Origin: Pelobates cultripes
Taxonomy: Eukaryota; Chordata; Amphibia; Anura; Pelobatidae
Assembly (NCBI GenBank): GCA_933207985.1
Contig: OW240912.1
Coordinates: 74,754,480-74,818,479, forward strand
Reading direction: 5' to 3'
Length of the DNA stretch: 64,000 nt
Shown: positions 1 through 64,000 of the stretch, piece by piece
How positions within the stretch are numbered: position 1 is the first letter of the stretch
How the letters are laid out: each line of letters begins with the position of its first letter
Position numbers and translations under genes: made by a program
Notes under the pieces: generated by a model
What the model saw: only the letters and a program-made list of their open reading frames with translations
Database searches by the model: none
What the model was told of the DNA's origin: nothing

Positions 1-596
1 TTTGCTTGTACAGGTAGGAAATCACTTGGTGAGCTGCGATGAAGTGGAGCTGCCAACTCCTCTGGCCTCCTGGGCCCATGCCTGTTTGTTTCACTGGGTG
101 TTCTGAGCTCCGCTGTTATGCGTTCCCTTCTGCTGACTTCGGCGCACGTGGAAGCCGCCATCTTGTGTGATGCGGTCGGGCCCTCGAGTGTGATGGCGGC
201 GCCCCTGCGCTCCGGCTGCCATGCCTCCGGGTGAGGACCGGGATCACCCCCCCGGTCCACAGGGGGGGAACAGGGCTGGGTCCGCCCAGGTTCGAGCCCC
301 AGGCTGGGCGCTGTGAGGCAGGATAGTGGTGCGGCGGCCGTCCGCCCCACTCACCGCCAAAGAAGGCCCCAGTTGGGACATCAAAGTTTTCTCCTCCAGG
401 GGACTGCAGCTTGGTAAGCCAGCCTCTCCCTGGCTCCAGCAGGCCTTCTGCTTTGGGCCCTGTAGCTGTCGGTCAGCTTTTTGGCGAAAGATATGGGGGT
501 TTTTTTGTCATATTTGGTGCTGTGTAGCAGGAGCTTCTTTTGCCTGCGACCGTCCAGCTCGGCGGTCCGGCCCCGCCCCGGAGTGTTCTTTTAAAA
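1..596 (-). mobile_element. GC-rich 5' module of a retroelement, partial
   Basis: This GC-rich stretch matches two other places in the window, about 43790-44235 and about 32640-33195. Shared landmarks are the phrase around 'gaggaccgggatcacccc', the motif 'cgaccgtccagctc' and a closing 'ccggccccgcccc'. The 43-kb copy ends in an A-rich tail on the minus strand, so this end should be the 5' end of a minus-strand retroelement, probably an L1/Tx1-type 5' UTR or a non-autonomous derivative. The copy runs off the left edge of the window. A 96-codon ORF inside it is a by-product of GC richness and resembles no protein I know. The family assignment is inference. Confidence 0.5.
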
Positions 597-599
597 TAT

Positions 600-2285
600 T
601 TAATATACAAATATGATATCAGAAGAAAAAAATATATATATAATATTTGAGTGCTACAGCATGATATGATTTAGATTTTGATAATAGTGCTCCAATAGCA
701 TGTCTTTGATGTGTAAGGGTAGATCAGATATACAATATTAGATTCAAAGTAACAGGACAGTTAGGCAGTTATTGCAATAGAAGCATGACCTATATACATT
801 GTTCCTATTGAGATGACACAAATATTATAGCATGGTAGATGACCTCGTTGATAAGCATTCCATGACCTCTTTATTAATAATGACCTCTTTATTAATAATG
901 ACCTCTTTCTTTATCTACTTTCTTCTGAAAATTTCAAATCAGGTCTCTGAATATCTTCTAATCTGTGAAGAAAAAGAGATTATAATTATATTATGATATT
1001 GTATTGTATCCTATCCTATCTTTTTAAGTTTATACTATATACTTAGTATAGACATTTTAGAAACATAGTAGAAACAGATCCTTTGTTCCTCAAAAATCAA
1101 TATACTAACATCGTTCTCGTCACCCTATTAACTATTGAGAAGTCCCTGTGATAATTGTCTAAAACTTTAAGACTGCCCTTATTAGTTCTAAAGCTCATTA
1201 ATAAAAATTACAACTCATTGTCTCCATATCAACATTTTAAATGTACATCCAATAAGATTAGCTTAAGAGGAAAGTTAAAATAATATTGTTTAATAACACC
1301 GTACATTACCAGGGTGTTTATAATGCTTCAGGTCCGAATATCCCGACATTTTTATGAAATAGTAGGGAGTTTCTAATTCCCCTGGTACTAAGTGCTCCTC
1401 CATTTCAATAGAGGTCAGTGTGTTTTATTTTTATTTTATTTATTTATTTATTTTTGTGCAGGAGATTACAAGGCTAGTGACATATGCCACAGCAGCGTGT
1501 TTAAAGATGTACTGATGTTATACAGCGGCATGAGATATTGCACATTTTTATATAATTATATAATTATAGCAAGCTTGGCTAAACAGTGTAATCGCTAGAG
1601 TAAAATAAGATAGTCATCGCTTAACAGTGCTAGATTATCCATTTCTATATAGGTAACAACAATCAACATAGGGTTAAGATGTATGTGAAATTTGAGTTAT
1701 AGTGGTGTGCCCATCGAGAACTAGGGATGTGTATATAATGTACAGGCAGAGCTTTTACACTAAGGGACTTCCCAGTCATCCTGTCATCTGTTGGGATTTT
1801 ATGAGCATAGCGCATCTATCAGCTTTTAAAACTAGTAACCGGCACAGTGTTTATGTTGATGGTCAGCTTAAACTAGGTGGGTGTTATGACGGTACAGTCA
1901 GGGGAGAAAATAACATGAAACAAGAACACAGGATACTAATGTACCAATTGTCAGGATTAATAATATATGCTCACACTTGATTTGACCTTAGATGGGTAAG
2001 TATGCATAGCATTAAGATGGGACGTGTGCCCTGATAATGTTGTGGCTATGACACTGTATGACAGCCCTTTGGGTGATATGCATGAGAACTCAATAAAAAC
2101 ATAAACATATCCAGGCTAGATGTATAAGATTCGAGACATTCAACAGATTATACCTTGTTTACAGTGTGTCTTATTTTTAATAGTGCAGAGAAATAGTTAT
2201 AAGAACAAAGAAATTAAGGAAAAAATAAAAAAGTGGAAATAGTGATGGAAAATATTATAATATATTATTTAATGAAGACAAATGA
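600..2285. other. AT-rich intergenic DNA without a recognised gene
   Basis: I see no splice-compatible coding exon and no RNA gene here. A short tandem run of an 18-bp unit (atgacctctttattaata), a little under three copies, lies at about 861-907. ORFs of 68 and 92 codons at 1392-1598 and 1702-1980 have random composition and no recognisable domain. The stretch ends at the target-site duplication of the L1-like element. Confidence 0.5.
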
Positions 2286-3111
2286 AGATCAAAAACCCTG
2301 AGCTATTATTTTTCCCTTACCAGACCAATAAACGGGCGGGATGTGTATGTAGTAAGACTCAAGGGGCAGAGCGTCAAGATGTTTCCGGGTGATTGTTCAT
2401 AGCGAGAAGGACTTCTATTTGATTAATGCTTGAAACACAGAAAAAATCCACGAACACAGGAATTCTCACATGATAAAAAGTGCCAACGGTAGAGCAAAGC
2501 AGAACGGATTGAGATAGTGATATCGGGTGGAGTAGGAGAGGAGTCACTGTAATGCCGGAGCAGGAGAAGAGTGAAAGTCGATTCCAGCACCGCCAACGGC
2601 CTCAAGTGACTCTAGAGCTATAGATCGGCTAACTCAGCAAAACTGAATTCCCCCACTAGACTAACAAAAACTATGAGAGGAAATTGCTGCTGACTTCAGC
2701 ATAAAATTAACTGAAGGCGTTCAAGTCTATTTATTATCGGCTTCACAAGCTCTGTTTACACTTTTTTTAAAAACTTTACGTGACTCAAGTATATGGTGAA
2801 GTCCCTAAAGTTAAAAAAACAAATGAAAGGAAACGTATTAATAGAGAAAAATAGAAAGCCTCCAGGAAGGAGATTATCTTCATTCCTTATCTTTTCTGTT
2901 AAAGTGGCAAAAAACTTTAAAAAAAATTTTAAAAAAGTGATTCAAGAGAGTATATAATAACTTAGAAAAAAAAACAAAAGAGAGCGTGAAAGATAAAGAG
3001 AAAAAAAGAGGGAAAAGGGATAAAAAGACAAAATAAAAATAAAAAAAGCAAGATACACGCCCTACAAAAGACAAAACTTTAGCTTCAATCTTCTCTCCTC
3101 AACCTGCAAAA

Positions 3112-4000
3112 ATGACAGAAAAATTTGACACTTCAGAAAGTCGGGAATCTACCCTTTTCTCTGAACTAGACCTAGAAACACCCCTACTTCAAACAAATAA
3201 ACAGGACCCTCAGACTCTCATTGTATCAAAGGAATAACTGCACAAATACTTAAACCAACAATTCTTACAAACTAAAGAAGATCTAAATCTAAGCCTTCAA
3301 GTAGCGTTGGATAAACAATCTGCACAGATAAAAGAGGAGGTAAACTAAGGTTTTAAAGAAACAAAAGAAAATCTTAAAAAAATTATGGGAAAAAAATCCA
3401 AATTAATAAAAAAAAATATAGAGAATATTAGAAATTAACTTAAGGATACAAAAGAACAGATTAAGATCCAGAAAAATAAAATTGAGATATTGGAATTGAA
3501 AATTATAGACGCAGAAGATCGCTCACGTGGGAAAAATCTACAAATAAGACGGATAGCTGTAAACATCACTACCTCACAAATAATTTTTTATCTTTTAGAA
3601 TTTTAAAATTCTCTGCTATGAGAATTCAAGAGGCCCATAATGTTTTCATTAGAAAAAAGAGCCCATAGACTCAATAAACCAAAAAATATACAAAATGATT
3701 ATGCAAGAGACATCATGGGCGTTTCTCAACCTTCTATATTACACAGAAAGTATATCCCAGCAACAAAAGACTTCTCCCCAGAAGATCAAAAATCTAATAA
3801 TGTAATCTTCTTTCAAGATTTGTCTACTGAAACTAGAACGAAAAGAAGACCTTTTAAATTCTTCACAGATATACTAAGAGAAAAAAAGTGAGATATAACT
3901 GGGGATATCTGGTTAAAATCTAAGTCAAATACAAAGCCAATACATATATTATTAACAACACAGAAGAAGCCAAAACTTGGATTAAAACTAACCTGAAAAC
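3112..4000 (+). pseudogene. L1-like ORF1 remnant
   Basis: From the ATG at 3112 the frame reads an acidic N-terminus and then a long Lys/Glu/Gln-rich coiled coil (about 3240-3500). It continues into a DAEDRSRGKNLQIRR-like segment near 3510-3550, the hallmark LE(N/D)RSRRNNLRIRG region of L1 ORF1 RNA-binding proteins. A second open block at 3640-3891 carries the C-terminal part (AHRLNKPKN, IHILLTTQKK further on). In-frame stops occur early (for example near 3233 and 3345), so no protein is made. ORF1 proteins are trimeric RNA chaperones needed for retrotransposition; here only a fossil remains. Confidence 0.75.
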
Positions 4001-4189
4001 CACTTAATTAAGAAAAGAGAACAATTTCCACAGAATGAAATTGGAAATATTGAAAAGAAAAGAAAAATATCCGGAAAAGGAAACTAAAAAAGAAAAGAAA
4101 AGAAAAACGAGTGGATGAAAATGTTGAAGGAAGAGTAAAATTGAATGGAAGAGACTAAAAAATATTATTATTTTTTTCCAAGTCACTTA

Positions 4190-5995
4190 ATTAATTAGAA
4201 GTATGTTACATCGGTAGAGGGCAGTGAGGGTCACTGCAAAGAGGATGCTAAGAAGGCGACATGAATACCAGGGAGGAATGAAGTATACAAGGATATATGG
4301 CTAATAAAGAAGTGAATTACATCTTTATATATAATTGAATAAGAATAAGTCTAGAAAAAGTTAGAAGAATGCTCTCCTCGGCTGTTCCTACCTCCTATAA
4401 CCTCCGATCCAGTACCAACACTTTATTTAGTCTGCCTCAGTACAAAAAGAAAGCAGCCCGATCCTCCTTCTCCTACAGAGCGCCGCAATTATGGAATGAC
4501 CTCCCGCACACTTTAAAATCTTCCCCAAGCCTAAAGTCCTTTAAGAGATCCCTCCCTACATACCTCAAAACAGAATGCACGTGTTATGGTTGATTATATA
4601 TTTCCTACTTGTTCTATGTTAAATTTTGTATATATCGTGTATTGATATTGGTTTTGTATTTTATTGTATCAATGCAATGTTTTGTGGACCCAGGACATAC
4701 TTGAAAACAAGAGAAATCTCAATGTATCTTTCCTGGTAAAATATTTTATAAATGAATAAATATTATACAAGGGTGGGGAAATAGATAATAGATGGGGTAA
4801 GGATGAAGGTATAAAAAAAGGAGAAGATTGTGAGCTAAAGGAAATTACCGAAACGTTTTTGTTTAGAAAAGATGATAATACAAGAAGAATAATCACTTAT
4901 TCCCAATAAAATATCATGAGGTCATAGACTTTCCATTTTGTATAATAGAACTAACAATGTAAAGAAAAATGGGCTCACCCTTTTTCTTAAATTAAGTGGG
5001 TGAAAAAATAAAGATAATAAAAAAACACTAATAATAAATAATTATACTTTATTGAGTGAAGAATATCAGAATTCACATAGATTGCACACAAAAAATGCAA
5101 ATTATTTTTTAGATTTATGTGATTAGATTTACACAAAAAAGAGGGAAGGGAAGAAGGAAGGAAAAGGAGGAAAATAATAAAAGGAAAAATAAGTAAAATT
5201 AAATATATTAAAAAGATACAATAGAAAGCAAGGGGAATGGTTTGAGAGGAGGGAGAACGGGATGAAAGCCATAAAGAAAGGAAAGGGGGATGATTGATAG
5301 AAGATAATTAAACAACAATAAAACTATGTATCTAAGACATTATATGATTTCTGAATGCCATAGGTAGATTGTATATAACATAAGATATCCTGAGACTATC
5401 CTCTTTACCCTCAACCAAGTGGATCGGAAATGATAGAATTTGAACACATAATTATTAGTATAATTAGTATATACACCATATGATATAACACACAAAATTG
5501 TAGTAAAGTCTGTAAATTAAAATCATTTGTTTATTTCTTTCTCTAACAAAGAGAGGGAAAGAAAGGGAAAATGGAAGAGAAAGTTAAAAGAATTTTTTTT
5601 TTTAATTTTGATTTTACAGATAAGGGAGGGGAAGACTGAGGGGGTAAGGAGAGAGAGAGAAAACTTACCGAAATAGATGGGATAGAGGGGATTAAGTGGA
5701 ACACTTTTCTCTCCTCTCTTTCCTTCTCCATACATCTTTTCTCCCTCATACTATTAATTAACTATTAATTAACTAATTCCTGAAAACTAGAAATCTCCGG
5801 GTTAAGAGAATTTAAATAAAAGCTTAGTATAAAATTAGAAATCCTGGGACAACTGAACAATTTACATAAGGGTGTGTTACATACTCTAAGGTGTGAGGGC
5901 AGTACACCATTATGAGTTATCCGTACAAAAAAGTGGAAAGCCACTTACATGTATATGTTTTAACTGTTTGTTTTGATTATTGTTTGTTTTGTTCC
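4190..5995. mobile_element. Inserted block between L1 ORF1 and ORF2, includes L2-like LINE tail
   Basis: This block separates the two L1 ORFs by far more than the usual short gap, so it is probably inserted DNA. At 4369-4593 (plus) it codes for the C-terminus of an L2/Rex-type LINE protein: the pattern YNLRSS, then FSYRAPQLWNDLP, then SLKSFKRSL and YLKT is typical. This is followed at about 4730 by a tcctggtaaaata 3' tail. The rest (4760-5995) is purine-rich and AT-rich with no recognisable coding. Short TTAATTAA-rich runs occur near 4190 and 5752-5780 and might mark the insertion edges, but I could not define an exact duplication. Confidence 0.55.
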
Positions 5996-6045
5996 ACCTC
6001 ACCAGGTGACCTAAAAACCAGAAACGTTTCTGGAAATATTACATA

Positions 6046-8842
6046 ATGGGAGATTAACTTTAAATATTCAGGGTATTAATTATCCACAGAAGAGATTAGC
6101 ACTTACTTAAATGCTGAGAAAGAAAAAAAAGATTGTTGTTGTTTACAAGAGACCCACTGTATCAAAGAAGATGCTAATTGTAACGGACGTTTTGCCCACA
6201 AGAGGTTAAAAACCGTTTAGGCGATATTCCCCTTTCAGATGCACAGACAGCTACTGCAATCACCAATCTCCCGAACTGCAAACTACACGAATTCTCCAAC
6301 TCCCGAACAGGAAACTCACGAATACTGTAAAAAGCTGAACAGGAAAAACCATACGAAAGGTTTACACTCCTGGCAGTCAGCATACAATCCAATTCCCCCA
6401 TTAACGAGACGACACTTCGTTTCAGGGTTAAGCAGAATCAGACAGAGCTGTGGGTTTATTGTTTTTATATACACCTTCTTACACATTAGTACCACCCACA
6501 GGGTTTTGGAAAACAACCAATAAATATGTACAATACACTCAGACACTCCCACACAAAATCCTCCCCTCTGCCTGTGATACAATTACCTTACACAATGGGT
6601 AATGTAATTATCACAACCAGAGAAATTCAGTTTTTCCACATTATTCATAACTTGAAAAGTATGAATCACATTCACATATCAGAATCAGCATACTCCAAAT
6701 ACAAACATATGTCAAAATCATCCAAATTGGTCCATTGGTTCAAAAGATAGATCGAAGTCCTTTGTGACCAAATGAAGCATGGCTTTTCTGCCCAAAACCA
6801 GTTCCACAGAGTCTTCTATCCTGGAGATAATTGGGAAGTAATCCAATTATCTCCAAGGACAGAGGCAAAACTCCATTGAACACATGGCAGCAAAAGACAA
6901 TAAAACACATAAAAATATATAACTGTGCAGCCATTGCACAAAACAGGTACATTCAACATATCCCCAGATAGCTCAGATCTGAGCGCACATTATTACTGAA
7001 TGGCGCTCAGAGCACACACATACAGTTAAATCGCCATGGAGCCAAAGTCTTTCCGATAGTCTTTCATTATACGAATGGGCTCCATGGCATAGCTATCTGG
7101 GGTATCACTGCTCAAACAGGGCTAGTACCGAATGACCCGGCTTTCGTGTCTACGCAGGGGAAAATCAAGCGTTTCAACATGGGGTCATGGTCTAAAGGCA
7201 GCAGGCGGGCAACCAGGCTTCTCCAGTGCATAGTGGCGAGGTTGGATCCGCCACACTAATAGACTTAAAAACAAATTTTATCCTACAGTGTTACACGCCT
7301 CTTTACCAAAGGCTAAAAAAGAGGGGTTATGATTTTGATTTCTAAAGATGTTAAATATGAAGAGACGTATAAAATACAAGATTTGGATGGAAGATATCTA
7401 TTTCTAATATGTAAACTTAATGATAAAAAATATTCAATTTTAAATATATATGCTCCTAGTAAGATACAGGTTAACTTCTTGAATGGGGTTTTAGCGAGAA
7501 TAAAAGATCATATCCGAGGTACCTTCCTGTGCATGGGGGACTTTATTTGTGTGGCATCTTATATATTACCTTTATGGCTATATATATTTCGAATGATTCG
7601 GTTAAAAGCCCCAGAAAAACTTTTGGAAAATCTCTAAGCAATAATTGGAAGGTTTATATGGACAGGTATAAAACCAAGAATTTCCAAATATAGCTTATTT
7701 TTAAATAAAAAACAAGGAGTTTACCAGAAATACTTAGATATCAACAAGCGAGCCTCTTAACTCATATATCTGAAATTCAACTAGAGACAAATAAAATAGA
7801 GGAATGGTATTTAAACGAACAACAGTTAATGGGAATCTCTAATTCAGAAATAACATCATGGCATGGGGAGAAAGACATGAAATATCGGTTACGGTTACGT
7901 TGTACGTCTAGAATAATAATTCATCTAATCAATGAATGGCTTCAGTTTAAACAAAAAAATGGCTTAAAGGATAAATGTAATATGGCTACACCATTAGAAG
8001 CTCTTGAATTTAATATGAAAGATATGAAATTATCAAGAGGCTTCCATTATAAAAATCTAAGAATTTCAAATTTGTATCAAACTTCTAAATTTATGGAAAC
8101 AAATCAAATTATAGAAAACAGAATGATGCTACCTTAAAAGATTACTTCTCCATAATTAGAGCAAAACATTATATCCCTTTTAATATGTATAAAAATCCAG
8201 ATAAAAATAAACAAACTTACCTAGACAACCTATTAAATATCAAATAAGAAGATAATGAGAGCCTGGTATGACAATCTGGAAAATAAAGCTCAAAATATAA
8301 AATCCAAAGCCTTTGAGAACTGGGGAAAGAAGCTTTAAAAAACAATAGATAAAAAACAATGGGTCGCATCTTGGATCCAAATTGGAAAAATCACTCACGG
8401 CTTAAAAATTCAAGAACTACATTACAAAATAGGATAAAGATGGCACTATTATCTGATAAAACTTTATAAATTCTGTTACTGTTGGAGATTTAAAAAAGAC
8501 CAGGCTGACCTTCTTCATATGTGGTGGTCTTGTGACAACATTAATACTATTTGGCTTGAAATCTTTTGTTTGATTGCAGAATTAGTTAAAATATTAATAC
8601 CAGCATGCCCGTAAATAGCGATTTTTCACTCTGAGCTAGAAAATATATCCTTTTTTAGGAGAGCCCTTGAGTTGTCTCAAATAAAAAATCAGATCTCCAA
8701 CCAAAGTATAATGGAACGTGGCTATAATGCCAATAGACAGAAATTGTCTTTGTTTAAGAATATTTGGGGGAAATGGTTGATCAAATTTCCTACAGTTCTA
8801 ACTAATACCCTTAATCAATTAATTAAATATATCAATCTATAG
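6046..8842 (+). pseudogene. L1-like ORF2 (endonuclease-reverse transcriptase) remnant, interrupted
   Basis: The ORF2 start near 6046 reads through the apurinic-type endonuclease beginning (INYPQKR-like, then a KKKIVVVYK-PT segment corresponding to the usual CLQETH motif) until a solo LTR at 6179. It resumes at 7256 with KKRGVMILISKDV, SILNIYAPS and a GDF box of the endonuclease. The reverse-transcriptase core is mostly lost. The C-terminus is recognisable at about 8470-8840: YCWRFKKDQADLLHMWWSC, then IWLEI and KNIWGKWL, ending at the TAG at 8840-8842. Removing the LTR and one duplication copy rejoins the endonuclease reading frame region. Inactive. Confidence 0.75.
6179..7255. mobile_element. 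Solo LTR with 5-bp target duplication inside L1 ORF2
   Basis: A 1077-bp insert begins TGTAACGGA and ends TCCGCCACA, so it has the TG...CA ends of a retroviral or Gypsy-type long terminal repeat. It is flanked on both sides by CTAAT (6174-6178 and 7256-7260), a 5-bp target-site duplication. It splits the L1 endonuclease coding region cleanly. There is no internal gag-pol, so this is a solo LTR left by recombination between the two LTRs of an older provirus. Several ORFs inside (for example at 6239-6523) are not credible genes. Orientation was not determined. Confidence 0.8.
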
Positions 8843-9119
8843 ATAGTCTCTGGGCAGATGGAATGTTGTTTTGTTATGTTGTTTTCTTATGTATCGTATA
8901 TTTAAGGTCAATTGGGAATATAGTGTCGTGGGAATACTAGTCTCCAGTCCGTTAATATAAAGTGTATGGATAATGGAAGATATGAAGACCTACGAATAAC
9001 TATACTCTAGAATTATTTTTGTATTGATTGTATATAACATTTGTAATTTTTATCATTTTTGTATGTCTTATTTAAACATTTTAAAAAATATAAAAAAATA
9101 AAGAGATCAAAAACCCTGA

Positions 9120-10057
9120 AATAAAGCTGAAAAAAAACATTAATCCAAAGAAGGTAAGATTTGACAGAATTGTAATCCATAGGTCAATTATCACTGTTAA
9201 ATGTATTGAGGTGTGAGGTGTGACTTCGGACAGTGGCATAGTAGGAAAGAGGGGAAAGATAAGATATTCTCACGTGCAGGATCTCTCAATATATATATAA
9301 TATATTGTATCCTATGTCACAATGTCTTCTTGTGACATGCAAACAATGACAGGCTGTACTAACCTCTGTCTCTATAGAAAGGCATCATTCTGTAGTGAGA
9401 CTTTTCCAGTGAATATGTTTTTTTAATCTATTTTCTGTATTCACATTGTATAGTCCCTTTATGCACTATCCTTGTAATTTGAATATAAAATTATGTTCTT
9501 GATTAAAATACGGTCCTCTTAAATAACAAATAAAATTGCTTGGGAATTCTATACATTGAACATTGAAAATGTACCTATGGAATCTGATTCCGTTGATTGT
9601 GTTTGACAGACTTTTTGCTTTCTTATTTTATTATTTATAAAGCGCCAACAAATTCTGCAGCGTTATAACGAATGTGTTATGTTTTTATTTACATGCCGAG
9701 TTGTATACACATTTCTCTTAAAGTAAATTTTATTTTCTTACATTTGTCCTGATTATATTATGTTACCATTTCTAAGAGCTATTTACCCTTCTTATTTTGT
9801 TTTTGTATAGTTCTGATTAAAATATATCTGTGAAGCTTAAATGAATTGCAATAAGTATAAAATGAGCTATAAATCAAACATAGAAACATAGAAACATAGA
9901 ATGTGATGGCAGATAAGAACCATTTGGCCCATCTAGTCTGCCCAATCAAGAAACCTTTGTTGATATTAGTGTCTAGAAAGAACTCTAAGCTTTCATAAAT
10001 CTGCATAGAAAACAGATAGAAAAAGAAAATTAAAATGATATGTAATATTAATCCTAC
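9120..10057. other. Repeat fragments between L1 and the first immunoglobulin-gene exon
   Basis: No gene is visible. Near 9636-9675 there is a short 'tttataaagcgccaacaaattctgcagcg' type repeat, also seen at about 49578-49622 next to the L2-like LINE. At about 9888-9960 lies a CR1 3' end (see separate entry). The rest is AT-rich unique-looking sequence. Confidence 0.45.
9888..9962 (-). mobile_element. Truncated CR1 LINE 3' end
   Basis: The sequence reads catagaaacatagaa and then ccatttggcccatctagtc on the plus strand, the reverse complement of the CR1 3' untranslated end. The same end closes the large CR1 copy at 33873 and appears again at 62705-62880. CR1 elements typically end in short tandem repeats such as (TTTCTATG) and are usually 5'-truncated, as here. 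Confidence 0.75.
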
Positions 10058-10147
10058 CCTTGAAATGCAAAACGGAGATTATAGCCGTGCCAAACAGTAC
10101 AAGGACCAGCCCACCAAAAAAGCGGACAACTAGAAAACTGTGATTGT
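10058..10147 (-). CDS. Copy A exon 3: transmembrane segment
   Basis: A 90-bp phase 1-1 exon with a strong acceptor (ttctcttacag) and a GTAGGA donor. It encodes a short stalk (DNHSF) and then a hydrophobic span from LVV through FFGGLVLVLFGTAIISVL, closed by HFK as a stop-transfer signal. There is no acidic or basic residue within the core span apart from one Arg near its outer edge. The matching phase and the spacing after the V exon make it the likely membrane exon of copy A, but the link is inferred from phase and composition only. Confidence 0.5.
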
Positions 10148-13100
10148 CTGTAAGAGAAAGAACAGAAGACAAAGTAAAGACAAAACATTTAATACATGCT
10201 TTTGAAACCAAATTATATAACCAATATTGAGAGCATCTAATTACATGGTATAAATTCTGTCCCTTGCTGCTGACAGTCAGCCTAGAGAAAGCATACAGAG
10301 AATAGGAGAAATGAAACAATGTTTCTGTTTCTTCTCTTCGTTACAATGTTTGCTCTCTCTTTGCGTTACCTGAACTAGATTATGATGTACTTTGCTAAAT
10401 CTTTTATATAAATGTAAAAGAAGGCAGAGCATGTCCATTTAAGGACCATTCCAGGCACCATAATCACTTCATTGCAATGAAGTTGTTATTGTGTAAGGTG
10501 CTTCAGAATGCCATCTGAGAGCTTAGGGGGGTTGAACCATTAATGATCACTTTAACCCCAATGTGTAAAAAATGGTGCTTGATCACTCTGCCTCTCCACA
10601 TCCTATGGCTGCCCGTGGCTTCAATTAGGAATCTAAATTAAACTAAATCTAAAACTAAGGAGTCTAAAGACACTCTGATTGCAGGCTCGGACCTGCATAT
10701 GAAATCAAGTGTCATTTTGTAGAGCTTGGAGTTAAACCATTTGTTAATTCCTTAAAGAAACATGGCACCATAACAATTTTTCAAATTGTAAGAGTGTATG
10801 AAAGCAATAAGAAAAAAATAAATTAAAATATTTCTGGCCCTGTTCTTTTTCCCTTTCCGCCACTCACTCTTTTTTCCTCTTCTTTCAGACATTCTATTCA
10901 TAGGCCTATAGTTGACACTGTTACCTTTATTTGTTTTTCTGGGGTATGTTTCTTGATATACTGCAATGGCACAATCTTATGTATCACTAGTATCACCAAC
11001 ACTCATATTACCTGGCTTTGATACTTTCTACTTCTCCAATGTCATATATTCCACTACGTTCTGATGTCCTGTATCTTTTTTCTTCAAAAAATTAAGAACG
11101 TTAAGAATGGTTTGATATAAATTAGGGCTTTTCTAGGAGGCCAATGGAATGAGCCAGTATTATCGGCCAATCAGTACTATTTAGATGGAATGTAAGTGAT
11201 TCACATTATCACATGTTTCTGAGGAGAGGGCAGTCCCCGGGTGCCAAGAAGAGTACTGGTTAATATCAGACTGTTCTTAAATGTTTTTATTTTAAAATGG
11301 GGGATTGCACACTCTAGGGGACATGATCTCTACATCGAACTGTAAAAGTTATGTTTCTTAAAGTGTTTCTTTACATTGTAACCGTCATAGTACATACAAG
11401 CTACCAACATTATAAATGTGTAACTGTTCTATGTTACTTTAATCCTTCACTTAGGTTATTAGGAGGATGACCTTACAATGTCTGAATTTAATTCTAGAAC
11501 AAGAAAATGTTATTATTATTATTATATAGAGATATACAGAGGTGCCTATACAATAAACAGAACTAAGTACAATACAGAGATACCCACACAATATTTATAG
11601 TTAGTTATTATATAGAGATATACAGAGGTGCCTATACAATAAACAGAACTAAGTACAATACAGAGATACCCACACAATATTTATAGTTAGTTATTATATA
11701 GAGATATACAGAGGTACCTATACAATAAACAGAACTAAGTACAATACAGAGATACCCATACAATACACATAGCCAGGTATATAGAGATACCATATAATAC
11801 AAAGAACCCAGTACAATTAGGTGATACCAATACAATGCACAGAGCTGAGCATAATACAGAGGTACACATACAACATACTGAACTTGTCACAACACAAAGT
11901 TACACTTTAAATACCCAGAGCTGAGTACTTCAGAGATACCAATACAACAAGCTGAGCTGAGTGAAATACTCTGTTGTATACAACAGAGCTGGGCACAATA
12001 AGGAGATTCCCATAACTATCCCACACAGCCAGGATCACTGTGATGGATTACACAGAGCTGCAATACAGAGATACCCATACCTACCAACATCAGCAGTCCC
12101 AAAATCGGGAGGCCAGTTTGAGGGGGTAAAGGGAGCTGGCCAGTGACGTGATCAAAGACTCTGGCCAAAAGGAGGTCCGCCCACATTACTTACAGTTCAG
12201 CCTTGTGTGAATACACTTTAGGCTGCCTGCCCAATGAGGACTGACGCTGCAAGGAGCACTGTTTCAGTGCTCCCTGCATTGGTCCAAGTGCCCTGAACAT
12301 AGTGTGAGCTCGTATTATGATGCAGTCATGCTATGATTGTTGGGGATGGTTCCCTGGTGTCCGCAAAAGTGGAATGCCAGGGAGCAAAGGCGAGACGGCG
12401 GGACAGGACCCGAAAATCAGGACTGTCCCACTAAAATCTGGACTATTGGGAGGCATGAATCATCACACAGTAAAATAGCTCTCTATTCTTCCCTTTTCTG
12501 ATCTCAACTTCAATATTGCTTCTGTTATGAAAACTATAGCTTTCTAGTGAATTCTGCTGCTGTTATGTAACATGTCAGATTCATGTTTAGGAGGGTAGAG
12601 CAGCAGGATACTGATACAATCTTTATTACCTTTGCAACTAGCAATATAAGTAATCTGCAATAGTAATATGGAGCCAACAAGTAGCTGGCTTGGTTCACAG
12701 TAGTAACAATAATTACAGACGGAAACCAGAATCTGAGTCACAGCCCACTCATGCGGTGTGGGACTTCACACAATTTTTCAACTAGCCACAACATGCGTCT
12801 CAGTAACGGAGCACTTTAACCCCTTAAGGACCAAATTTATGGAATAAAAGGGAATCATAACCTCTTAAGGGGTTAAAGGACCACTATAGGCACCCAGACC
12901 ACTTCAGCTCAATGAAGGGGTCTGGGTACCAGGTCCCCCTAGTTTTAACCCTTCAGCTGAAAATATAGCAGTTTCAGGGAAAATGCTATGTTTACACTGC
13001 AGGGTTAATCCAGCCTCTAGTGGCTGTCTCCCTGACACATACATACAGACAGACACATACATACTTACAGACACATATACATTCAGACACACACACACAC

Positions 13101-16100
13101 ACACAGATACATACACACAAGACACACATACATACAAAGACACATACAGACAGACAGGCACACATACATACATACATACAGACCGACACACAGACACAGA
13201 CAGATACATACACACATACATACAGAGACACACACACACATATACAAACACATACACACATACAGATACACATACATAAACACACACACAGACAGACATA
13301 CACAGACACATACATACAGACACATACACACACACACAGACAGACAGACACTCAAACACATACACACATACAAACAAAAACACACATATACAAAATGTTT
13401 AAGTCACCCTCCTGGTTCCCACTGTGACTCCTTCCTCCCGCAAGGGCTCTCACTGATAGCTAGGAGGAGTAATGGGCAGTCACTTACTCCCAGCTATGAT
13501 GTCATCACAGGGGGCCCAGTCGTGCTGTAAAAGCGCCGCAGCGCTGACCGGAGCCCCCTGGAAATTCATCTCCAGCAGGTGGCCCTCACAGCATGGGCCA
13601 CCCGATGGGCCCCTTGAATGTGCGGCCCCAGCGATTTGCCGCGGGGGCCGGGGCCAAAACACATGGCAGTGGGCACCCGGTTGCAGGGGTCCGCAAAATT
13701 CTTATATCATACATTTACATCTGGCAGGGGACAGCAGCTGCTTACTTCTCTCTGCTATGGTCTCTGAAACCCCACCCTTTGGTGTTATGAACCAATTATG
13801 GCCCCTGAATAGAAAGGCCAATAGTATGACTTCACTAATGGGCAGCTAGCTCTGCTGGTCGAATAGCAACTCAATAGGCGGCTCCTATAAGATAAGACAT
13901 GTGCAAAACCTGCTGAAATAGGACAGATTTCAAAACTGTCCCATATTTTTGACATGCCTAGTTGCTCTCAAAAGAACTTCTCCACACAGCAACCAATTGG
14001 GGGAAAGATTTTTTATTTTATTTTGAAATATATATGGAAATGGTTGGAGTATGTTAATCTAGTTTGTTTTCATATTTTTTAGATTATCTCGCTTCCCCTA
14101 GAAAACCAATCTTATTGCCCCTATAGATCAATCTCCACGGTTAAATCTACAGCAAATATGAGCTAATGGGATGAATAAGTATTAATTTAAAATTATGCTT
14201 TCTTATTTAATGACGTTACCTTTGGGTTGCAGCTGCAATACCTGCAATATGCGCAAGTGGACTATTCTTCCAGCCATCACATATTTTGGTCCATCATACA
14301 GTATGCAGCTCAGATTACCTCCATCAGACAAATTGACATTCTTAAATTCAATAGAAAAGTTTTGAGTCTTCAAAAAGTCCTTATTAGCTTCAATACGCTG
14401 GCTCCACCTGGTCCAAAATTGCACTGAATCCTTCTGAAAGTTAAATTCGACCAAATATATCCCGGTGCCTAAAATCCATACAACAGATGTGTCATTGCAC
14501 TGGGCTTGTTTTATTGTGTTAGTGTCTAGAACACAGGACAGTAGCACATCGGAAGTCACGTATCCCACAGTATCACTGTATTCCACAGGAGCATCATGGA
14601 TGCTGCGTGAAGATCGGCAACTGAAACTAACTTGTGAGAAAATAATACTATTACTATAAACACCAGAGATGCCCAGTCATTCAATACATTTAACAAATGC
14701 TGCAATATCAATAAAATTGCATTCCTTTACAAACAAAACAAATATCTATTGTTGTCCCCTCTCACAGTCAGTGGCAATCAGGGCTGGATTGCAGTAGGCA
14801 TGGAAGGCAGCTACCAAACATGCATGTCCACCAGGAGTACCTATTCTGTCTACAAATGTGTATTTTTTCCCTGATATTTTAACTTACATTTTTTTTTGTA
14901 ATTTTGCAATGTGATAATTACATATTTTATTTGCTCAAGTAAGGTGTGAGAGATATACTACATGACTCTTTTGGTCTCTTACACTAGATTAGTGCAGTAG
15001 TGCGGAATCTGCAAAGTTGGACTTTGGGTGAGGACATCCATGTACACTAAGGGGTTTATTTGCTAAACATAGAATTGTAGTGAAATGTAACCCCAAACTG
15101 CAAAATGAGGACAACAGTAGCTGTTTGAGAAAATAACTGAGCTATAATCACAGAATGGCTATTCTAGTATATATTTGTAATGTGGATTTTATTTCTACAA
15201 TTCGTTGTTTTTAAACTCCACAGTATCAAAAAATAATTCTTAATCTGATAACCTGATGCTGTCTGATCAAACGTTCACTATCAATGAGATCATGATTGCA
15301 TCTCCATTCTGCAATGTATACAAGTGTCCAGGATTTAGCAAAGTTGTTAGGATGAGCACTGTTTAAACACAGCTTTTTGTTTAACTAAAGAATGCGTAGT
15401 GTTTCGAATACCAAGGGATTAAAAGTAACTGTGACGGTAGTTACCGTCACTGGAGATGGAAGACAGACACTATGGGTGGGCTCCCAAACTCCTTTTGTGT
15501 TTTGTCACACTGTGCCTATTATTTGTGCAGGGTATGTTGAATGTATTGCTGGTCCCCCTTTTTCCTGTCCTATTGTTTCCCCAGCCGGGCGTTGTCCCAG
15601 GGACACTGCCAGACCAGTTTAAACTGGCTGCCCTGTCCCTCCTCAATCTCCCATAAGCCCTTGCTATTGTCTGACTCCACCCTTCCATGTACTGTGGTGC
15701 TCTTTTTAGCCTATTGTATGTAAATGAGGTTGTTGGGGGCTTAAACTATGTGTGCTGTATTCATTAAAGAGTTGCTGTTTAACCTTCACCATGTGTCGTC
15801 TGGTGTTTGGTCCAGGGTGGAAAAAACCCTAAGTGATCCCAGTCAAGCCTCGGTGTCTGGGTCTGAAGTGTTTCAGGGTCCCTGATAGCTACAAGGAAGC
15901 AGACTTGGCGGAGGTACTTGGTCCGAGTACTGGAGCTCCGTTACAGTAACCATAGACTGTAAAGTTTTAACCTTTTGGATCTCATCCAGAAGTTGTAGTT
16001 TTTGTACAGTCTATTGTTAGTTTTTGTCCCTGGTCCTTTTGAATCATAATCCCATCCTCTATTTTGTTTTTGTTTCCTTGATGTTGTTCTGCAACTGTTT

Positions 16101-19100
16101 CAAATAAACAGGAGAGGATTTTATATTTAAAATCCAAGCTTGCTGGTTCTTAATATCCAAAATATCCTTGCGGCTGAGGGAACGATCGAGGGAGCTGACT
16201 AGCGGAGGAGACAACCCGACTTACTTGGTGTGCCACTCAGGGTGTCGCATAAAACAGAGAAGCAGGGGGATGTAGGGAGCTATCCTTACGCCGGACAAAG
16301 CCACAGCCAGCCAGATACCCCAACGGATAAACCCAAGGGAGCCAACTCATGCAAGTACATTCAACGCGAATAGAAAACATGGATAATAGGAGAAAACAGC
16401 AAGCGGGAGAGCACCTCCGCAAGCTAAGTGCCAGTTGTTACTAATTTGTCAGTCTGTTTACATTATATGTTTACTCTGCAGGGGTTGGAATAAACATTGA
16501 GTCTCCTGAAAATCAGTGGACCCCTAAGAAGAGGTGAAATAGGGATATTATAGAGATCTGCAATCAGGGGGCAATACATGATTTAAAAATTATTTAAAAC
16601 CAGTTAATTTCCATAGCATGGGAAAGTCTACTAAAAAGGTCTGCAGTGTGCCAGGTGGATTTGCCCAGAGGCTTTTGTTACTTCTAGTGCTTTCCCTTCT
16701 AGATATTGTCTGGATCTTTCTCTTTGCTCTCACACCACTTGCGCTTCTCACCTATTCCTGTTACTTAGCACGATTTTCTGCGCAACAGAATAGGAAACAG
16801 AAGAGGAAGGAAAAAGGGAAAAAAATTATAAAACATAATTGTGTGCCAGGATAGAAAGGTGAAGGTGGGAGTGAAGGTGAGGAGCATAAGAAGTTGGGGA
16901 GCAAGAAACGCAAGATACAAAAGGGTACTACACTAAAAGCAAAGATAGTTCTAGCCTAAAGAGCATATAACCTCCAGGAAAAAGAGTTAAACTAAAACAC
17001 AAATACAAATTAAAATACAAATGGCTACAAAAAAGACACAAAACGGCAAGCACTTAAAAAAAGAGAAGAAGCCTGAAATACAAAACAGAAAAACGCCTTT
17101 CCTTCTTTTCGCCAAACCTATCAAGTAATAAAACAAACATGGAGGAATCTCTTCTCTCTAATATTCCATCAGAGGAAGGCATCAATAAAGAACAAGCGGA
17201 AGAAACACAAGAGTCAAGAGAAGGAAGAAATAAATATGACTACCTACTCAGACATTTAGATACACAGTTTGGAAAACTGAGAGAAGAAATCCAAGCTAAT
17301 ACTCCAGACATAAAGAAAGAACTGTTGACTCTCAACCAAAGTTTTCAAGCAATAGAAGAAAAACGAAACAGGTTGGAACTAAAGGAAAAGGTCCACAAAG
17401 AAGAACGTCTGGTGCTGGAAAAAAAGATGGCTGACATGTAGTACAAACTTATAGACCTAGAGAACCAGTCAAGACGGATTAACTTAAGAATTAGAGGAGT
17501 AACAGAACAAATAAATATAAAAAATCTGGAAGCATACATAGAGGAATTCTTTAAGCATCTGATGGTGGAATGGGTCCCCAGAATCTCCATAATGGAAAGA
17601 TGGCACAGAGTGAAATAACCTTAAGTTGCAAATTTTGAGAGCCATAACAAGCAATAAATGCGCAGAAGAATACAAAACATTGAAAATATTCCAGGATCTC
17701 TCATGGCCAGCCAGACAAAAAAGGAAGACCTTCTCTGACGGCACACTAATTCTAAGACAGAATAATATTAATTATCGATGGGGATTCCCAACGAGAATTA
17801 TTATATCTCACGAAGGGAAGATCACAACTATTAATTATGCAGAAGACCGAAAAAGTTGGTTAAACAAAAATAAAATCGGAAACAGCTCCAACCACTAGTC
17901 AACAAATGGGGAGGTCCCAAATACTAGAGGGGAAAGAAAAGAAAAAAGAAAGGAGAAAAAAATGGCACTAGTGGCACTCAACTTTTTAACAAGGGAAGAC
18001 GAAAAAAGAATCATACATAAAATAAGAGAAATCACAGATTTTCTTTCTTGCAGTTAATAGCACAAGGGGATAAAGGGGTTAATAGGGAGATAGAATAAGT
18101 ATAATCAGGAATCTAGGGGAAACAAAGAAATGAAAATAGAGAAATGTAGATTATTTTAGAAAATTGATTAAGCAGGCACTTAACAAGATAACAATAGCAG
18201 TGATATTGTGTATACAGGGGCTTATAACAATGATAGTACAGCAGTGAATAAGTCTGTGTTGCTACCACCAATGTGTAATTCTCTCACTCCTTAGAACAAA
18301 GCAAATGATGAATATGGTAGTTAACTGTGTGGTATAAAAACCAACCCCAGTCAGAGGTGGAGCGCTCAGAATAAAATAACTCACCCCCTGGGACTTTGGT
18401 AACATGAGTGGGGAAATAGCAAATAGTATAGTACGTTCAGAGTGGGTGAAAGTGTAGATAGTTTTTAATTGGATTCACTCACATGGTTCTGAGCCTAATT
18501 ATTACAGGCTCAGATCACTCTAGCAGGCTTGTATTTAGGATCACGAATCCTTCAGGTGATGTATCCTGATTAGAGCCGTTAAACCTGGCTCTAAGTATAG
18601 TAGCTTGTGTACCAAATAGAGGATACAACCCCTTCTTTAGGTAACTGGAACACTTGGTTTTGAAGTCCACAGAAGAAGATGTGGTTTTAAGTTAAAATTT
18701 AATTTATTGTAAAAGATACTTTAAATATAAAACAACAAATACGTGACAGTTTCACAAATTTCAATCCTTTGGGTGGTTCCCGAGACGCGTTTCGCCATAT
18801 CGGCTTTTTCAATCGGTGTGGAGTTCCAGTGTCCAGTCTTCTTTTTAAATGGTGAGTGGAGTCCTTGTTGGGTAATTGCTGCGTGGTTTCCACCAACCGC
18901 TCTGCTTCCATCATGTGTGATTTGCCAGGTTCCGATTACGTCACCCGCAAGTGACGTGACGCCCTTCTTAGTCGTGTATATGGCTGAGTCCATGATCGCC
19001 ATTTTGCTTGATGGCAAGTTGGCAACAGAGTCTCTATTGGTATACAGCCTCTCCCATAAGAGGTAATGGATAAAAACGGAAACAAGTAACAGGAAAGTTA

Positions 19101-22100
19101 CATATTGGCAATATGCTTATGATAATGTTGCAAGTAAATATAATTATCCCTCAACTTAAATATTGTAAAGTCCAGTATTGATCAGAGGACATTCAGCCTA
19201 ATCAACATATTAGAAATATATAAAATAGTATTCTGAATAGGGATATAAGAAATGAGGGGTCTTACATTAAAAAGTATGTTGAACAACATAATAAAAGACA
19301 GTAAAAATAAATAGAAAATGCATATTAGCAATCATAAATATGGAGGGAATAAAATATTTATTAAACTGTTAAAAAAAAGTGACAAAGTTCAAAATCGCTA
19401 TTCAGCCCCTGAGGTATTATTATATTTAAATTAAAAATCCATCCCATTTCCATCTGACCTATTCTTTGTATCAGATCTTCACCTCTCCAATTTGGTATGA
19501 TTTTTTTTGTATGCCCATAAATTGGAGGTTACTTGGATTTTTATTATGCATTTTTATGAAATGTAATGAAAGACTGTGCTTCTCAAAACCATTTTTGATG
19601 TTCCTGATCGCGTACATTTAAGGAGCGTATGGTACGTCCAACATAAAAAGACCAAATGGGCATATGATGGCATATATTAGACATGTGCAATTCGTTTCAG
19701 TCCGAATATGAATTCGGACGAATTTTGGGCAATTCGGACATTCGGGTACTTCCAAATGTCCGAATAGCCGAAGTGCCGAATTGCCGAGGTTCCGAAATTA
19801 CCGAATTTCTGAAGTGTCGAAGTGTCGAAGTGCCGAAGTTCCGAAGCACAGTATTGCCTATCTACTAATATACTTACCCAGTGGAAGAAGAAGAATGTTA
19901 CACTGTATACAAGTTTTAAATAAAAAGTATACAAACATAGCCAGGATTCAGCCGTAAGCATTTGCAACACTTACAACAATCAAGAAACACGCATTCATAT
20001 AAAATGTAAGTTACTTAGCCAATCAATGGAATGACAGGAATGAATAAGTAGATAACTCCCTTATTCCCACGGTATTAGGAAACTATCTACTAAAAGGCTG
20101 AAAGACCTGAATTGGTCTTTTAGTAAATTATGCCCCTACTCGCTGTACCGCAACAGGTGGGGGCACTAAGTAAAAATGTAACCCTCCCAGGTGACTAGGG
20201 GTCCCCAAACCCCTAGTGACCCCCCTCCCTAAAAAAATTAACCCCTACCTACCCCCCTCACCCTAAAAATAATGAGGGGACCATTAACTAAGTAGCTGTA
20301 AAAAAAAAAAAACTTACCATTTGATGTTTTCTTTTTTCTAAAATCTTATTTTTTCAGCCTCAAAAAAGGCCAAATAAAAATCCATAATGACCGTCGCAAT
20401 TAGAAAAAAAAAACAGAGCGAAAAAAAAAAAAATCCATCTTCATCCATGGAGGGCTTTCCCAAACTGGGCTCTGCAGGGCAGGAGAAGGCTTATAAAGCC
20501 TTGCCCCGCCTTGCAATTAGGCTAAGAACACTCTGATTGGTTGGTTTAAGCCAATCAAAGTGCTCTGTGTCAATTTACACAGCGTGGGAAAGTTCTTCTG
20601 AATTTCCCCACGCTGAGTAAAATGACACAGAGCACTCTGATGGGTAAGCTTGAAATCCAGCCAATCAGAGTGTTCTTAGCCTAATTGCAGGGGGGGGAAG
20701 GCTTTATAAGCCTTCCCCCGCCTTGCAGAGCTCAGTCTGCGCGGAGCCTTCCATGCTGGATAAAAAAAAATTTGCGCTCGGGTTTTTGTTTTGTTTTTCT
20801 AATTGCAACGGTCATTAAGGATTTTTATTTGGCCTTTTTTGGGGGTGAAAAAATAAGATTTTAGAAAAAAGAAGACATCAAATGGTAAGTTTTTTTTTTG
20901 TTTTTTACAGGTACTTAGTTAACTACCCAGCGCCATCCTTGATCCACCAAAGCAGTCCGCTACTCCGGCACACAGTTCTCCCACAGGGCCCATGAGGGTC
21001 CCGATCCTGCCGCCCAACGCACAAGGGTCCGTGGACAAATGTATATGGCTCCCGTTCAGTCCTGGGCTCGGAGAGCTGTGGGGCTGCAGTGGAACACCTG
21101 CCAAAAGCAGCGACCAATGCCTGGATTCTCGGGGTATCCCGAGCAGAGGAAAACCTTTATCACTGGGAGCGCCCAGGCTTGGGGAATATGGTGGTTGGCC
21201 TGCAAGATCGCAACACCTTGGAACTGCTATGTGGCCTTACTACCAGACATCATTACAGTAACGCTAACCTTGCCGCTTAAGGGAATCGGCTGATTCTAGC
21301 TACAAGTTCAACGCCTGCATTACCATCTCCTGTTCTAAGAACAGATGCATACCTGCCTTTTAGTCTCACTAAATGATATCAATATTGCTGTTTTGTTTTT
21401 ATCTTTTCATTTTATTGCTTGAGGAGTGGTGAAGTAATGCTAAACTTAACCCCAGTGGTTTCACTCTTCTATAACATGTCCTAGAGTAATCGTATTTTTA
21501 CCTACAATCAGCTTATGCCATGATTTCAGTTTTATATGTTTTACCGTACTCAGTCTGTTAATGAATCGTACGCAGATGTCTATCCACTCCTGACTAAGTA
21601 GTCCCACATTACTGGTGTTGATATAGACATGCCAGCCTAGCTTGTTTAATTAATCTTTTTAAATGTGCAGTTCTCATGCCACTGTTTTAAAAATGTTGTA
21701 AGCATGCCTTCGCTGTTGTGGCGTTAAATGCTGATTTGTACTTATATGCACATCAAAAATAACAAATTATCAAAAAAGAAGAAAAAAAATAAATCTTAAA
21801 ATTGACTATCCCACAGCGAGAAAATGCTTGTAAGGAGTTATATCCAAAAGATCTTCTTTTTATTAGAAATGCATTATAATATTAAATCTTATAAATATGG
21901 CACATCAGCAACACAAAAAAAAAAAATCATTAGAAAATTGGCTCAACAACGGGGGACAAAAAAAAAAAGACAGGTGGACATTAGGTGGACATTACCAAGC
22001 ACAGATGAGGACGCGTTTTGCGTCTCCTATAAGCGCTTTATCAACAGGTTTATATAAGCGCAACCTCCTTCATAATAAATACTGTAGTGAATTTTGGCAT

Positions 22101-22467
22101 TCCTTTCAATTTATTAGTGCAAATCTAAGTCCAGACAGCTCAAACATTAATTTCTACTATTTGGCAATTATCTGTTTTATTTCCCTTATTTTTAGTTGTA
22201 ACGTGCTGTGGAATTATGTAAATCATTATATTCTACCGCAGGTTAACCTTGTAAATCATGGATGCTCCAACAAACTACATGCAACTTAGCAACAAAAACA
22301 ATTATATGCACATCTTAATTTTTCTCTACTTTTAAATACTGTGGGGTTTATTCGTTGAATGTCAAATTGAAGTGCATATGTAACTGACAAAATAAAAGCT
22401 ATTTATACTCACAAGGATAGCATGATGTATTTAGAGCTAGGAGAAGGAGATAACTAGCACAATCCAT
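10058..22467 (-). CDS. Single V-set immunoglobulin membrane protein, copy A (three exons found; 3' end not identified)
   Basis: The gene model has a signal-peptide exon at 22413-22467, a V-domain exon at 14220-14630 and a transmembrane exon at 10058-10147, all on the minus strand with GT-AG junctions in phase 1. The spliced frame is open throughout: about 18 residues of leader, a 137-codon V exon and a 30-codon membrane exon. The V domain shows the two core cysteines (LLSC and GNLSC), a core tryptophan (VVWIL) and the usual D-x-G-x-L-x-C end, plus two extra cysteines (SFSC, QCNDT) and several N-glycosylation sites. The protein would be a type I cell-surface molecule. Phase-1 symmetric V exons fit the B7/butyrophilin, NCR3 and MPZ/SCN-beta groups; I cannot choose between them. 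A cytoplasmic-tail exon should lie below 10058 but was not found. Introns are packed with repeats. Confidence 0.6.
10240..10445. repeat. Interspersed repeat, second copy near 62450
   Basis: The segment with 'gagaaagcatacagagaat', 'gaaacaatgtttctgtttc' and 'ctgaactagattatgatg' is closely matched at about 62500-62625 ('gagaaagtatacagataaa', 'aacaatgcttctgtttctc', 'ctgaattagctgacgatg'). It is an unnamed interspersed repeat. It lies just upstream of the copy A membrane exon, within an intron. Confidence 0.6.
10446..11504. other. Intron DNA, MITE remnant, no recognised exon
   Basis: Part of the copy A intron between V and membrane exons. At 10446-10530 'aggcaccataatcacttcattgcaatgaag' resembles the ACTATAGGCACC MITE family in degraded form. 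I see nothing coding in the rest. Confidence 0.4.
11505..12095. repeat. Minisatellite with 86-bp unit, degenerating rightwards
   Basis: An 86-bp unit starting attatatagagatata repeats at 11521, 11607 and 11693 with near identity. It then decays into shorter related units built from 'aatacagagatacc' and 'cagagctgag' up to about 12095. A 67-codon Tyr/Leu/Val-rich ORF on the minus strand at 11632-11835 is a translation of this repeat and not a gene. Confidence 0.85.
12096..12815. other. Intron DNA with a degraded repeat, no recognised gene
   Basis: Contains 'cagtcccaaaatcgggagg' near 12090-12115 and the inverse-looking 'ggactgtcccactaaaatc' near 12419-12440, so a degraded short inverted-repeat element probably spans 12090-12455. 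The remainder shows nothing recognisable. Confidence 0.35.
12816..12876. mobile_element. Short TTAA-flanked MITE (CCCCTTAAGGAC ends)
   Basis: TTAACCCCTTAAGGACC opens and CCTCTTAAGGGGTTAA closes a 61-bp element, including TTAA at both ends. The TTAA target and inverted ends suggest piggyBac- or Kolobok-type mobilisation. Related copies are at 57084-57163 and at 39413-41530. The right TTAA is also the left TTAA of the next MITE. Confidence 0.7.
12873..13034. mobile_element. Partial MITE of the AGGACCACTATAGGCACC family
   Basis: TTAAAGGACCACTATAGGC followed by 'accacttcagctcaatgaag' and 'ctctagtggctgtctccctg' matches the longer copies at 37489 and 46844. The right half is replaced by the CA/TACA microsatellite that starts near 13036. 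Confidence 0.75.
13036..13398. repeat. Compound (CACATA/CAGA/CACA)n microsatellite
   Basis: About 360 bp of interspersed ACACAC, ATACATAC and CAGACAGA units. Overlapping open frames in several phases (His/Thr-rich or Cys/Val-rich) are consequences of the repeat and are not genes. Confidence 0.95.
13399..14219. other. Intron DNA, GC-rich MITE piece, no recognised exon
   Basis: The 13420-13720 part is GC-rich and looks like a decayed repeat (with 'gggcccagtcgtgctg', 'gcggccccagcgatttgcc'). The rest up to the V exon is AT-rich. ORFs here have no recognisable domain. Confidence 0.4.
14220..14630 (-). CDS. Copy A exon 2: V-set immunoglobulin domain
   Basis: A 411-bp phase 1-1 exon, from the acceptor ttctcacaag to the donor GTAACG. 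It encodes SFSC, a linker with PVEYSDTVGYV, then strand B with LLSC, strand C with VVWIL, a C'-like YLVEFNFQKDSVQFW stretch, then NFSIEFKNVNLSDGGNLSC (strands E-F) and a YDGPKYVMAGRIVHLRIL G strand. N-glycosylation sites are NDT, NFS, NLS and NLS. Roughly 60% identical by eye to the copy B V exon. There are no internal stops, which argues that the domain is under selection. Confidence 0.75.
14631..15424. other. Intron of immunoglobulin gene copy A, nothing recognised
   Basis: AT-rich DNA between the V exon and a solo LTR. No coding or structured element seen. Confidence 0.4.
15430..15945. mobile_element. Solo LTR with 5-bp target duplication GTAAC
   Basis: A 516-bp insert begins TGTGACGGTAG, ends CTCCGTTACA and is flanked by GTAAC at 15425-15429 and 15946-15950. 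The TG...CA ends, 5-bp duplication and an ATTAAA poly(A)-type signal near 15763 read in the plus direction identify a solo long terminal repeat. The text after the poly(A) signal (catgtgtcgtctggtg and so on) resembles an R-U5 portion. No internal viral genes are present. Confidence 0.8.
16180..18065 (+). mobile_element. 5' part of an L1-like LINE (5' UTR and ORF1), truncated
   Basis: A plus-strand copy related to the 2302-9103 element. A 5' leader (about 16180-17130) precedes an ORF1 remnant at 17139-17898. Nothing like ORF2 follows, so the copy is truncated or interrupted at about 18065. No target duplication was found. Confidence 0.65.
17139..17898 (+). pseudogene. L1-like ORF1 remnant (coiled coil plus RNA-binding core)
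   Basis: The first 100 codons (17139-17441) read an acidic head, then YDYLLRHLDTQFGKLREEI and a Glu/Lys-rich coiled coil. An in-frame TAG at 17439-17441 interrupts it. The frame continues with LENQSRRINLRIRGV (about 17458-17500), the diagnostic core of L1 ORF1, then IEEFFKHLM, VPRISIMERWHRV, another stop, and in a shifted frame WPARQKRKTFSDGT (17626-17898), the C-terminal domain. The two stops and a frameshift make it non-functional. Confidence 0.8.
18066..18779 (-). mobile_element. Probable distal 3' part of Penelope copy 1, no gene
   Basis: The stretch between the L1 remnant and the hammerhead-like motif at 18780 includes minus-strand text similar in position and AT content to the DNA beyond the corresponding motif of Penelope copy 2 (38140-38634). 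I see no coding. The assignment to the Penelope repeat is inferred from synteny within the element. Confidence 0.35.
18780..18816 (-). ncRNA. Hammerhead-ribozyme-like motif, core decayed, Penelope copy 1
   Basis: Read on the minus strand: CCGA (stem I), UUGAAAA in the place of CUGANGA, AGCC-GAUAU-GGC (stem II), GAAA, CGCGUC (palindromic stem III region and cleavage triplet GUC), then UCGG complementary to the first CCGA. All parts are in hammerhead order but the first core box has two substitutions at normally invariant positions, so catalysis is unlikely. It is about 0.8 kb downstream of a decayed GIY-YIG coding region of a Penelope element, matching copy 2 at 38634. Confidence 0.55.
18817..19680 (-). 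pseudogene. Penelope-like element copy 1: GIY-YIG endonuclease remnant and 3' region
   Basis: On the minus strand, 19590-19672 reads CPFGLF and, after a one-base shift, YVGRTIRSLNVRDQEH. This is the GIY-YIG-like endonuclease start found in Penelope reverse transcriptases; copy 2 has CPCDLIYVGRTIRCLHVR at the matching place. Stops follow. The element is truncated on its 5' side at 19680 by a CCGAA-rich repeat. A hammerhead-like motif lies downstream at 18780-18816. Confidence 0.7.
19678..19862. repeat. CCGAA-rich repeat with ACATGTGCAATT end
   Basis: Begins ttagACATGTGCAATTCG and continues as many TCCGAA/GCCGAA units. An inverted relative ends at 33303 (AAATTGCACATGT followed by tta). The end sequence and a possible TTA duplication suggest a PIF/Harbinger-like DNA element, but this is inference. 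ORFs inside merely translate the CCGAA units. Confidence 0.55.
19863..20283. other. Repeat-derived DNA before the foldback element
   Basis: The part 20120-20280 with 'gtcccc' and 'cccctacctacccccctc' is similar to 45165-45185, so it belongs to the same repeat family as the foldback element that follows. No gene seen. Confidence 0.4.
20284..20922. mobile_element. Foldback MITE, 639 bp, TTAA at both ends
   Basis: A near-symmetric inverted repeat. TTAACTAAGTAGCTG at the left pairs with CAGGTACTTAGTTAA at the right; 'aacttaccatttgatg' pairs with 'catcaaatggtaagtt'; the centre is the 'cagcgtggg...cccacgctg' hairpin near 20590. Related arms occur at 55025-55400, about 45165-45345 and about 46285-46400. 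TTAA at both edges suggests a piggyBac/Kolobok-like target. A transcript across it would form a very long hairpin. Confidence 0.8.
20923..22008. other. No gene recognised
   Basis: The GC-rich part 20930-21290 has three overlapping ORFs without a domain and looks like repeat DNA. The rest is AT-rich. Confidence 0.4.
22009..22047 (-). ncRNA. Decayed hammerhead-like motif
   Basis: On the minus strand UUGAUAAAGCG, a loop, CGC, AAAA and CGCGUC follow in the order seen in the Penelope-linked motifs. The CUGANGA and GAAA boxes each have changes and no stem I pairing is left. It is a fossil at best. Confidence 0.35.
22413..22467 (-). CDS. Copy A exon 1: start codon and signal peptide
   Basis: On the minus strand the ATG is at 22465-22467 and is followed by MDCASYLLLLALNTSCYP, a typical short signal peptide with a Leu-rich core. 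The exon ends one base into the next codon, at a GTGAGT donor (22407-22412). It is the same length (55 coding bases) and phase as the corresponding exon of copy B at 28924-28978. I chose this start because the ATG context (ccacaATGg) and upstream DNA are conserved between the copies. Confidence 0.7.
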
Positions 22468-22530
22468 TGTGGTCAGTACAGAACAGGAAGCGATGTGTAT
22501 GTATGTACCCTGCTATATAACGGACTTTCT
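22468..22530 (-). promoter_or_regulatory. Putative promoter of copy A, conserved with copy B
   Basis: Reading on the minus strand, a TATATAG box, 'gcagggtacatac', 'cttcctgttctgta' and 'ccacaATG' occur in this order. Copy B (28979-29035) has 'gcagtgtacatac', 'cttcctgttctgta' and 'ccacaATG' with similar spacing. TTCCTG on this strand is an ETS-type GGAA site. Conservation between paralogues while surrounding introns differ suggests a shared promoter and 5' UTR. Confidence 0.5.
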
Positions 22531-23364
22531 GACCTTCATACTTAACCCCTTCACTACTGACAAAACAATAGCAGGACTTTTATTTGAAATTGCATTCGGT
22601 CGTGGCAATAATACAGCTTAACTACTAACTCTGCATATTCCTCTACTTTTATAGTACAATTTATTAACTCTTAATAAAATGCGTAATGGTGTGAAAAAAC
22701 AATTGTTTGGTTTGTTTTTATTATAGATATACAATTGATCGGGCCCCATGATCAGAAAATGTGAACATACAAAGGGATGTAATTGCATTCATCCTTCTAC
22801 CTTTAAATCGCACCATTTCATGCCAACATGGAAAATATCTGACAAGAAAATGACCCAGAAAACACTGCATCATGTTACTTGTAAAACATGTATTTGTATT
22901 TTCTTTTGACGTGAATAAGATCTCTCTTTAAGACCCTTGGGGTTGTGTACCTACTGAGTTCGTACCCATACTATTTTGTCACTCTAGAGGGTCTGTCACA
23001 AAATTGTTTTCCTACATTATCACTATCATAAAATATATGTTGACAGAATTGTACTGTACATTTATCACCTGTACTGTTGTTTTGCTACATGTTAAGCCAA
23101 CGTTTTCTGCTGTATATATAATGAATGAAAAAATATAATAAGATCTCTCTATAGTATCAATTTAAAGCAGATTATAATACGTACATATAATATACAGAAC
23201 ATGGCAACTTATAAAAAATTGATTAAGGGACGAAATATAACTAATTTGCAAAATGTGCAATAAGCTATATACCATATTAAAGAAGTAAGTAAGAAGTTCC
23301 TAGCGAGTTTCAAAAGAAATAATGAATGTAAAGTACCATTGAAGATCCCTTTATTAATTATAAT
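22468..23364. other. 5' flank of immunoglobulin copy A, no further exon recognised
   Basis: The first ~70 bp upstream of the copy A ATG are conserved with copy B (separate entry). In the rest I see no counterpart of the copy A membrane exon that could serve copy B. Confidence 0.4.
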
Positions 23365-23612
23365 ATCAGTAATTAGTATTTATATAGTGCCTTTCTCCCA
23401 GTGGGACTCAAAACACTTTTCAGCGCACGCTCTTGGAATTAATCAAATCGGCAGCTGAATAGTAATAGATGTTATTATTACCCAATTGATGGGACTCATT
23501 TTATCGACCTCAGAAGGATGAAGGGCTGAGTTGATTTGAACCTGTGACCTAGTATATTAGAACAGGCTTTGAAGTCAGGGAATTTTCCAACTAAGCTACC
23601 TCACAAGAGTTG
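23365..23612 (-). mobile_element. tRNA-derived SINE
   Basis: On the minus strand an A-box-like TAGCTTAGTTGG (about 23588-23600) is followed ~55 bp later by a B-box-like GGTTCAAATCA (about 23531-23542), the internal RNA polymerase III promoter of a tRNA-like head. The body carries 'gaggtcgataaaatgagtc', a conserved central segment of vertebrate SINEs, and a tail 'ggcactatataaatact'. It lies in immunoglobulin copy B's region, ~65 bp beyond the V exon. Confidence 0.7.
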
Positions 23613-23676
23613 CATATTTAAAGATTTCCTGGATAAATGTCAAACTTAAATTTTAAATGTTGTTCCTTTATATTAC

Positions 23677-24075
23677 CTGCAGTCTGCTGTTGCAATACCT
23701 GTAGGTGAATTGTTCTTACAGCCATCATGTAATCTGCTCCATCATAAAGGATACAGGTGAGATTGCCTCTGTCAGGTAAACTGATGTTCTTCAATATTAT
23801 GGAAAAGTTTTTGCTCTTCAAATATTCGCCAACTTCAATGCGGTGACCCCAGTTGTACCAAAACTGGACTGAAGCTTTATGGATATTAAATTCAACTAAA
23901 TGCATCCTGGTGTTTAAACTCCAGATAACAGCTGTATCATTGCACCGGGCTTGTCCAATTGTTTCATTGTCAAAGACGCAAGTCAGTAGGACATCAGAAG
24001 CGACATAACCCACAGTTTCACTGTATTCTACAGGGACTTCGTGGATGTAGTTTGAAGGCTGGCAACTGAAACTAA
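23677..24075 (-). CDS. Copy B exon 2: V-set immunoglobulin domain
   Basis: A 399-bp phase 1-1 exon between a polypyrimidine/acaag acceptor and a GTAATA donor. It encodes SFSC, VPVEYSETVGYVASDVLLTC, CNDTAVIW, a LVEFNIHKASVQFWYNW stretch, NFSIILKNISLPDRGNLTC and YDGADYMMAVRTIHLQVL. Core disulphide cysteines and Trp are present. N-glycosylation sites are NET, NDT, NFS, NIS and NLT. It lacks four codons relative to the copy A exon, mainly in the E-strand loop and at the 3' end. Confidence 0.75.
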
Positions 24076-26559
24076 CTTGTAAAAAAAAAAAATGTGATTA
24101 ATATGAAAATCAGACATGTTCAATCATCCACTACATGAAACACATTTTGCAATGCCAGCACAAAACACATTATTAAATCTGTAAAGCGCTTTCCCTGCTC
24201 ACATAGTCTTTACTGATACAGTACACAAACAGTTATGTGTACATATTTAGTACACCGATTATAAATGAACATTACCTATTTTTAAAAATTAAAGATAAAA
24301 TAAAGAACTGCCTATAGATATAATATAATTAAGGGGTGATATCAGCCAAACGGGTAGCATTTTGTGGCTATGTATGAATTTGATGAAACTGTGAAAATGG
24401 ACAATACTTCTTAACTGTTTGCATTATTAAAACAGGAAATTATTTTAAAGGTAGCATTGGCAAACTATATTTTATACTATACACACACACCTTGGCCTGT
24501 ATTCTATTCTATTTGCGTGTTAGTACAGATTTTTTTGATTTACCCATACTTCCAAAAATCAGCAGTTCTTTGATGTCTTTCCATAATATAGAGGGGCATC
24601 ACTAACAAAAATAAAACTACCCTAAAAAGTAACAGTTCACACAAACTAAATACACATACATAAATTATAGAGACAAAATGTACAAAATATCCATATTTAT
24701 TTTGTAGTGCCCTAGCAGGCACCTTTATTATACAGGACCATATAGATAGCTACATTGTACTGATTAGAGGTGTAGTGAAGGGGGATTAGAGGGGACAGGT
24801 GTCACAAGTGCCCCCCTGACATTTCCCCAACTCGCAGTCCTGTTTTCTCCATTCCACAAGCAAATTTTTGTTTTATATTAACGGTGGGTTTCACAATGAT
24901 GCTTCAGTCAGGGGTTGAAAGCGGCCTGTGAAACCTTCCTTTAATTAAAAAAAAATGCTTCATTGCCCATGTAATAGGGAGGGCAGGACTGTGGGTTTGG
25001 GAGATGTGAGGGGGGCTTCAGTGGTGGCAGTGATCTACTGTATTTGGTAGAAGGTTGCTGGGATGCCTGAGACACTCAGCACATGCAAATGTAGTAAGAA
25101 GACAAGGTAATAACATGCGTAAATGTGAGTCTACAGTTAGTAGGTAACAGTGTGTGTATGTAACAGTTTTAAACTGTGTGAGTATTAGTATGTGTTTACA
25201 TGTCTGTGTAACAGTGTATAACTGTATGTGTAGCTATGTATGTTTATGTAACCATGTGGTTCACAATGTGGGACAGTGTGTTTGTATGTGTATGGATCAG
25301 TAAATGTGTGTATTTGAGTCAATGTGTGTCATCAGGTCATTGTTTGTGTTTGTTTGTGGGCCAGTGTGTAAAGACATTGCGCTGCCTGGGTCCAAGGATG
25401 AAATGCTGCCCCTCCTTCCCCCCCAAAACTATGTGCACCAAAATATGCTATGCGTGATGTTTGCATGGCTGTGAGTGCTGTGTGAGTAGCTGTGAGTGGT
25501 GTGTGAGCATAGGCGTGCGCACGGGGTGTGCCGGGTGTGCATGGGCACACCCTAATCCCCGCGGCACGTCTATGTATTGAGACCGGCAGGGGAGATCTCA
25601 GGATCCCCCCTGTCGGCTCATGCAGAGCCGGCGCTATCCGAGCGCCGGCTCTGCTCTCAGCCTCCCTCCCCACCGACCCACAGGCAGGGAGGAAGGCAGG
25701 AGAGGACCCGGGGAGCTCTTGCCAGCAGCTCCGCCGGGTTCTTCTTGCGAGATCTGAGCGTTGCCGCGGTTACCGTGGCAACACTCAGATCTCCTGAGAG
25801 TGAACTCTAGCCCCGCAGGCTAGAGTTCACTCTCACCACTAGGACCACCAGGGAAGGCAGAAAGGATCCCCCCTCCCTGGCATAAGGTAACAAGGGAGGG
25901 GGATATTAAGCAATCTACCCCCACCTCCACTGGACCACCAGGGAAGGCAGCAGCACGGTCCCCCATCCCTACATAAGGTAAGAAGGGAGGGGGGATCTTT
26001 ATTAACTAATCTGCCCCCACCTCCACCCCCACAAATCACCCAAACAGCACACACACACAGCACACACATACAGCACACAAACAGCACACACACATCACAC
26101 ACCACACTCTCACACACACACACAGCACCCACACACAGCACCCACACACATACAGCAAACAAACATCACCCACACACACACACACACACAACATCCTCAC
26201 ACATACACCACACAAACAGAACACACATCACCCACACACACACAGCACCCACACACAGCACCCCCCCCCACACACACACACAGCAACCACACACACACAT
26301 ACGGCACCCACACACATACAGCACCCTCACACACACACAGCACACTAACAGTACCGTCACAAACACAAACAGCACCCTCACACAGCAAACTAACAGGACC
26401 CTAACAAACACACAGCACACTACCAGTACCCTCACACACAAACAGCACCCTCACACACAGTACATTAACAGCATCCTCACAAGCGCACAGTCGCACACAC
26501 ACACAAACACCCACATAGCACAGTACCAGCACCCTCACACAGCACAAACACACACAGCA

Positions 26560-26604
<45 letters not shown>

Positions 26605-28978
26605 CATACATATATGCGGCGTGTGCTTGTGCTTTAGGGTGCACACCCTAATGCAATAGGCTGCGCACGTCTATGTGTGTGAGTAGCTGTGACTGATGTA
26701 AGTTACTGTGAGGTATGGTTATTCTTATCTGTTACTGTTAGTAGCTGTGGGTGAGGTGTGTGGCTATGTGTATGTAGCTGTCCGGAGTAGACTTGGAACA
26801 ACAACTGTCCAGGGCATTTTATTTCATAGCAGCGCACTTTCACATTTTCAAATGCAACTTTTTTTTTCAAAAAATAATTAGACCTCACTAATTTACTCAA
26901 GTACACACATATAGAGAGTGCAATCTGTCACTGAGGCATCAATTTGCAGATGCACACAGAAATACACTCATTTATACACACATGCAAACACACAAAAAAA
27001 TTAAAGAAACCTGCTGTAAAGCAGAGATTAATCCACACAAATGTTTAGTAAATAGCAGGGGGAGGCAACTGGCATGGACTGTGAAAAATATTAGAATTAC
27101 TTTATTATAGCTTTATTGCTTCAAAAATGTATGTGTGTTGATGTTGTCATACTTATGTACAATTATTACGTATATGTTGTTTTTTTTAACAAGGTCAAGA
27201 TATGTATTTGAAACAGCTGATACTGAGTTGATTAGTCCACCTAAACATTTTAATAAAGAGGGTCTGAAAGCTCTGAATAAATCTACCGGAATAACATACT
27301 AAAACGTTGGCAAGTCTATGGGGCTCCTAAGCTCATGGGGCCCCGGGCAACTGTCCAAGGTGTCCATGCGTTAAGACAGCCCTGAATAGTCACCTAGCTG
27401 CAATGCAGAACTACAGCAAAATACATAAAAATTCCTAAATAGTTAAAGTTTTATAGTATATACCTTCCCAATGAACATATTAAAAACAAAAAAAGAGCAT
27501 TATCACTGCATCCCTTACTTGATTTGGTTGATCCGGTTGTATATATATATATACAAAAAAAGAAGGGATGCCGTCTGAGCCCCTAACGTGCACTTTTCGC
27601 CAGAGAAGGTTCATCAGAGGGTATTTATGTGTTGTGTGTTATTTTGAGATTATAAATCAATAAAGTTTAATTTTCTTTTGATTTATACATTTTTTCTTTT
27701 GTGATTTTATCAGCCATTTTGGTCTGAGAAACAAACTTCTGCCTTTCACATGCAAACACACACAGATACATAACGCAACCTCACACATACAGATGCGCAC
27801 AGATACATAAATACAGCCTCACACTCATGAATATCTACATCAAGAAACATACAAATACATACACATGCTCGCAGAAAAATAAATATACAGGTACAGTCAC
27901 AACTACACGTACAGGGCCCCTGACTCATGTATTGATAGTGGCCCTGGGAGGAGGAAAAGCTCTACAAATAAATGCTTGCTGCGGACTAGTTAACGTGTAC
28001 AGGGATGGCAAAGTGCTACCTCGGTCCATGGCCCCATTCGGTTCCATGCTTCAAATTTCTACATCAATAGCCTTCTAGGCACAGTGAGCACGGGGTCCAC
28101 ATCTGGATTACCCTTTTAAATTGAGGAGAGCCAAGTTTATGCATTGCAACAAAATCAGAGAATAGGAAAACGGACAAAAGCTTAGAGAAACTCAATAGCT
28201 TGTCATACAGTAAATCCCCGCTCAGGTCTCGAAAATATATTTCTAAATTACTTTTTATTACTTTACTTAGAATGTTATCAGGTAGTAAGGCTAAAAATGT
28301 AATCTCCTGAGATACTAGCCACATCTAAAATGTACTCACCATCAAGAGTAATACTTATACATTTTGCAAAAGTAAAACTAGTTATTAATGAGTTAACTCT
28401 TGGTTAACCATGATTTAATGTCTGCAAGTATGGGGAACTGCAGACAAAGACATCGATTTAATAAGCTTTTCCAATAATGCAATACTTTTGGAAAAAGTTC
28501 CAAATGATATATCTCCAGAAACGTCCCAAAGACTTCAATGGTGACTTCTGTAGATAAATCATTTCGAAACTCTTCTAACAATACTGAATCATTTTGAAAG
28601 CTTATTAAATCAAGGCCTTTAGTCGCGTGTCTAATGATGCATGACTTATAATGTATCCTATAGAGCAGTGTTCCCCAACCCAGTCTGTAGGGACCACTGG
28701 GTTTGTCAGTATCTCCATTAGAATAAAACAGGGAAATACTTAAATCCTGGACTGTTGGTGGTCCCTGAGGACTAGGTTGGGGAACACTGCTATAAAGGAC
28801 ACATGCCATCTGCTTCAAACAGAAAATCCAAATAACATTTTGGGGGAAAAAAAAACTATGCTATAATATACATTTTTATGAATTCCCTTTTAAATTCAAC
28901 TTAATTATGTTATTTATACTCACCAGTATAGTATGACGCATTCAGAGCTAGGAGAAGGAGATAATCACCACAGCCCAT
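23677..28978 (-). CDS. Single V-set immunoglobulin protein, copy B (signal and V exons; no membrane exon found)
   Basis: The signal exon at 28924-28978 and the V exon at 23677-24075 splice in phase 1 to an uninterrupted frame. The protein begins MGCGDYLLLLALNASYYT, continues with SFSC and PVEYSETVGYV, and keeps the core LLTC / VIW / GNLTC pattern of a V domain. It is a tandem duplicate of copy A: same exon lengths, phases and promoter blocks, roughly 60% identical protein. I found no separate membrane exon in the 1.2 kb before copy A's first exon. Possible explanations are use of the copy A membrane exon at 10058, an unseen exon, or a secreted or dead gene. Intact frame and conserved cysteines favour a working domain. 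Confidence 0.55.
24076..25505. other. Intron of copy B with GT-rich tract
   Basis: AT-rich DNA, then an imperfect (TGTG/TGTA)n tract at about 25130-25370. No exon or known element recognised. Confidence 0.4.
25506..26677. mobile_element. DNA element with CATAGGCGTGCGCA inverted ends, carrying CA and TA arrays
   Basis: Left end CATAGGCGTGCGCACGG with 'gggcacaccctaat' just inside; right end 'gggtgcacaccctaat' and CTGCGCACGTCTATG, so the ends are imperfect inverted repeats. The interior has a GC-rich part, two copies of an 'aggaccaccagggaaggcag' module, a long (CA)n array (26040-26530) and (TA)n (26561-26605). The module 'gagttcactctcaccactag' recurs at 37963-37985. Open frames are repeat translations. 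Confidence 0.6.
26040..26605. repeat. (CA)n and (TA)n microsatellites
   Basis: About 490 bp of ACACAC/CAGCACCC-type repeats followed by 45 bp of pure TA. Cys/Val-rich frames on the minus strand come from the repeat. Confidence 0.95.
26678..27580. other. Intron DNA without recognised exon
   Basis: GT-rich and AT-rich sequence. The phrase near 27321-27390 (tggggccccgggcaactgtcc) looks like the edge of an interspersed repeat. Confidence 0.4.
27581..27621 (-). ncRNA. Hammerhead-ribozyme-like motif with intact core boxes
   Basis: Minus strand: CCCU (stem I), CUGAUGA (perfect core box), ACC-UUCUCU-GGC (stem II, two strong pairs with an A opposite C at its base), GAAA (perfect), AGUGCACGUU (palindromic GUGCAC for stem III and a GUU-type cleavage site), AGGG (stem I complement). 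All conserved boxes are present in order. No Penelope coding is seen nearby, so this is a solo copy or part of a small non-autonomous repeat. Activity is unknown. Confidence 0.5.
28074..28130 (-). repeat. Stray fragment of the ribozyme satellite
   Basis: The segment 'ctaggcacagtgagcacgg' then 'ggattacccttttaaattg' and 'gagagccaa' parallels the satellite unit at 54337-54395 ('ctaggcaccgtgagcaagg', 'ggattaccctttaaacta', 'gagagcaaa'). Only this junction part is present; the hammerhead part is absent. Confidence 0.65.
28666..28789. mobile_element. hAT-like MITE with 8-bp target duplication
   Basis: A 124-bp palindromic element starts CAGTGTTCCCCAACC and ends GGTTGGGGAACACTG. It is flanked by CTATAGAG (28658-28665) and CTATAAAG (28790-28797), an 8-bp duplication with one mismatch, as hAT transposons make. 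It lies inside a minus-strand ORF of 141 codons that is therefore not a gene. Confidence 0.85.
28924..28978 (-). CDS. Copy B exon 1: start codon and signal peptide
   Basis: ATG at 28976-28978 (minus), context ccacaATGg, encoding MGCGDYLLLLALNASYYT and ending in phase 1 at a GTGAGT donor. It is the same length as the copy A exon and differs at only a few residues. Confidence 0.7.
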
Positions 28979-29035
28979 TGTGGTTGATACAGAACAGGAA
29001 GTAATGAGTATGTACACTGCAGTATATTGGAAAAT
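28979..29035 (-). promoter_or_regulatory. Putative promoter and 5' UTR of copy B
   Basis: Carries the same ordered blocks as upstream of copy A: 'gcagtgtacatac', 'cttcctgttctgta' and 'ccacaATG', with an ETS-like GGAA core. 'ccaatatactg' lies where copy A has its TATATAG box. Confidence 0.45.
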
Positions 29036-30350
29036 GCCAGTGTTTTGTCTTGAGTATATTTAAAGATATATTAGTCTTCTAGTTTACATTGCAGCATATG
29101 CATAAACATGGAGTTCACCACAAACATTATGAAGGTTATCTATAAAATCATAAAGCAGCCTAAATATTAGATTCTGATGAAGTTCACCATGTTTAACGTT
29201 ATTCAGATAGAAATTAACTTTACTGTCTCAAACCAAATCAGACGTGGGTTAGGGACAAAGAGACACTTTACTGCCCAAATAAAATAAATACATAAATTAA
29301 TAAAAAGCACTACTTAGTACATACTCCCAATTAAAATATGCATGTACTTATGCATTTCTTTAATTTAGGTATATCTAAAAGCAGCTTGCAAAAGCTGCAG
29401 ATTTCTTGTCTAATCCCGCCCAGACTTTCTGTGGCTGGCCAATCACATACTTCCCAATGCAGCTCAGTGAGAAGTCTTTGCAAAGCAGGTGCTCTGGGCA
29501 ATTGATGCCTCTTGAGTTTAGCTCCACTGAGCTAACCAAACCAAGAAGTAACAGGAAGGGTTGTTCATTTATAAAATTGTCAGTTTCTACTTTTTCACAC
29601 ATAATGTTAGGGATTTAGAGTGTTCTTTTGATCATTTAGATATTGGAAAAAATATATATTTTTAATACTTTTAAAACTTTGCTTCCTTACAAAAATCGTA
29701 AAGATTGTCTCATCAAATTGTAACCACTTAGCTTAAATGGGTCACCCCCCCCCCCCCATATACCATTTTTCCTAAGCATGCCTCCAAGCAAAAGTTACAA
29801 TTATAGTGTAAAGTCATTTTAATTTTAAAAATGTTAATGCATGACTGGCGCACAAAAATATCTAAATAAAAACCGTTGTTTTTTGAATGTCTGTGCTTCT
29901 AACAATATTATTTAGCTATAAGCTTGTTACTTTTATTAAACAACTGCAAAATACCACAATTACAAAACTACAACTACTAACAAGCCAGGCTTATATACCT
30001 ATATGACTAATAAATGGCATTAAGTTTACTAGAAATGTCAACCTTGTGGTAGTTTGGTTTCTCAAATAAATTTTGAAAGCTGCTATTGTGTGTAAGGGAT
30101 TCAACAAACACTTTATTTGCTCCCTGAGAACTTCTCTGTTAGTCTATCTCAAAGTAATAATGGAGCAGAGGTCGTTTGTGCTAAAAAGAAGAGAAAACAA
30201 TAAAAAAAAAGTTTGTTTATTTATATCAAAACATTTATATGTATATATATATATATATATATATTGTAATCTTCTTAACATTTAAAACATTTAAAACATA
30301 ACATTCAATAGGGGTGTGCATGGACAAAAAATTTGGTTCAGTTCTGAAAT
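29036..30350. other. Upstream of copy B: interspersed repeats, no gene
   Basis: At 29385-29570 'gcaaaagctgcagatttc', 'ggctggccaatcacatac' and 'ctcagtgagaagtctttgc' look like a mobile repeat. A C10-type homopolymer is at 29746-29757 and a (TA)n run at 30240-30263. No credible coding. Confidence 0.4.
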
Positions 30351-30553
30351 TGCCAGGACTGCCACCACAACCACTTACACATCTGTAGGGCTCTCGCCTC
30401 CCAGTGCCAGGACTGCCACTGCAAACATTTACACATCTGTAAGGCTCCCAGTGCCCCGACTACCAACACAACAACTTACACATCTGTGGGGCTCCCAGTG
30501 CCAGGATTGCCACCACAACCACTTACACATCCATAGGGCTCCCAGTGCCAGGA
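30351..30553. repeat. Minisatellite, ~55-62-bp unit
   Basis: About three and a half copies of a unit containing 'gccaggactgccacc', 'acttacacatctgtagggct' and 'cccagtgcc'. The 80-codon ORF across it is repeat-derived. Confidence 0.8.
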
Positions 30554-30599
30554 ATTAGCTTATTGGTCAAGATTCCTGTCATCATTCATGTAATTTTAT

Positions 30600-31245
30600 A
30601 ACACGACAGGAGGCTTCGTATTTGCATTAACTTTCTTTACTAACTCCATAGCAGCAAAGAAAAAAGTGTACTAATAATCTTAATTTTAATAATGACAGGA
30701 GGTGAGTATTTCCCTCCCCTTCATCTTGACGTTCCCACCCTTATGGAGCTAGGTTAAAGTTAACGGATATAAATTGTCTCCAGTATTTGAGTTAAGTAGG
30801 AATACATATGTATAGGGGAAGAGTATTGTTATCTCTTGCAACGTGATTTAGCTAACATAACATCTTAATAGTCATTTAGGAGTTTATACATACGTTCCTA
30901 GACATATGCTTCATACGGCCTGTTCCGTATCACTGATACTAGTCTCTCTTTCTTTTCAGTTTAACAAGGCTCAGGGATTGAGAAGATTATATTCCCTAAT
31001 GTTTCCACGTTGGATTAAGAGTTCAAGTTGAATTGGACAAAGTTACTATTTTACTGACTTGTGATGTGGCACTAGCCAAGCGGAAATGATTGGTCATGCT
31101 TGGACTTATATACTCTCTGACGCAGTCTGATTGTTTTTTTCTTTTAAAAGTTTTTTTCTTTGCTGCTATGGAGTTAGTAAAGAAAGTTAATGCAAATACT
31201 CGCCTCCTGTCATTATTAAAATTAAGATTATTAGTACACTGTGCA
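30600..31245. mobile_element. Inverted-repeat element with permuted arms
   Basis: The left arm at 30604-30720 reads gacaggaggc, 'tatttgcattaactttc', 'ctccatagcagcaaag', then 'tgtactaataatcttaa', 'aataatgacaggaggtgag'. The right arm at 31148-31245 is the reverse complement of these blocks but with the second block on the outer side. The pair encloses ~430 bp without coding. A DNA-transposon origin is likely; the class is not determined. Confidence 0.65.
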
Positions 31246-31999
31246 AGCATAATCTTCAATTTTCCCTCCCTCTCTCGCCACTTTTCAGAAATCCAAAGCA
31301 CTTCGGTAATTTGTTTTGAATATTTTTATTGTATGCATAACATAGGTTCATACGTCAAACTGATTTGTAATAAAGCAAGTGGTTGCCCACGCAGGGGCTT
31401 AAGCATTGATTCAACACAGTGTATACTTTTGGTTGCCTGCGCAGAGGCGGACTGTGTTGTCTTTTTAGTTCGGTGAGAGCGTTAAGTAAGTGTTTTGTGC
31501 TAACTGGTGTGTGCAGGTGCTGCGTGTTTGCTAGTTAGTGAATGCAAACTGTCGCCTGTGTGGAGGCAAATTAACCATCTTGCTAATTAGAGTCAGACTG
31601 AAAGCGATAATCCAAAATACAAAAACTTTTCCCAACTTTTAACATATGGGGCATATTTGTTCGCAGTCTGCAGTGCGTTAATATATAACAAAGCTATCTG
31701 GATGTCAGGCTTACAGTAATAAGCTGCAGTCAGCTATTTAGTATGTATTAGTGGACATTATCAACCTTTGGTCCCTATGGGCATTATAGCATAAACTGTA
31801 CATTCCTTTGGCATTTTAAACCTGCGAACTATGTAAAAGCTTAAAAAATGAATGCAACTTTTAAGCCACAAACGCGAGCTATCAATCCACAGGGTGGCTC
31901 CGAATGCGTCAATCTGAAATAAGCTGTGGCTAGTCATGCAATATACGTAATGAAGTATATAGGCCAACAAAAACATTAATAGGGACCGTAACCATATGG
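31246..31999. other. No gene recognised
   Basis: AT-rich sequence with two direct repeats of 'ttgcc(c/t)(a/g)cgcag' near 31383-31445. Nothing coding that I can support. Confidence 0.35.
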
Positions 32000-33195
32000 A
32001 AGCAAGGTTGGCAGGAACTTGAGAGGGGGCTGTATGGCAGTCTGAGGGAGGCTCAACATGTCTCAGCTACGATGCAGTCCTCCGGTCACCGAGCCTCCGT
32101 CCGTTCACCCCACACCGCCCCCCGCCCACCAGACAGGTCCTCCGCGGCGCCGTGGGCACTCAGGGGCAGAGATTGTCCACTGGACCCCACCACAAAGTCC
32201 ACAACTCTCTCGCCCCCTGCACCTCCCCGGTACCACGTTGTTCCCTATGGAGCAAGCACCCCCATGTCTCTCCCGGTGCCGGCCTCACACTTAAAGCTGG
32301 TGCCCAGCCCCCCCGGCCACCGGTCCGCCGGCAGGGCAGCGCACTCCCGCCCCACAGGGCTCACGACACCAGGGACATAATTCTCCGGGGACCTCCATAC
32401 CCAGAGACTGGGGTACTCACTGCTCCAGTCGGCTTGTGGGCGGTGTGTAGGCCCCGTCCAGCGCTCAGTATCGTCTGGGCCTGCTTGAGCTGGCCATGCC
32501 AGTCCCCCTCATTACATTTTTCCGTGGTCCTCTGGGTGCGGTGAGCCGTGCCGGATCAGTTCCATAAGAATGCAGGTGGTCCTTTTCATTTCAGCTCCTG
32601 GTCTGTCTTGCCAAGGCTGACGGATGACCATCTTTCAGGGAGTGAGCAGCCTCCCTTCATTCGGGGTCTGTGTGTCTCCACACTCTAGCTCTCCTCTCCC
32701 TCCATGTTAATGACAGTTTCTGCTGGCTTGCTGCTTCACATGCAGCTTTTGCCAGTGTAGGCGGCCAGCGCACACCCCACGCGGGAATTCCCGCCGTGGC
32801 ATAGGTCACCGCCATGCGGCCGGGATAACCCCCACCGGCCGGGGGGGGGGGGCAGGGCCGTGCCCCGGGCCGGGTGTGCAAAGGGAACCATCTGTGCAGC
32901 GTCTCTCCCGCTGAAATGTTTCGGGGCTGCGCCTCTCTGTGGCGTCCTGCCGCGTGGCGTTGTCTCGGCCGGATGCTCTGCCGCGTGTAGGCCTGTCTCG
33001 CCCTCCGTTGCTCGTCCACCTTGTGGTGTGCTTCTTGCCGGCATCCGAGGTGTGCTGGGGTGTGCTGGGGTCGTTCCCTGTTAGTTGTTGTCGGGATAGC
33101 CGACTTTTTAGCAGTCTTTTGTGCCTTTTTGCTCAGGTTAATGCCGGAGCCCATGTTTAGTGCGTCTGTTCGGCCCGGCGGCCCGGCCCCGCCCC
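32000..33195 (-). mobile_element. GC-rich retroelement 5' module (third copy of the 1-596 family)
   Basis: A GC-rich block ending 'gcccggcggcccggccccgcc', like the ends of 1-596 and 43790-44235. ORFs of up to 191 codons (32657-33232, minus) are Pro/Arg/Ala-rich with no domain and reflect GC content. Interpreted as a 5' UTR-like module of a minus-strand retroelement. Confidence 0.45.
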
Positions 33196-33303
33196 CCACT
33201 TCGGTAATTTGGAACTTCGGCAATTCGGACATTTGTAATTATCCAAATTTCATGAAATTTGTCCGAATATACATTCAGAACAAAACAAATTGCACATGTT
33301 TAC
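33196..33303. repeat. Inverted relative of the 19.68-kb CCGAA repeat
   Basis: Reads 'cttcggtaatttggaacttcg', 'gtccgaatatacattc', and ends AAATTGCACATGT followed by tta. It is the reverse complement of the start of the 19678-19862 repeat. Confidence 0.6.
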
Positions 33304-33872
33304 CATTTCATTCACTATATCTGTCAATTAAAGCAGTTTTGTGTCACTGTATTGCAGTTCCTTGCAAAACAAATACAAGAATATCTGTGCTCTATAACAC
33401 TTCTTTCCAATAAGTGTCCAGGATTGGTGGCCAAACATATAAATGTCAACGTTTAAAATTATTTTGTGAAAAAGTCTTTAATATCAGAAGTGTCCTTTAT
33501 AAAGTTTATTTTTCCCTCCAATTCTATCTTCAGCAGAACATAGCAGTGCTTAAAACCAGTAAAAGACAGGGGGGGGAATTGCAAAAACTACACATAGAGT
33601 TCTGACTGTTATAAAAAGTATAACATTTGTTAAAAACAAAGAAATCTCTTACTTTAAACAAAGTGACAGATTTTCGACCATAGGGACATAGGTCTTTGCT
33701 GAGGTTGCTCATTATCTCGTCATTCGTCTGGGATCAGCTATTCAGTTGCTCGTGTGGAAATCCTTAAGGCATTCGTTTTAACTCATAAAATGAAATGTCA
33801 GCAGAGAGTCCTGTATAGTTCTGTATCATAGGCTATATAAGTAGGAGTTTGAACACGCAGGGACCATGTCAT
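33304..33872. other. No gene recognised
   Basis: Unremarkable AT-rich DNA between two repeats. Confidence 0.4.
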
Positions 33873-33994
33873 CCATAGAAACATAGAAACATAGAATGTG
33901 ACGGCAGATAAGAACCATTCGGCCCATCTAGTCTGCCCAATTTTCCAAATACTTTCATTAGTCCCTAGCCTTATCTTATAGTTAGGATAGCCTT

Positions 33995-35672
33995 ATGCCT
34001 ATCCCACGCATGCTTAAACTCCTTTACTGTGTTAACCTCTACCACTTCAGCTGGAAGGCTATTCCATGCATCCACTACCCTCTCAGTAAAGTAATACTTC
34101 CTGATATTATTTTTTTAAACCTTTGTCCCTCTAATTTAAGACTATGTCCTCTTGTTGTGGTAGTTTTTCTTCTTTTAAATATAGTCTCCTCCTTTACTGT
34201 GTTGATTCCCTTTATATATTTAAATGTTTCTATCATATCCCCCCTGTCTCGTCTTTCCTCCAAGCTATACATGTTAAGTTCTTTTAACCTTTCCTGGTAA
34301 GTTTTATCCCGCAATCCATGAACCAGTTTAGTAGCCCTTCTCTGAACCCTCTAAGGTATCAATATCCTTCTGAAGATACGGTCTCCAGTACTGTGTACAA
34401 TACTCCAAGTGAGGTCTCACCAGTGTTCTGTATAATGGCATGAGCACTTCCCTCTTTCTACTGCTAATACCTCTCCCTATACAACCAAGCATTCTGCTAG
34501 CATTTCCTGCTGCTCTATTAAATTGTCTGCCTACCTTTAAGTCATCAGAAATAATCACCCCTAGATCCCTTTCCTCATATGTTGAGGTTAGAACTCTATC
34601 AAATATTCTGTACTCTGCCCTTGGGTTTTTACGTCCAAGATGCATTATCTTGCACTTATCCACATTAAATGTCAGTTGCCACAATTCTGACCATTTTTCT
34701 AGTTTACCTAAATCATTTGTCATTTGGCTTATCCCTCCTGGAACATCAACCCTGTTACATATCTTAGTATCATCAGCAAAAAGACATACCTTACCATCAA
34801 CCTTCTGCAATATCACTAATAAAAATATTAAAGAGAATGGGTCCAAGTACAGATCCCTGAGGCACCCCACTGGTGACAAGTCCAAGCTTCGAATATATTC
34901 CATTAACTACAACCCTCTGTTGCCTGTCACTCAGCCACTGCCTTACCCATTCAACAATATTGGAATCCAAACTTAAAGATTGCAGTTTATTGATAAGCCT
35001 TCTATGTGCAACAGTGTCAAAAGCCTTACTGAAATCTAGGTAAGCAATGTCTACTGCACCACCCTGATCTATATTTTAGTTACCCAATCAAAAAAATCAA
35101 TAAGATTAGTTTGGCATGATCTCCCTGAAGTAAACCCATGTTGTCTCTGATCTTGAAATCCATGTGTTTTTAGATGTTCATCAATCCTATCCTTTAACAT
35201 GGTTTCCATCACTTTCCCCACTACTGAAGTAAGGCTTACTGGCCTATAGTTGCCCGACTCCTCCCTATTACCTTTCTTGTAAATGGGCATAACATTCGCT
35301 AACTTCCAATCTTCTGGGACTACTCCTGTTAACAATGATTGGTTAAAAAAATCTGTTAATGGTTTTGCTAGTACACCACTAAGCTCTTTTAATAGCTTTG
35401 GGTGTATTCCATCAGGTCCCATTGACTTATTTGTCTTTACTTTTGACAGTTGAAATAGAACCTCTTCCTCTGTAAACTCACGTGTAATAAATGACTCATT
35501 TATCCTTTTTCTCAACTTTCCTTCATTTTCATCTGTAAATACAGAACAAAAATATTCATTGAGGCAGTCAGCTAGACCTTTATCCTCTTCTACATACCTT
35601 CCTTCTTTTGTTTTTAATCTAACTAATCCTTGTTTTACTTTTCTTTTCTCATTTATGTATCTAAAAAATGTT
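33995..35672 (-). pseudogene. CR1 ORF2, reverse transcriptase and C-terminus
   Basis: Blocks in order: FTEEEVLFQLSKVKTNKSMGPDG and LLTGVVPEDWKLANVMPIYKKG with NYRPVSLTSVVGKVME (35069-35515). Then, after a break, GKVCLFADDTKI, the catalytic FADD box, LTFNVDKCKIMHLG, and LVRPHLEYCTQYWRPYLQKDI (34328-34903), and finally ERLKELNMYSLEERRDRGD (34075-34314). Frameshifts between the blocks show it is not translated as one protein. Confidence 0.85.
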
Positions 35673-36800
35673 TTATCCCCCTTTTTTACTGACTGCTATT
35701 TTCTCTTCTGTGTGTGATTTGGAAGCTCTTATAACTTGCTTAGCCTCTTTCTGCCTAATCTTATAGATCATTTTGTCTCCCTCACTCTGGTTTTTTTTAT
35801 AATTCCTAAATGCTAACTTTTTGTTTTTAACTATTTTGGCCACATCTGCAGAGTACCACAGTGGTTTCTTGAATTTTTTGCTTTTACTGACAAGCCTAAT
35901 GCAATTTTCTGTTGCCTTCAATAGTGCAACTTTTAAATAATCCCATTTCTCTTGGACTCCATTTAAATTGCTCCAGTCTGATAATGACTCCTCTACCCAT
36001 ATTCTAATTTTAGAAAAGTCTGTTTTTCTAAAGTCTAAAACTTTTGTTTTTGTGTGGTGTGACTCAGTCACTGTTCTTATATTAAACCACACTGACTGAT
36101 GATCACTGGATCCTAAACTTTCACCTACAGTAACATCTGATACCAAATCTCCATTTGTTAACACTAAATCTAGTATGGCCTCTTTACGAGTTGGCTCCTC
36201 AACAACTTGTTTTAGAGACAATCCCAGTAGGGAGTTTAGAATATGTGTGCTCCTGGCACAAGTAGCTAATTTTGTTTTCCAATTTACATCAGGAAGATTA
36301 AAGTCACCCATGATGATAACTTCCCCCTTCATTGTCATTTTAGCTATTTCCTCAACTAGTAGATTATCTAACTCTTCAATTTGTCCTGGGGGCCTATAAA
36401 TCACACCTACACGAGTTACTGTGTGATTACCAAATTCTAACGTAGCCCAAACGGACTCTATGTTTGCCTCACTAACTTTTATTAGGCTAGATTTTATGCT
36501 ATCCTTCACATACAAGGCCACCCCTCCCCCTTTCTTGCCTTCCCTATCTTTCCTATATAAAGAGTACCCTGGTATTGCTATGTCCCAGTCATTTTTCTCA
36601 TTGTACCATGTCTCAGTAATAGCGACTAAATCTACACTCAGTTGCCATTATTGCCACAAGTTCATGGATCTTATTCCCTAAACTGCGAGCATTTGTAGAC
36701 ATGACTCTAAGCTTATCATTTTTTAACACACTTGCTACAGGCACCTTCTGTCCTTGTTTTGGGGGACAATTGGATTGATGTTTTATCACCCTTTTGCCCC
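35673..36800 (-). pseudogene. CR1 ORF2, endonuclease domain
   Basis: Upstream text STNARSLGNKIHELV (about 36690) and GGGVALYVKDSIKSS lead into the APE-type endonuclease: VGVIYRPPG, VIIMGDFNLPDVNW (the GDFN box), LVLTNGDLV and GSSDHQSVWF (the catalytic SDH motif). A 282-codon frame is open at 35673-36521; the first part is in another frame. The endonuclease nicks target DNA for target-primed reverse transcription. Confidence 0.85.
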
Positions 36801-36806
36801 CCCCTC

Positions 36807-37319
36807 CTAGTTTAAATACATCCTAGCAAAACCTCTGAACTGCTCACTGAGAACATTTGTTCCCTTTTGAGAAAGATGCAAACCATCTTTTTTGTACAGC
36901 TTATCTCCATTCCAAACAGAGTTACCATGAGAAATAAAGCCAAATCCTTGCTCCCGACACCATTCACCAAGCCACAAATTAAAGTCCCTAATACGCATCC
37001 GCCTGTCGTTCTGAGTGTTATGCACAGGCAGAACTTCAGAGAATGACAGTGTGGAAGCAACCTGCCGTATATCATTGGCAAAAACACAAAAAACTTCCTT
37101 AACCTCTGAAACCTCATTGCAAGCCAAGTCATTTGTCCCTAGATGGACAAGTACATCCAATTCCCCTTCCTGCTTTGCTTGCTTAACAATATTACAGATA
37201 CGTCTCCTGTCTCTGTGAGCAGTAGCTCCGGGAAGACACCTCACAAGACCACCATTGTCTATCTCCACACCTCTTATAATGGAATCAACCAACAACAACT
37301 GCTTTCTATTAGGCCTCAC
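36807..37319 (-). pseudogene. CR1 ORF1 esterase (SGNH hydrolase) domain
   Basis: The frame reads LLLVDSIIRGVEI (block I, usually GDS; here the Gly is replaced by Val), LDVLVHLGTNDL (block III with Gly and Asn) and KDGLHLSQKG (block V with the catalytic Asp-x-x-His). These are the landmarks of the esterase domain found in CR1-type ORF1 proteins, thought to aid RNA or membrane interaction during retrotransposition. 170 codons are open, but the N-terminus is missing or out of frame. Confidence 0.8.
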
Positions 37320-37488
37320 CAGACAACCCCATTACCAATAATTTTGGACCATTACGTGGACCAATCAGAAACATTCAGTCAGAAACATTGTTAGTTTCTG
37401 CTAGTGCAGAAATGTTAGTGCTTTTAGTAAGTCTCTCCTGATTTGTTTGGATATTGACATAAGACTCTGGTTGGACTTGATTTACTGG

Positions 37489-38055
37489 TTAAAGGACCAC
37501 TATAGGCACCCAGACCACTTCAGCTCAATGAAGTGGTCTGGGTGCCAGGTCCATCTACGGCTAACCCTGCAGCTGTAAACATAGCAGTTTCAGAGAAAAT
37601 GCTATGTTTACATATGGGTTAATCCAGCCTCTAGTGGCTGTCTCATTGACAGCCGCTAGAGGCGCTTCCGCGCTTCTCACTGTGATTTCCACAGTGAGAA
37701 GACGCCAGCGTCCATAGGAAAGCATTGAGAATGCTTTCCTATGGACTGAGTGTATGCGCGCGCGGCTCTTGCCGCGCATGCGCATTCAGCCGTTGACGTC
37801 CAAAGGAGGAGGAGAGTCCCCAGCGCTGAGGGAGCCCGGTGCTGGAGAAAGGTGAGTGTTTAACCCCTTCCTCCCCCTTCAGCCCGGCGGGAGGGGGGCC
37901 ATGAGCAGGCCCGGACTGGCCATCGGGCATACCGGGAAAATCAAAAATCTCCCTGCAGGCGAGAGTTCACTCTCACCACTAGGACCACCAGGGAAAGCAG
38001 CATGGCTCCCCACTCCATGGCAGAACTCCACTCCCCTCCTCCTAGGCTAAAGGTA
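37489..38055. mobile_element. MITE of the AGGACCACTATAGGCACC family plus shared module
   Basis: Starts TTAAAGGACCACTATAGGC and continues through 'gctagaggcgcttccgcg' and a hairpin around 'ttctcactgtgatttccacagtgagaa'. It has the same order as 46844-47262. The part after 37900 ('ggcccggactggccatcggg', 'gagttcactctcaccactag') is shared with the 25.5-kb element, so two elements may be joined here. Confidence 0.7.
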
Positions 38056-38633
38056 AGAAGGGAGGGTGGGATGTAACTTTTTTTTTATTAATAAAAAAAA
38101 TATATAAAGTTAGATAAAAAATAAATTCACCCTCACACACACACACACAGCAACCCCAGACACACACAGCACCCCCAGACACACACAGCACTAATTTTTT
38201 TTTCCCAAACAATAAAGAAAAGTATGTCCCAGAATATTGTAAACAGCTCCCCTTCACCTTCACACATACATATAATAATATACACAAAAATTGGTGGAGC
38301 TGTAAAATACTTCCCTCTCTTCAAAATACAGCCAACAAAGCTGAAGCAGAAACAGAGGGAAACACAATAGTGCAGATAGTTTGATAAATACAGAGTAAAT
38401 CCGATATCTTTAAATAGGACACTCACAAAGGTAGAGCCATAAAATAACCTGGTTCTGGTCTGGATGTCAGTAGGATCCTCAAGGGGAGATCCAAACCCCA
38501 CTCCAGATGATAGGGAAGATTTTCAAGTAGTATATTCAGGAATAATAAATACTTTAAAATTCTATAAAAGTATATAATTTATTCCAAAGATAGGTCAAAT
38601 AAAAAACAAAAGCATAATTAAAAGTCCAATAGT
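38056..38633 (-). mobile_element. Distal part of Penelope copy 2 and flanking repeats
   Basis: Contains a short (CA)n run at 38130-38150 and AT-rich sequence. On the minus strand it follows the hammerhead-like motif. No coding seen. Confidence 0.35.
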
Positions 38634-38674
38634 CACCAAAACGCGTTTCGCCTGATAGGCTTCCTCAGTTGGTG
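38634..38674 (-). ncRNA. Hammerhead-ribozyme-like motif, Penelope copy 2
   Basis: Minus strand: CACCAA (stem I), CUGAGGA (fits CUGANGA), AGCC-UAUCA-GGC (stem II, three pairs with one extra A), GAAA, CGCGUU (palindromic ACGCGU for stem III; GUU cleavage site), UUGGUG, the exact complement of CACCAA. All hammerhead boxes are present. Short palindromic stem III hammerheads usually work as dimers. When the 2.1-kb TTAA insert is removed it lies about 0.8 kb downstream of the endonuclease ORF. Penelope-like elements are known to carry hammerheads in their terminal repeats. Confidence 0.65.
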
Positions 38675-39412
38675 TATGCTGTGCATCAAAGTCCTTGTGA
38701 TTCTTTTATATCCTTCCATTTGCTACAGATTCGCTGTTGTGGAATGCATCCTGCGTTCCATCCGGTGTAGGCAATTCACTTCCGGTTCAGCTTGATGTGT
38801 TCGCCATCAGATTCCTGTTTTGCCGATCATGTGATCGGGTGCGTCGTTCGAGGAACGCACATGCGTTCCATTAAGCATACACATCCGCCTCCTACACTAA
38901 ATACAAACGGATATGACGGCTGTGGAACGCAAATGCGCAAATGCGTTCCACCAACGGAAATGTAAAGAAAAAGCATACCGAGCAAAAATATATATATGTA
39001 TACATACAAATGAAGTCTTTACTAATTTAAAAAAGCAAGACAATAGAATTAACAAAAGTGAGGATGGAAGTGGTGATTAAAAAACATATATATCACCACT
39101 CTTATAGAGATTACATGGGAAAAGGATAATTAACAATAAAAATCAATTCTACCAATTGTATCTTATTAAAAATATACACATAAAATATATATCACCACTC
39201 CTATAGAGAGTACTCCTATAAAATGTATATCACCACTCCTATGGAGGGTACATGAGAAAGGATATGTTAGCAATGAAGATCATTTCTAACAATGAAATAT
39301 ACACATAAATATAAATCTAATAAAAAGTAAAAGAGATAACTCAAATACAAAAAATTAACATAAAAAATGGCATAATTCAAAATCTTGGTTCAGACCATTA
39401 GGGATAGGTGTG
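38675..39412 (-). mobile_element. Penelope copy 2, 3' untranslated part
   Basis: Lies between the coding remnant (left of the TTAA insertion) and the hammerhead-like motif. It contains repeated 'aacgcacatgcgttcc'-type units at 38740-38960 and three direct repeats of 'atatcaccactcctataga' at about 39088-39240. No coding. Confidence 0.5.
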
Positions 39413-41530
39413 TTAACCCCTTAAGGACGGAGCCAAATGTACACATTGTGAACAAAACAAAATGTAAACAAAAGCTGGCATTTGCGCTACATGTCTGTCC
39501 AACCGTAATACACCTCTTTCTTAGTAAATGCACCCACCCTTATTATATATCATTTTATTCAGGGGAAACAGGGCTTTCATTTAATATCAAATATTTAGCT
39601 ATGAAACATAATTTAATATGAAAAAAATGGGAGAAAATACGTTTTTTTTTGGATTTTTTTAGTTCTACATTATATTTTAACGGTCAGTGTCATAATACTG
39701 TTTGCTTTTACTGCAATAAAATACACATATTTATATTCAGCAAAGTCTCACGTGTAAAACAGTACCCCCTATGTACAGGTTTTATGGCGTTTTGGGAAGT
39801 TACAGGGTGAAATCTAGCACGTTACATTTGAAATTGAAATTCGCCAGATTGGTTACGTTGCCTTTAGGACTTTATAGTAGCCCAGGAATGAAATTTACAC
39901 CCATAATGGCATACCATTTGCGATAGTAGACAATCCAAGATATTGCAAATGGGGTATGTCCAGTCTTTTTTAGTAACCATTTGGTCACAAACACTGGCCA
40001 AAGTTAGCGTTAATATTTGTTTGTGTGTGAAAAATTCAAAAAACGCCAATTTTGGCCAGTGTTTGTGACTAAGTGGCTACTAAAAAAGACTGGACATACC
40101 CCATTTGCAATACCTTGGGTTGTCTACTATTGCAAATGGTATGCCATTATAGGGGTAATTTTCATTCTTGGCTACCATAGGGTCTCAAAGGCAACGTAAC
40201 CAATCTGGCGAATTTTAATGTGAAAAAAATGAAACGCAAGCCTTATATTTGACGCTGTAACTTTTGAAAACACTATAAAACCTGTACATGAGGGGTACTG
40301 TTGTACTCGGGATACTTCACTGAACACAAATATTTGTGTTTCAAAACAGTAAAAAGTATCATAGCAATAATATTGTCCGTTTAATGCTGTTTGTGCGTGA
40401 AAAATGCAAAAAACGTCACTTTTACTGGCTATATCATCGTTGTAATACATTTTACTGTTTTGAAACACTAATATTTGTGTTCAGCGAAGTCTCCCGAGTA
40501 GAACAGTACCCCCCATGTACAGGTTTTATGGTGTCTCGGAAAGTTATAGGGTTAAATATAGTGCTAGCAAATTAAATTCCATTTACTTTCGGCATGGGTT
40601 GTCATGCAGGTCCTGCTAATTGTAATTAATTAAGATACCTAATTATGTAAAAATATTACATAAATATATATGTAGAATCAATATATGTATATATATACGT
40701 ATGTGTATATATATGTATATATCTATATAATTTTTAAAAAATATTTTTATTTATATATAGGTATATATATATAGTGATATATACGTATATATTTATGTGT
40801 ATAAATATATATATTATTTCGTTCTATGTGTATTTTGATATATATATATATATATTAATTTCACAATACAGTTAGAGCGAAATAACACACATCTATATAT
40901 TTTTTAATTATTTATTTTTAATTATTTTTTTAATTTTATTTTTTAACGTATTTACATTTTTATTTTTTTTATATTATATATAAATATATATATAACAATA
41001 ATTATATATATATTTAATCAGTATCAGTCTACGTGTAATTTGATATTTATATATATATATAATTATATATATATTAATAGTAAAATACACCTAGACGGTG
41101 TACATGTGTGTATGTATATGTGTATATATATACTTTGATCATATATATATAATATATATATATGATCTAAGTATATATAATTTTTTTTTTTTACACCATT
41201 AACTTATTTTATTTTTATTTCCAGCCAGCAGGGGGACCACCTGTCATTACAGGCAGCCCCCCTGCCGGCAATACAGAAGCCAGCTATCCCCGGCCATGTG
41301 ATTGTGGGGTCCTCGCTAGGACCCCACTCTCACATGGCCGGGAGGCTTCCAGGAGGACGGAGGTGCCGCGGGGGGCTCCCTGGGAGTCCCCCCAACCGCG
41401 ATCGCCGGCGTGGGACCGCCGGCGACCGGGTAAGTTAACAAAAACCGGAGGGCGTACAATTACGCCCGGCGGCGTTTAGAGCCGCCTATTAGAGGGCGTA
41501 ATTGTACGTCCTCCGGTTTTAAGGGGTTAA
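39413..41530. mobile_element. 2.1-kb TTAA element with nested palindromes, inserted in Penelope copy 2
   Basis: Ends TTAACCCCTTAAGGACGG and CCGGTTTTAAGGGGTTAA, with TTAA at both edges, as in piggyBac/Kolobok-type insertion. Inside is a ~370-bp palindrome (39842-40211, centre near 40030), a second inverted pair centred near 40390, and a repeated block (39690-39800 and 40440-40560). There follows ~550 bp of AT-rich (TA)n DNA (40640-41190) and a GC-rich end. There is no transposase, so it is non-autonomous. Small ORFs within are parts of the palindromes. Confidence 0.75.
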
Positions 41531-41556
41531 AATTATAAATACATCTCATCTCCTCC

Positions 41557-42805
41557 TCACCTATTTTTTTTATTAAAATCTCCACCTCTCCAATTTTTTT
41601 GTACTAATTTAATTGCGCAAAAGAATAGGTCTCTTGGATTACTATTGTGATAAATGTTGTAATGTTGTGAAACACTATGTGTTTCTAGACCTTTTCTTAT
41701 ATTGCATAGATGTCCTGCAATTCTGACATGTAAACACCTAATAGTCCTACCAACATAGATTAAATCGCAAGGACACTTTAAAATATAAATCACATGTTTT
41801 GAAAAACAAGTGCTCGTTTTTGATAGCAAATTCTCTTTTATCTTTATATGTGAAGGAGGTAATATGTCTTTTTGTTTCTCTACAAGCAGGGCAGGAACCA
41901 CATCCATAAAATCCTTTATTTTTATTTAAAAAATGTTCTGTAGGTTGTGTTTTAAAACTACTTTTCACTAAAATCTGTTTAAGATTTCTACATCCTCGAT
42001 AGACCATTTTAGGATTATGAGGTAGAATTTTATTTAATAAAGGATCTTCTTTTAAAATAGGCCAATATTTTTTGATAATTTCATTAATTTTATTGTTGTT
42101 GCCACTATGCTTGCATATAAAGGGTATGTCAAACGTATTCCTATTAGAGGATTTATTATGTATCTTTTTATTTTTGTAACATATAAGATCTTTTCTTTCA
42201 ATTTTCTTAACTTCTTCCATGCAATTTTGTAATTTTCCGGTGTCATAGCCTTTTTCTACAAGCTGTTCTTTAATTTTTTCTGCTTGGGAAACATAATCAA
42301 CATCTTGCGTGCAATTTCTCCGTATCGGTAAGAACTGGCTCTTAGGTGCATTTGTTAGCCATGGTGGATAATGGCAACTATTCATCTCGATGTAACTATT
42401 TGCATCAACATCTTTAAAATGATTCCTAGTATGGATAGTAGAATTTAAAATAAAAATTTCCAAATCTAAAAAATTGATTTGGTTAGTGCTATACGTAGAG
42501 GTTAAAATGATCCCCCAATTGTTGTTATTCAATTCATCTAAAAATAAATTAAGACTTTCTTCTCCTCCTTTCTAGATTAAAAATATATCATCGATGTATC
42601 GATGATAGGACACCAAGTTCGCTGCCGCCATATGTGAAAACACTAGCTTCTTCTCCCAGTATGCCATAAAAAGGTTTGCATAACTGGGAGCGAACTTGGT
42701 GCCCATCGCTGTTCCTGTAATTTGCATAAAAAAATGAATCTTTAAACCAGAAAAAATTGTTTTCTAAAATCCCTTCAAGTATAAAATCTATTTGTGGTTC
42801 TTTAA
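41557..42805 (-). pseudogene. Penelope-like reverse transcriptase/GIY-YIG endonuclease, copy 2
   Basis: On the minus strand a decayed RT reads YHRYIDDIF near 42580-42610 (the RT active-site YxDD box). Then comes a 261-codon frame (41747-42532) with NQINFLDLEI, SYIEMNSCHYPPWL, SQFLPIRRNC and the Cys-rich linker GFYGCGSCPACRETKR. After a frameshift, HVIYILKCPCDLIYVGRTIRCLHVRIAGH (41557-41907) gives the GIY-YIG-type nuclease core with its Arg. This is the domain order of endonuclease-bearing Penelope-like elements. The 5' half is cut off by a retroelement insertion at ~42806 and frames are broken, so it is inactive. Confidence 0.9.
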
Positions 42806-44238
42806 AATCTATTTTTTTTTTAATTCTTTATTTTTGCATGTGCATATAAATAACAGACAAGCGTGCATGGCCACGACAGCAACTGCAGGCATATTCATGG
42901 CATTTCAATGAGTGGCATTTGATACAGCACATTTTTTTTTTTTTTTTATACATGAGAACAACAAGTTTTGTTTCTTTCTAGACATGCATATGACATTCCT
43001 AAGTACTTCCAGGGTTAATAATATGTTTAGTCGATTAACAGTTATTTTTCAAGCTAGGACAACAACACTACTATCATATTATTAGAGTTAGGTAGTCGCT
43101 ATGAAACAATGTTAGATTAGATTAACCATGTTAATGAGGCTATAGCTTATAAGCATGTTATGCAGTATAGTAATAGTTGGAAAATGCGTGGTTATCACCC
43201 TGGTGGATCGGGGGGTCCCCGAGCTGCCTCCGTGGGAAAGGGTTGGCATCCTAGTGAGTCCAAGACTTTTCATATAGGTGCAGTCCAGTTTTTCCCCAAT
43301 ACCTGCTCTGTTGTGACTATGTAGTGGGGAGCAAGCGTCCTTCAGAGCAGGCCTCGGAGCATGGGTTGTCTGTGTGTAATTCTGCGTTGTTCACTGTGGT
43401 CCTCCGAGGTATAGCCTGAGCAGGGTGGGCTTGCCGCTTTTGGTCATCCGCAGGTTGGTGTCCGCCATGTTTAAGCGTTGGGGGTATCCGCGGAGATCTG
43501 TAGCTCTCCGGGGTGTCCTGTTAAAGTCTGAGTAGTAAGCGGGTACAGGGTTGGTCTGCTAGCAGAAGTGTTTTGCTGGGCAGATGGCACGGGAATGGTC
43601 GATGCTTGGTATCCTATCTCTTAAGTGCCGCTGCTGTCACCCACCCCCTCGAGCCACCTGTTGCTCGTGTTGTTGGCTTGTGTTGTTGCGGGGATTAGCA
43701 CGAACATTGGTGCTTCCTTGTGTGGCGGGATCTTATATCAGGAGTTGTTTTGTGGGTAGTGGACACTAGGAGGGAGGTTTTTTTCTTTTCCTCATGCCGT
43801 CAGCGCACATGGCGCCCGCCATCTTGGAGGCAGCGAACAGGCTCCCCGGCCTCAATTGCAGAATCCCGCTTATGGCCTACTGGGTGAGGACCGGGATCAC
43901 CCCCCCCCCCGGTCCATAGAGGAGGGGGGGACGGAGCCGGGTCTGCGCCGATCAGGGCTTTTGGCTGGGCTTTGTGGTGCAGGATAGAGAGGCAGCGGCC
44001 GTCTGCCCCGCTCACCGCCGGAGAAGGTCCGGGTTAGGGCACCGAGATCCACTCCCCCCGGGGACTGTAGCTCAGCGAGCCAGCCTCTCCCCGGGTCCAG
44101 CTGTCCCCCGGCACTGGGCATCTGTGCTGTCGGTCCACTTTAGGTTAAAGATGTTTTTAGCGAGTTTTCAGTAGTGTTTTGCCAGAGTCGCTCTGACTTG
44201 CGACCGTCCAGCTCAGCGGCCCGGCTCCGCCCCCCTTT
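42806..44238 (-). mobile_element. 1.4-kb poly(A) retroelement inserted into Penelope copy 2
   Basis: On the minus strand it starts with the GC-rich module (44235 downwards: gggcggagccgggccgctg) and ends at 42810 with an A-rich tail preceded by an AATAAAG-like signal. The Penelope-like text 'aaaatctatttgtggttctt' and a 'tttaaaatctattt' direct repeat occur on both sides, consistent with a target-site duplication. No reverse transcriptase is inside, so it is probably a non-autonomous or internally deleted relative of the element whose 5' modules are at 1-596 and 32000-33195. ORFs of ~70 codons are GC artefacts. Confidence 0.65.
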
Positions 44239-45862
44239 AAAATCTATTTTAAAATCTATTTGTGGTTCTTTTTTTTTGTGTGTATAATTTTTTTCCCAGT
44301 CCGGCCCTGGCCATGAGGTTGGGGGAGACCTATTAATACTATAGTGCCAGGAAAACAAGTTTGTTTTCTTGGCACTATAGTGGCCCTTTAATTGTTCTGT
44401 AGCCCTGACCTTGGATTATCCTGATTACTCATTGTCAGCTGCCTGTGTCAATTTATGGCATTCCCTATTCTTGGCCTGTCTTGACCAGGGCCTCCCATGA
44501 AACAAGCTAACAAGGCATCTACCAGGCCGCTTTTTGCCATCCCCCTGAAAGTGCCGCCCAAGACAAATGCCTTCTTAGCATTCACTGTAAATACAGCACT
44601 GCCTTTATGACTGGATTTCTTTACTATGTGTATACACCTTTGGTTTTCTAATTTAATTCACTACTATCTTTTTCTATGGAACATTTGGGATTAGGTGATT
44701 GTTTAGCTCACCTACCCGTTGCATTCTTTGCTAGGAATTTTGTTGTTTTGAGCCAATCAGACAGCTTAGGCAGAATGGAGCCATATATTGGACTGATGGT
44801 TTACATACTTATTGCTTTAGACATGCTATTTACAGACAGATAGTTTAGTTCCATATTCCTCTGGTCATTTAATGCTCTCTTGCATTTGAGGCTTTAATAG
44901 TTTGTGACATACTTCATTATACCAGAGTTTTGGCACCACCAAGTGGAGATTTGTATATTACAGACTTACAATATGTAGATTAACCTCAACTGGATACACT
45001 AGCCAGAGAGATATGTTAATGCCACCTGGAGTACTATTTCACATTTTGAACATATTTTTGATGTACCCCATAAACTAGCAAATCTTTGACGTAACGAGAT
45101 TATTTTATGCATGTTTTTGTTTGACAGAATATACTATTGATAAAGCTGTTATAATAAAGTCCCTACCTACCCCCCTTACCTTAATATAGTGTGGATGGGG
45201 CCAACAATCTAAAATCTGTATTATCATCAGAAATATTCTGTTCTTCAGTCTCAAAAAGAGCAAAATAAAATCTGCCACTACTTAAAATAAAAAAAGGCTT
45301 GATCACTAAAAAAAATGTAAAAAAAAAAAAAACGCCAGAAAATAAAAATCACATTGTTAGGCTGCACAATTATACAGAGTCTGTAACCCTTTAGGCTGCC
45401 ATGAACTTATGCTGGTAACACATTCTGCTTTCCTTAATCTTTGTATATGTTCAATACAGAGAACAATTAATGTACAATTAAAGCAGACCAGTCATTATGA
45501 AGTTTAAGAAAGAAGTGCTTCTTTTTTAATGCAGGTACTGCGTATATATGAAACAAACACAGTTTTCATAGGGGTGTATCCAACAGAAGACAAAATCAAC
45601 CAATCATAGACGTTCAGTGCAAAAAGTATAATTATTCATATAACATTACCTATTACAGGAAATCTATGTCTAGCATGTCTTCTCTAAACTATGCAGGGTT
45701 ATCTTGTGAGATAAAAAAGGGAGTATGTGTAAAACTGTAACTGATTACAAAGAGAGACAATTCTTGCTTTTAACCCTTGCAGACTAAGACAAAAACAGAT
45801 GTTCATGACCGTCTTTGATTTAGGAACCCAATTAAAATTTTCAGGTGGTTAGAGAGAAATGT
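44239..45862. other. MITE tail and intergenic DNA without a gene
   Basis: 44330-44395 is a small hairpin ending 'ggcactatagtggccctttaa', a relative of the ACTATAG MITE family (compare 49760-49820). 45165-45345 resembles the arms of the 20284 foldback element. Nothing coding is seen. Confidence 0.45.
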
Positions 45863-46022
45863 TATGTTTTCCAATGGCGGAATGTTTATAAGCTATAGTG
45901 GAAACTAGTTTTACACATACTATATTTTTTCTGTTGAGAGCCTGACACTAGTTTCCACTATGGCGTATAAACATTCTGCCGTTGGAAAACATAGTCAGGC
46001 TCTCAACAGAAAAAATATAGTA
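45863..46022. repeat. Interleaved inverted repeats (A-B-A'-B' order)
   Basis: Arm A is 45863-45909 and its inverted copy A' 45947-45993 (43 of 47 match). Arm B is 45918-45946 and its inverted copy B' 45994-46022 (29 of 29 match). The pairs are interleaved, not nested, so as RNA they could pair only as a pseudoknot. B, A' and B' abut with no spacer. No transposon ends identified. Confidence 0.8.
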
Positions 46023-46843
46023 GGTTTAAAGAATGCCAGTTTAACCCTTTCAAAGCATGCATATCTTGTATTATAATCAGGCTTACTGACCATTCAATCT
46101 TCCAAGCCCTGTATATAGTATTTACTTTTAGCTAGTAATAAGAAATACAGAAGTAGAAAGCAGGACATGAGACTGACACCCTATAACATAATATATATGT
46201 TATGTATAGCTCTGTATGTCTAGAGGAATATTCACTAAGCATTGCGCATAGGTAAAAATTCATTACCTATCACACATTACAATAATAAAAAAAAGGAATC
46301 CACCTTCACCCATTGAAGGCTCGACGCAGAATGAGTGTCCTAGCGGTAAAAGCCCTTTTATAGGCTTTGCCACGCTATGATAGCTCTTGCAAAGCGTGGG
46401 AAAAATTTCCCTCCCCTCCTTTGAACATCCCTCTGCTTGCCACTCCTAGCAGTACATTCCTTTATATAACTATGCATCCTTCCTCCTCAGGCCAAATTTA
46501 ACGTCCATCTCTGCAACTAAGAAACTTAATTTGAACACTGCTCTACCCACCCTGGTTCCTTCTAACTATATAGCACGACTCCCCCAGCTGTTTCCAAACA
46601 CAGTCAATCACCTCCTCATTCCCTTCGCATGTTATTAATCCCTGCAGTCACACTATAAATTCTCTCTGCCATCATCTTCAATGTCCTCTGCTACCTCTTG
46701 TCTCATTTCCCTATTTTACCTTTAGATTGTAAACTCAAGGGCAGGGCCATCTACCTTTTGTATGGCTCTGTTTATATTGTATTGTTCTCTCAGTTGTACA
46801 GCTGTGCAGAATATAATGGTGCTTTATAAATGCCAGTAATACA
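46023..46843. other. Intergenic DNA, LINE/MITE scraps
   Basis: 46230-46400 resembles foldback-family arms ('tccaccttcacccattgaagg', 'aaagcgtgggaaaa'). 46720-46850 has 'gattgtaaactcaagggcagg' and 'gtgctttataaatgccagtaat', a typical 3' end of a vertebrate LINE-mobilised repeat. No gene. Confidence 0.45.
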
Positions 46844-47262
46844 TTAAAGCAAAACTAGTCACTCAGACCACTTCAGCTCAATGAAGTGGTCTGGGTGCCA
46901 GGTCCCCAGGTTTTAACCCTTCAGATGTAAACATAGCAGTTTCAGAGCATTGCAGGGTTAATCCAACCTCTAGTGGCTGTCTTCCTGACAGCTGCTAGAG
47001 GCGCTTATGTGAAATTTGCATCCAGCGTGCGGGACGTCCATAGGAAACAATTGAAAAATGCTTTCCTATGGACTGTTTGAATGCGCGTGCGGCTCTTGCC
47101 GCGCATGCGCATTCCGCTCGGGAGCTGACGTCGGCGGGGGAGGAGAGGTCAGCAGCGCTGAGGGAGCCCGGCGCTGGATAAAGGTAAGCGCCAAGGGTGG
47201 GAGACCCAGAGGGTGGGGAGATGGGTCATAAGGATGCTATAGTGTCCTATAGTAATCCTTTA
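46844..47262. mobile_element. MITE of the ACTATAGGCACC family, upstream of TTC19
   Basis: TTAA near 46844 and 47259, with 'agaccacttcagctcaatg', 'ctctagtggctgtcttcc' and a terminal 'atagtgtcctatagtaatcc'. Related to 37489 and 12873. It ends ~230 bp before the TTC19 CCAAT box and so marks the left limit of the promoter. Confidence 0.7.
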
Positions 47263-47489
47263 AAAAAAATAAATAAATAATAAATGATGTTACTGCCATC
47301 TAGTGGGCCAACCTGGGATACATTACTCATTCCCAATTCCCCAAAGCAATTGAGCTGTGGCAGGTTAGTACATCCGACCTTACTGCCTAGCATACAGCCA
47401 CTGGGCGCGCCCTGGGTACTCCCCAGAGCTGTATGTTTACATGTAAGCCATGGTGGCAAAGAGACAGGACGGTTGTGTGTTCTGAAGAA

Positions 47490-47597
47490 ACGTCATTGGT
47501 CCTGTCGAATCACGTGGTCACACAGCCGGGTCACGTGCCCCGGAAGGCACGTGCCCCAGGAAGCCGTCGCCCCCGGTTGTCACGTGACAGCGGCGGC
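47490..47597 (+). promoter_or_regulatory. TTC19 core promoter with four CACGTG boxes
   Basis: CACGTG occurs at 47511, 47532, 47548 and 47581; the last is in the perfect palindrome GTCACGTGAC (47579-47588), the consensus of USF/MITF/TFEB-family factors. An inverted CCAAT box (ATTGG, 47495-47499) and an ETS-like CCGGAAG (47540-47546) accompany them. There is no TATA box and the region is GC- and CpG-rich, as for housekeeping mitochondrial genes. The start codon is at 47598, so transcription should begin within this interval. Confidence 0.65.
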
Positions 47598-47817
47598 ATG
47601 TTTCCCTGCGCTGTGCGGGGCTTAGTCAGGGCTGCCAGGTCTGGCATACCGATAGAAACATGGCGGCTGCGGGGTGTCGGTGGAACGCACTGGGCCGGTC
47701 GGTCCGTGGGTGCCTCAGCTTACCCCAGGACGACGTCACTAATATCCAGCACTAAATGGGGGAGCTATGGAGGATCTCAGGGGAGCAGGAAGCGGGGCTT
47801 CATTATCACTGCCGCAG
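47598..47817 (+). CDS. ttc19: ttc19 exon 1: mitochondrial presequence
   Basis: Codons 1-73 plus one base, donor GTTAGC. Starts [16 protein letters not shown] and ends [10 protein letters not shown], which joins to A-FSLFSKLF of exon 2. The same DNA also reads [12 protein letters not shown] in another frame, but that frame stops before any donor that fits exon 2. Confidence 0.8.
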
Positions 47818-50800
47818 GTTAGCGCTGTGCCTGCCATGGCTGTCATTACAGTGTGTTATTATGTCACCGGAGGGTTAATGCCTTACATGGGGGTCATCTG
47901 GATTCATATCATCGTTAACTCCATTTTATTTGCACTAGTTTGCGGTAAAACCGAGTTTTTTTTTTAACAAAAATAAAATGGTTTCTAGCTACCCATTGGT
48001 AAGAATGAGTCTTACAGATTTATTTGCGGTTGTATTGGTTTTTGTTTTTCTTTTCTTTGTACTGTAATCAGTGTGTATATATATATATATAAAAACACCC
48101 CACAAATTTCTAGTCCACTGTATCAAGATCACTTGCTTTACATGGGTAGTGTCATGATATAAAAAGTATTATGTGCATGATTTTTAGAAGTGCTAAGAAA
48201 TGTGCACATGATACTTTAAAAAAAATTTTTTTTATACATATACGGGTATTCTGGGATTACAACATGTAACTTATTAGAACAATAACCGCACATAAATAAA
48301 GACATACACAATATGACACAGACTAAGGGAAGTGGTTTAGCACACCAAAATGCTACCCTAAATAAGCTTCTAGTGCTGCACGCGCTTGAATTGCACCTAA
48401 ACGGTGATTAGGACAGTATAGCTTTAGAAATACACATTTCTATTCCTAACGCTATAGTATACCTTTAAATGGTTACTCCAACCCAGGCTTCCCCAAACTT
48501 CGGCCCTCCAGATGTTGCTGAACTACAACTTCCATGCTTCTTTGAATGCTTTATTGCAGTGCCGGGCAAAACTGTCAACGCTGCTTTCAAGACCCCCTTG
48601 TGATGTAAGGGCAGCTGACGCACAGTCAAGTGAAGCCATTGATTGGACCATTTAGCTGTCTTAGAGCGCATGCATGCGCTTTGAGCCAGCATGGAGAGGG
48701 AGTTTAAAAATTACATGCAAACCTAAACAGAGAGGATAGAAAAGTGGGAAAGCTGCATAAAGGGGACATATCAGAATCACTTTGTAGGAGGATGTTGGGG
48801 CTATTGTGAGGAGTTTTATGGTGATTGAAATGGCTATTAAAATAACTATGTGTTTAAAGGGACAGTATAGGCACCAAAACAACTTTAACTTAATGAAGGA
48901 ATTTTGGTGTATAGATCAAGCCCCTGCAGTCTCTCTGTTAAAATCTTTGCCATTTAGGAATTAAATAATTTTGTTGATGCAGCTCTAGGCACATATCCTT
49001 GCATGGGACCTGCACAAACTTCCTAAACATTTCCTGAAAAGAAATCTACATATTCTAGGTTTCTTTATTGCACAGTCTGTTTAATCTAGAATTTCTTCTC
49101 CTGCTCTGTTAATAGCCTATTAGAGCCTGCATGAGCCACCTGTCTTTCTTTGTTTTATATTGTGCTATATATGAATAAATCCATTTTAGAGTTCATATAT
49201 GCTTCAGATGATACTTGGAACATAGTAACCACTGTAAATATTGTTTGCAACATTTTAATTATATTTTATATTTCTTTCTAGCATTTTCTTTGTTTTCTAA
49301 ACTTTTCGACCATGAAAAGGAGGACAAAATCACTGAATCAGAAGAAAAAATAATATATCTTTTAAAGAAGGCCAAGGTAAGTCAATACTAATTCCACCAG
49401 CTAGTGGTTTCATTTATGGTTTTCAAAATTGGATTACTGCCAAGTAGTGACCAACATATCCTAGAACCTTTAATCCCCACCTCTTGTAGCTCTTTTTTCT
49501 TCTTCAATGCAACTGTAAATACATCATCGTATATAGCTGTAAAATCCTAAGTGGGTGATCAGGCTCTCTCAATATTATTATTGCCATTTATACAGCGCCA
49601 ACAGATTCCATAGCGCTTTATAATATTATGAGAGGAGGCATTCAGCCAGGGATGTCAATAGAGGGAGGAGAGTCCCAGCTCTGGAAAAAAGGTAAGAGAT
49701 AAACCCCTTACTCCCCCTTCAGTGCCATGGGAGTGGGACCCTGAGGGTGGAGGCACCCTCAGGGCACTATAGTGCCAGGAAAACAAGTATGTTTTCCTGA
49801 CACTATAGTGATCCTTTAAGGAACGATAGGTTGAAGAGGGCCCTGCTCAAACGAGCTTACAGTCTATAGGAGGTGGGTATAAAACATACTAGGACAGGAA
49901 ATAGCAATCAAATAAGGTGGGAGTGAAGCATAGCTGGAGGAGAGAGAGTAGAGTGCTGCCCTTTAGAAGAGAGCAAGAGATAGGTATGTAAGCTAGAGGT
50001 TACTCGGGGGGGCCATAAGCTTTCCTAAAGAGATGGGTTTTAAGGCACTTCTTAAACGATTGAAGATTGGGGGAGAGTCTGATGGTGGCGGCAGGCTATT
50101 CCATTGGAAGGGAGCCACCCGCAAGAAGTCCTGCAAGCGTGAGTTGGCCGCACGGGTGCGAGTAGCGGACAGAAGAAGGTCATGGGCAGAGCGGAGAGAC
50201 CGAGAAGGGGCATACTTATGGATCTGTGAAGAGCTATGAGGGGCTAGAATTGTTCAGTGTTTTATAGGTATGGGTTAGCACTTTGACTTGACTCATATAG
50301 GATACAGGAAGCCAATGTAAGGATTGACAGAGGGGTGAGGTGTGAGAGGACCGACTAGAGAGGAAAATCAGTCTGGCGGCAGCATTCATTACAGACTGTA
50401 GCTGGGCAATACGGCTTTTGGGAAGCCCAATTAGGAGAGGGTTACAATAATCCATGCAGGAAATTACTAGAGCATGGACCTTGGTAGCATCTTGCGTAAG
50501 AAAGGGGCGAATGTGGGCTATGTTTTTAAGGAATCTACAGGATTTGGCAACGTACTGTATGTGAGGCTCAAAGGTGAGGCCAGAATCAAGTATGATGCTA
50601 ACACAGCGCTTGCAAGGATGTACTTATGTGGATACCACTCATTTGAAGGGAGAGCGAAAGAGGAGGATCAGTATTAGGAGGAGGAAAGACAAGGAGCTCA
50701 GTTTTAGAGAGATTGAGTTTCAGAAAGCCGGAGGACATCCAGTCCGAGATGGAAGAAAGGCAAGCAGTGACACGTTGCAGGGGAGACGTCCGGGGTGGAG

Positions 50801-53800
50801 AGATATCTCTCGGTGTCATCAGCATACAGGTGGTAGTTGAATCCAAAAGAGGTAATAAGTTTGCCAAGAGGGGCAGTATAAAGAGAAAATAAAAGGGGAC
50901 CAAGGACGGACTCCAACTGAGACAGGACGAGGGGAGGAGTTATGATTAGAAAAGGAGACGCTGAATGAGCGTTGGGAGAGATAAGAGGAAAACTACGACA
51001 GGACAGAGTCACAGAGACCGAGTGATTAAAGAGTTTGAAGAAGGAGAGCATGATCAATGGTGTCAAAGGCAGCAGAGAGGTCAAGAAGAATTAGTATGGA
51101 GTAGTGGCCTTTGGATTTAGCTGTGATTAGGTCGTTAGTAACTTTGATAAGAGCAGTCTTAGTAGAGTGGAGAGGGCAGAAGCCAGATTGAAGAGGGTCG
51201 AGGAGAGAGTTGGAATTGACGAAGTGAGACATACAGGTAAAGACGAGTCTTTCCAGAAGCTTTGGGGAGAAAGGGAGCAGGGATATGGGACGATAGTTAG
51301 AGGGGGAGGACGGGTCAAGAGATGTTTCTTCAGGATAGGTACTACAGTGGCATGTTTAAGGTCAGCAGGGACAACACCAGAAAAGCGAGAGCAGGGGAAG
51401 ATATGTGTTAAGGAAAGCACAAGACAGCGGGGAGAGAGATATGCTAAGGTGAGATGGGATAGGATCGAGCGGGCAAGTGGTGGAGCGAGAGGAAAGGAGA
51501 AGTGCCTCATGGCCTTCTATGTGAGAGCTTGTGCAAACACAATAAGCTCTTTTTTCATAAGAACTGAATAAAATCTGTATGCACAATGTAGTTGTAGGTT
51601 TAACTCATAATTTATATTATGAATACACCAAATCTTATCCTGCTTTATTGCAGATTTTATGCAAATATCTCCATTTTCTTTTCATGATGCAGAATGGCCA
51701 CATTGGGCTTCCATATTTTCTTCTAAAATTTTAATTTGTAATTTTAATTAATCTAAGCTTATTATGGCTGCACAGCTTCCAGGAAAAGACCAAGTAGTAA
51801 ACGTCATATTGATTCATATTATGATGATTGCATAGAGCCATAGACCATCATTGGTCAATAAGAGGTTAAGCAAAAAATGAATGTCACAAAAATACATCTA
51901 TAATATCTTGTATAGGAAATCAAATAATCTTTTTTTTCTATTTTGTCTTTCACAGTTGGGCATAATGAAAGGTGAGTTTGATGAAGCTGAAGATATACTA
52001 CACCAGGCTCTCCATCTGGGTCAGGAGTCTGATTCGAAGAGAGCCATTATCTACACCTATGACCTGGTAAATGTATATCATTCACATGGGCTTTATGCAA
52101 GACTAAACCTCAAAGTGCCTGTGGATGTACCATCAAGAGGCCTGTGATTAAATGTCCGTCCCCACATGTCTCCCAACACTAGATTACATGATATTAAAAT
52201 GTATATTATTTCTCTGATGGCAGGGAGTTACGGCACTACTGTGACCTCTGAAATGGTCTACCAATAGCACTGTTTCTAAAAAAAAAATGTCATGTGTGTA
52301 ATTTTATAACTTGTGAAATTCTGCTTTTCATCCACCATTTTACACTGGGATAGATTTCCAGCTATTCTCTTGAAAAGAAAAAAAATATCATGCTTAATTA
52401 TTAATGGGATAGAAGACTCCTCTTCTATCCAGAAGTCACTTTATGGAGTAGTTTTCATTGTCTTATTTCTTCTCAAGCAGTTTTGACATGCAAATTATGC
52501 ACAGCAACAAGCTTTGGAATATTTTGAATAGCAACTACTAGTATTTTTTTTTTCTTTCTTCTGAATGTATTTGCTACATAACCAAAAATATAGTTTTGTG
52601 TGTCACGAATCCAGCCATTGAAATATCTAGAATATAGTGCAGTTGCTTCTTGTGCAGAGATTGTTGTCAGTCACAGTCAGGGGAGGTGTGGCTAGGGCTG
52701 CATAAACAGAAACAAAAGTGATTTAACTCCTGAATGGCAGTGAATTGAGCAGTGAGACTTCAGATGCACGATCTACACACACAAACTGCTTCATTAAGCA
52801 AAAGTTGTTTTGGTGACTATAGTGTCCATTTAATTATAAAATGACAAATCTGCTGATTCTAAGAATGTTTTAAACAGTTTTTGTACAAGAATGAGAATGC
52901 ATTTTGCACTATAGCAGTCCTGACTTGTAGTGCCATGAAGGAATTAAATTAGGCTTTTAACGGCCTGGACGCCAATACTCATGTAATACTGAGTGAACTA
53001 TATTTCAATAGCAATTGCAAATTCCTCAGTTAAACTGTATTTCTCAGTTACCTTTACCATATATTTATCTTGTGATTTGTGTCGGTCTCTTGGAAAAGTA
53101 TTCATACGAATCATACAAGAGTATTTACCAAAGTGAGAATTCAAAGTGAATTTTAAACTTAAGGCCAAAGTAGCCAAACTGGAAGCATTGTTGATCAGTT
53201 CAGGTATTTTTCCATGAATTTGAAATTCACTTTTAATTCTCACTTTATTGAATATCCCAGATATTGTCTAGGTGACTGTTGCGTGCTTGATCAGCGAATA
53301 ACTATGACTTTTTTTCTTTTCTTTTCAGATGGCTAACTTGGCTTTTTTTAGAGGGCGCTTGGATGACGTAAGTAAAGTTAAAGAATACTCCAGGCACATA
53401 AATAACCTCAGACCTGCTGACGTCTGTTAATTTTTGAAAAGGAGTTATGGTAGGGTGTGGAACTGCTCTCTATCCCTTTATGTAGTATGTAGCTGGGTGC
53501 AACTTGGACAGTCTCAGTACCAGAGACCAAATGGTGAGTAACAAAAATAGAAGAAAGGTCCAGGCACTCTAAGGTACAAACCAGGCAATTTTATTGAACC
53601 CACTCCATCACAACGTTTTGACCTACACCGTCTTTGTCAAGCTTGACAAAAAGACTGTGTAGGTCGAAACCTTGTGATGGAGTGGGTTCAATCAAATTGC
53701 CTGGTTTGTACCTTGGCGTGCCTGGACCTTTTTTCTATGTCTGTAATTTTTTTGACAGTTTATAGAAGTGCCATTTTTAATAGAAATGTAAACGTTTATA

Positions 53801-56800
53801 ATTGGAGGCATAAACACATTCCTGGCAGCCACTCAGACAGACAGGGAGGTTTTCTTCTGCTTTGGTTAACACCACAGACCTAACAGAAGTGTCAAGCGCT
53901 TTCCCCTCTTGTCAATATGCTGTATTTCACTCATTGAGAAACATTGTAAAGCCATCATGGCGTGCGTGCCCAATTACGGCTCCAGAATGAAAGTCTGTTG
54001 ATAAGAGCTCCCTTAGGCAAGTCTGTAACTTTTGCAAACTTTATATATATGTATATATATAGAGAGCAAACAATGGGTCGCAAGAGTATTCTGAGAACGG
54101 ACAGCAGCTAAAATAGCCTGCCCTTCGGTGGGTCCCCGCTCAGAACTCATGCTGGTTTTAGCTCAACTTGTGCCATTACAGAGAGAACATATCTGAAGCA
54201 TATCAGACTGGTCCCACCCATGCGGGCAGTCCAGACCCGAAATGCCAGCAAGTTCTCTCTGCACGAGAGATACAGCAACCCCAGACGATCGTTTCAGCCT
54301 TGTTAGGCATCGTCAGTGAGGCATAGCTGATATCTCTAGGCACCGTGAGCAAGGGGTCCACGTCTGGATTACCCTTTAAACTAATGGAGAGCAAACAATG
54401 GGTCGCAAGAGTATTCTGAGAACGGACAGCAGCTAAAATAGCCTGCCCTTCGGTGGGTCCCCGCTCAGAACTCATGCTGGTTTTAGCTCAACTTGTGCCA
54501 TTACAGAGAGAACATATCTGAAGCATATCAGACTGGTCCCACCCATACGGGCAGTCCAGACCCGAAATGCCAGCAAGTTCTCTCTGCACGAGAGATACAG
54601 CAACCCAGACGATCGTTTCAGCCTTGTTAGGCATCGTCAGTGAGGCATAGCTGATATCTCTCTAGGCACCGTGAGCAAGGGGTCCACGTCTGGATTACCC
54701 TTTAGACTAATGGAGAGCAAACAATGGGTCGCAAGAGTATTCTGAGAACGGACAGCAGCTAAAATAGCCTGCCCTTCGGTGGGTCCCCGCTCAGAACTCA
54801 TGCTGGTTTTAGCTCAACTTGTGCCATTACAGAGAGAACATATCTGAAGCATATCAGACTGGTCCCACCCATACGGGCAGTCCAGACCCGAAATGCCAGC
54901 AAGTTCTCTCTGCACGAGAGATACAGCAACCCCAGACAATCGTTTCAGCCTTGTTAGGCATCGTCAGGGGTGCGGCGGCGGGTGGGGGCCCCAAGTCAAA
55001 TTCACCCCATCAATGGTGACTAAATAAAAATTCAGAGCGCAAAAAAAAAAAAAACCCGACGAAAAAGAAAAAACCCGAGCGCAAAAAAATCCATCTTCTT
55101 CACCCATGGAGGGCTCCGCGCAGACTGAGCTCCGCAGGGCAGGGAAGGCTTATAAAGCCTTGCCCCGCCCTGCAATTATGCTAAGAACACTCTGATTGGT
55201 GGGTTTAAGCCAATCAGAGTGCTCTTTGTCATTTTACACAGCGTGGGAAAATTCCAAAGAACTTTCCCACGCTGTGTAAAATGACACAGAGCACTGTGAT
55301 TGGATGGATTTAAAGCCATCCATTCACAGTGCTCTGTGTCATTTTACACAACGTGGGAAAGTTCTTTGGAATTTTCCCACGCTGTGTAAAATGACACAGA
55401 ACACTATCATTATGTAAGATAAGACATACTAAAACATATTATGCGCAATACTTTAGTCAACTATTTATTTTGAGTTGTTGTTTGGGGCCAGAGGAGCATG
55501 ACGTTCTTTTCCAATCCTCACTGCAAACAGGTCTCAATTTATAGAACCCCAGACAGGGGTTAACAAAAATTGATTTGTTTTACATCAATGCCAGGATTAA
55601 AATGTGAGAATTTTGAATAACTTGACATTACCAGTGGAATCCCTAGATATTAACCTACTAACATTTTTCTTATACAACTTGTAATAAAATTATATTTACA
55701 AGTATTTCTTAGTATACAGGTCATTTATAAATTGTGCAGAGTTGAATAGCTAAATCATTTTCTACACCAATTGTTACTTGTTGTTTTTTTTTATTTTTTT
55801 ATAATTTATGTTTCTTTTATTTATATGTGGGAGATGCCTGACAAAAAGCTAAAAATGCCAGAAACATGCACAATTTGCAAAAGTAGCAAGAAGGCATAAG
55901 CATACATTCCCATTTTACTATGTTATAGTACAGCCTCAATAACAAAACAATTGCCCCACTCCATATATCATCAGAAGATATACAGTGGCAATAAAACTAA
56001 TAGGACATTGGCATGCAATAAAAATGAAGCCTTGATAAGACTAATGACAACCTAAACCAAATGAAAGTAGAGAGGTGAAGCATAATGTTGCATCATCCGA
56101 GCAGGATATGGTTTCAAACTTAAAACCCCTAACCAAGGGAACAGTGGAGGTGGGAGGAGGGGGTGGAGGAAATAGACAAAAAATTAGGTTAAGACTTAAA
56201 CCATGGTGGTCGACCTATTTACATTGCAAGCATCTGGCCTAACGCAGTAGAGCTTAGAACAGTCAACAAACTAAAATAAATTGTATAAAAGCAAAATACA
56301 TTTTAAAAGAACAGTTTAGAGTGTCATACTTCAGCCCTAGCTTGCTCCTTAGGAATAACTTGAGTAATTTTTCGAACATCCCAAACGTGGGTGGTAAAAG
56401 CCGCAGATGAAGTCAAGGGAGACTGGTGTATATTCAGCACAGCGTGGAATTGATGGCTCTTATCAGGTGAGGATATTTGTGTAGGGTGACTTCCTTCTGG
56501 ACAACCAGGGCTCACGATAGACCACATCTGTAGGAAATCCCAGCATTTCTTATTATTTGAGTAATAGGGCTCATAATGTACCACCAAAGTGTAAAACTAT
56601 GTAAGTTGTGATAAAAAAAAAGTTGGTGCTCTTCAAAGCCTTAAAGAATCTTATTCTAAAGAGCCGGCATAATGCAGGCTTTGCCGCATAAGGTTTGGCA
56701 ATGGATAATGACATCTCTGTGTGAGGAGTTTGGATGCTCTGAGTAGATAAATCTTCTAGAGCACCAATGTGTCAATTCGTTCACCATCTCAGCAGTAGCG

Positions 56801-59800
56801 GTCATACTCTGTGGAATGTGAGAGATGTCTTCAGTGGCCTTAACGCTGCCTGTGATGGAGTGGAACTCTTCATTAACTATGGACAGATCACTAGCAAACA
56901 TCTTCTGCTGGACCATCATCCCATATAGGCTAGTGGGCACACAGAGGAAGTGTCGATGGAGCGTAGGCCTCAGGTGAGCAATTCTCACCTGTGTGCGAAT
57001 TTCATCCAGGAAAGGCCCCCACAAGAAGGCCCTTGGCCGCCACACCATATCTCCTTATTTTATATTTAATGGTGCCTCTGCCTTTAACCCCTTAAGGACC
57101 AAACTTTTGATATAAAAGGGAATCATGACATGTCACACATGTCATGTGTCCTTAAGGGGTTAAAGGCCATGATGAAATAATGTATTCATTACCTTACTGT
57201 TATAACTATACCTCCAGCGAGGCTTTGCCAACTTCGAGGTGTAGTTCAGGAACTTTGGATCACTGGCCTGTAGTACAAAATTTAGAATGTTTGTTTGTGA
57301 TCTATTCAGACTATACAGCATACACTCTTTTATCGTTCTCTATTTATCATCCCTTCTCTTAAGTAAATTATACTGTCATTTGCTTTCTAGATGCAACACT
57401 CACCAGTCCAGAACTGTATATTAAATGATTATTTATATTGTGTTTTGCAGGCAGTAAAGCTCTTCAAGATAACTATGGTTTACATGCTTGATCGAGGTGT
57501 TAAACAGGTATATTTTGCTTGATCTCTCCTTATGTTCTAACTTCACACCTTTTTTCCATTGTTTTTACTTTTTATGTTTATATACTTTTTGATTATTACC
57601 AGAATGAAAATTCCTTTATTGAGATATCTCTCAAGTTGGCATGCATCTATGCTGCACAAAACCAGTAAGTCCCAGTGTGTGAAGATATGTTCTGAAAACC
57701 ATGGCTGGTGGTTTTCTATATCTGTATGATAATGGAGCTTTTGTTGTCTCATTTTAGATTTGGGGTTTGGATTTTCTTCTGCTTTCTTCCAGGTATGATC
57801 TGGCTGTGGCAGGATTCCAGTTCTGTATATTAAATTTGACAGAGAAGCTGAATACGGATGAAGAGTTAAGGGACCTGGCAGGTGAGACCTCTGCTAATAT
57901 TCTCTATACGAGTGTAAAATAAAAGTGCATGTACTCTCCTAATCATTCTGAGGTAAATACAGATGCATATATTGTTACTCTATAATATAAATATTTGTAA
58001 ACCTTACAACTGAAGACCCCTGCCTTTACATTGTTCAGAATGTGGATTTTTGTGTTTTTTCTTATTATTATATAATTTATTTTCCTTTTTGTGTTTTATT
58101 TCATTCAACAGAGGAGGAAAAAAGCAACACTCGCCTCCTACTCGGATTATGTCTGGATTCATACGGACGTTATCTAATGAGCAAAGAAAAATTTGCAGAT
58201 GCACAAGCAGTGTATGAAAAGGCTCTAAAGATCTGTAAGGAGGAGCAAGGAGAACTGCACCCACAGGTGGGTAAAGGAGACAAATTAAAGGGATTCTATA
58301 GTATAAGGAATACACTATAGAATTCCTTTATTCCTAAGACTATAATTCTTTCCGCCTCCCCTCCCCCCGGCACTGTAACCCTTTTAACACTTACCCTATT
58401 CCTGTGCCAAACTCTCTCGACACTGGGTCGGTGCTCCGCTTCCTCCAACGACATCTGACACGAAGGGGTGGGGGGGTGGAGGAGGAACGACCAATTCGCA
58501 TACGCAGCAAGTGGAGCGAGCACATTAGGACCTTCAATGCTTTCCTATGAGAATTTAACTGACTCTGGATATCCTCATGCAGAGCGTGAAAATGTCCAGT
58601 GTCACTTATGCGACCAAAGTCAATTGGCCACCAGGAAGTGCCTCTAGTGGTTGTCTGATTGCCAGCCAATAGAGGCATTCTTAGTCCTACAATGTAATTA
58701 TGGCAGTTTCTCAAAAACTGCAATGTATTACATTGCAGGACTAAGGGGCGCTACTTCCAGAACACTTCATTGAGATGAAGTGGTATGGATAACTATAGTG
58801 TCCTTTTAATGAAATGTTGAGGAGTCTGGATTAAATATTAAAATTAACTGCCTAGCAAACATACTATTTTTTTATATATACTCTTTAATAGTTTTTCACT
58901 TTCTTGATTTGATTTTTATGACTCTGTTTTCTTACTTGATGTAGACTATTACCTTGATGAATGACCTGGCAACTGTTCTGGAGGCTCAAGGTCACCATGA
59001 TGAGGCCTTTGACCAAGTGTCCCAAGCACTGGAGCTTGCTAAAAAGACAGAGCACACAGATCAGCATGTAGTGCAGACTAACTTAGCCATGATCCTTATG
59101 CATAAAGGTAAATGGAACAAATCCTTACTATAGACTGTACTGACAATCAGAGTAGTTGTCTTTATTTTACACTATGCTATATATTATTCACATTAATCTT
59201 CCATTCACAATAAGCATTCACATCAGACCATTTTGATGTTGTCTACTGTGGAAAGGACAACTTTATGCCAGAATGATAGGGGCACTTTTGGGAAGAGATT
59301 AATTGCCAGAAGGTAATGAAGTCATGTGTTAGACACAAGTGTAAGTGGTTTTGAAGTGTTGGGAGGGGGTTTGGGTCAATTAGTGCTTTTGTGTCTGTTT
59401 TAAAAATAGGGAGGGGTAGCTAATGGGATGTAATGAATTATAATGTGCCACTGGTAGTGAGTTTTGGTTGGTAAATTAACAGAATGAAGGTAAGGAGCAG
59501 AGTAAGGATTTATTAAATGTATTTATTTTGTATTTTTATAAAATGTTGAACCTAGATGGCAATTGTTCTCTGAAGTTCTCGTTGCAGATTAGCCCAGCTC
59601 TCTCCGCCATCATTGTCATCTAAGTTGGACAAAATTGACAATGTTAATGTATTAATACCACATTATCAATGTGGCTGAGGAATGGGCAGTTTCCTTGTGC
59701 CGTGGAGATTCCTGGATTTTGTCAAGCCTCTTCTGTGTGGTTTGGACATCATCCAAAGCTAAAGACAATATAATCTCTACATGGAGCGGCTATGTTCCTT

Positions 59801-60028
59801 TATAACAGCACTTTTGTTTATTGTATTAAGTACACTCATCTGCCCCTGGGTTGCTTGTTTTCTTTGTTTTTTTACCTCTGTTTTTCTTCAGGCCCTAAAT
59901 ATTTGGAACAAGCTGAACAGAATTTTAAGGAAGCACTGAAGCAGGCACAGGAGAAGAAGGACCCTGCTTCTATTGAATACATCCTGGATGGACTGTCTGA
60001 ATTGAACAGGAATATGAAAGGCAGATGA
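47598..60028 (+). CDS. ttc19: Tetratricopeptide repeat protein 19, mitochondrial (complete, ten exons)
   Basis: Ten coding exons (47598-47817, 49282-49376, 51956-52066, 53329-53367, 57451-57507, 57603-57664, 57793-57881, 58112-58266, 58945-59107, 59892-60028) join in frame to 375 codons; human TTC19 has 380. All introns are GT-AG. The N-terminus (about 1-70) is Arg-rich and lacks acidic residues at first, fitting a mitochondrial presequence, followed by a hydrophobic stretch (about 67-80). The rest is helical TPR repeats. Matches to the family include [62 protein letters not shown] and [19 protein letters not shown]19 sits in the inner membrane, binds assembled respiratory complex III and helps clear Rieske-protein fragments; human loss causes complex III deficiency. 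An in-frame ATG at 47433 would add 55 residues, but it lies upstream of the promoter boxes. Confidence 0.95.
47818..49281 (+). other. ttc19: ttc19 intron 1
   Basis: No exon. It contains a TTAA-type MITE end at 48854-48930 (TTAAAGGGACAGTATAGGC) and a 'cttcggccctccagatgttgctg' repeat near 48500-48545, common in amphibian and reptile genomes. Confidence 0.6.
49282..49376 (+). CDS. ttc19: ttc19 exon 2
   Basis: Acceptor ttctttctag, donor GTAAGT. Encodes [17 protein letters not shown] and then [12 protein letters not shown], an acidic linker and the start of the helical repeat region. Enters in phase 1 and leaves in phase 0. Confidence 0.9.
49570..51590 (-). mobile_element. L2-like LINE in ttc19 intron 2, antisense
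   Basis: Minus-strand blocks: a [20 protein letters not shown] segment (51127-51510), [19 protein letters not shown] and [20 protein letters not shown] (51026-51232), YHLYADDT, the RT active site (50704-51084), [14 protein letters not shown] (50598-50903), and [19 protein letters not shown] with LHWLPV (50234-50455). These identify an L2/Rex-type reverse transcriptase, frameshifted and dead. The 3' end near 49575-49900 has the 'tttatacagcgccaacag' repeat and a small ACTATAG hairpin MITE (49700-49820). Confidence 0.85.
51956..52066 (+). CDS. ttc19: ttc19 exon 3: first TPR
   Basis: 37 codons: [19 protein letters not shown], then [14 protein letters not shown]. The helix-turn-helix spacing and Ala/Leu positions fit a TPR. 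Acceptor tttcacag, donor GTAAAT, phase 0-0. Confidence 0.95.
52067..53328 (+). other. ttc19: ttc19 intron 3
   Basis: Contains the right half of an ACTATAG MITE at about 52665-52834 (ending 'ggtgactatagtgtcc'). No exon or other element recognised. Confidence 0.6.
53329..53367 (+). CDS. ttc19: ttc19 exon 4 (13 codons)
   Basis: Micro-exon encoding [13 protein letters not shown], with acceptor cttttcag and donor GTAAGT, phase 0-0. Matches MANLAFIRGQLEN of the human protein. Confidence 0.95.
53555..53738. repeat. Palindrome with hammerhead-like arms, ttc19 intron 4
   Basis: The arms 'gtacaaaccaggcaatttta' and its inverse, and 'cccactccatcacaa' and its inverse, meet at 'gtcaagcttgac' (centre 53644). 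Each arm carries a degenerate UUGACAAAGAC - GUC(G/A)AAAC motif resembling the hammerhead boxes. Substitutions in the first box make activity unlikely. Confidence 0.6.
54279..54321 (-). ncRNA. Hammerhead-like ribozyme, satellite unit 1
   Basis: Minus strand in order: CCUCA (stem I), CUGACGA (fits CUGANGA), U-GCCU-AACA-AGGC-U (stem II, four pairs with a U-U at its base), GAAA, CGAUCGUC (the palindrome ACGAUCGU for stem III; GUC cleavage triplet), UGGGG, complementary to CCUCA with one G-U pair. All invariant core bases are present. The stem III palindrome favours dimeric action, which tandem transcripts would allow. The U-U next to the core departs from the usual G-C. Confidence 0.7.
54603..54645 (-). 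ncRNA. Hammerhead-like ribozyme, satellite unit 2
   Basis: Same boxes as unit 1. One C is missing from the plus-strand 'ccccag' run, so the 3' stem I strand is UGGGU and pairs with CCUCA over four positions. Core boxes are unchanged. Confidence 0.65.
54928..54968 (-). ncRNA. Hammerhead-like ribozyme, satellite unit 3, damaged
   Basis: CUGACGA, GCCU/AGGC and GAAA are intact, but the stem III palindrome has one change (plus-strand gacaatcg instead of gacgatcg). The 5' stem I strand is replaced by unrelated flank because the unit ends exactly here. Probably inactive. Confidence 0.6.
54969..55420. mobile_element. Foldback-family MITE, ttc19 intron 4
   Basis: Repeated, alternating 'cagcgtgggaaa' and 'tttcccacgctg' with 'aatcagagtgctct' segments between them; same family as 20284-20922. 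The start (55020-55090) is A-rich with 'gagcgcaaaa' units. Strong hairpins are possible. Confidence 0.7.
55421..57083. other. ttc19 intron 4, rest; unrecognised antisense open frames
   Basis: Mostly unremarkable. On the minus strand two open stretches, 56656-57048 (130 codons) and 56324-56587 (87 codons), have fairly protein-like composition (for example [20 protein letters not shown] and [17 protein letters not shown]), and could be the tail of a DNA-transposon accessory protein. I do not recognise the family and they are probably remnants. Confidence 0.35.
57084..57163. mobile_element. TTAA-flanked 80-bp MITE (CCCCTTAAGGAC ends)
   Basis: TTAACCCCTTAAGGACC to GTCCTTAAGGGGTTAA, inverted ends and TTAA on both sides. 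The centre is the palindrome 'catgacatgtcacacatgtcatg'. Confidence 0.85.
57451..57507 (+). CDS. ttc19: ttc19 exon 5
   Basis: 19 codons, [19 protein letters not shown], between ttttgcag and GTATAT. Completes the second TPR together with exon 4. Confidence 0.95.
57603..57664 (+). CDS. ttc19: ttc19 exon 6
   Basis: [20 protein letters not shown] plus two bases of a Gln codon; acceptor attaccag, donor GTAAGT. Intron 5 is only 95 bp. Confidence 0.95.
57793..57881 (+). CDS. ttc19: ttc19 exon 7
   Basis: Completes the Gln and reads [19 protein letters not shown], then [10 protein letters not shown]. Acceptor cttccag, donor GTGAGA, leaves in phase 1. Matches the AVAGYEFC helix of the human protein. 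Confidence 0.95.
58112..58266 (+). CDS. ttc19: ttc19 exon 8: TPR
   Basis: [40 protein letters not shown] and [12 protein letters not shown]. Acceptor caacag, donor GTGGGT. A TTAA-type MITE begins 18 bp after this donor. Confidence 0.95.
58285..58809. mobile_element. ACTATAG-family MITE in ttc19 intron 8
   Basis: TTAAAGGGATTCTATAGT at the left, ACTATAGTGTCCTTTTAA at the right. The inner sequence has 'gcctctagtggttgtctg' and a GC-rich part with inverted copies. ORFs across it (for example 58391-58723) are not genes. Confidence 0.75.
58945..59107 (+). CDS. ttc19: ttc19 exon 9: TPRs
   Basis: [20 protein letters not shown], then a helix rich in Ala/Leu (SQALELAKK) and [13 protein letters not shown]. 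Acceptor gatgtag, donor GTAAAT, leaves in phase 1. Confidence 0.95.
59892..60028 (+). CDS. ttc19: ttc19 exon 10: C-terminus and stop
   Basis: [20 protein letters not shown], then [17 protein letters not shown] and NRNMKGR, ending TGA at 60026-60028. The C-terminus is shorter than the human one (which ends with ~7 more residues). Confidence 0.95.
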
Positions 60029-60036
60029 CCAGAAAT

Positions 60037-60288
60037 TAGGGATCGACCGATATCATTTTCCCAGAGCAGATGTGATATCTTTTGCCTTTTCGGTAGATTG
60101 CTGAAAACCGGTGCCAGTATTCTGTACATTTAAAGTTTTTAAAAAAGCAACACCATTTCTACACAAAGCTGGCTGACAACAATCACACTCATCACTCTCA
60201 GGCAGCCAGTACATGCTGGGATCCCAGCATGTACAGTGCTGTTACTAATAGGAGTTGCAATCGGTGGATATAATTGGTCGATCTCTAG
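60037..60288. mobile_element. MITE in the ttc19 3' UTR
   Basis: Left end TAGGGATCGACCGATAT and right end ATAATTGGTCGATCTCTA form an imperfect terminal inverted repeat. The family is known from many vertebrates as a hAT-type MITE. It starts 8 bases after the ttc19 stop codon. An inner 'catgctgggatcccagcatg' palindrome lies at 60213-60232. Confidence 0.7.
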
Positions 60289-60581
60289 ATGTATGTGTGT
60301 ATTTTATGAACAAAACCTTAATCCCCAACCTTGTTCCAGATTATAGATGTTTGACTCCTGTAAAGTTTCCTAACACACTTGTAATATCATCTTGGGACTA
60401 TACAGATATAATTGTGTATATGTGCATATATGATATTTTGTACTGTATAAGGAAGTGCAATGTTGATTTATAATTATTCCATTGTGCCATTTAAATGATT
60501 TTTTTTTTTATTGGTTCAACATCCACTTCAGATAGGATATTTCCTAGACAAATGGACTGTTGCAATTAAGAAATCTTTTTA

Positions 60582-60587
60582 AATAAA
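60582..60587 (+). terminator. ttc19: ttc19 poly(A) signal
   Basis: AATAAA 554 bases after the stop codon, the first canonical hexamer downstream. Cleavage expected around 60600-60615. A later AATAAA near 61685 is a weaker candidate. Confidence 0.6.
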
Positions 60588-61023
60588 TAAGTCCATAAGA
60601 AAGCATAACTAAACAGGATTGTTAGTTAGCCATTACCAGCCCTGACGATTCTTCTTGTATACTTACCCACTAATGGTTGCTGAATTAGTGGGGCAGCAGC
60701 ATGCAGCTAATAAACAGATATTCCCATATCTTCTAAAAAGATTATACATAACACTTTTTAGAATACTCTGTATAGTTGAATGAGTTCCAGTCAGTGTAGC
60801 GGAGACAGAGGTGTGATACATTGGTTTAATAATCAGCATTTTGGGTGACTGTATATGGAGAGATTTTATAATTGTTTTGTTTGTCTGACTCACTGTATTA
60901 AGTCTGTTACACAAATATAGTTGCAGAGTGTAAAAGGCAATGCACACACTCACTAAGGGAATAGTCCCACCTGAGTGCTCCATACCAGGAAGGTCAACTC
61001 CCAATCAATCCCACTGGAACAAT

Positions 61024-61578
61024 TTAAAGGAACACTATAGTCACCTAAATTACTTTAGCTAAATAAAGCAGTTTTAGTGTATAGATCATTCCCCTGCAAT
61101 TTCACTGCTCAATTCACTGTCATTTAGGAGTTAAATCACTTTGTTTCTGTTTATGCAGCCCTAGCCACACCTCCCCTGGCTATGATTGACAGAGCCTGCA
61201 TGAAAAAAAAAACTGGTTTCACTTTCAAACAGATGTAATGTACCTTAAATAATTGTATCTCAATCTCTAAATTTAACTTTAATCACATACAGGAGGCTCT
61301 TGCAGGGTCTAGCAAGCTATTAACATAGCAGGGGATAAGAAAATCTTAATTAAACAGAACTTGCAATAAAGAAAGGCTAAATAGGGCTCTCTTTACAGGA
61401 AGTGTTTATGGAAGGCTGTGCAAGTCACATGCAGGGAGGTGTGACTAGGGTTCATAAACAAAGGGATTTAACTCCTAAATGGCAGAGGATTGAACAGTGA
61501 GGCTGCAGGGGCATGTTCTATACACCAAAACTGCTTCATTAAGCTAAAGTTGTTCAGGTGACTATAGTGTCCCTTTAA
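61024..61578. mobile_element. Complete ACTATAG-family MITE downstream of ttc19
   Basis: TTAAAGGAACACTATAGTCACC at the left and GGTGACTATAGTGTCCCTTTAA at the right, with TTAA at each edge, 555 bp. The two halves are inverted copies of each other ('cccctgca', 'ccatttaggagttaaatc' and their inverses). It is the best preserved copy in the window. Confidence 0.85.
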
Positions 61579-61599
61579 TATGTCTGGGTACTCCCAGTG

Positions 61600-61690
61600 G
61601 TTCAAAAGAAGACGTTTCGGCACTATCAAGATTTGATAAAGGCACAGGATAGTACCGAAACATTTTCTTTTTCTTTGAACTCAAAATAAA
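61600..61690. repeat. Short inverted repeat with GAAAC motifs
   Basis: 'gacgtttcggcactatcaag' pairs with 'gatagtaccgaaacattttc'. The plus strand reads UUGAUAAAGGCAC - GUACC - GAAAC, which has the order of a degraded hammerhead core. Confidence 0.45.
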
Positions 61691-62439
61691 TGTCTGACTG
61701 TTAATAAGAAACCATTAAACCACTGGGATTGCCCAGATGTATGTATTGTTCCTGTTACATAAATACATTTATTGTTGGAAAATCAGGAAGACATGCATTG
61801 TATTGTTTAATTAAATCAGTTGATCAATTACCAGTACAACCATCTTGTAAAATTGTTTATTGTGGCAGCTGTTCTTAATGCCTATAAATGATATTTTTAT
61901 AAATTTGATTATATCGTGTTTCAGACTGTGCAGTTGAATTGCCAACAAATTCATTTGTTTTCAGTGAATGCTGGTGCCTGGTGAAGAAATAGAAATACAG
62001 TTTTACAAAATGCTTCCTTGCTGAGCATTATTTGTTTAAAAATGTAAACTTTTTTTTTCTTTCATATGTTCACTAATGTGGTATTTGGAATTGATATGTT
62101 TATGAAAGACAAAACCAGCAGACTGAGTCATTTCCACCAAATTATATTAAGTATAGTCCACTGTTTGCATTAAAATCAGAAATTCTTATATGTGAATCCT
62201 ATAAAAATATATATTCTTCATATTTTTGAAACTCAGAATTTCTACAGGATTTATTCTTCTCACTGTTTGCAGATGGAACCACATAAATATCCAATATTTG
62301 TCCATTGGTAGCACAAGCAACCAGATAAAAATGACAAGATAAAACAAACTGTAATCCACCTAACCTCTTGTTAAAAGGGAACTGTCACTAACCCGGGTTT
62401 AACTAATACTTATTTGTGAAATAGGAGATATAAAATTGC

Positions 62440-62640
62440 ATTAACACCACTGTATCCTGAAACTTGACGCTTCCATCTTAACTTCCTGTCACTCTGTCCA
62501 CCTGGCAGTCCGCATAGAGAAAGTATACAGATAAATAGAGTAACGAAACAATGCTTCTGTTTCTCCTCTTTGCAGTGTTTGCCCTATCTTTGCCTTGTCT
62601 GAATTAGCTGACGATGTTATTGGCTAACTATTTATTATAA
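62440..62640. repeat. Interspersed repeat, partner of 10240-10445
   Basis: See 10240-10445. The same ordered blocks appear on the same strand with scattered substitutions. Confidence 0.6.
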
Positions 62641-62704
62641 ACTTTAAATTAAAAATGTGGAATCTCCTGGAAAAAAATAACATGCTATAGGTGATATTAA
62701 CCTA

Positions 62705-62885
62705 TTAGAAACATAGAATGTGACAGCAGATAACCATTCGGCCCATCTAGTCTGCCCAATTTTCTAAATACTTTCATTAGTCCCTGATCTTATCTTAAGT
62801 CTAGGATAGCCTCATGTCTATCCCACACATGCTTAAACTCCCTCACTGTGTTAACCTCTATTGCATGTGTCCACTACCCTCTCCA
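62705..62885 (-). mobile_element. Truncated CR1 3' end
   Basis: 'gaaacatagaatgtgacagc', 'cggcccatctagtctgccc', 'cctcatgtctatcccac' and 'cttaaactccctcactgtg' match the 3' part of the large CR1 copy (33885-34090). Only the last ~180 bp are present. Confidence 0.85.
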
Positions 62886-64000
62886 CATTCTAGATGGAAG
62901 TAAGAAAGCTAACAGTACACATGAAGAGTAAAATTGAGCTGGTAATTGACTGCTTTTGGAACGGGGTTAGATTGAGGAACACAGCAGACACCAAAACCAC
63001 TTTGTTAGTGAAATAGTTATGTTGTCTGGGCTCCCTGCTTTTTCTTACTTTTAAGTCTTAAATTGTTTTCAAACAGTAACAATCGAGGGGAGTTTTCTAG
63101 ACACCAGTCTGGCTTCATGTCCTGATGTCCTATCGTATGCAGAAGCATTTGATTAGGCAGCAGTGTTCACTGGCCGCCCATAGTAATGCTCCAGAAAATT
63201 AGGTTCTCCAGCACAACTGAATGCCTCTGCATTTTCCACACATTGGGACTCTACTCAAGTTTGAAAACGGTTAGAAAGTCCAGTAGACTCTTCAGCATAA
63301 CCACTTAGGTGCTTGACAAGGGTGCATTTTAAGCCATTCGTGTTTTTATGTAGCTGTGTGTACTTTTGTTTGTGGTAGCATATTTTATTTGTATTTCTTT
63401 TTTTTTTTCTTTTTTCACCTAGTTTGAGTAACCTGATTAGAAGAAATGGGATATAACAGACCTGCAAATCGGTTGCTCTCAGGCTGAAATATATACAGTT
63501 TGGATAGGGAAACTGGACTATTATTTTGGGTACCTAACTCTCTTATTCTATACTTACCATAGATTTATTTTCCTGGTCAAAGTCAATGGCAGCATCACTG
63601 TGGGTATATCCATGCCCAAAGCACCTCCTGGACAGGTAATTAAAAACAAAAAAATAAGGCCTTCCTTTCCTGTCTGGTAACTAGCCCACACACATAAAGA
63701 CAAGTAAGAGATTATAAAACTACCATGGACTATGATGATGGAAAGTTATGGTAAGTATGGAATATATTTTCTATTTTCCTGGCTGTATGCATGGTAGAAT
63801 CAGTATAGATAATACCAAAGTTATAAAAACACCGGGCAACAAATGCATACAAAATTCACACTTGAATTCATATTGAAGATAAAGCAGAATGAAGAAAACT
63901 CTGCCTGTAACCTTCGTCACAAGTGATAGTATATGAAAAATGTAACTTTAAAGAACCATGTGGCAGGTCTGCAAATCTGCTCCATGGGGACACCTGTGGC
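62886..64000. other. Downstream intergenic DNA, no gene recognised
   Basis: No exon-like coding found. 'ttaccatagatttattttcctgg' near 63554 and 'tggtaagtatggaatatattttc' near 63748 look like the two ends of one more interspersed element (63540-63790). A T-rich run is at 63397-63415. Confidence 0.4.

Follow-up and report, generated by a model that had tools for sequence, protein, structure and literature searches.

A tandem array in the genome of the frog Pelobates cultripes is probably a copy of a non-coding hammerhead retrozyme, inserted by the reverse transcriptase (RT) of a Penelope-like element (PLE) that would start at a fixed internal point of a multimeric RNA and would often prime on both strands of a staggered cut. 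The array lies in a window of 64,000 nucleotides, which is the whole stretch of DNA analysed here (assembly GCA_933207985.1, contig OW240912.1, positions 74,754,480 to 74,818,479, forward strand). PLEs as the partner and RNA circles as the template of animal retrozymes have been proposed, not shown (PMC7229834). Many fresh copies are present in this one genome, and their anatomy partly answers how animal retrozymes move: the start of copying appears to be internal and fixed, both DNA ends appear to be primed, and most of the arrays in which this can be tested seem to have had a template other than one monomer circle.

Structure of the array

Tandem repeat analysis (TRF) reports one array at 54062-54967 with a period of 326, 2.8 copies and 98% matches, and the tandem array of ~325 bp described in the initial annotation is therefore real. 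The RNA strand is the minus strand, which puts the 3′ end of the array at 54062; the 5′ end, at 54967, is truncated. Unit positions are counted from the predicted cleavage site, which is position 1. The features are as follows.

54062..54967, minus strand: tandem retrozyme array, 2.8 units of ~326 bp
54284..54316, minus strand: hammerhead core of unit 1, C3 to C17, with predicted cleavage between 54284 and 54283
54317..54336, minus strand: 5′ strand of stem I, unit 1
54266..54283, minus strand: 3′ strand of stem I, unit 1
54608..54640, minus strand: hammerhead core of unit 2
54935..54967, minus strand: hammerhead core of unit 3, the array 5′ end being at C3, without the 5′ strand of stem I
54083..54148, minus strand: hairpin just before the putative reverse-transcription start, unit positions 135-199
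54408..54473, minus strand: the 135-199 hairpin in unit 2
54062..54084, minus strand: fixed 3′ end of insertions, ending in CTTGCGACCCATTGTTTGCTCTC, the putative reverse-transcription start
54042..54061, no strand assigned: (TA)-rich target sequence at the 3′ junction of the array
41560..42820, minus strand: decayed PLE with RT and GIY-YIG-like frames, a relative of the presumed mobiliser and not part of the array

On the minus strand, CTGACGA-TGCCTAACAAGGCT-GAAACGATCGTC occurs at 54284-54316 and 54608-54640, and the core pattern of the hammerhead ribozyme (HHR) matches twice in the window vs 0 times in 100 shuffles. The third copy (54935-54967) has the same core with CGATTG as the stem III loop. 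A ribozyme had been assigned to every unit; this holds for the cores, which all three units carry, and not for complete HHRs, of which there are only two, since the third copy begins at C3 without the 5′ strand of stem I.

The minus-strand unit reads C3UGACGA9, stem II GCCU-AACA-AGGC, G12AAA15.1, ACGAUCGU (ACGAUUGU in unit 3) and then C17, so that the CUGACGA, GCCU/AGGC stem and GAAA noted earlier are all present. Stem II is flanked by U on both sides, which gives a U10.1-U11.1 mismatch at the stem base, a natural HHR variant (PMC3088659). Stem I of unit 1 is long: the CCUCA/UGGGG pairing already proposed is confirmed and is lengthened by CAGC/GCUG and GAGAUA/UAUCUC. Unit 2 is one G shorter at this place (UGGG followed by U), which removes the fifth of the proximal stem I pairs.

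The unit has the core bases and the three stems of a type I hammerhead. Its length of 326 bp falls inside the 170-400 bp range of metazoan non-LTR retrozymes, its G+C content is 51% (a value <50% is a tendency of that group and does not define it), and it has no coding capacity, the longest stop-free stretch in a retrozyme trimer being 68 aa. Judged by the sequence of its ribozyme, the element is an amphibian retrozyme, an already known kind, and a new member of that family. The earlier placement of the array in a TTC19 intron found no backing, as a crude motif scan of the window gave no recognisable TPR exon.

Beside the array, at 55150-55400, there are nested inverted repeats (CATTTTACACAGCGTGGGAAA...) that look MITE-like by eye. 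At 53560-53720 there is a near-perfect palindrome, likewise seen by eye, that resembles a hairpin mobile element.

Conservation and predicted folding of the ribozyme

The genome (3.09 Gb) gave at least 210 unit matches, from 40 scored of 1209 candidates; 40 regions, the window's own included, produced 246 unit alignments. Being the best DNA matches, the 40 loci are young and few, and two of them (L034 and L035), which have the 5′ flank in common, probably go back to a single insertion that was duplicated. Arrays range from ~1 to 15 units. Two subfamilies are distinguished, with between-locus identities of 99.4% (A-A), 97.7% (B-B) and 92.2% (A-B).

The predicted ribozyme is under constraint in this family. 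Compared with the window unit, the 40 most diverged units (<94% identity) have 1.8% mismatches in the core, 1.9% in stem II and 1.1% in stem III vs 8.8% in the sequence outside the HHR. Among 73 units of <98% identity, 34 variants are common to at least five units; only one of these lies in the 33-nt core, at N7, which is the one free core base of the HHR. The majority sequences of A and B differ at 21 positions, and within the 70-nt HHR only at N7 (depletion P = 0.04 with N7, 0.007 without it). In 16 of 18 loci the HHR is also less diverged than the remaining unit sequence; of the two exceptions, one gave no comparison. Rare variants of any kind are scarcely depleted in the HHR core (31 of 397 vs ~40 expected), as would be expected for copies that are dead after insertion. 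Conservation of the motif above background among genomic copies, whose absence would have spoken against the initial annotation, was thus found.

Another point named there as speaking against the annotation, the lack of a covariance-model match, does hold: Rfam gives none for the array. No hammerhead appears in the window or the array at the gathering threshold or at E<=10, and the array is without any family at E<=10. The same search at E<=10 finds no hammerhead family at six other retrozyme loci and no hammerhead on one flank each of eight PLE loci. This silence weighs less because Rfam also misses the HHR motifs of the PLEs of the same genome. A search of IMG/VR with the HHR pattern returned 0 matches.

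For the lone HHR, an energy model without tertiary terms predicts a trap in which GACGAU pairs with AUCGUC (P ~0.99), the predicted fold having -38.4 kcal/mol vs -19.5 kcal/mol for the drawn active fold. For the dimer, the drawn fold has -53.8 kcal/mol vs a minimum of -81.0 kcal/mol. Cleavage of the Amex2 repeat monomer of the axolotl is weak, at 22% in one hour (PMC7229834). The predicted trapping agrees with that weak activity and would also agree with uncleaved templates.

Ends and target sites of the insertions

The 3′ end of the insertions is fixed, ~223 nt past the predicted cleavage site. Complete 3′ ends fall at unit positions 218-226 in 44 of 52 cases and at 211-235, that is within 25 nt, in 51 of 52, a count that leaves out one internal run (in L047, ending at 291) and includes two cut ends that were completed with further sequence. 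The 5′ ends of 53 runs are scattered over the unit, and 5 of them lie no more than 15 nt from the cleavage site vs 4.9 expected. Target site duplications (TSDs) of at least 8 bp are found in 22 of 38 uncut elements vs 2.2% of mismatched flank pairs, three of the 22 being TA repeats. Their G+C content is 28% vs 40% in the flanks. Read from these alignments, retrozyme TSDs are ~8-20 bp long and their sites AT-rich; where present, they exceed 4 bp, as in metazoan non-LTR retrozymes. In the flanks of the window array a TSD was looked for and none was found.

These features bear on whether the array might instead be an ordinary DNA satellite with a fossil ribozyme, propagated through extrachromosomal circles of DNA or by unequal exchange. 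Tandem organisation and the old decayed units inside long arrays would suit such an origin. Exchange, however, does not make TSDs, a single fixed end or the dispersal over at least 12 contigs that the retrozyme has, and the HHR is constrained between subfamilies; a satellite would require its TSDs to have arisen by chance. This origin is disfavoured and very improbable. The preferred reading is retrotransposition, and the constrained type I HHR, the palindromic stem III and the apparent dispersal by this route uphold the earlier view of a frog ribozyme satellite.

Hairpin upstream of the putative start point

A hairpin stem at 135-199 ends ~24 nt upstream of the start point. Its pairs 138-196 and 139-193 are U-A in subfamily A vs A-U in subfamily B, so that both are compensated. 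These two pairs, from one comparison, are suggestive of a recognition hairpin.

Head-to-head doubles

Head-to-head doubles make up 12 of the 40 loci (L009, L011, L013, L014, L016, L025, L030, L042, L043, L045, L046 and L047), and among the same 40 loci there are 0 tail-to-tail retrozyme pairs. Both outer ends lie at unit positions 211-250 in all 12. TSDs of 10-20 bp are present in 8 of the 12 and were not found in L009 (flank partly N), L013, L014 and L043. The spacing from arm to arm is 0-13 bp in 11 of the 12, and L016 has a gap of Ns.

The fixed 3′ end, the 5′ truncation and the TSDs are all LINE-like, and insertion by a LINE through L1/CR1-like target-primed reverse transcription, with the doubles formed by ordinary twin priming, must be weighed. 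A LINE with endonuclease (PF14529, PF03372) and RVT_1 pieces is present in the window itself at 34331-36647 (minus strand). Its family is abundant: the LINE probe gave 123 scored genome hits, and since these are 97-100% identical and many have long frames of ~950 codons, the family is young. In twin priming, the outer end of the inverted part lies at varying internal points. The retrozyme doubles are unlike this, both outer ends being at the same point in 12 of 12. Moreover, no two of the 123 scored LINE hits lie within 10 kb of each other (by eye), with a probe that covers the endonuclease (5′) part and that short inverted 5′ pieces would escape. A LINE is accordingly quite improbable as the mobiliser, and copying primed on both strands by a PLE enzyme is preferred.

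Four doubles (L009, L025, L042, L047) combine one arm of subfamily B with another that is A or mixed. Private mutations per 100 sites (B arm/A arm) are 0/0 in L042 and 0.44/0.28 in L025; with TSDs and similar arm ages, these two look like clean cases, as if two RNAs had been copied in one event. L009 (0/0.74, without a TSD) and L047 (1.48/0) are, on their unequal private mutations, not clean cases of this kind. Unequal arms are what might be expected if the doubles had arisen in two steps, a later insertion landing at the 5′ end of an earlier one. The outer TSDs, the narrow spacing of the arms and the similar arm ages in L042 and L025 all argue against this sequence of events, which is considered improbable, if slightly less so than a LINE. 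Priming of both ends in one event is the reading retained here.

Template RNA

Mixed RNA multimers probably served as template more often than a single RNA circle. Seven sites are diagnostic. Of the 38 non-B runs that have three units or more, 24 carry a mixture of alleles at one of these sites or at several, and the other 14 show no such mixture. Mosaic tests were carried out on 37 strand-arrays with at least three units at >=96% identity, which leaves out the B arms. These arrays hold 174 within-array variants that recur at other loci and 121 that do not recur; of the shared differences, just 2 are fixed. Within-array variance at the seven sites is 0.6-1.0 of that of a random family draw (B arms left out). 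Arrays fixed for the alternative allele at the seven sites, which are not mutually independent, number 2 vs 23.5 expected under one circle per array (B arms again left out), and polymorphic arrays number 3-15 per site vs 0 expected under one-circle copying. Of the four B arms, which have 3-5 units each, two are uniform and the other two vary at a single site.

The published model is rolling-circle copying, in which a monomeric retrozyme RNA, self-cleaved and ligated into a circle, is copied into tandem cDNA. Tandem arrays follow naturally from it, and circular RNAs of ~330-350 nt are abundant in the axolotl (PMC7229834). One monomer circle appears compatible with the 14 unmixed arrays and with the four arms of pure B, which show little or no variation at the diagnostic sites. 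The 24 arrays that mix alleles known from other loci and the shortage of fixed-alternative arrays stand against it, and for mosaic arrays the model is largely refuted. Frequent switching between circles could rescue it, as could later gene conversion, which may also be a source of the mosaicism. As a general account, rolling-circle copying is unlikely. The initial annotation had proposed spread through circular RNA intermediates; taken as arrays copied round one monomer circle, this would fit the uniform arrays and B arms, and not the mosaic majority. Retrozyme circles may all the same occur at the RNA level.

Linkage between variants falls with distance and is unbroken at the cleavage site (position 298 to position 47 of the next unit, r 0.36) and at the 3′ end point. 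Adjacent units are modestly alike (r 0.09-0.46), and the order of units is shared between arrays no more than by chance. As no unit order recurs beyond chance, a multimer template and RNA switching are both retained: a mixed, uncleaved multimer or frequent RNA switching would fit the mosaic arrays, and a single monomer circle would not.

Two further ideas were rejected. Linear monomers joined at the cleavage site do not agree with the intact linkage there or with 5′ ends that are not enriched there. Shared unit order as proof of one source multimer was dropped, as it stays at chance level.

Penelope-like elements of the genome

The decayed PLE of the window, 12 kb from the array, was used as a probe for the PLEs of the genome. 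Its protein has 141 scored relatives (34,797 candidates), many with open frames of ~820 codons. Pfam gives no match for the PLE pieces or for an intact frame of 824 aa, and PDB gives none. The identification as PLE follows from 828 homologues of the 824-aa frame, many with an RT domain and some with GIY-YIG, including Anolis proteins with both.

The PLEs share the insertion footprint of the retrozyme. Neighbours within 10 kb among the 141 scored relatives are head-to-head in 17 cases, tail-to-tail in 0 and on the same strand in 6. A narrow TSD search that took the two arms of each of six PLE doubles to end at the same place stayed at chance level for that reason. Over 160 bp outward, the longest shared direct repeats of the six are 14, 14, 14, 18, 10 and 7 bp, compared with 6-11 bp in 30 mismatched control pairs. 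Four of the 6 PLE doubles thus have repeats of 14-18 bp as TSDs, a size as in the retrozyme doubles.

One head-to-head PLE pair (G000:C1:73776700-73786200, L050+L049+L051) has 3.6-kb arms that are 99.95% identical, two 824-codon frames and an HHR. It has a 14-bp direct repeat at its outer ends, and it may be an assembly artefact.

In 20 copies of one PLE family, 3′ ends gather at two points. The near, sharp point has 6 copies plus one diverged copy, and the far point, ~85 nt on, has 8 (two with a common flank); 3 copies end past it and 2 earlier. A motif CTGAGGAAGCC...GGCGAAACGCGT occurs in 8 of 8 PLEs examined, in PLE8 on one of two flanks only. There is some resemblance between the retrozyme end CCATTGTTTG and the PLE ends CCATTGTGTTTG and CCATTTCTTGC. 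With the window unit, 1 of 4 PLE sites has its best match at the retrozyme end (5.7% of control 26-mers do so), which is not significant, and only a minor retrozyme variant matches two PLE sites by 11 nt. A likeness between this end and the PLE start sites is thus only suggestive.

All eight PLEs carry a minimal hammerhead, CTGAGGA-A-GCC...GGC-GAAACGCGT(T/A)TT, in which an additional A precedes stem II.

Biochemical work on an Anolis PLE protein describes internal starts at two adjacent sites and AT-rich DNA of which both strands are cut and extended (PMC11167929). This element, Poseidon_Ac, is like the retrozyme in its fixed internal start, its use of both target strands, its AT-rich targets and its HHR, and its two start sites match the two 3′ end points seen in the 20 copies of one PLE family; it differs in being autonomous, whereas the retrozyme is non-coding (PMC11167929). 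Since the footprint of the retrozyme is shared by resident PLEs and predicted by this published biochemistry, a PLE enzyme is the likely mobiliser. The both-strand, internal-start behaviour of one PLE in the tube (PMC11167929) would thereby be extended to genomic insertions.

The anatomy as a whole speaks for copying on both strands by a Penelope enzyme, with mixed multimers as the usual template. A PLE protein would bind the hairpin upstream of the start point and open the target DNA with a staggered cut. Reverse transcription would begin at one fixed internal point of the retrozyme RNA, and each of the two 3′-OH ends could prime the copying of such an RNA. Where both cDNAs survive, they would be joined head-to-head. 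Rather than one monomer circle, the template would mostly be an uncleaved mixed multimer, or the enzyme would switch RNAs.

A wider proposal, which is put forward tentatively, is that animal retrozymes are PLE parasites that need no circle as template. A PLE dimer might bring two different uncleaved multimers to one staggered cut, where both would be copied outward from the same hairpin-marked start and joined head-to-head, and the ribozyme would have a role other than template making. The RNA, the hairpin and the start site are now named for direct assay.

Comparison with known systems

Several described systems share parts of this design. The closest by description is the axolotl repeat Rtz_353 with its ribozyme HHR_Amex2, which has a type I HHR whose stem II carries a U-U mismatch at its base, a stem III of two pairs plus a tetraloop, and a tandem repeat of ~350 bp, with PLEs that carry minimal HHRs alongside (PMC7229834). 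The Pelobates unit has this form of HHR too and is ~326 bp long, and the two are likened by description, not by sequence. Newt satellite 2 and the HHR_Amex1 type, which cleave better as dimers, are likewise an amphibian satellite of ~330 bp with a weak palindromic stem III; the Amex1 type differs in having one stem III pair and no U-U mismatch (PMC7229834). Interspersed repeats with HHRs are also described from another frog, Xenopus tropicalis, and are again likened by description, not by sequence (PMC3088659). Plant LTR retrozymes are similar in being non-autonomous, with an HHR and circular RNA, and different in their type III HHR, LTRs and 4-bp TSDs (PMC7229834).

As far as the open-access literature was searched, the insertion anatomy is new, and it may be described elsewhere. 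The head-to-head doubles were not met in that literature, and the main text of PMC7229834, where such an insertion anatomy was not met, contains neither 'inverted' (0 occurrences) nor 'truncat' (0 occurrences).

Other features of the window

Far from the array, two similar immunoglobulin V-set-like exons are present on the minus strand at 14206-14676 and 23621-24097, ~9.4 kb apart. One of them has a Pfam V-set match at 3e-4, below the cut-off. The pair perhaps represents tandem paralogous genes.
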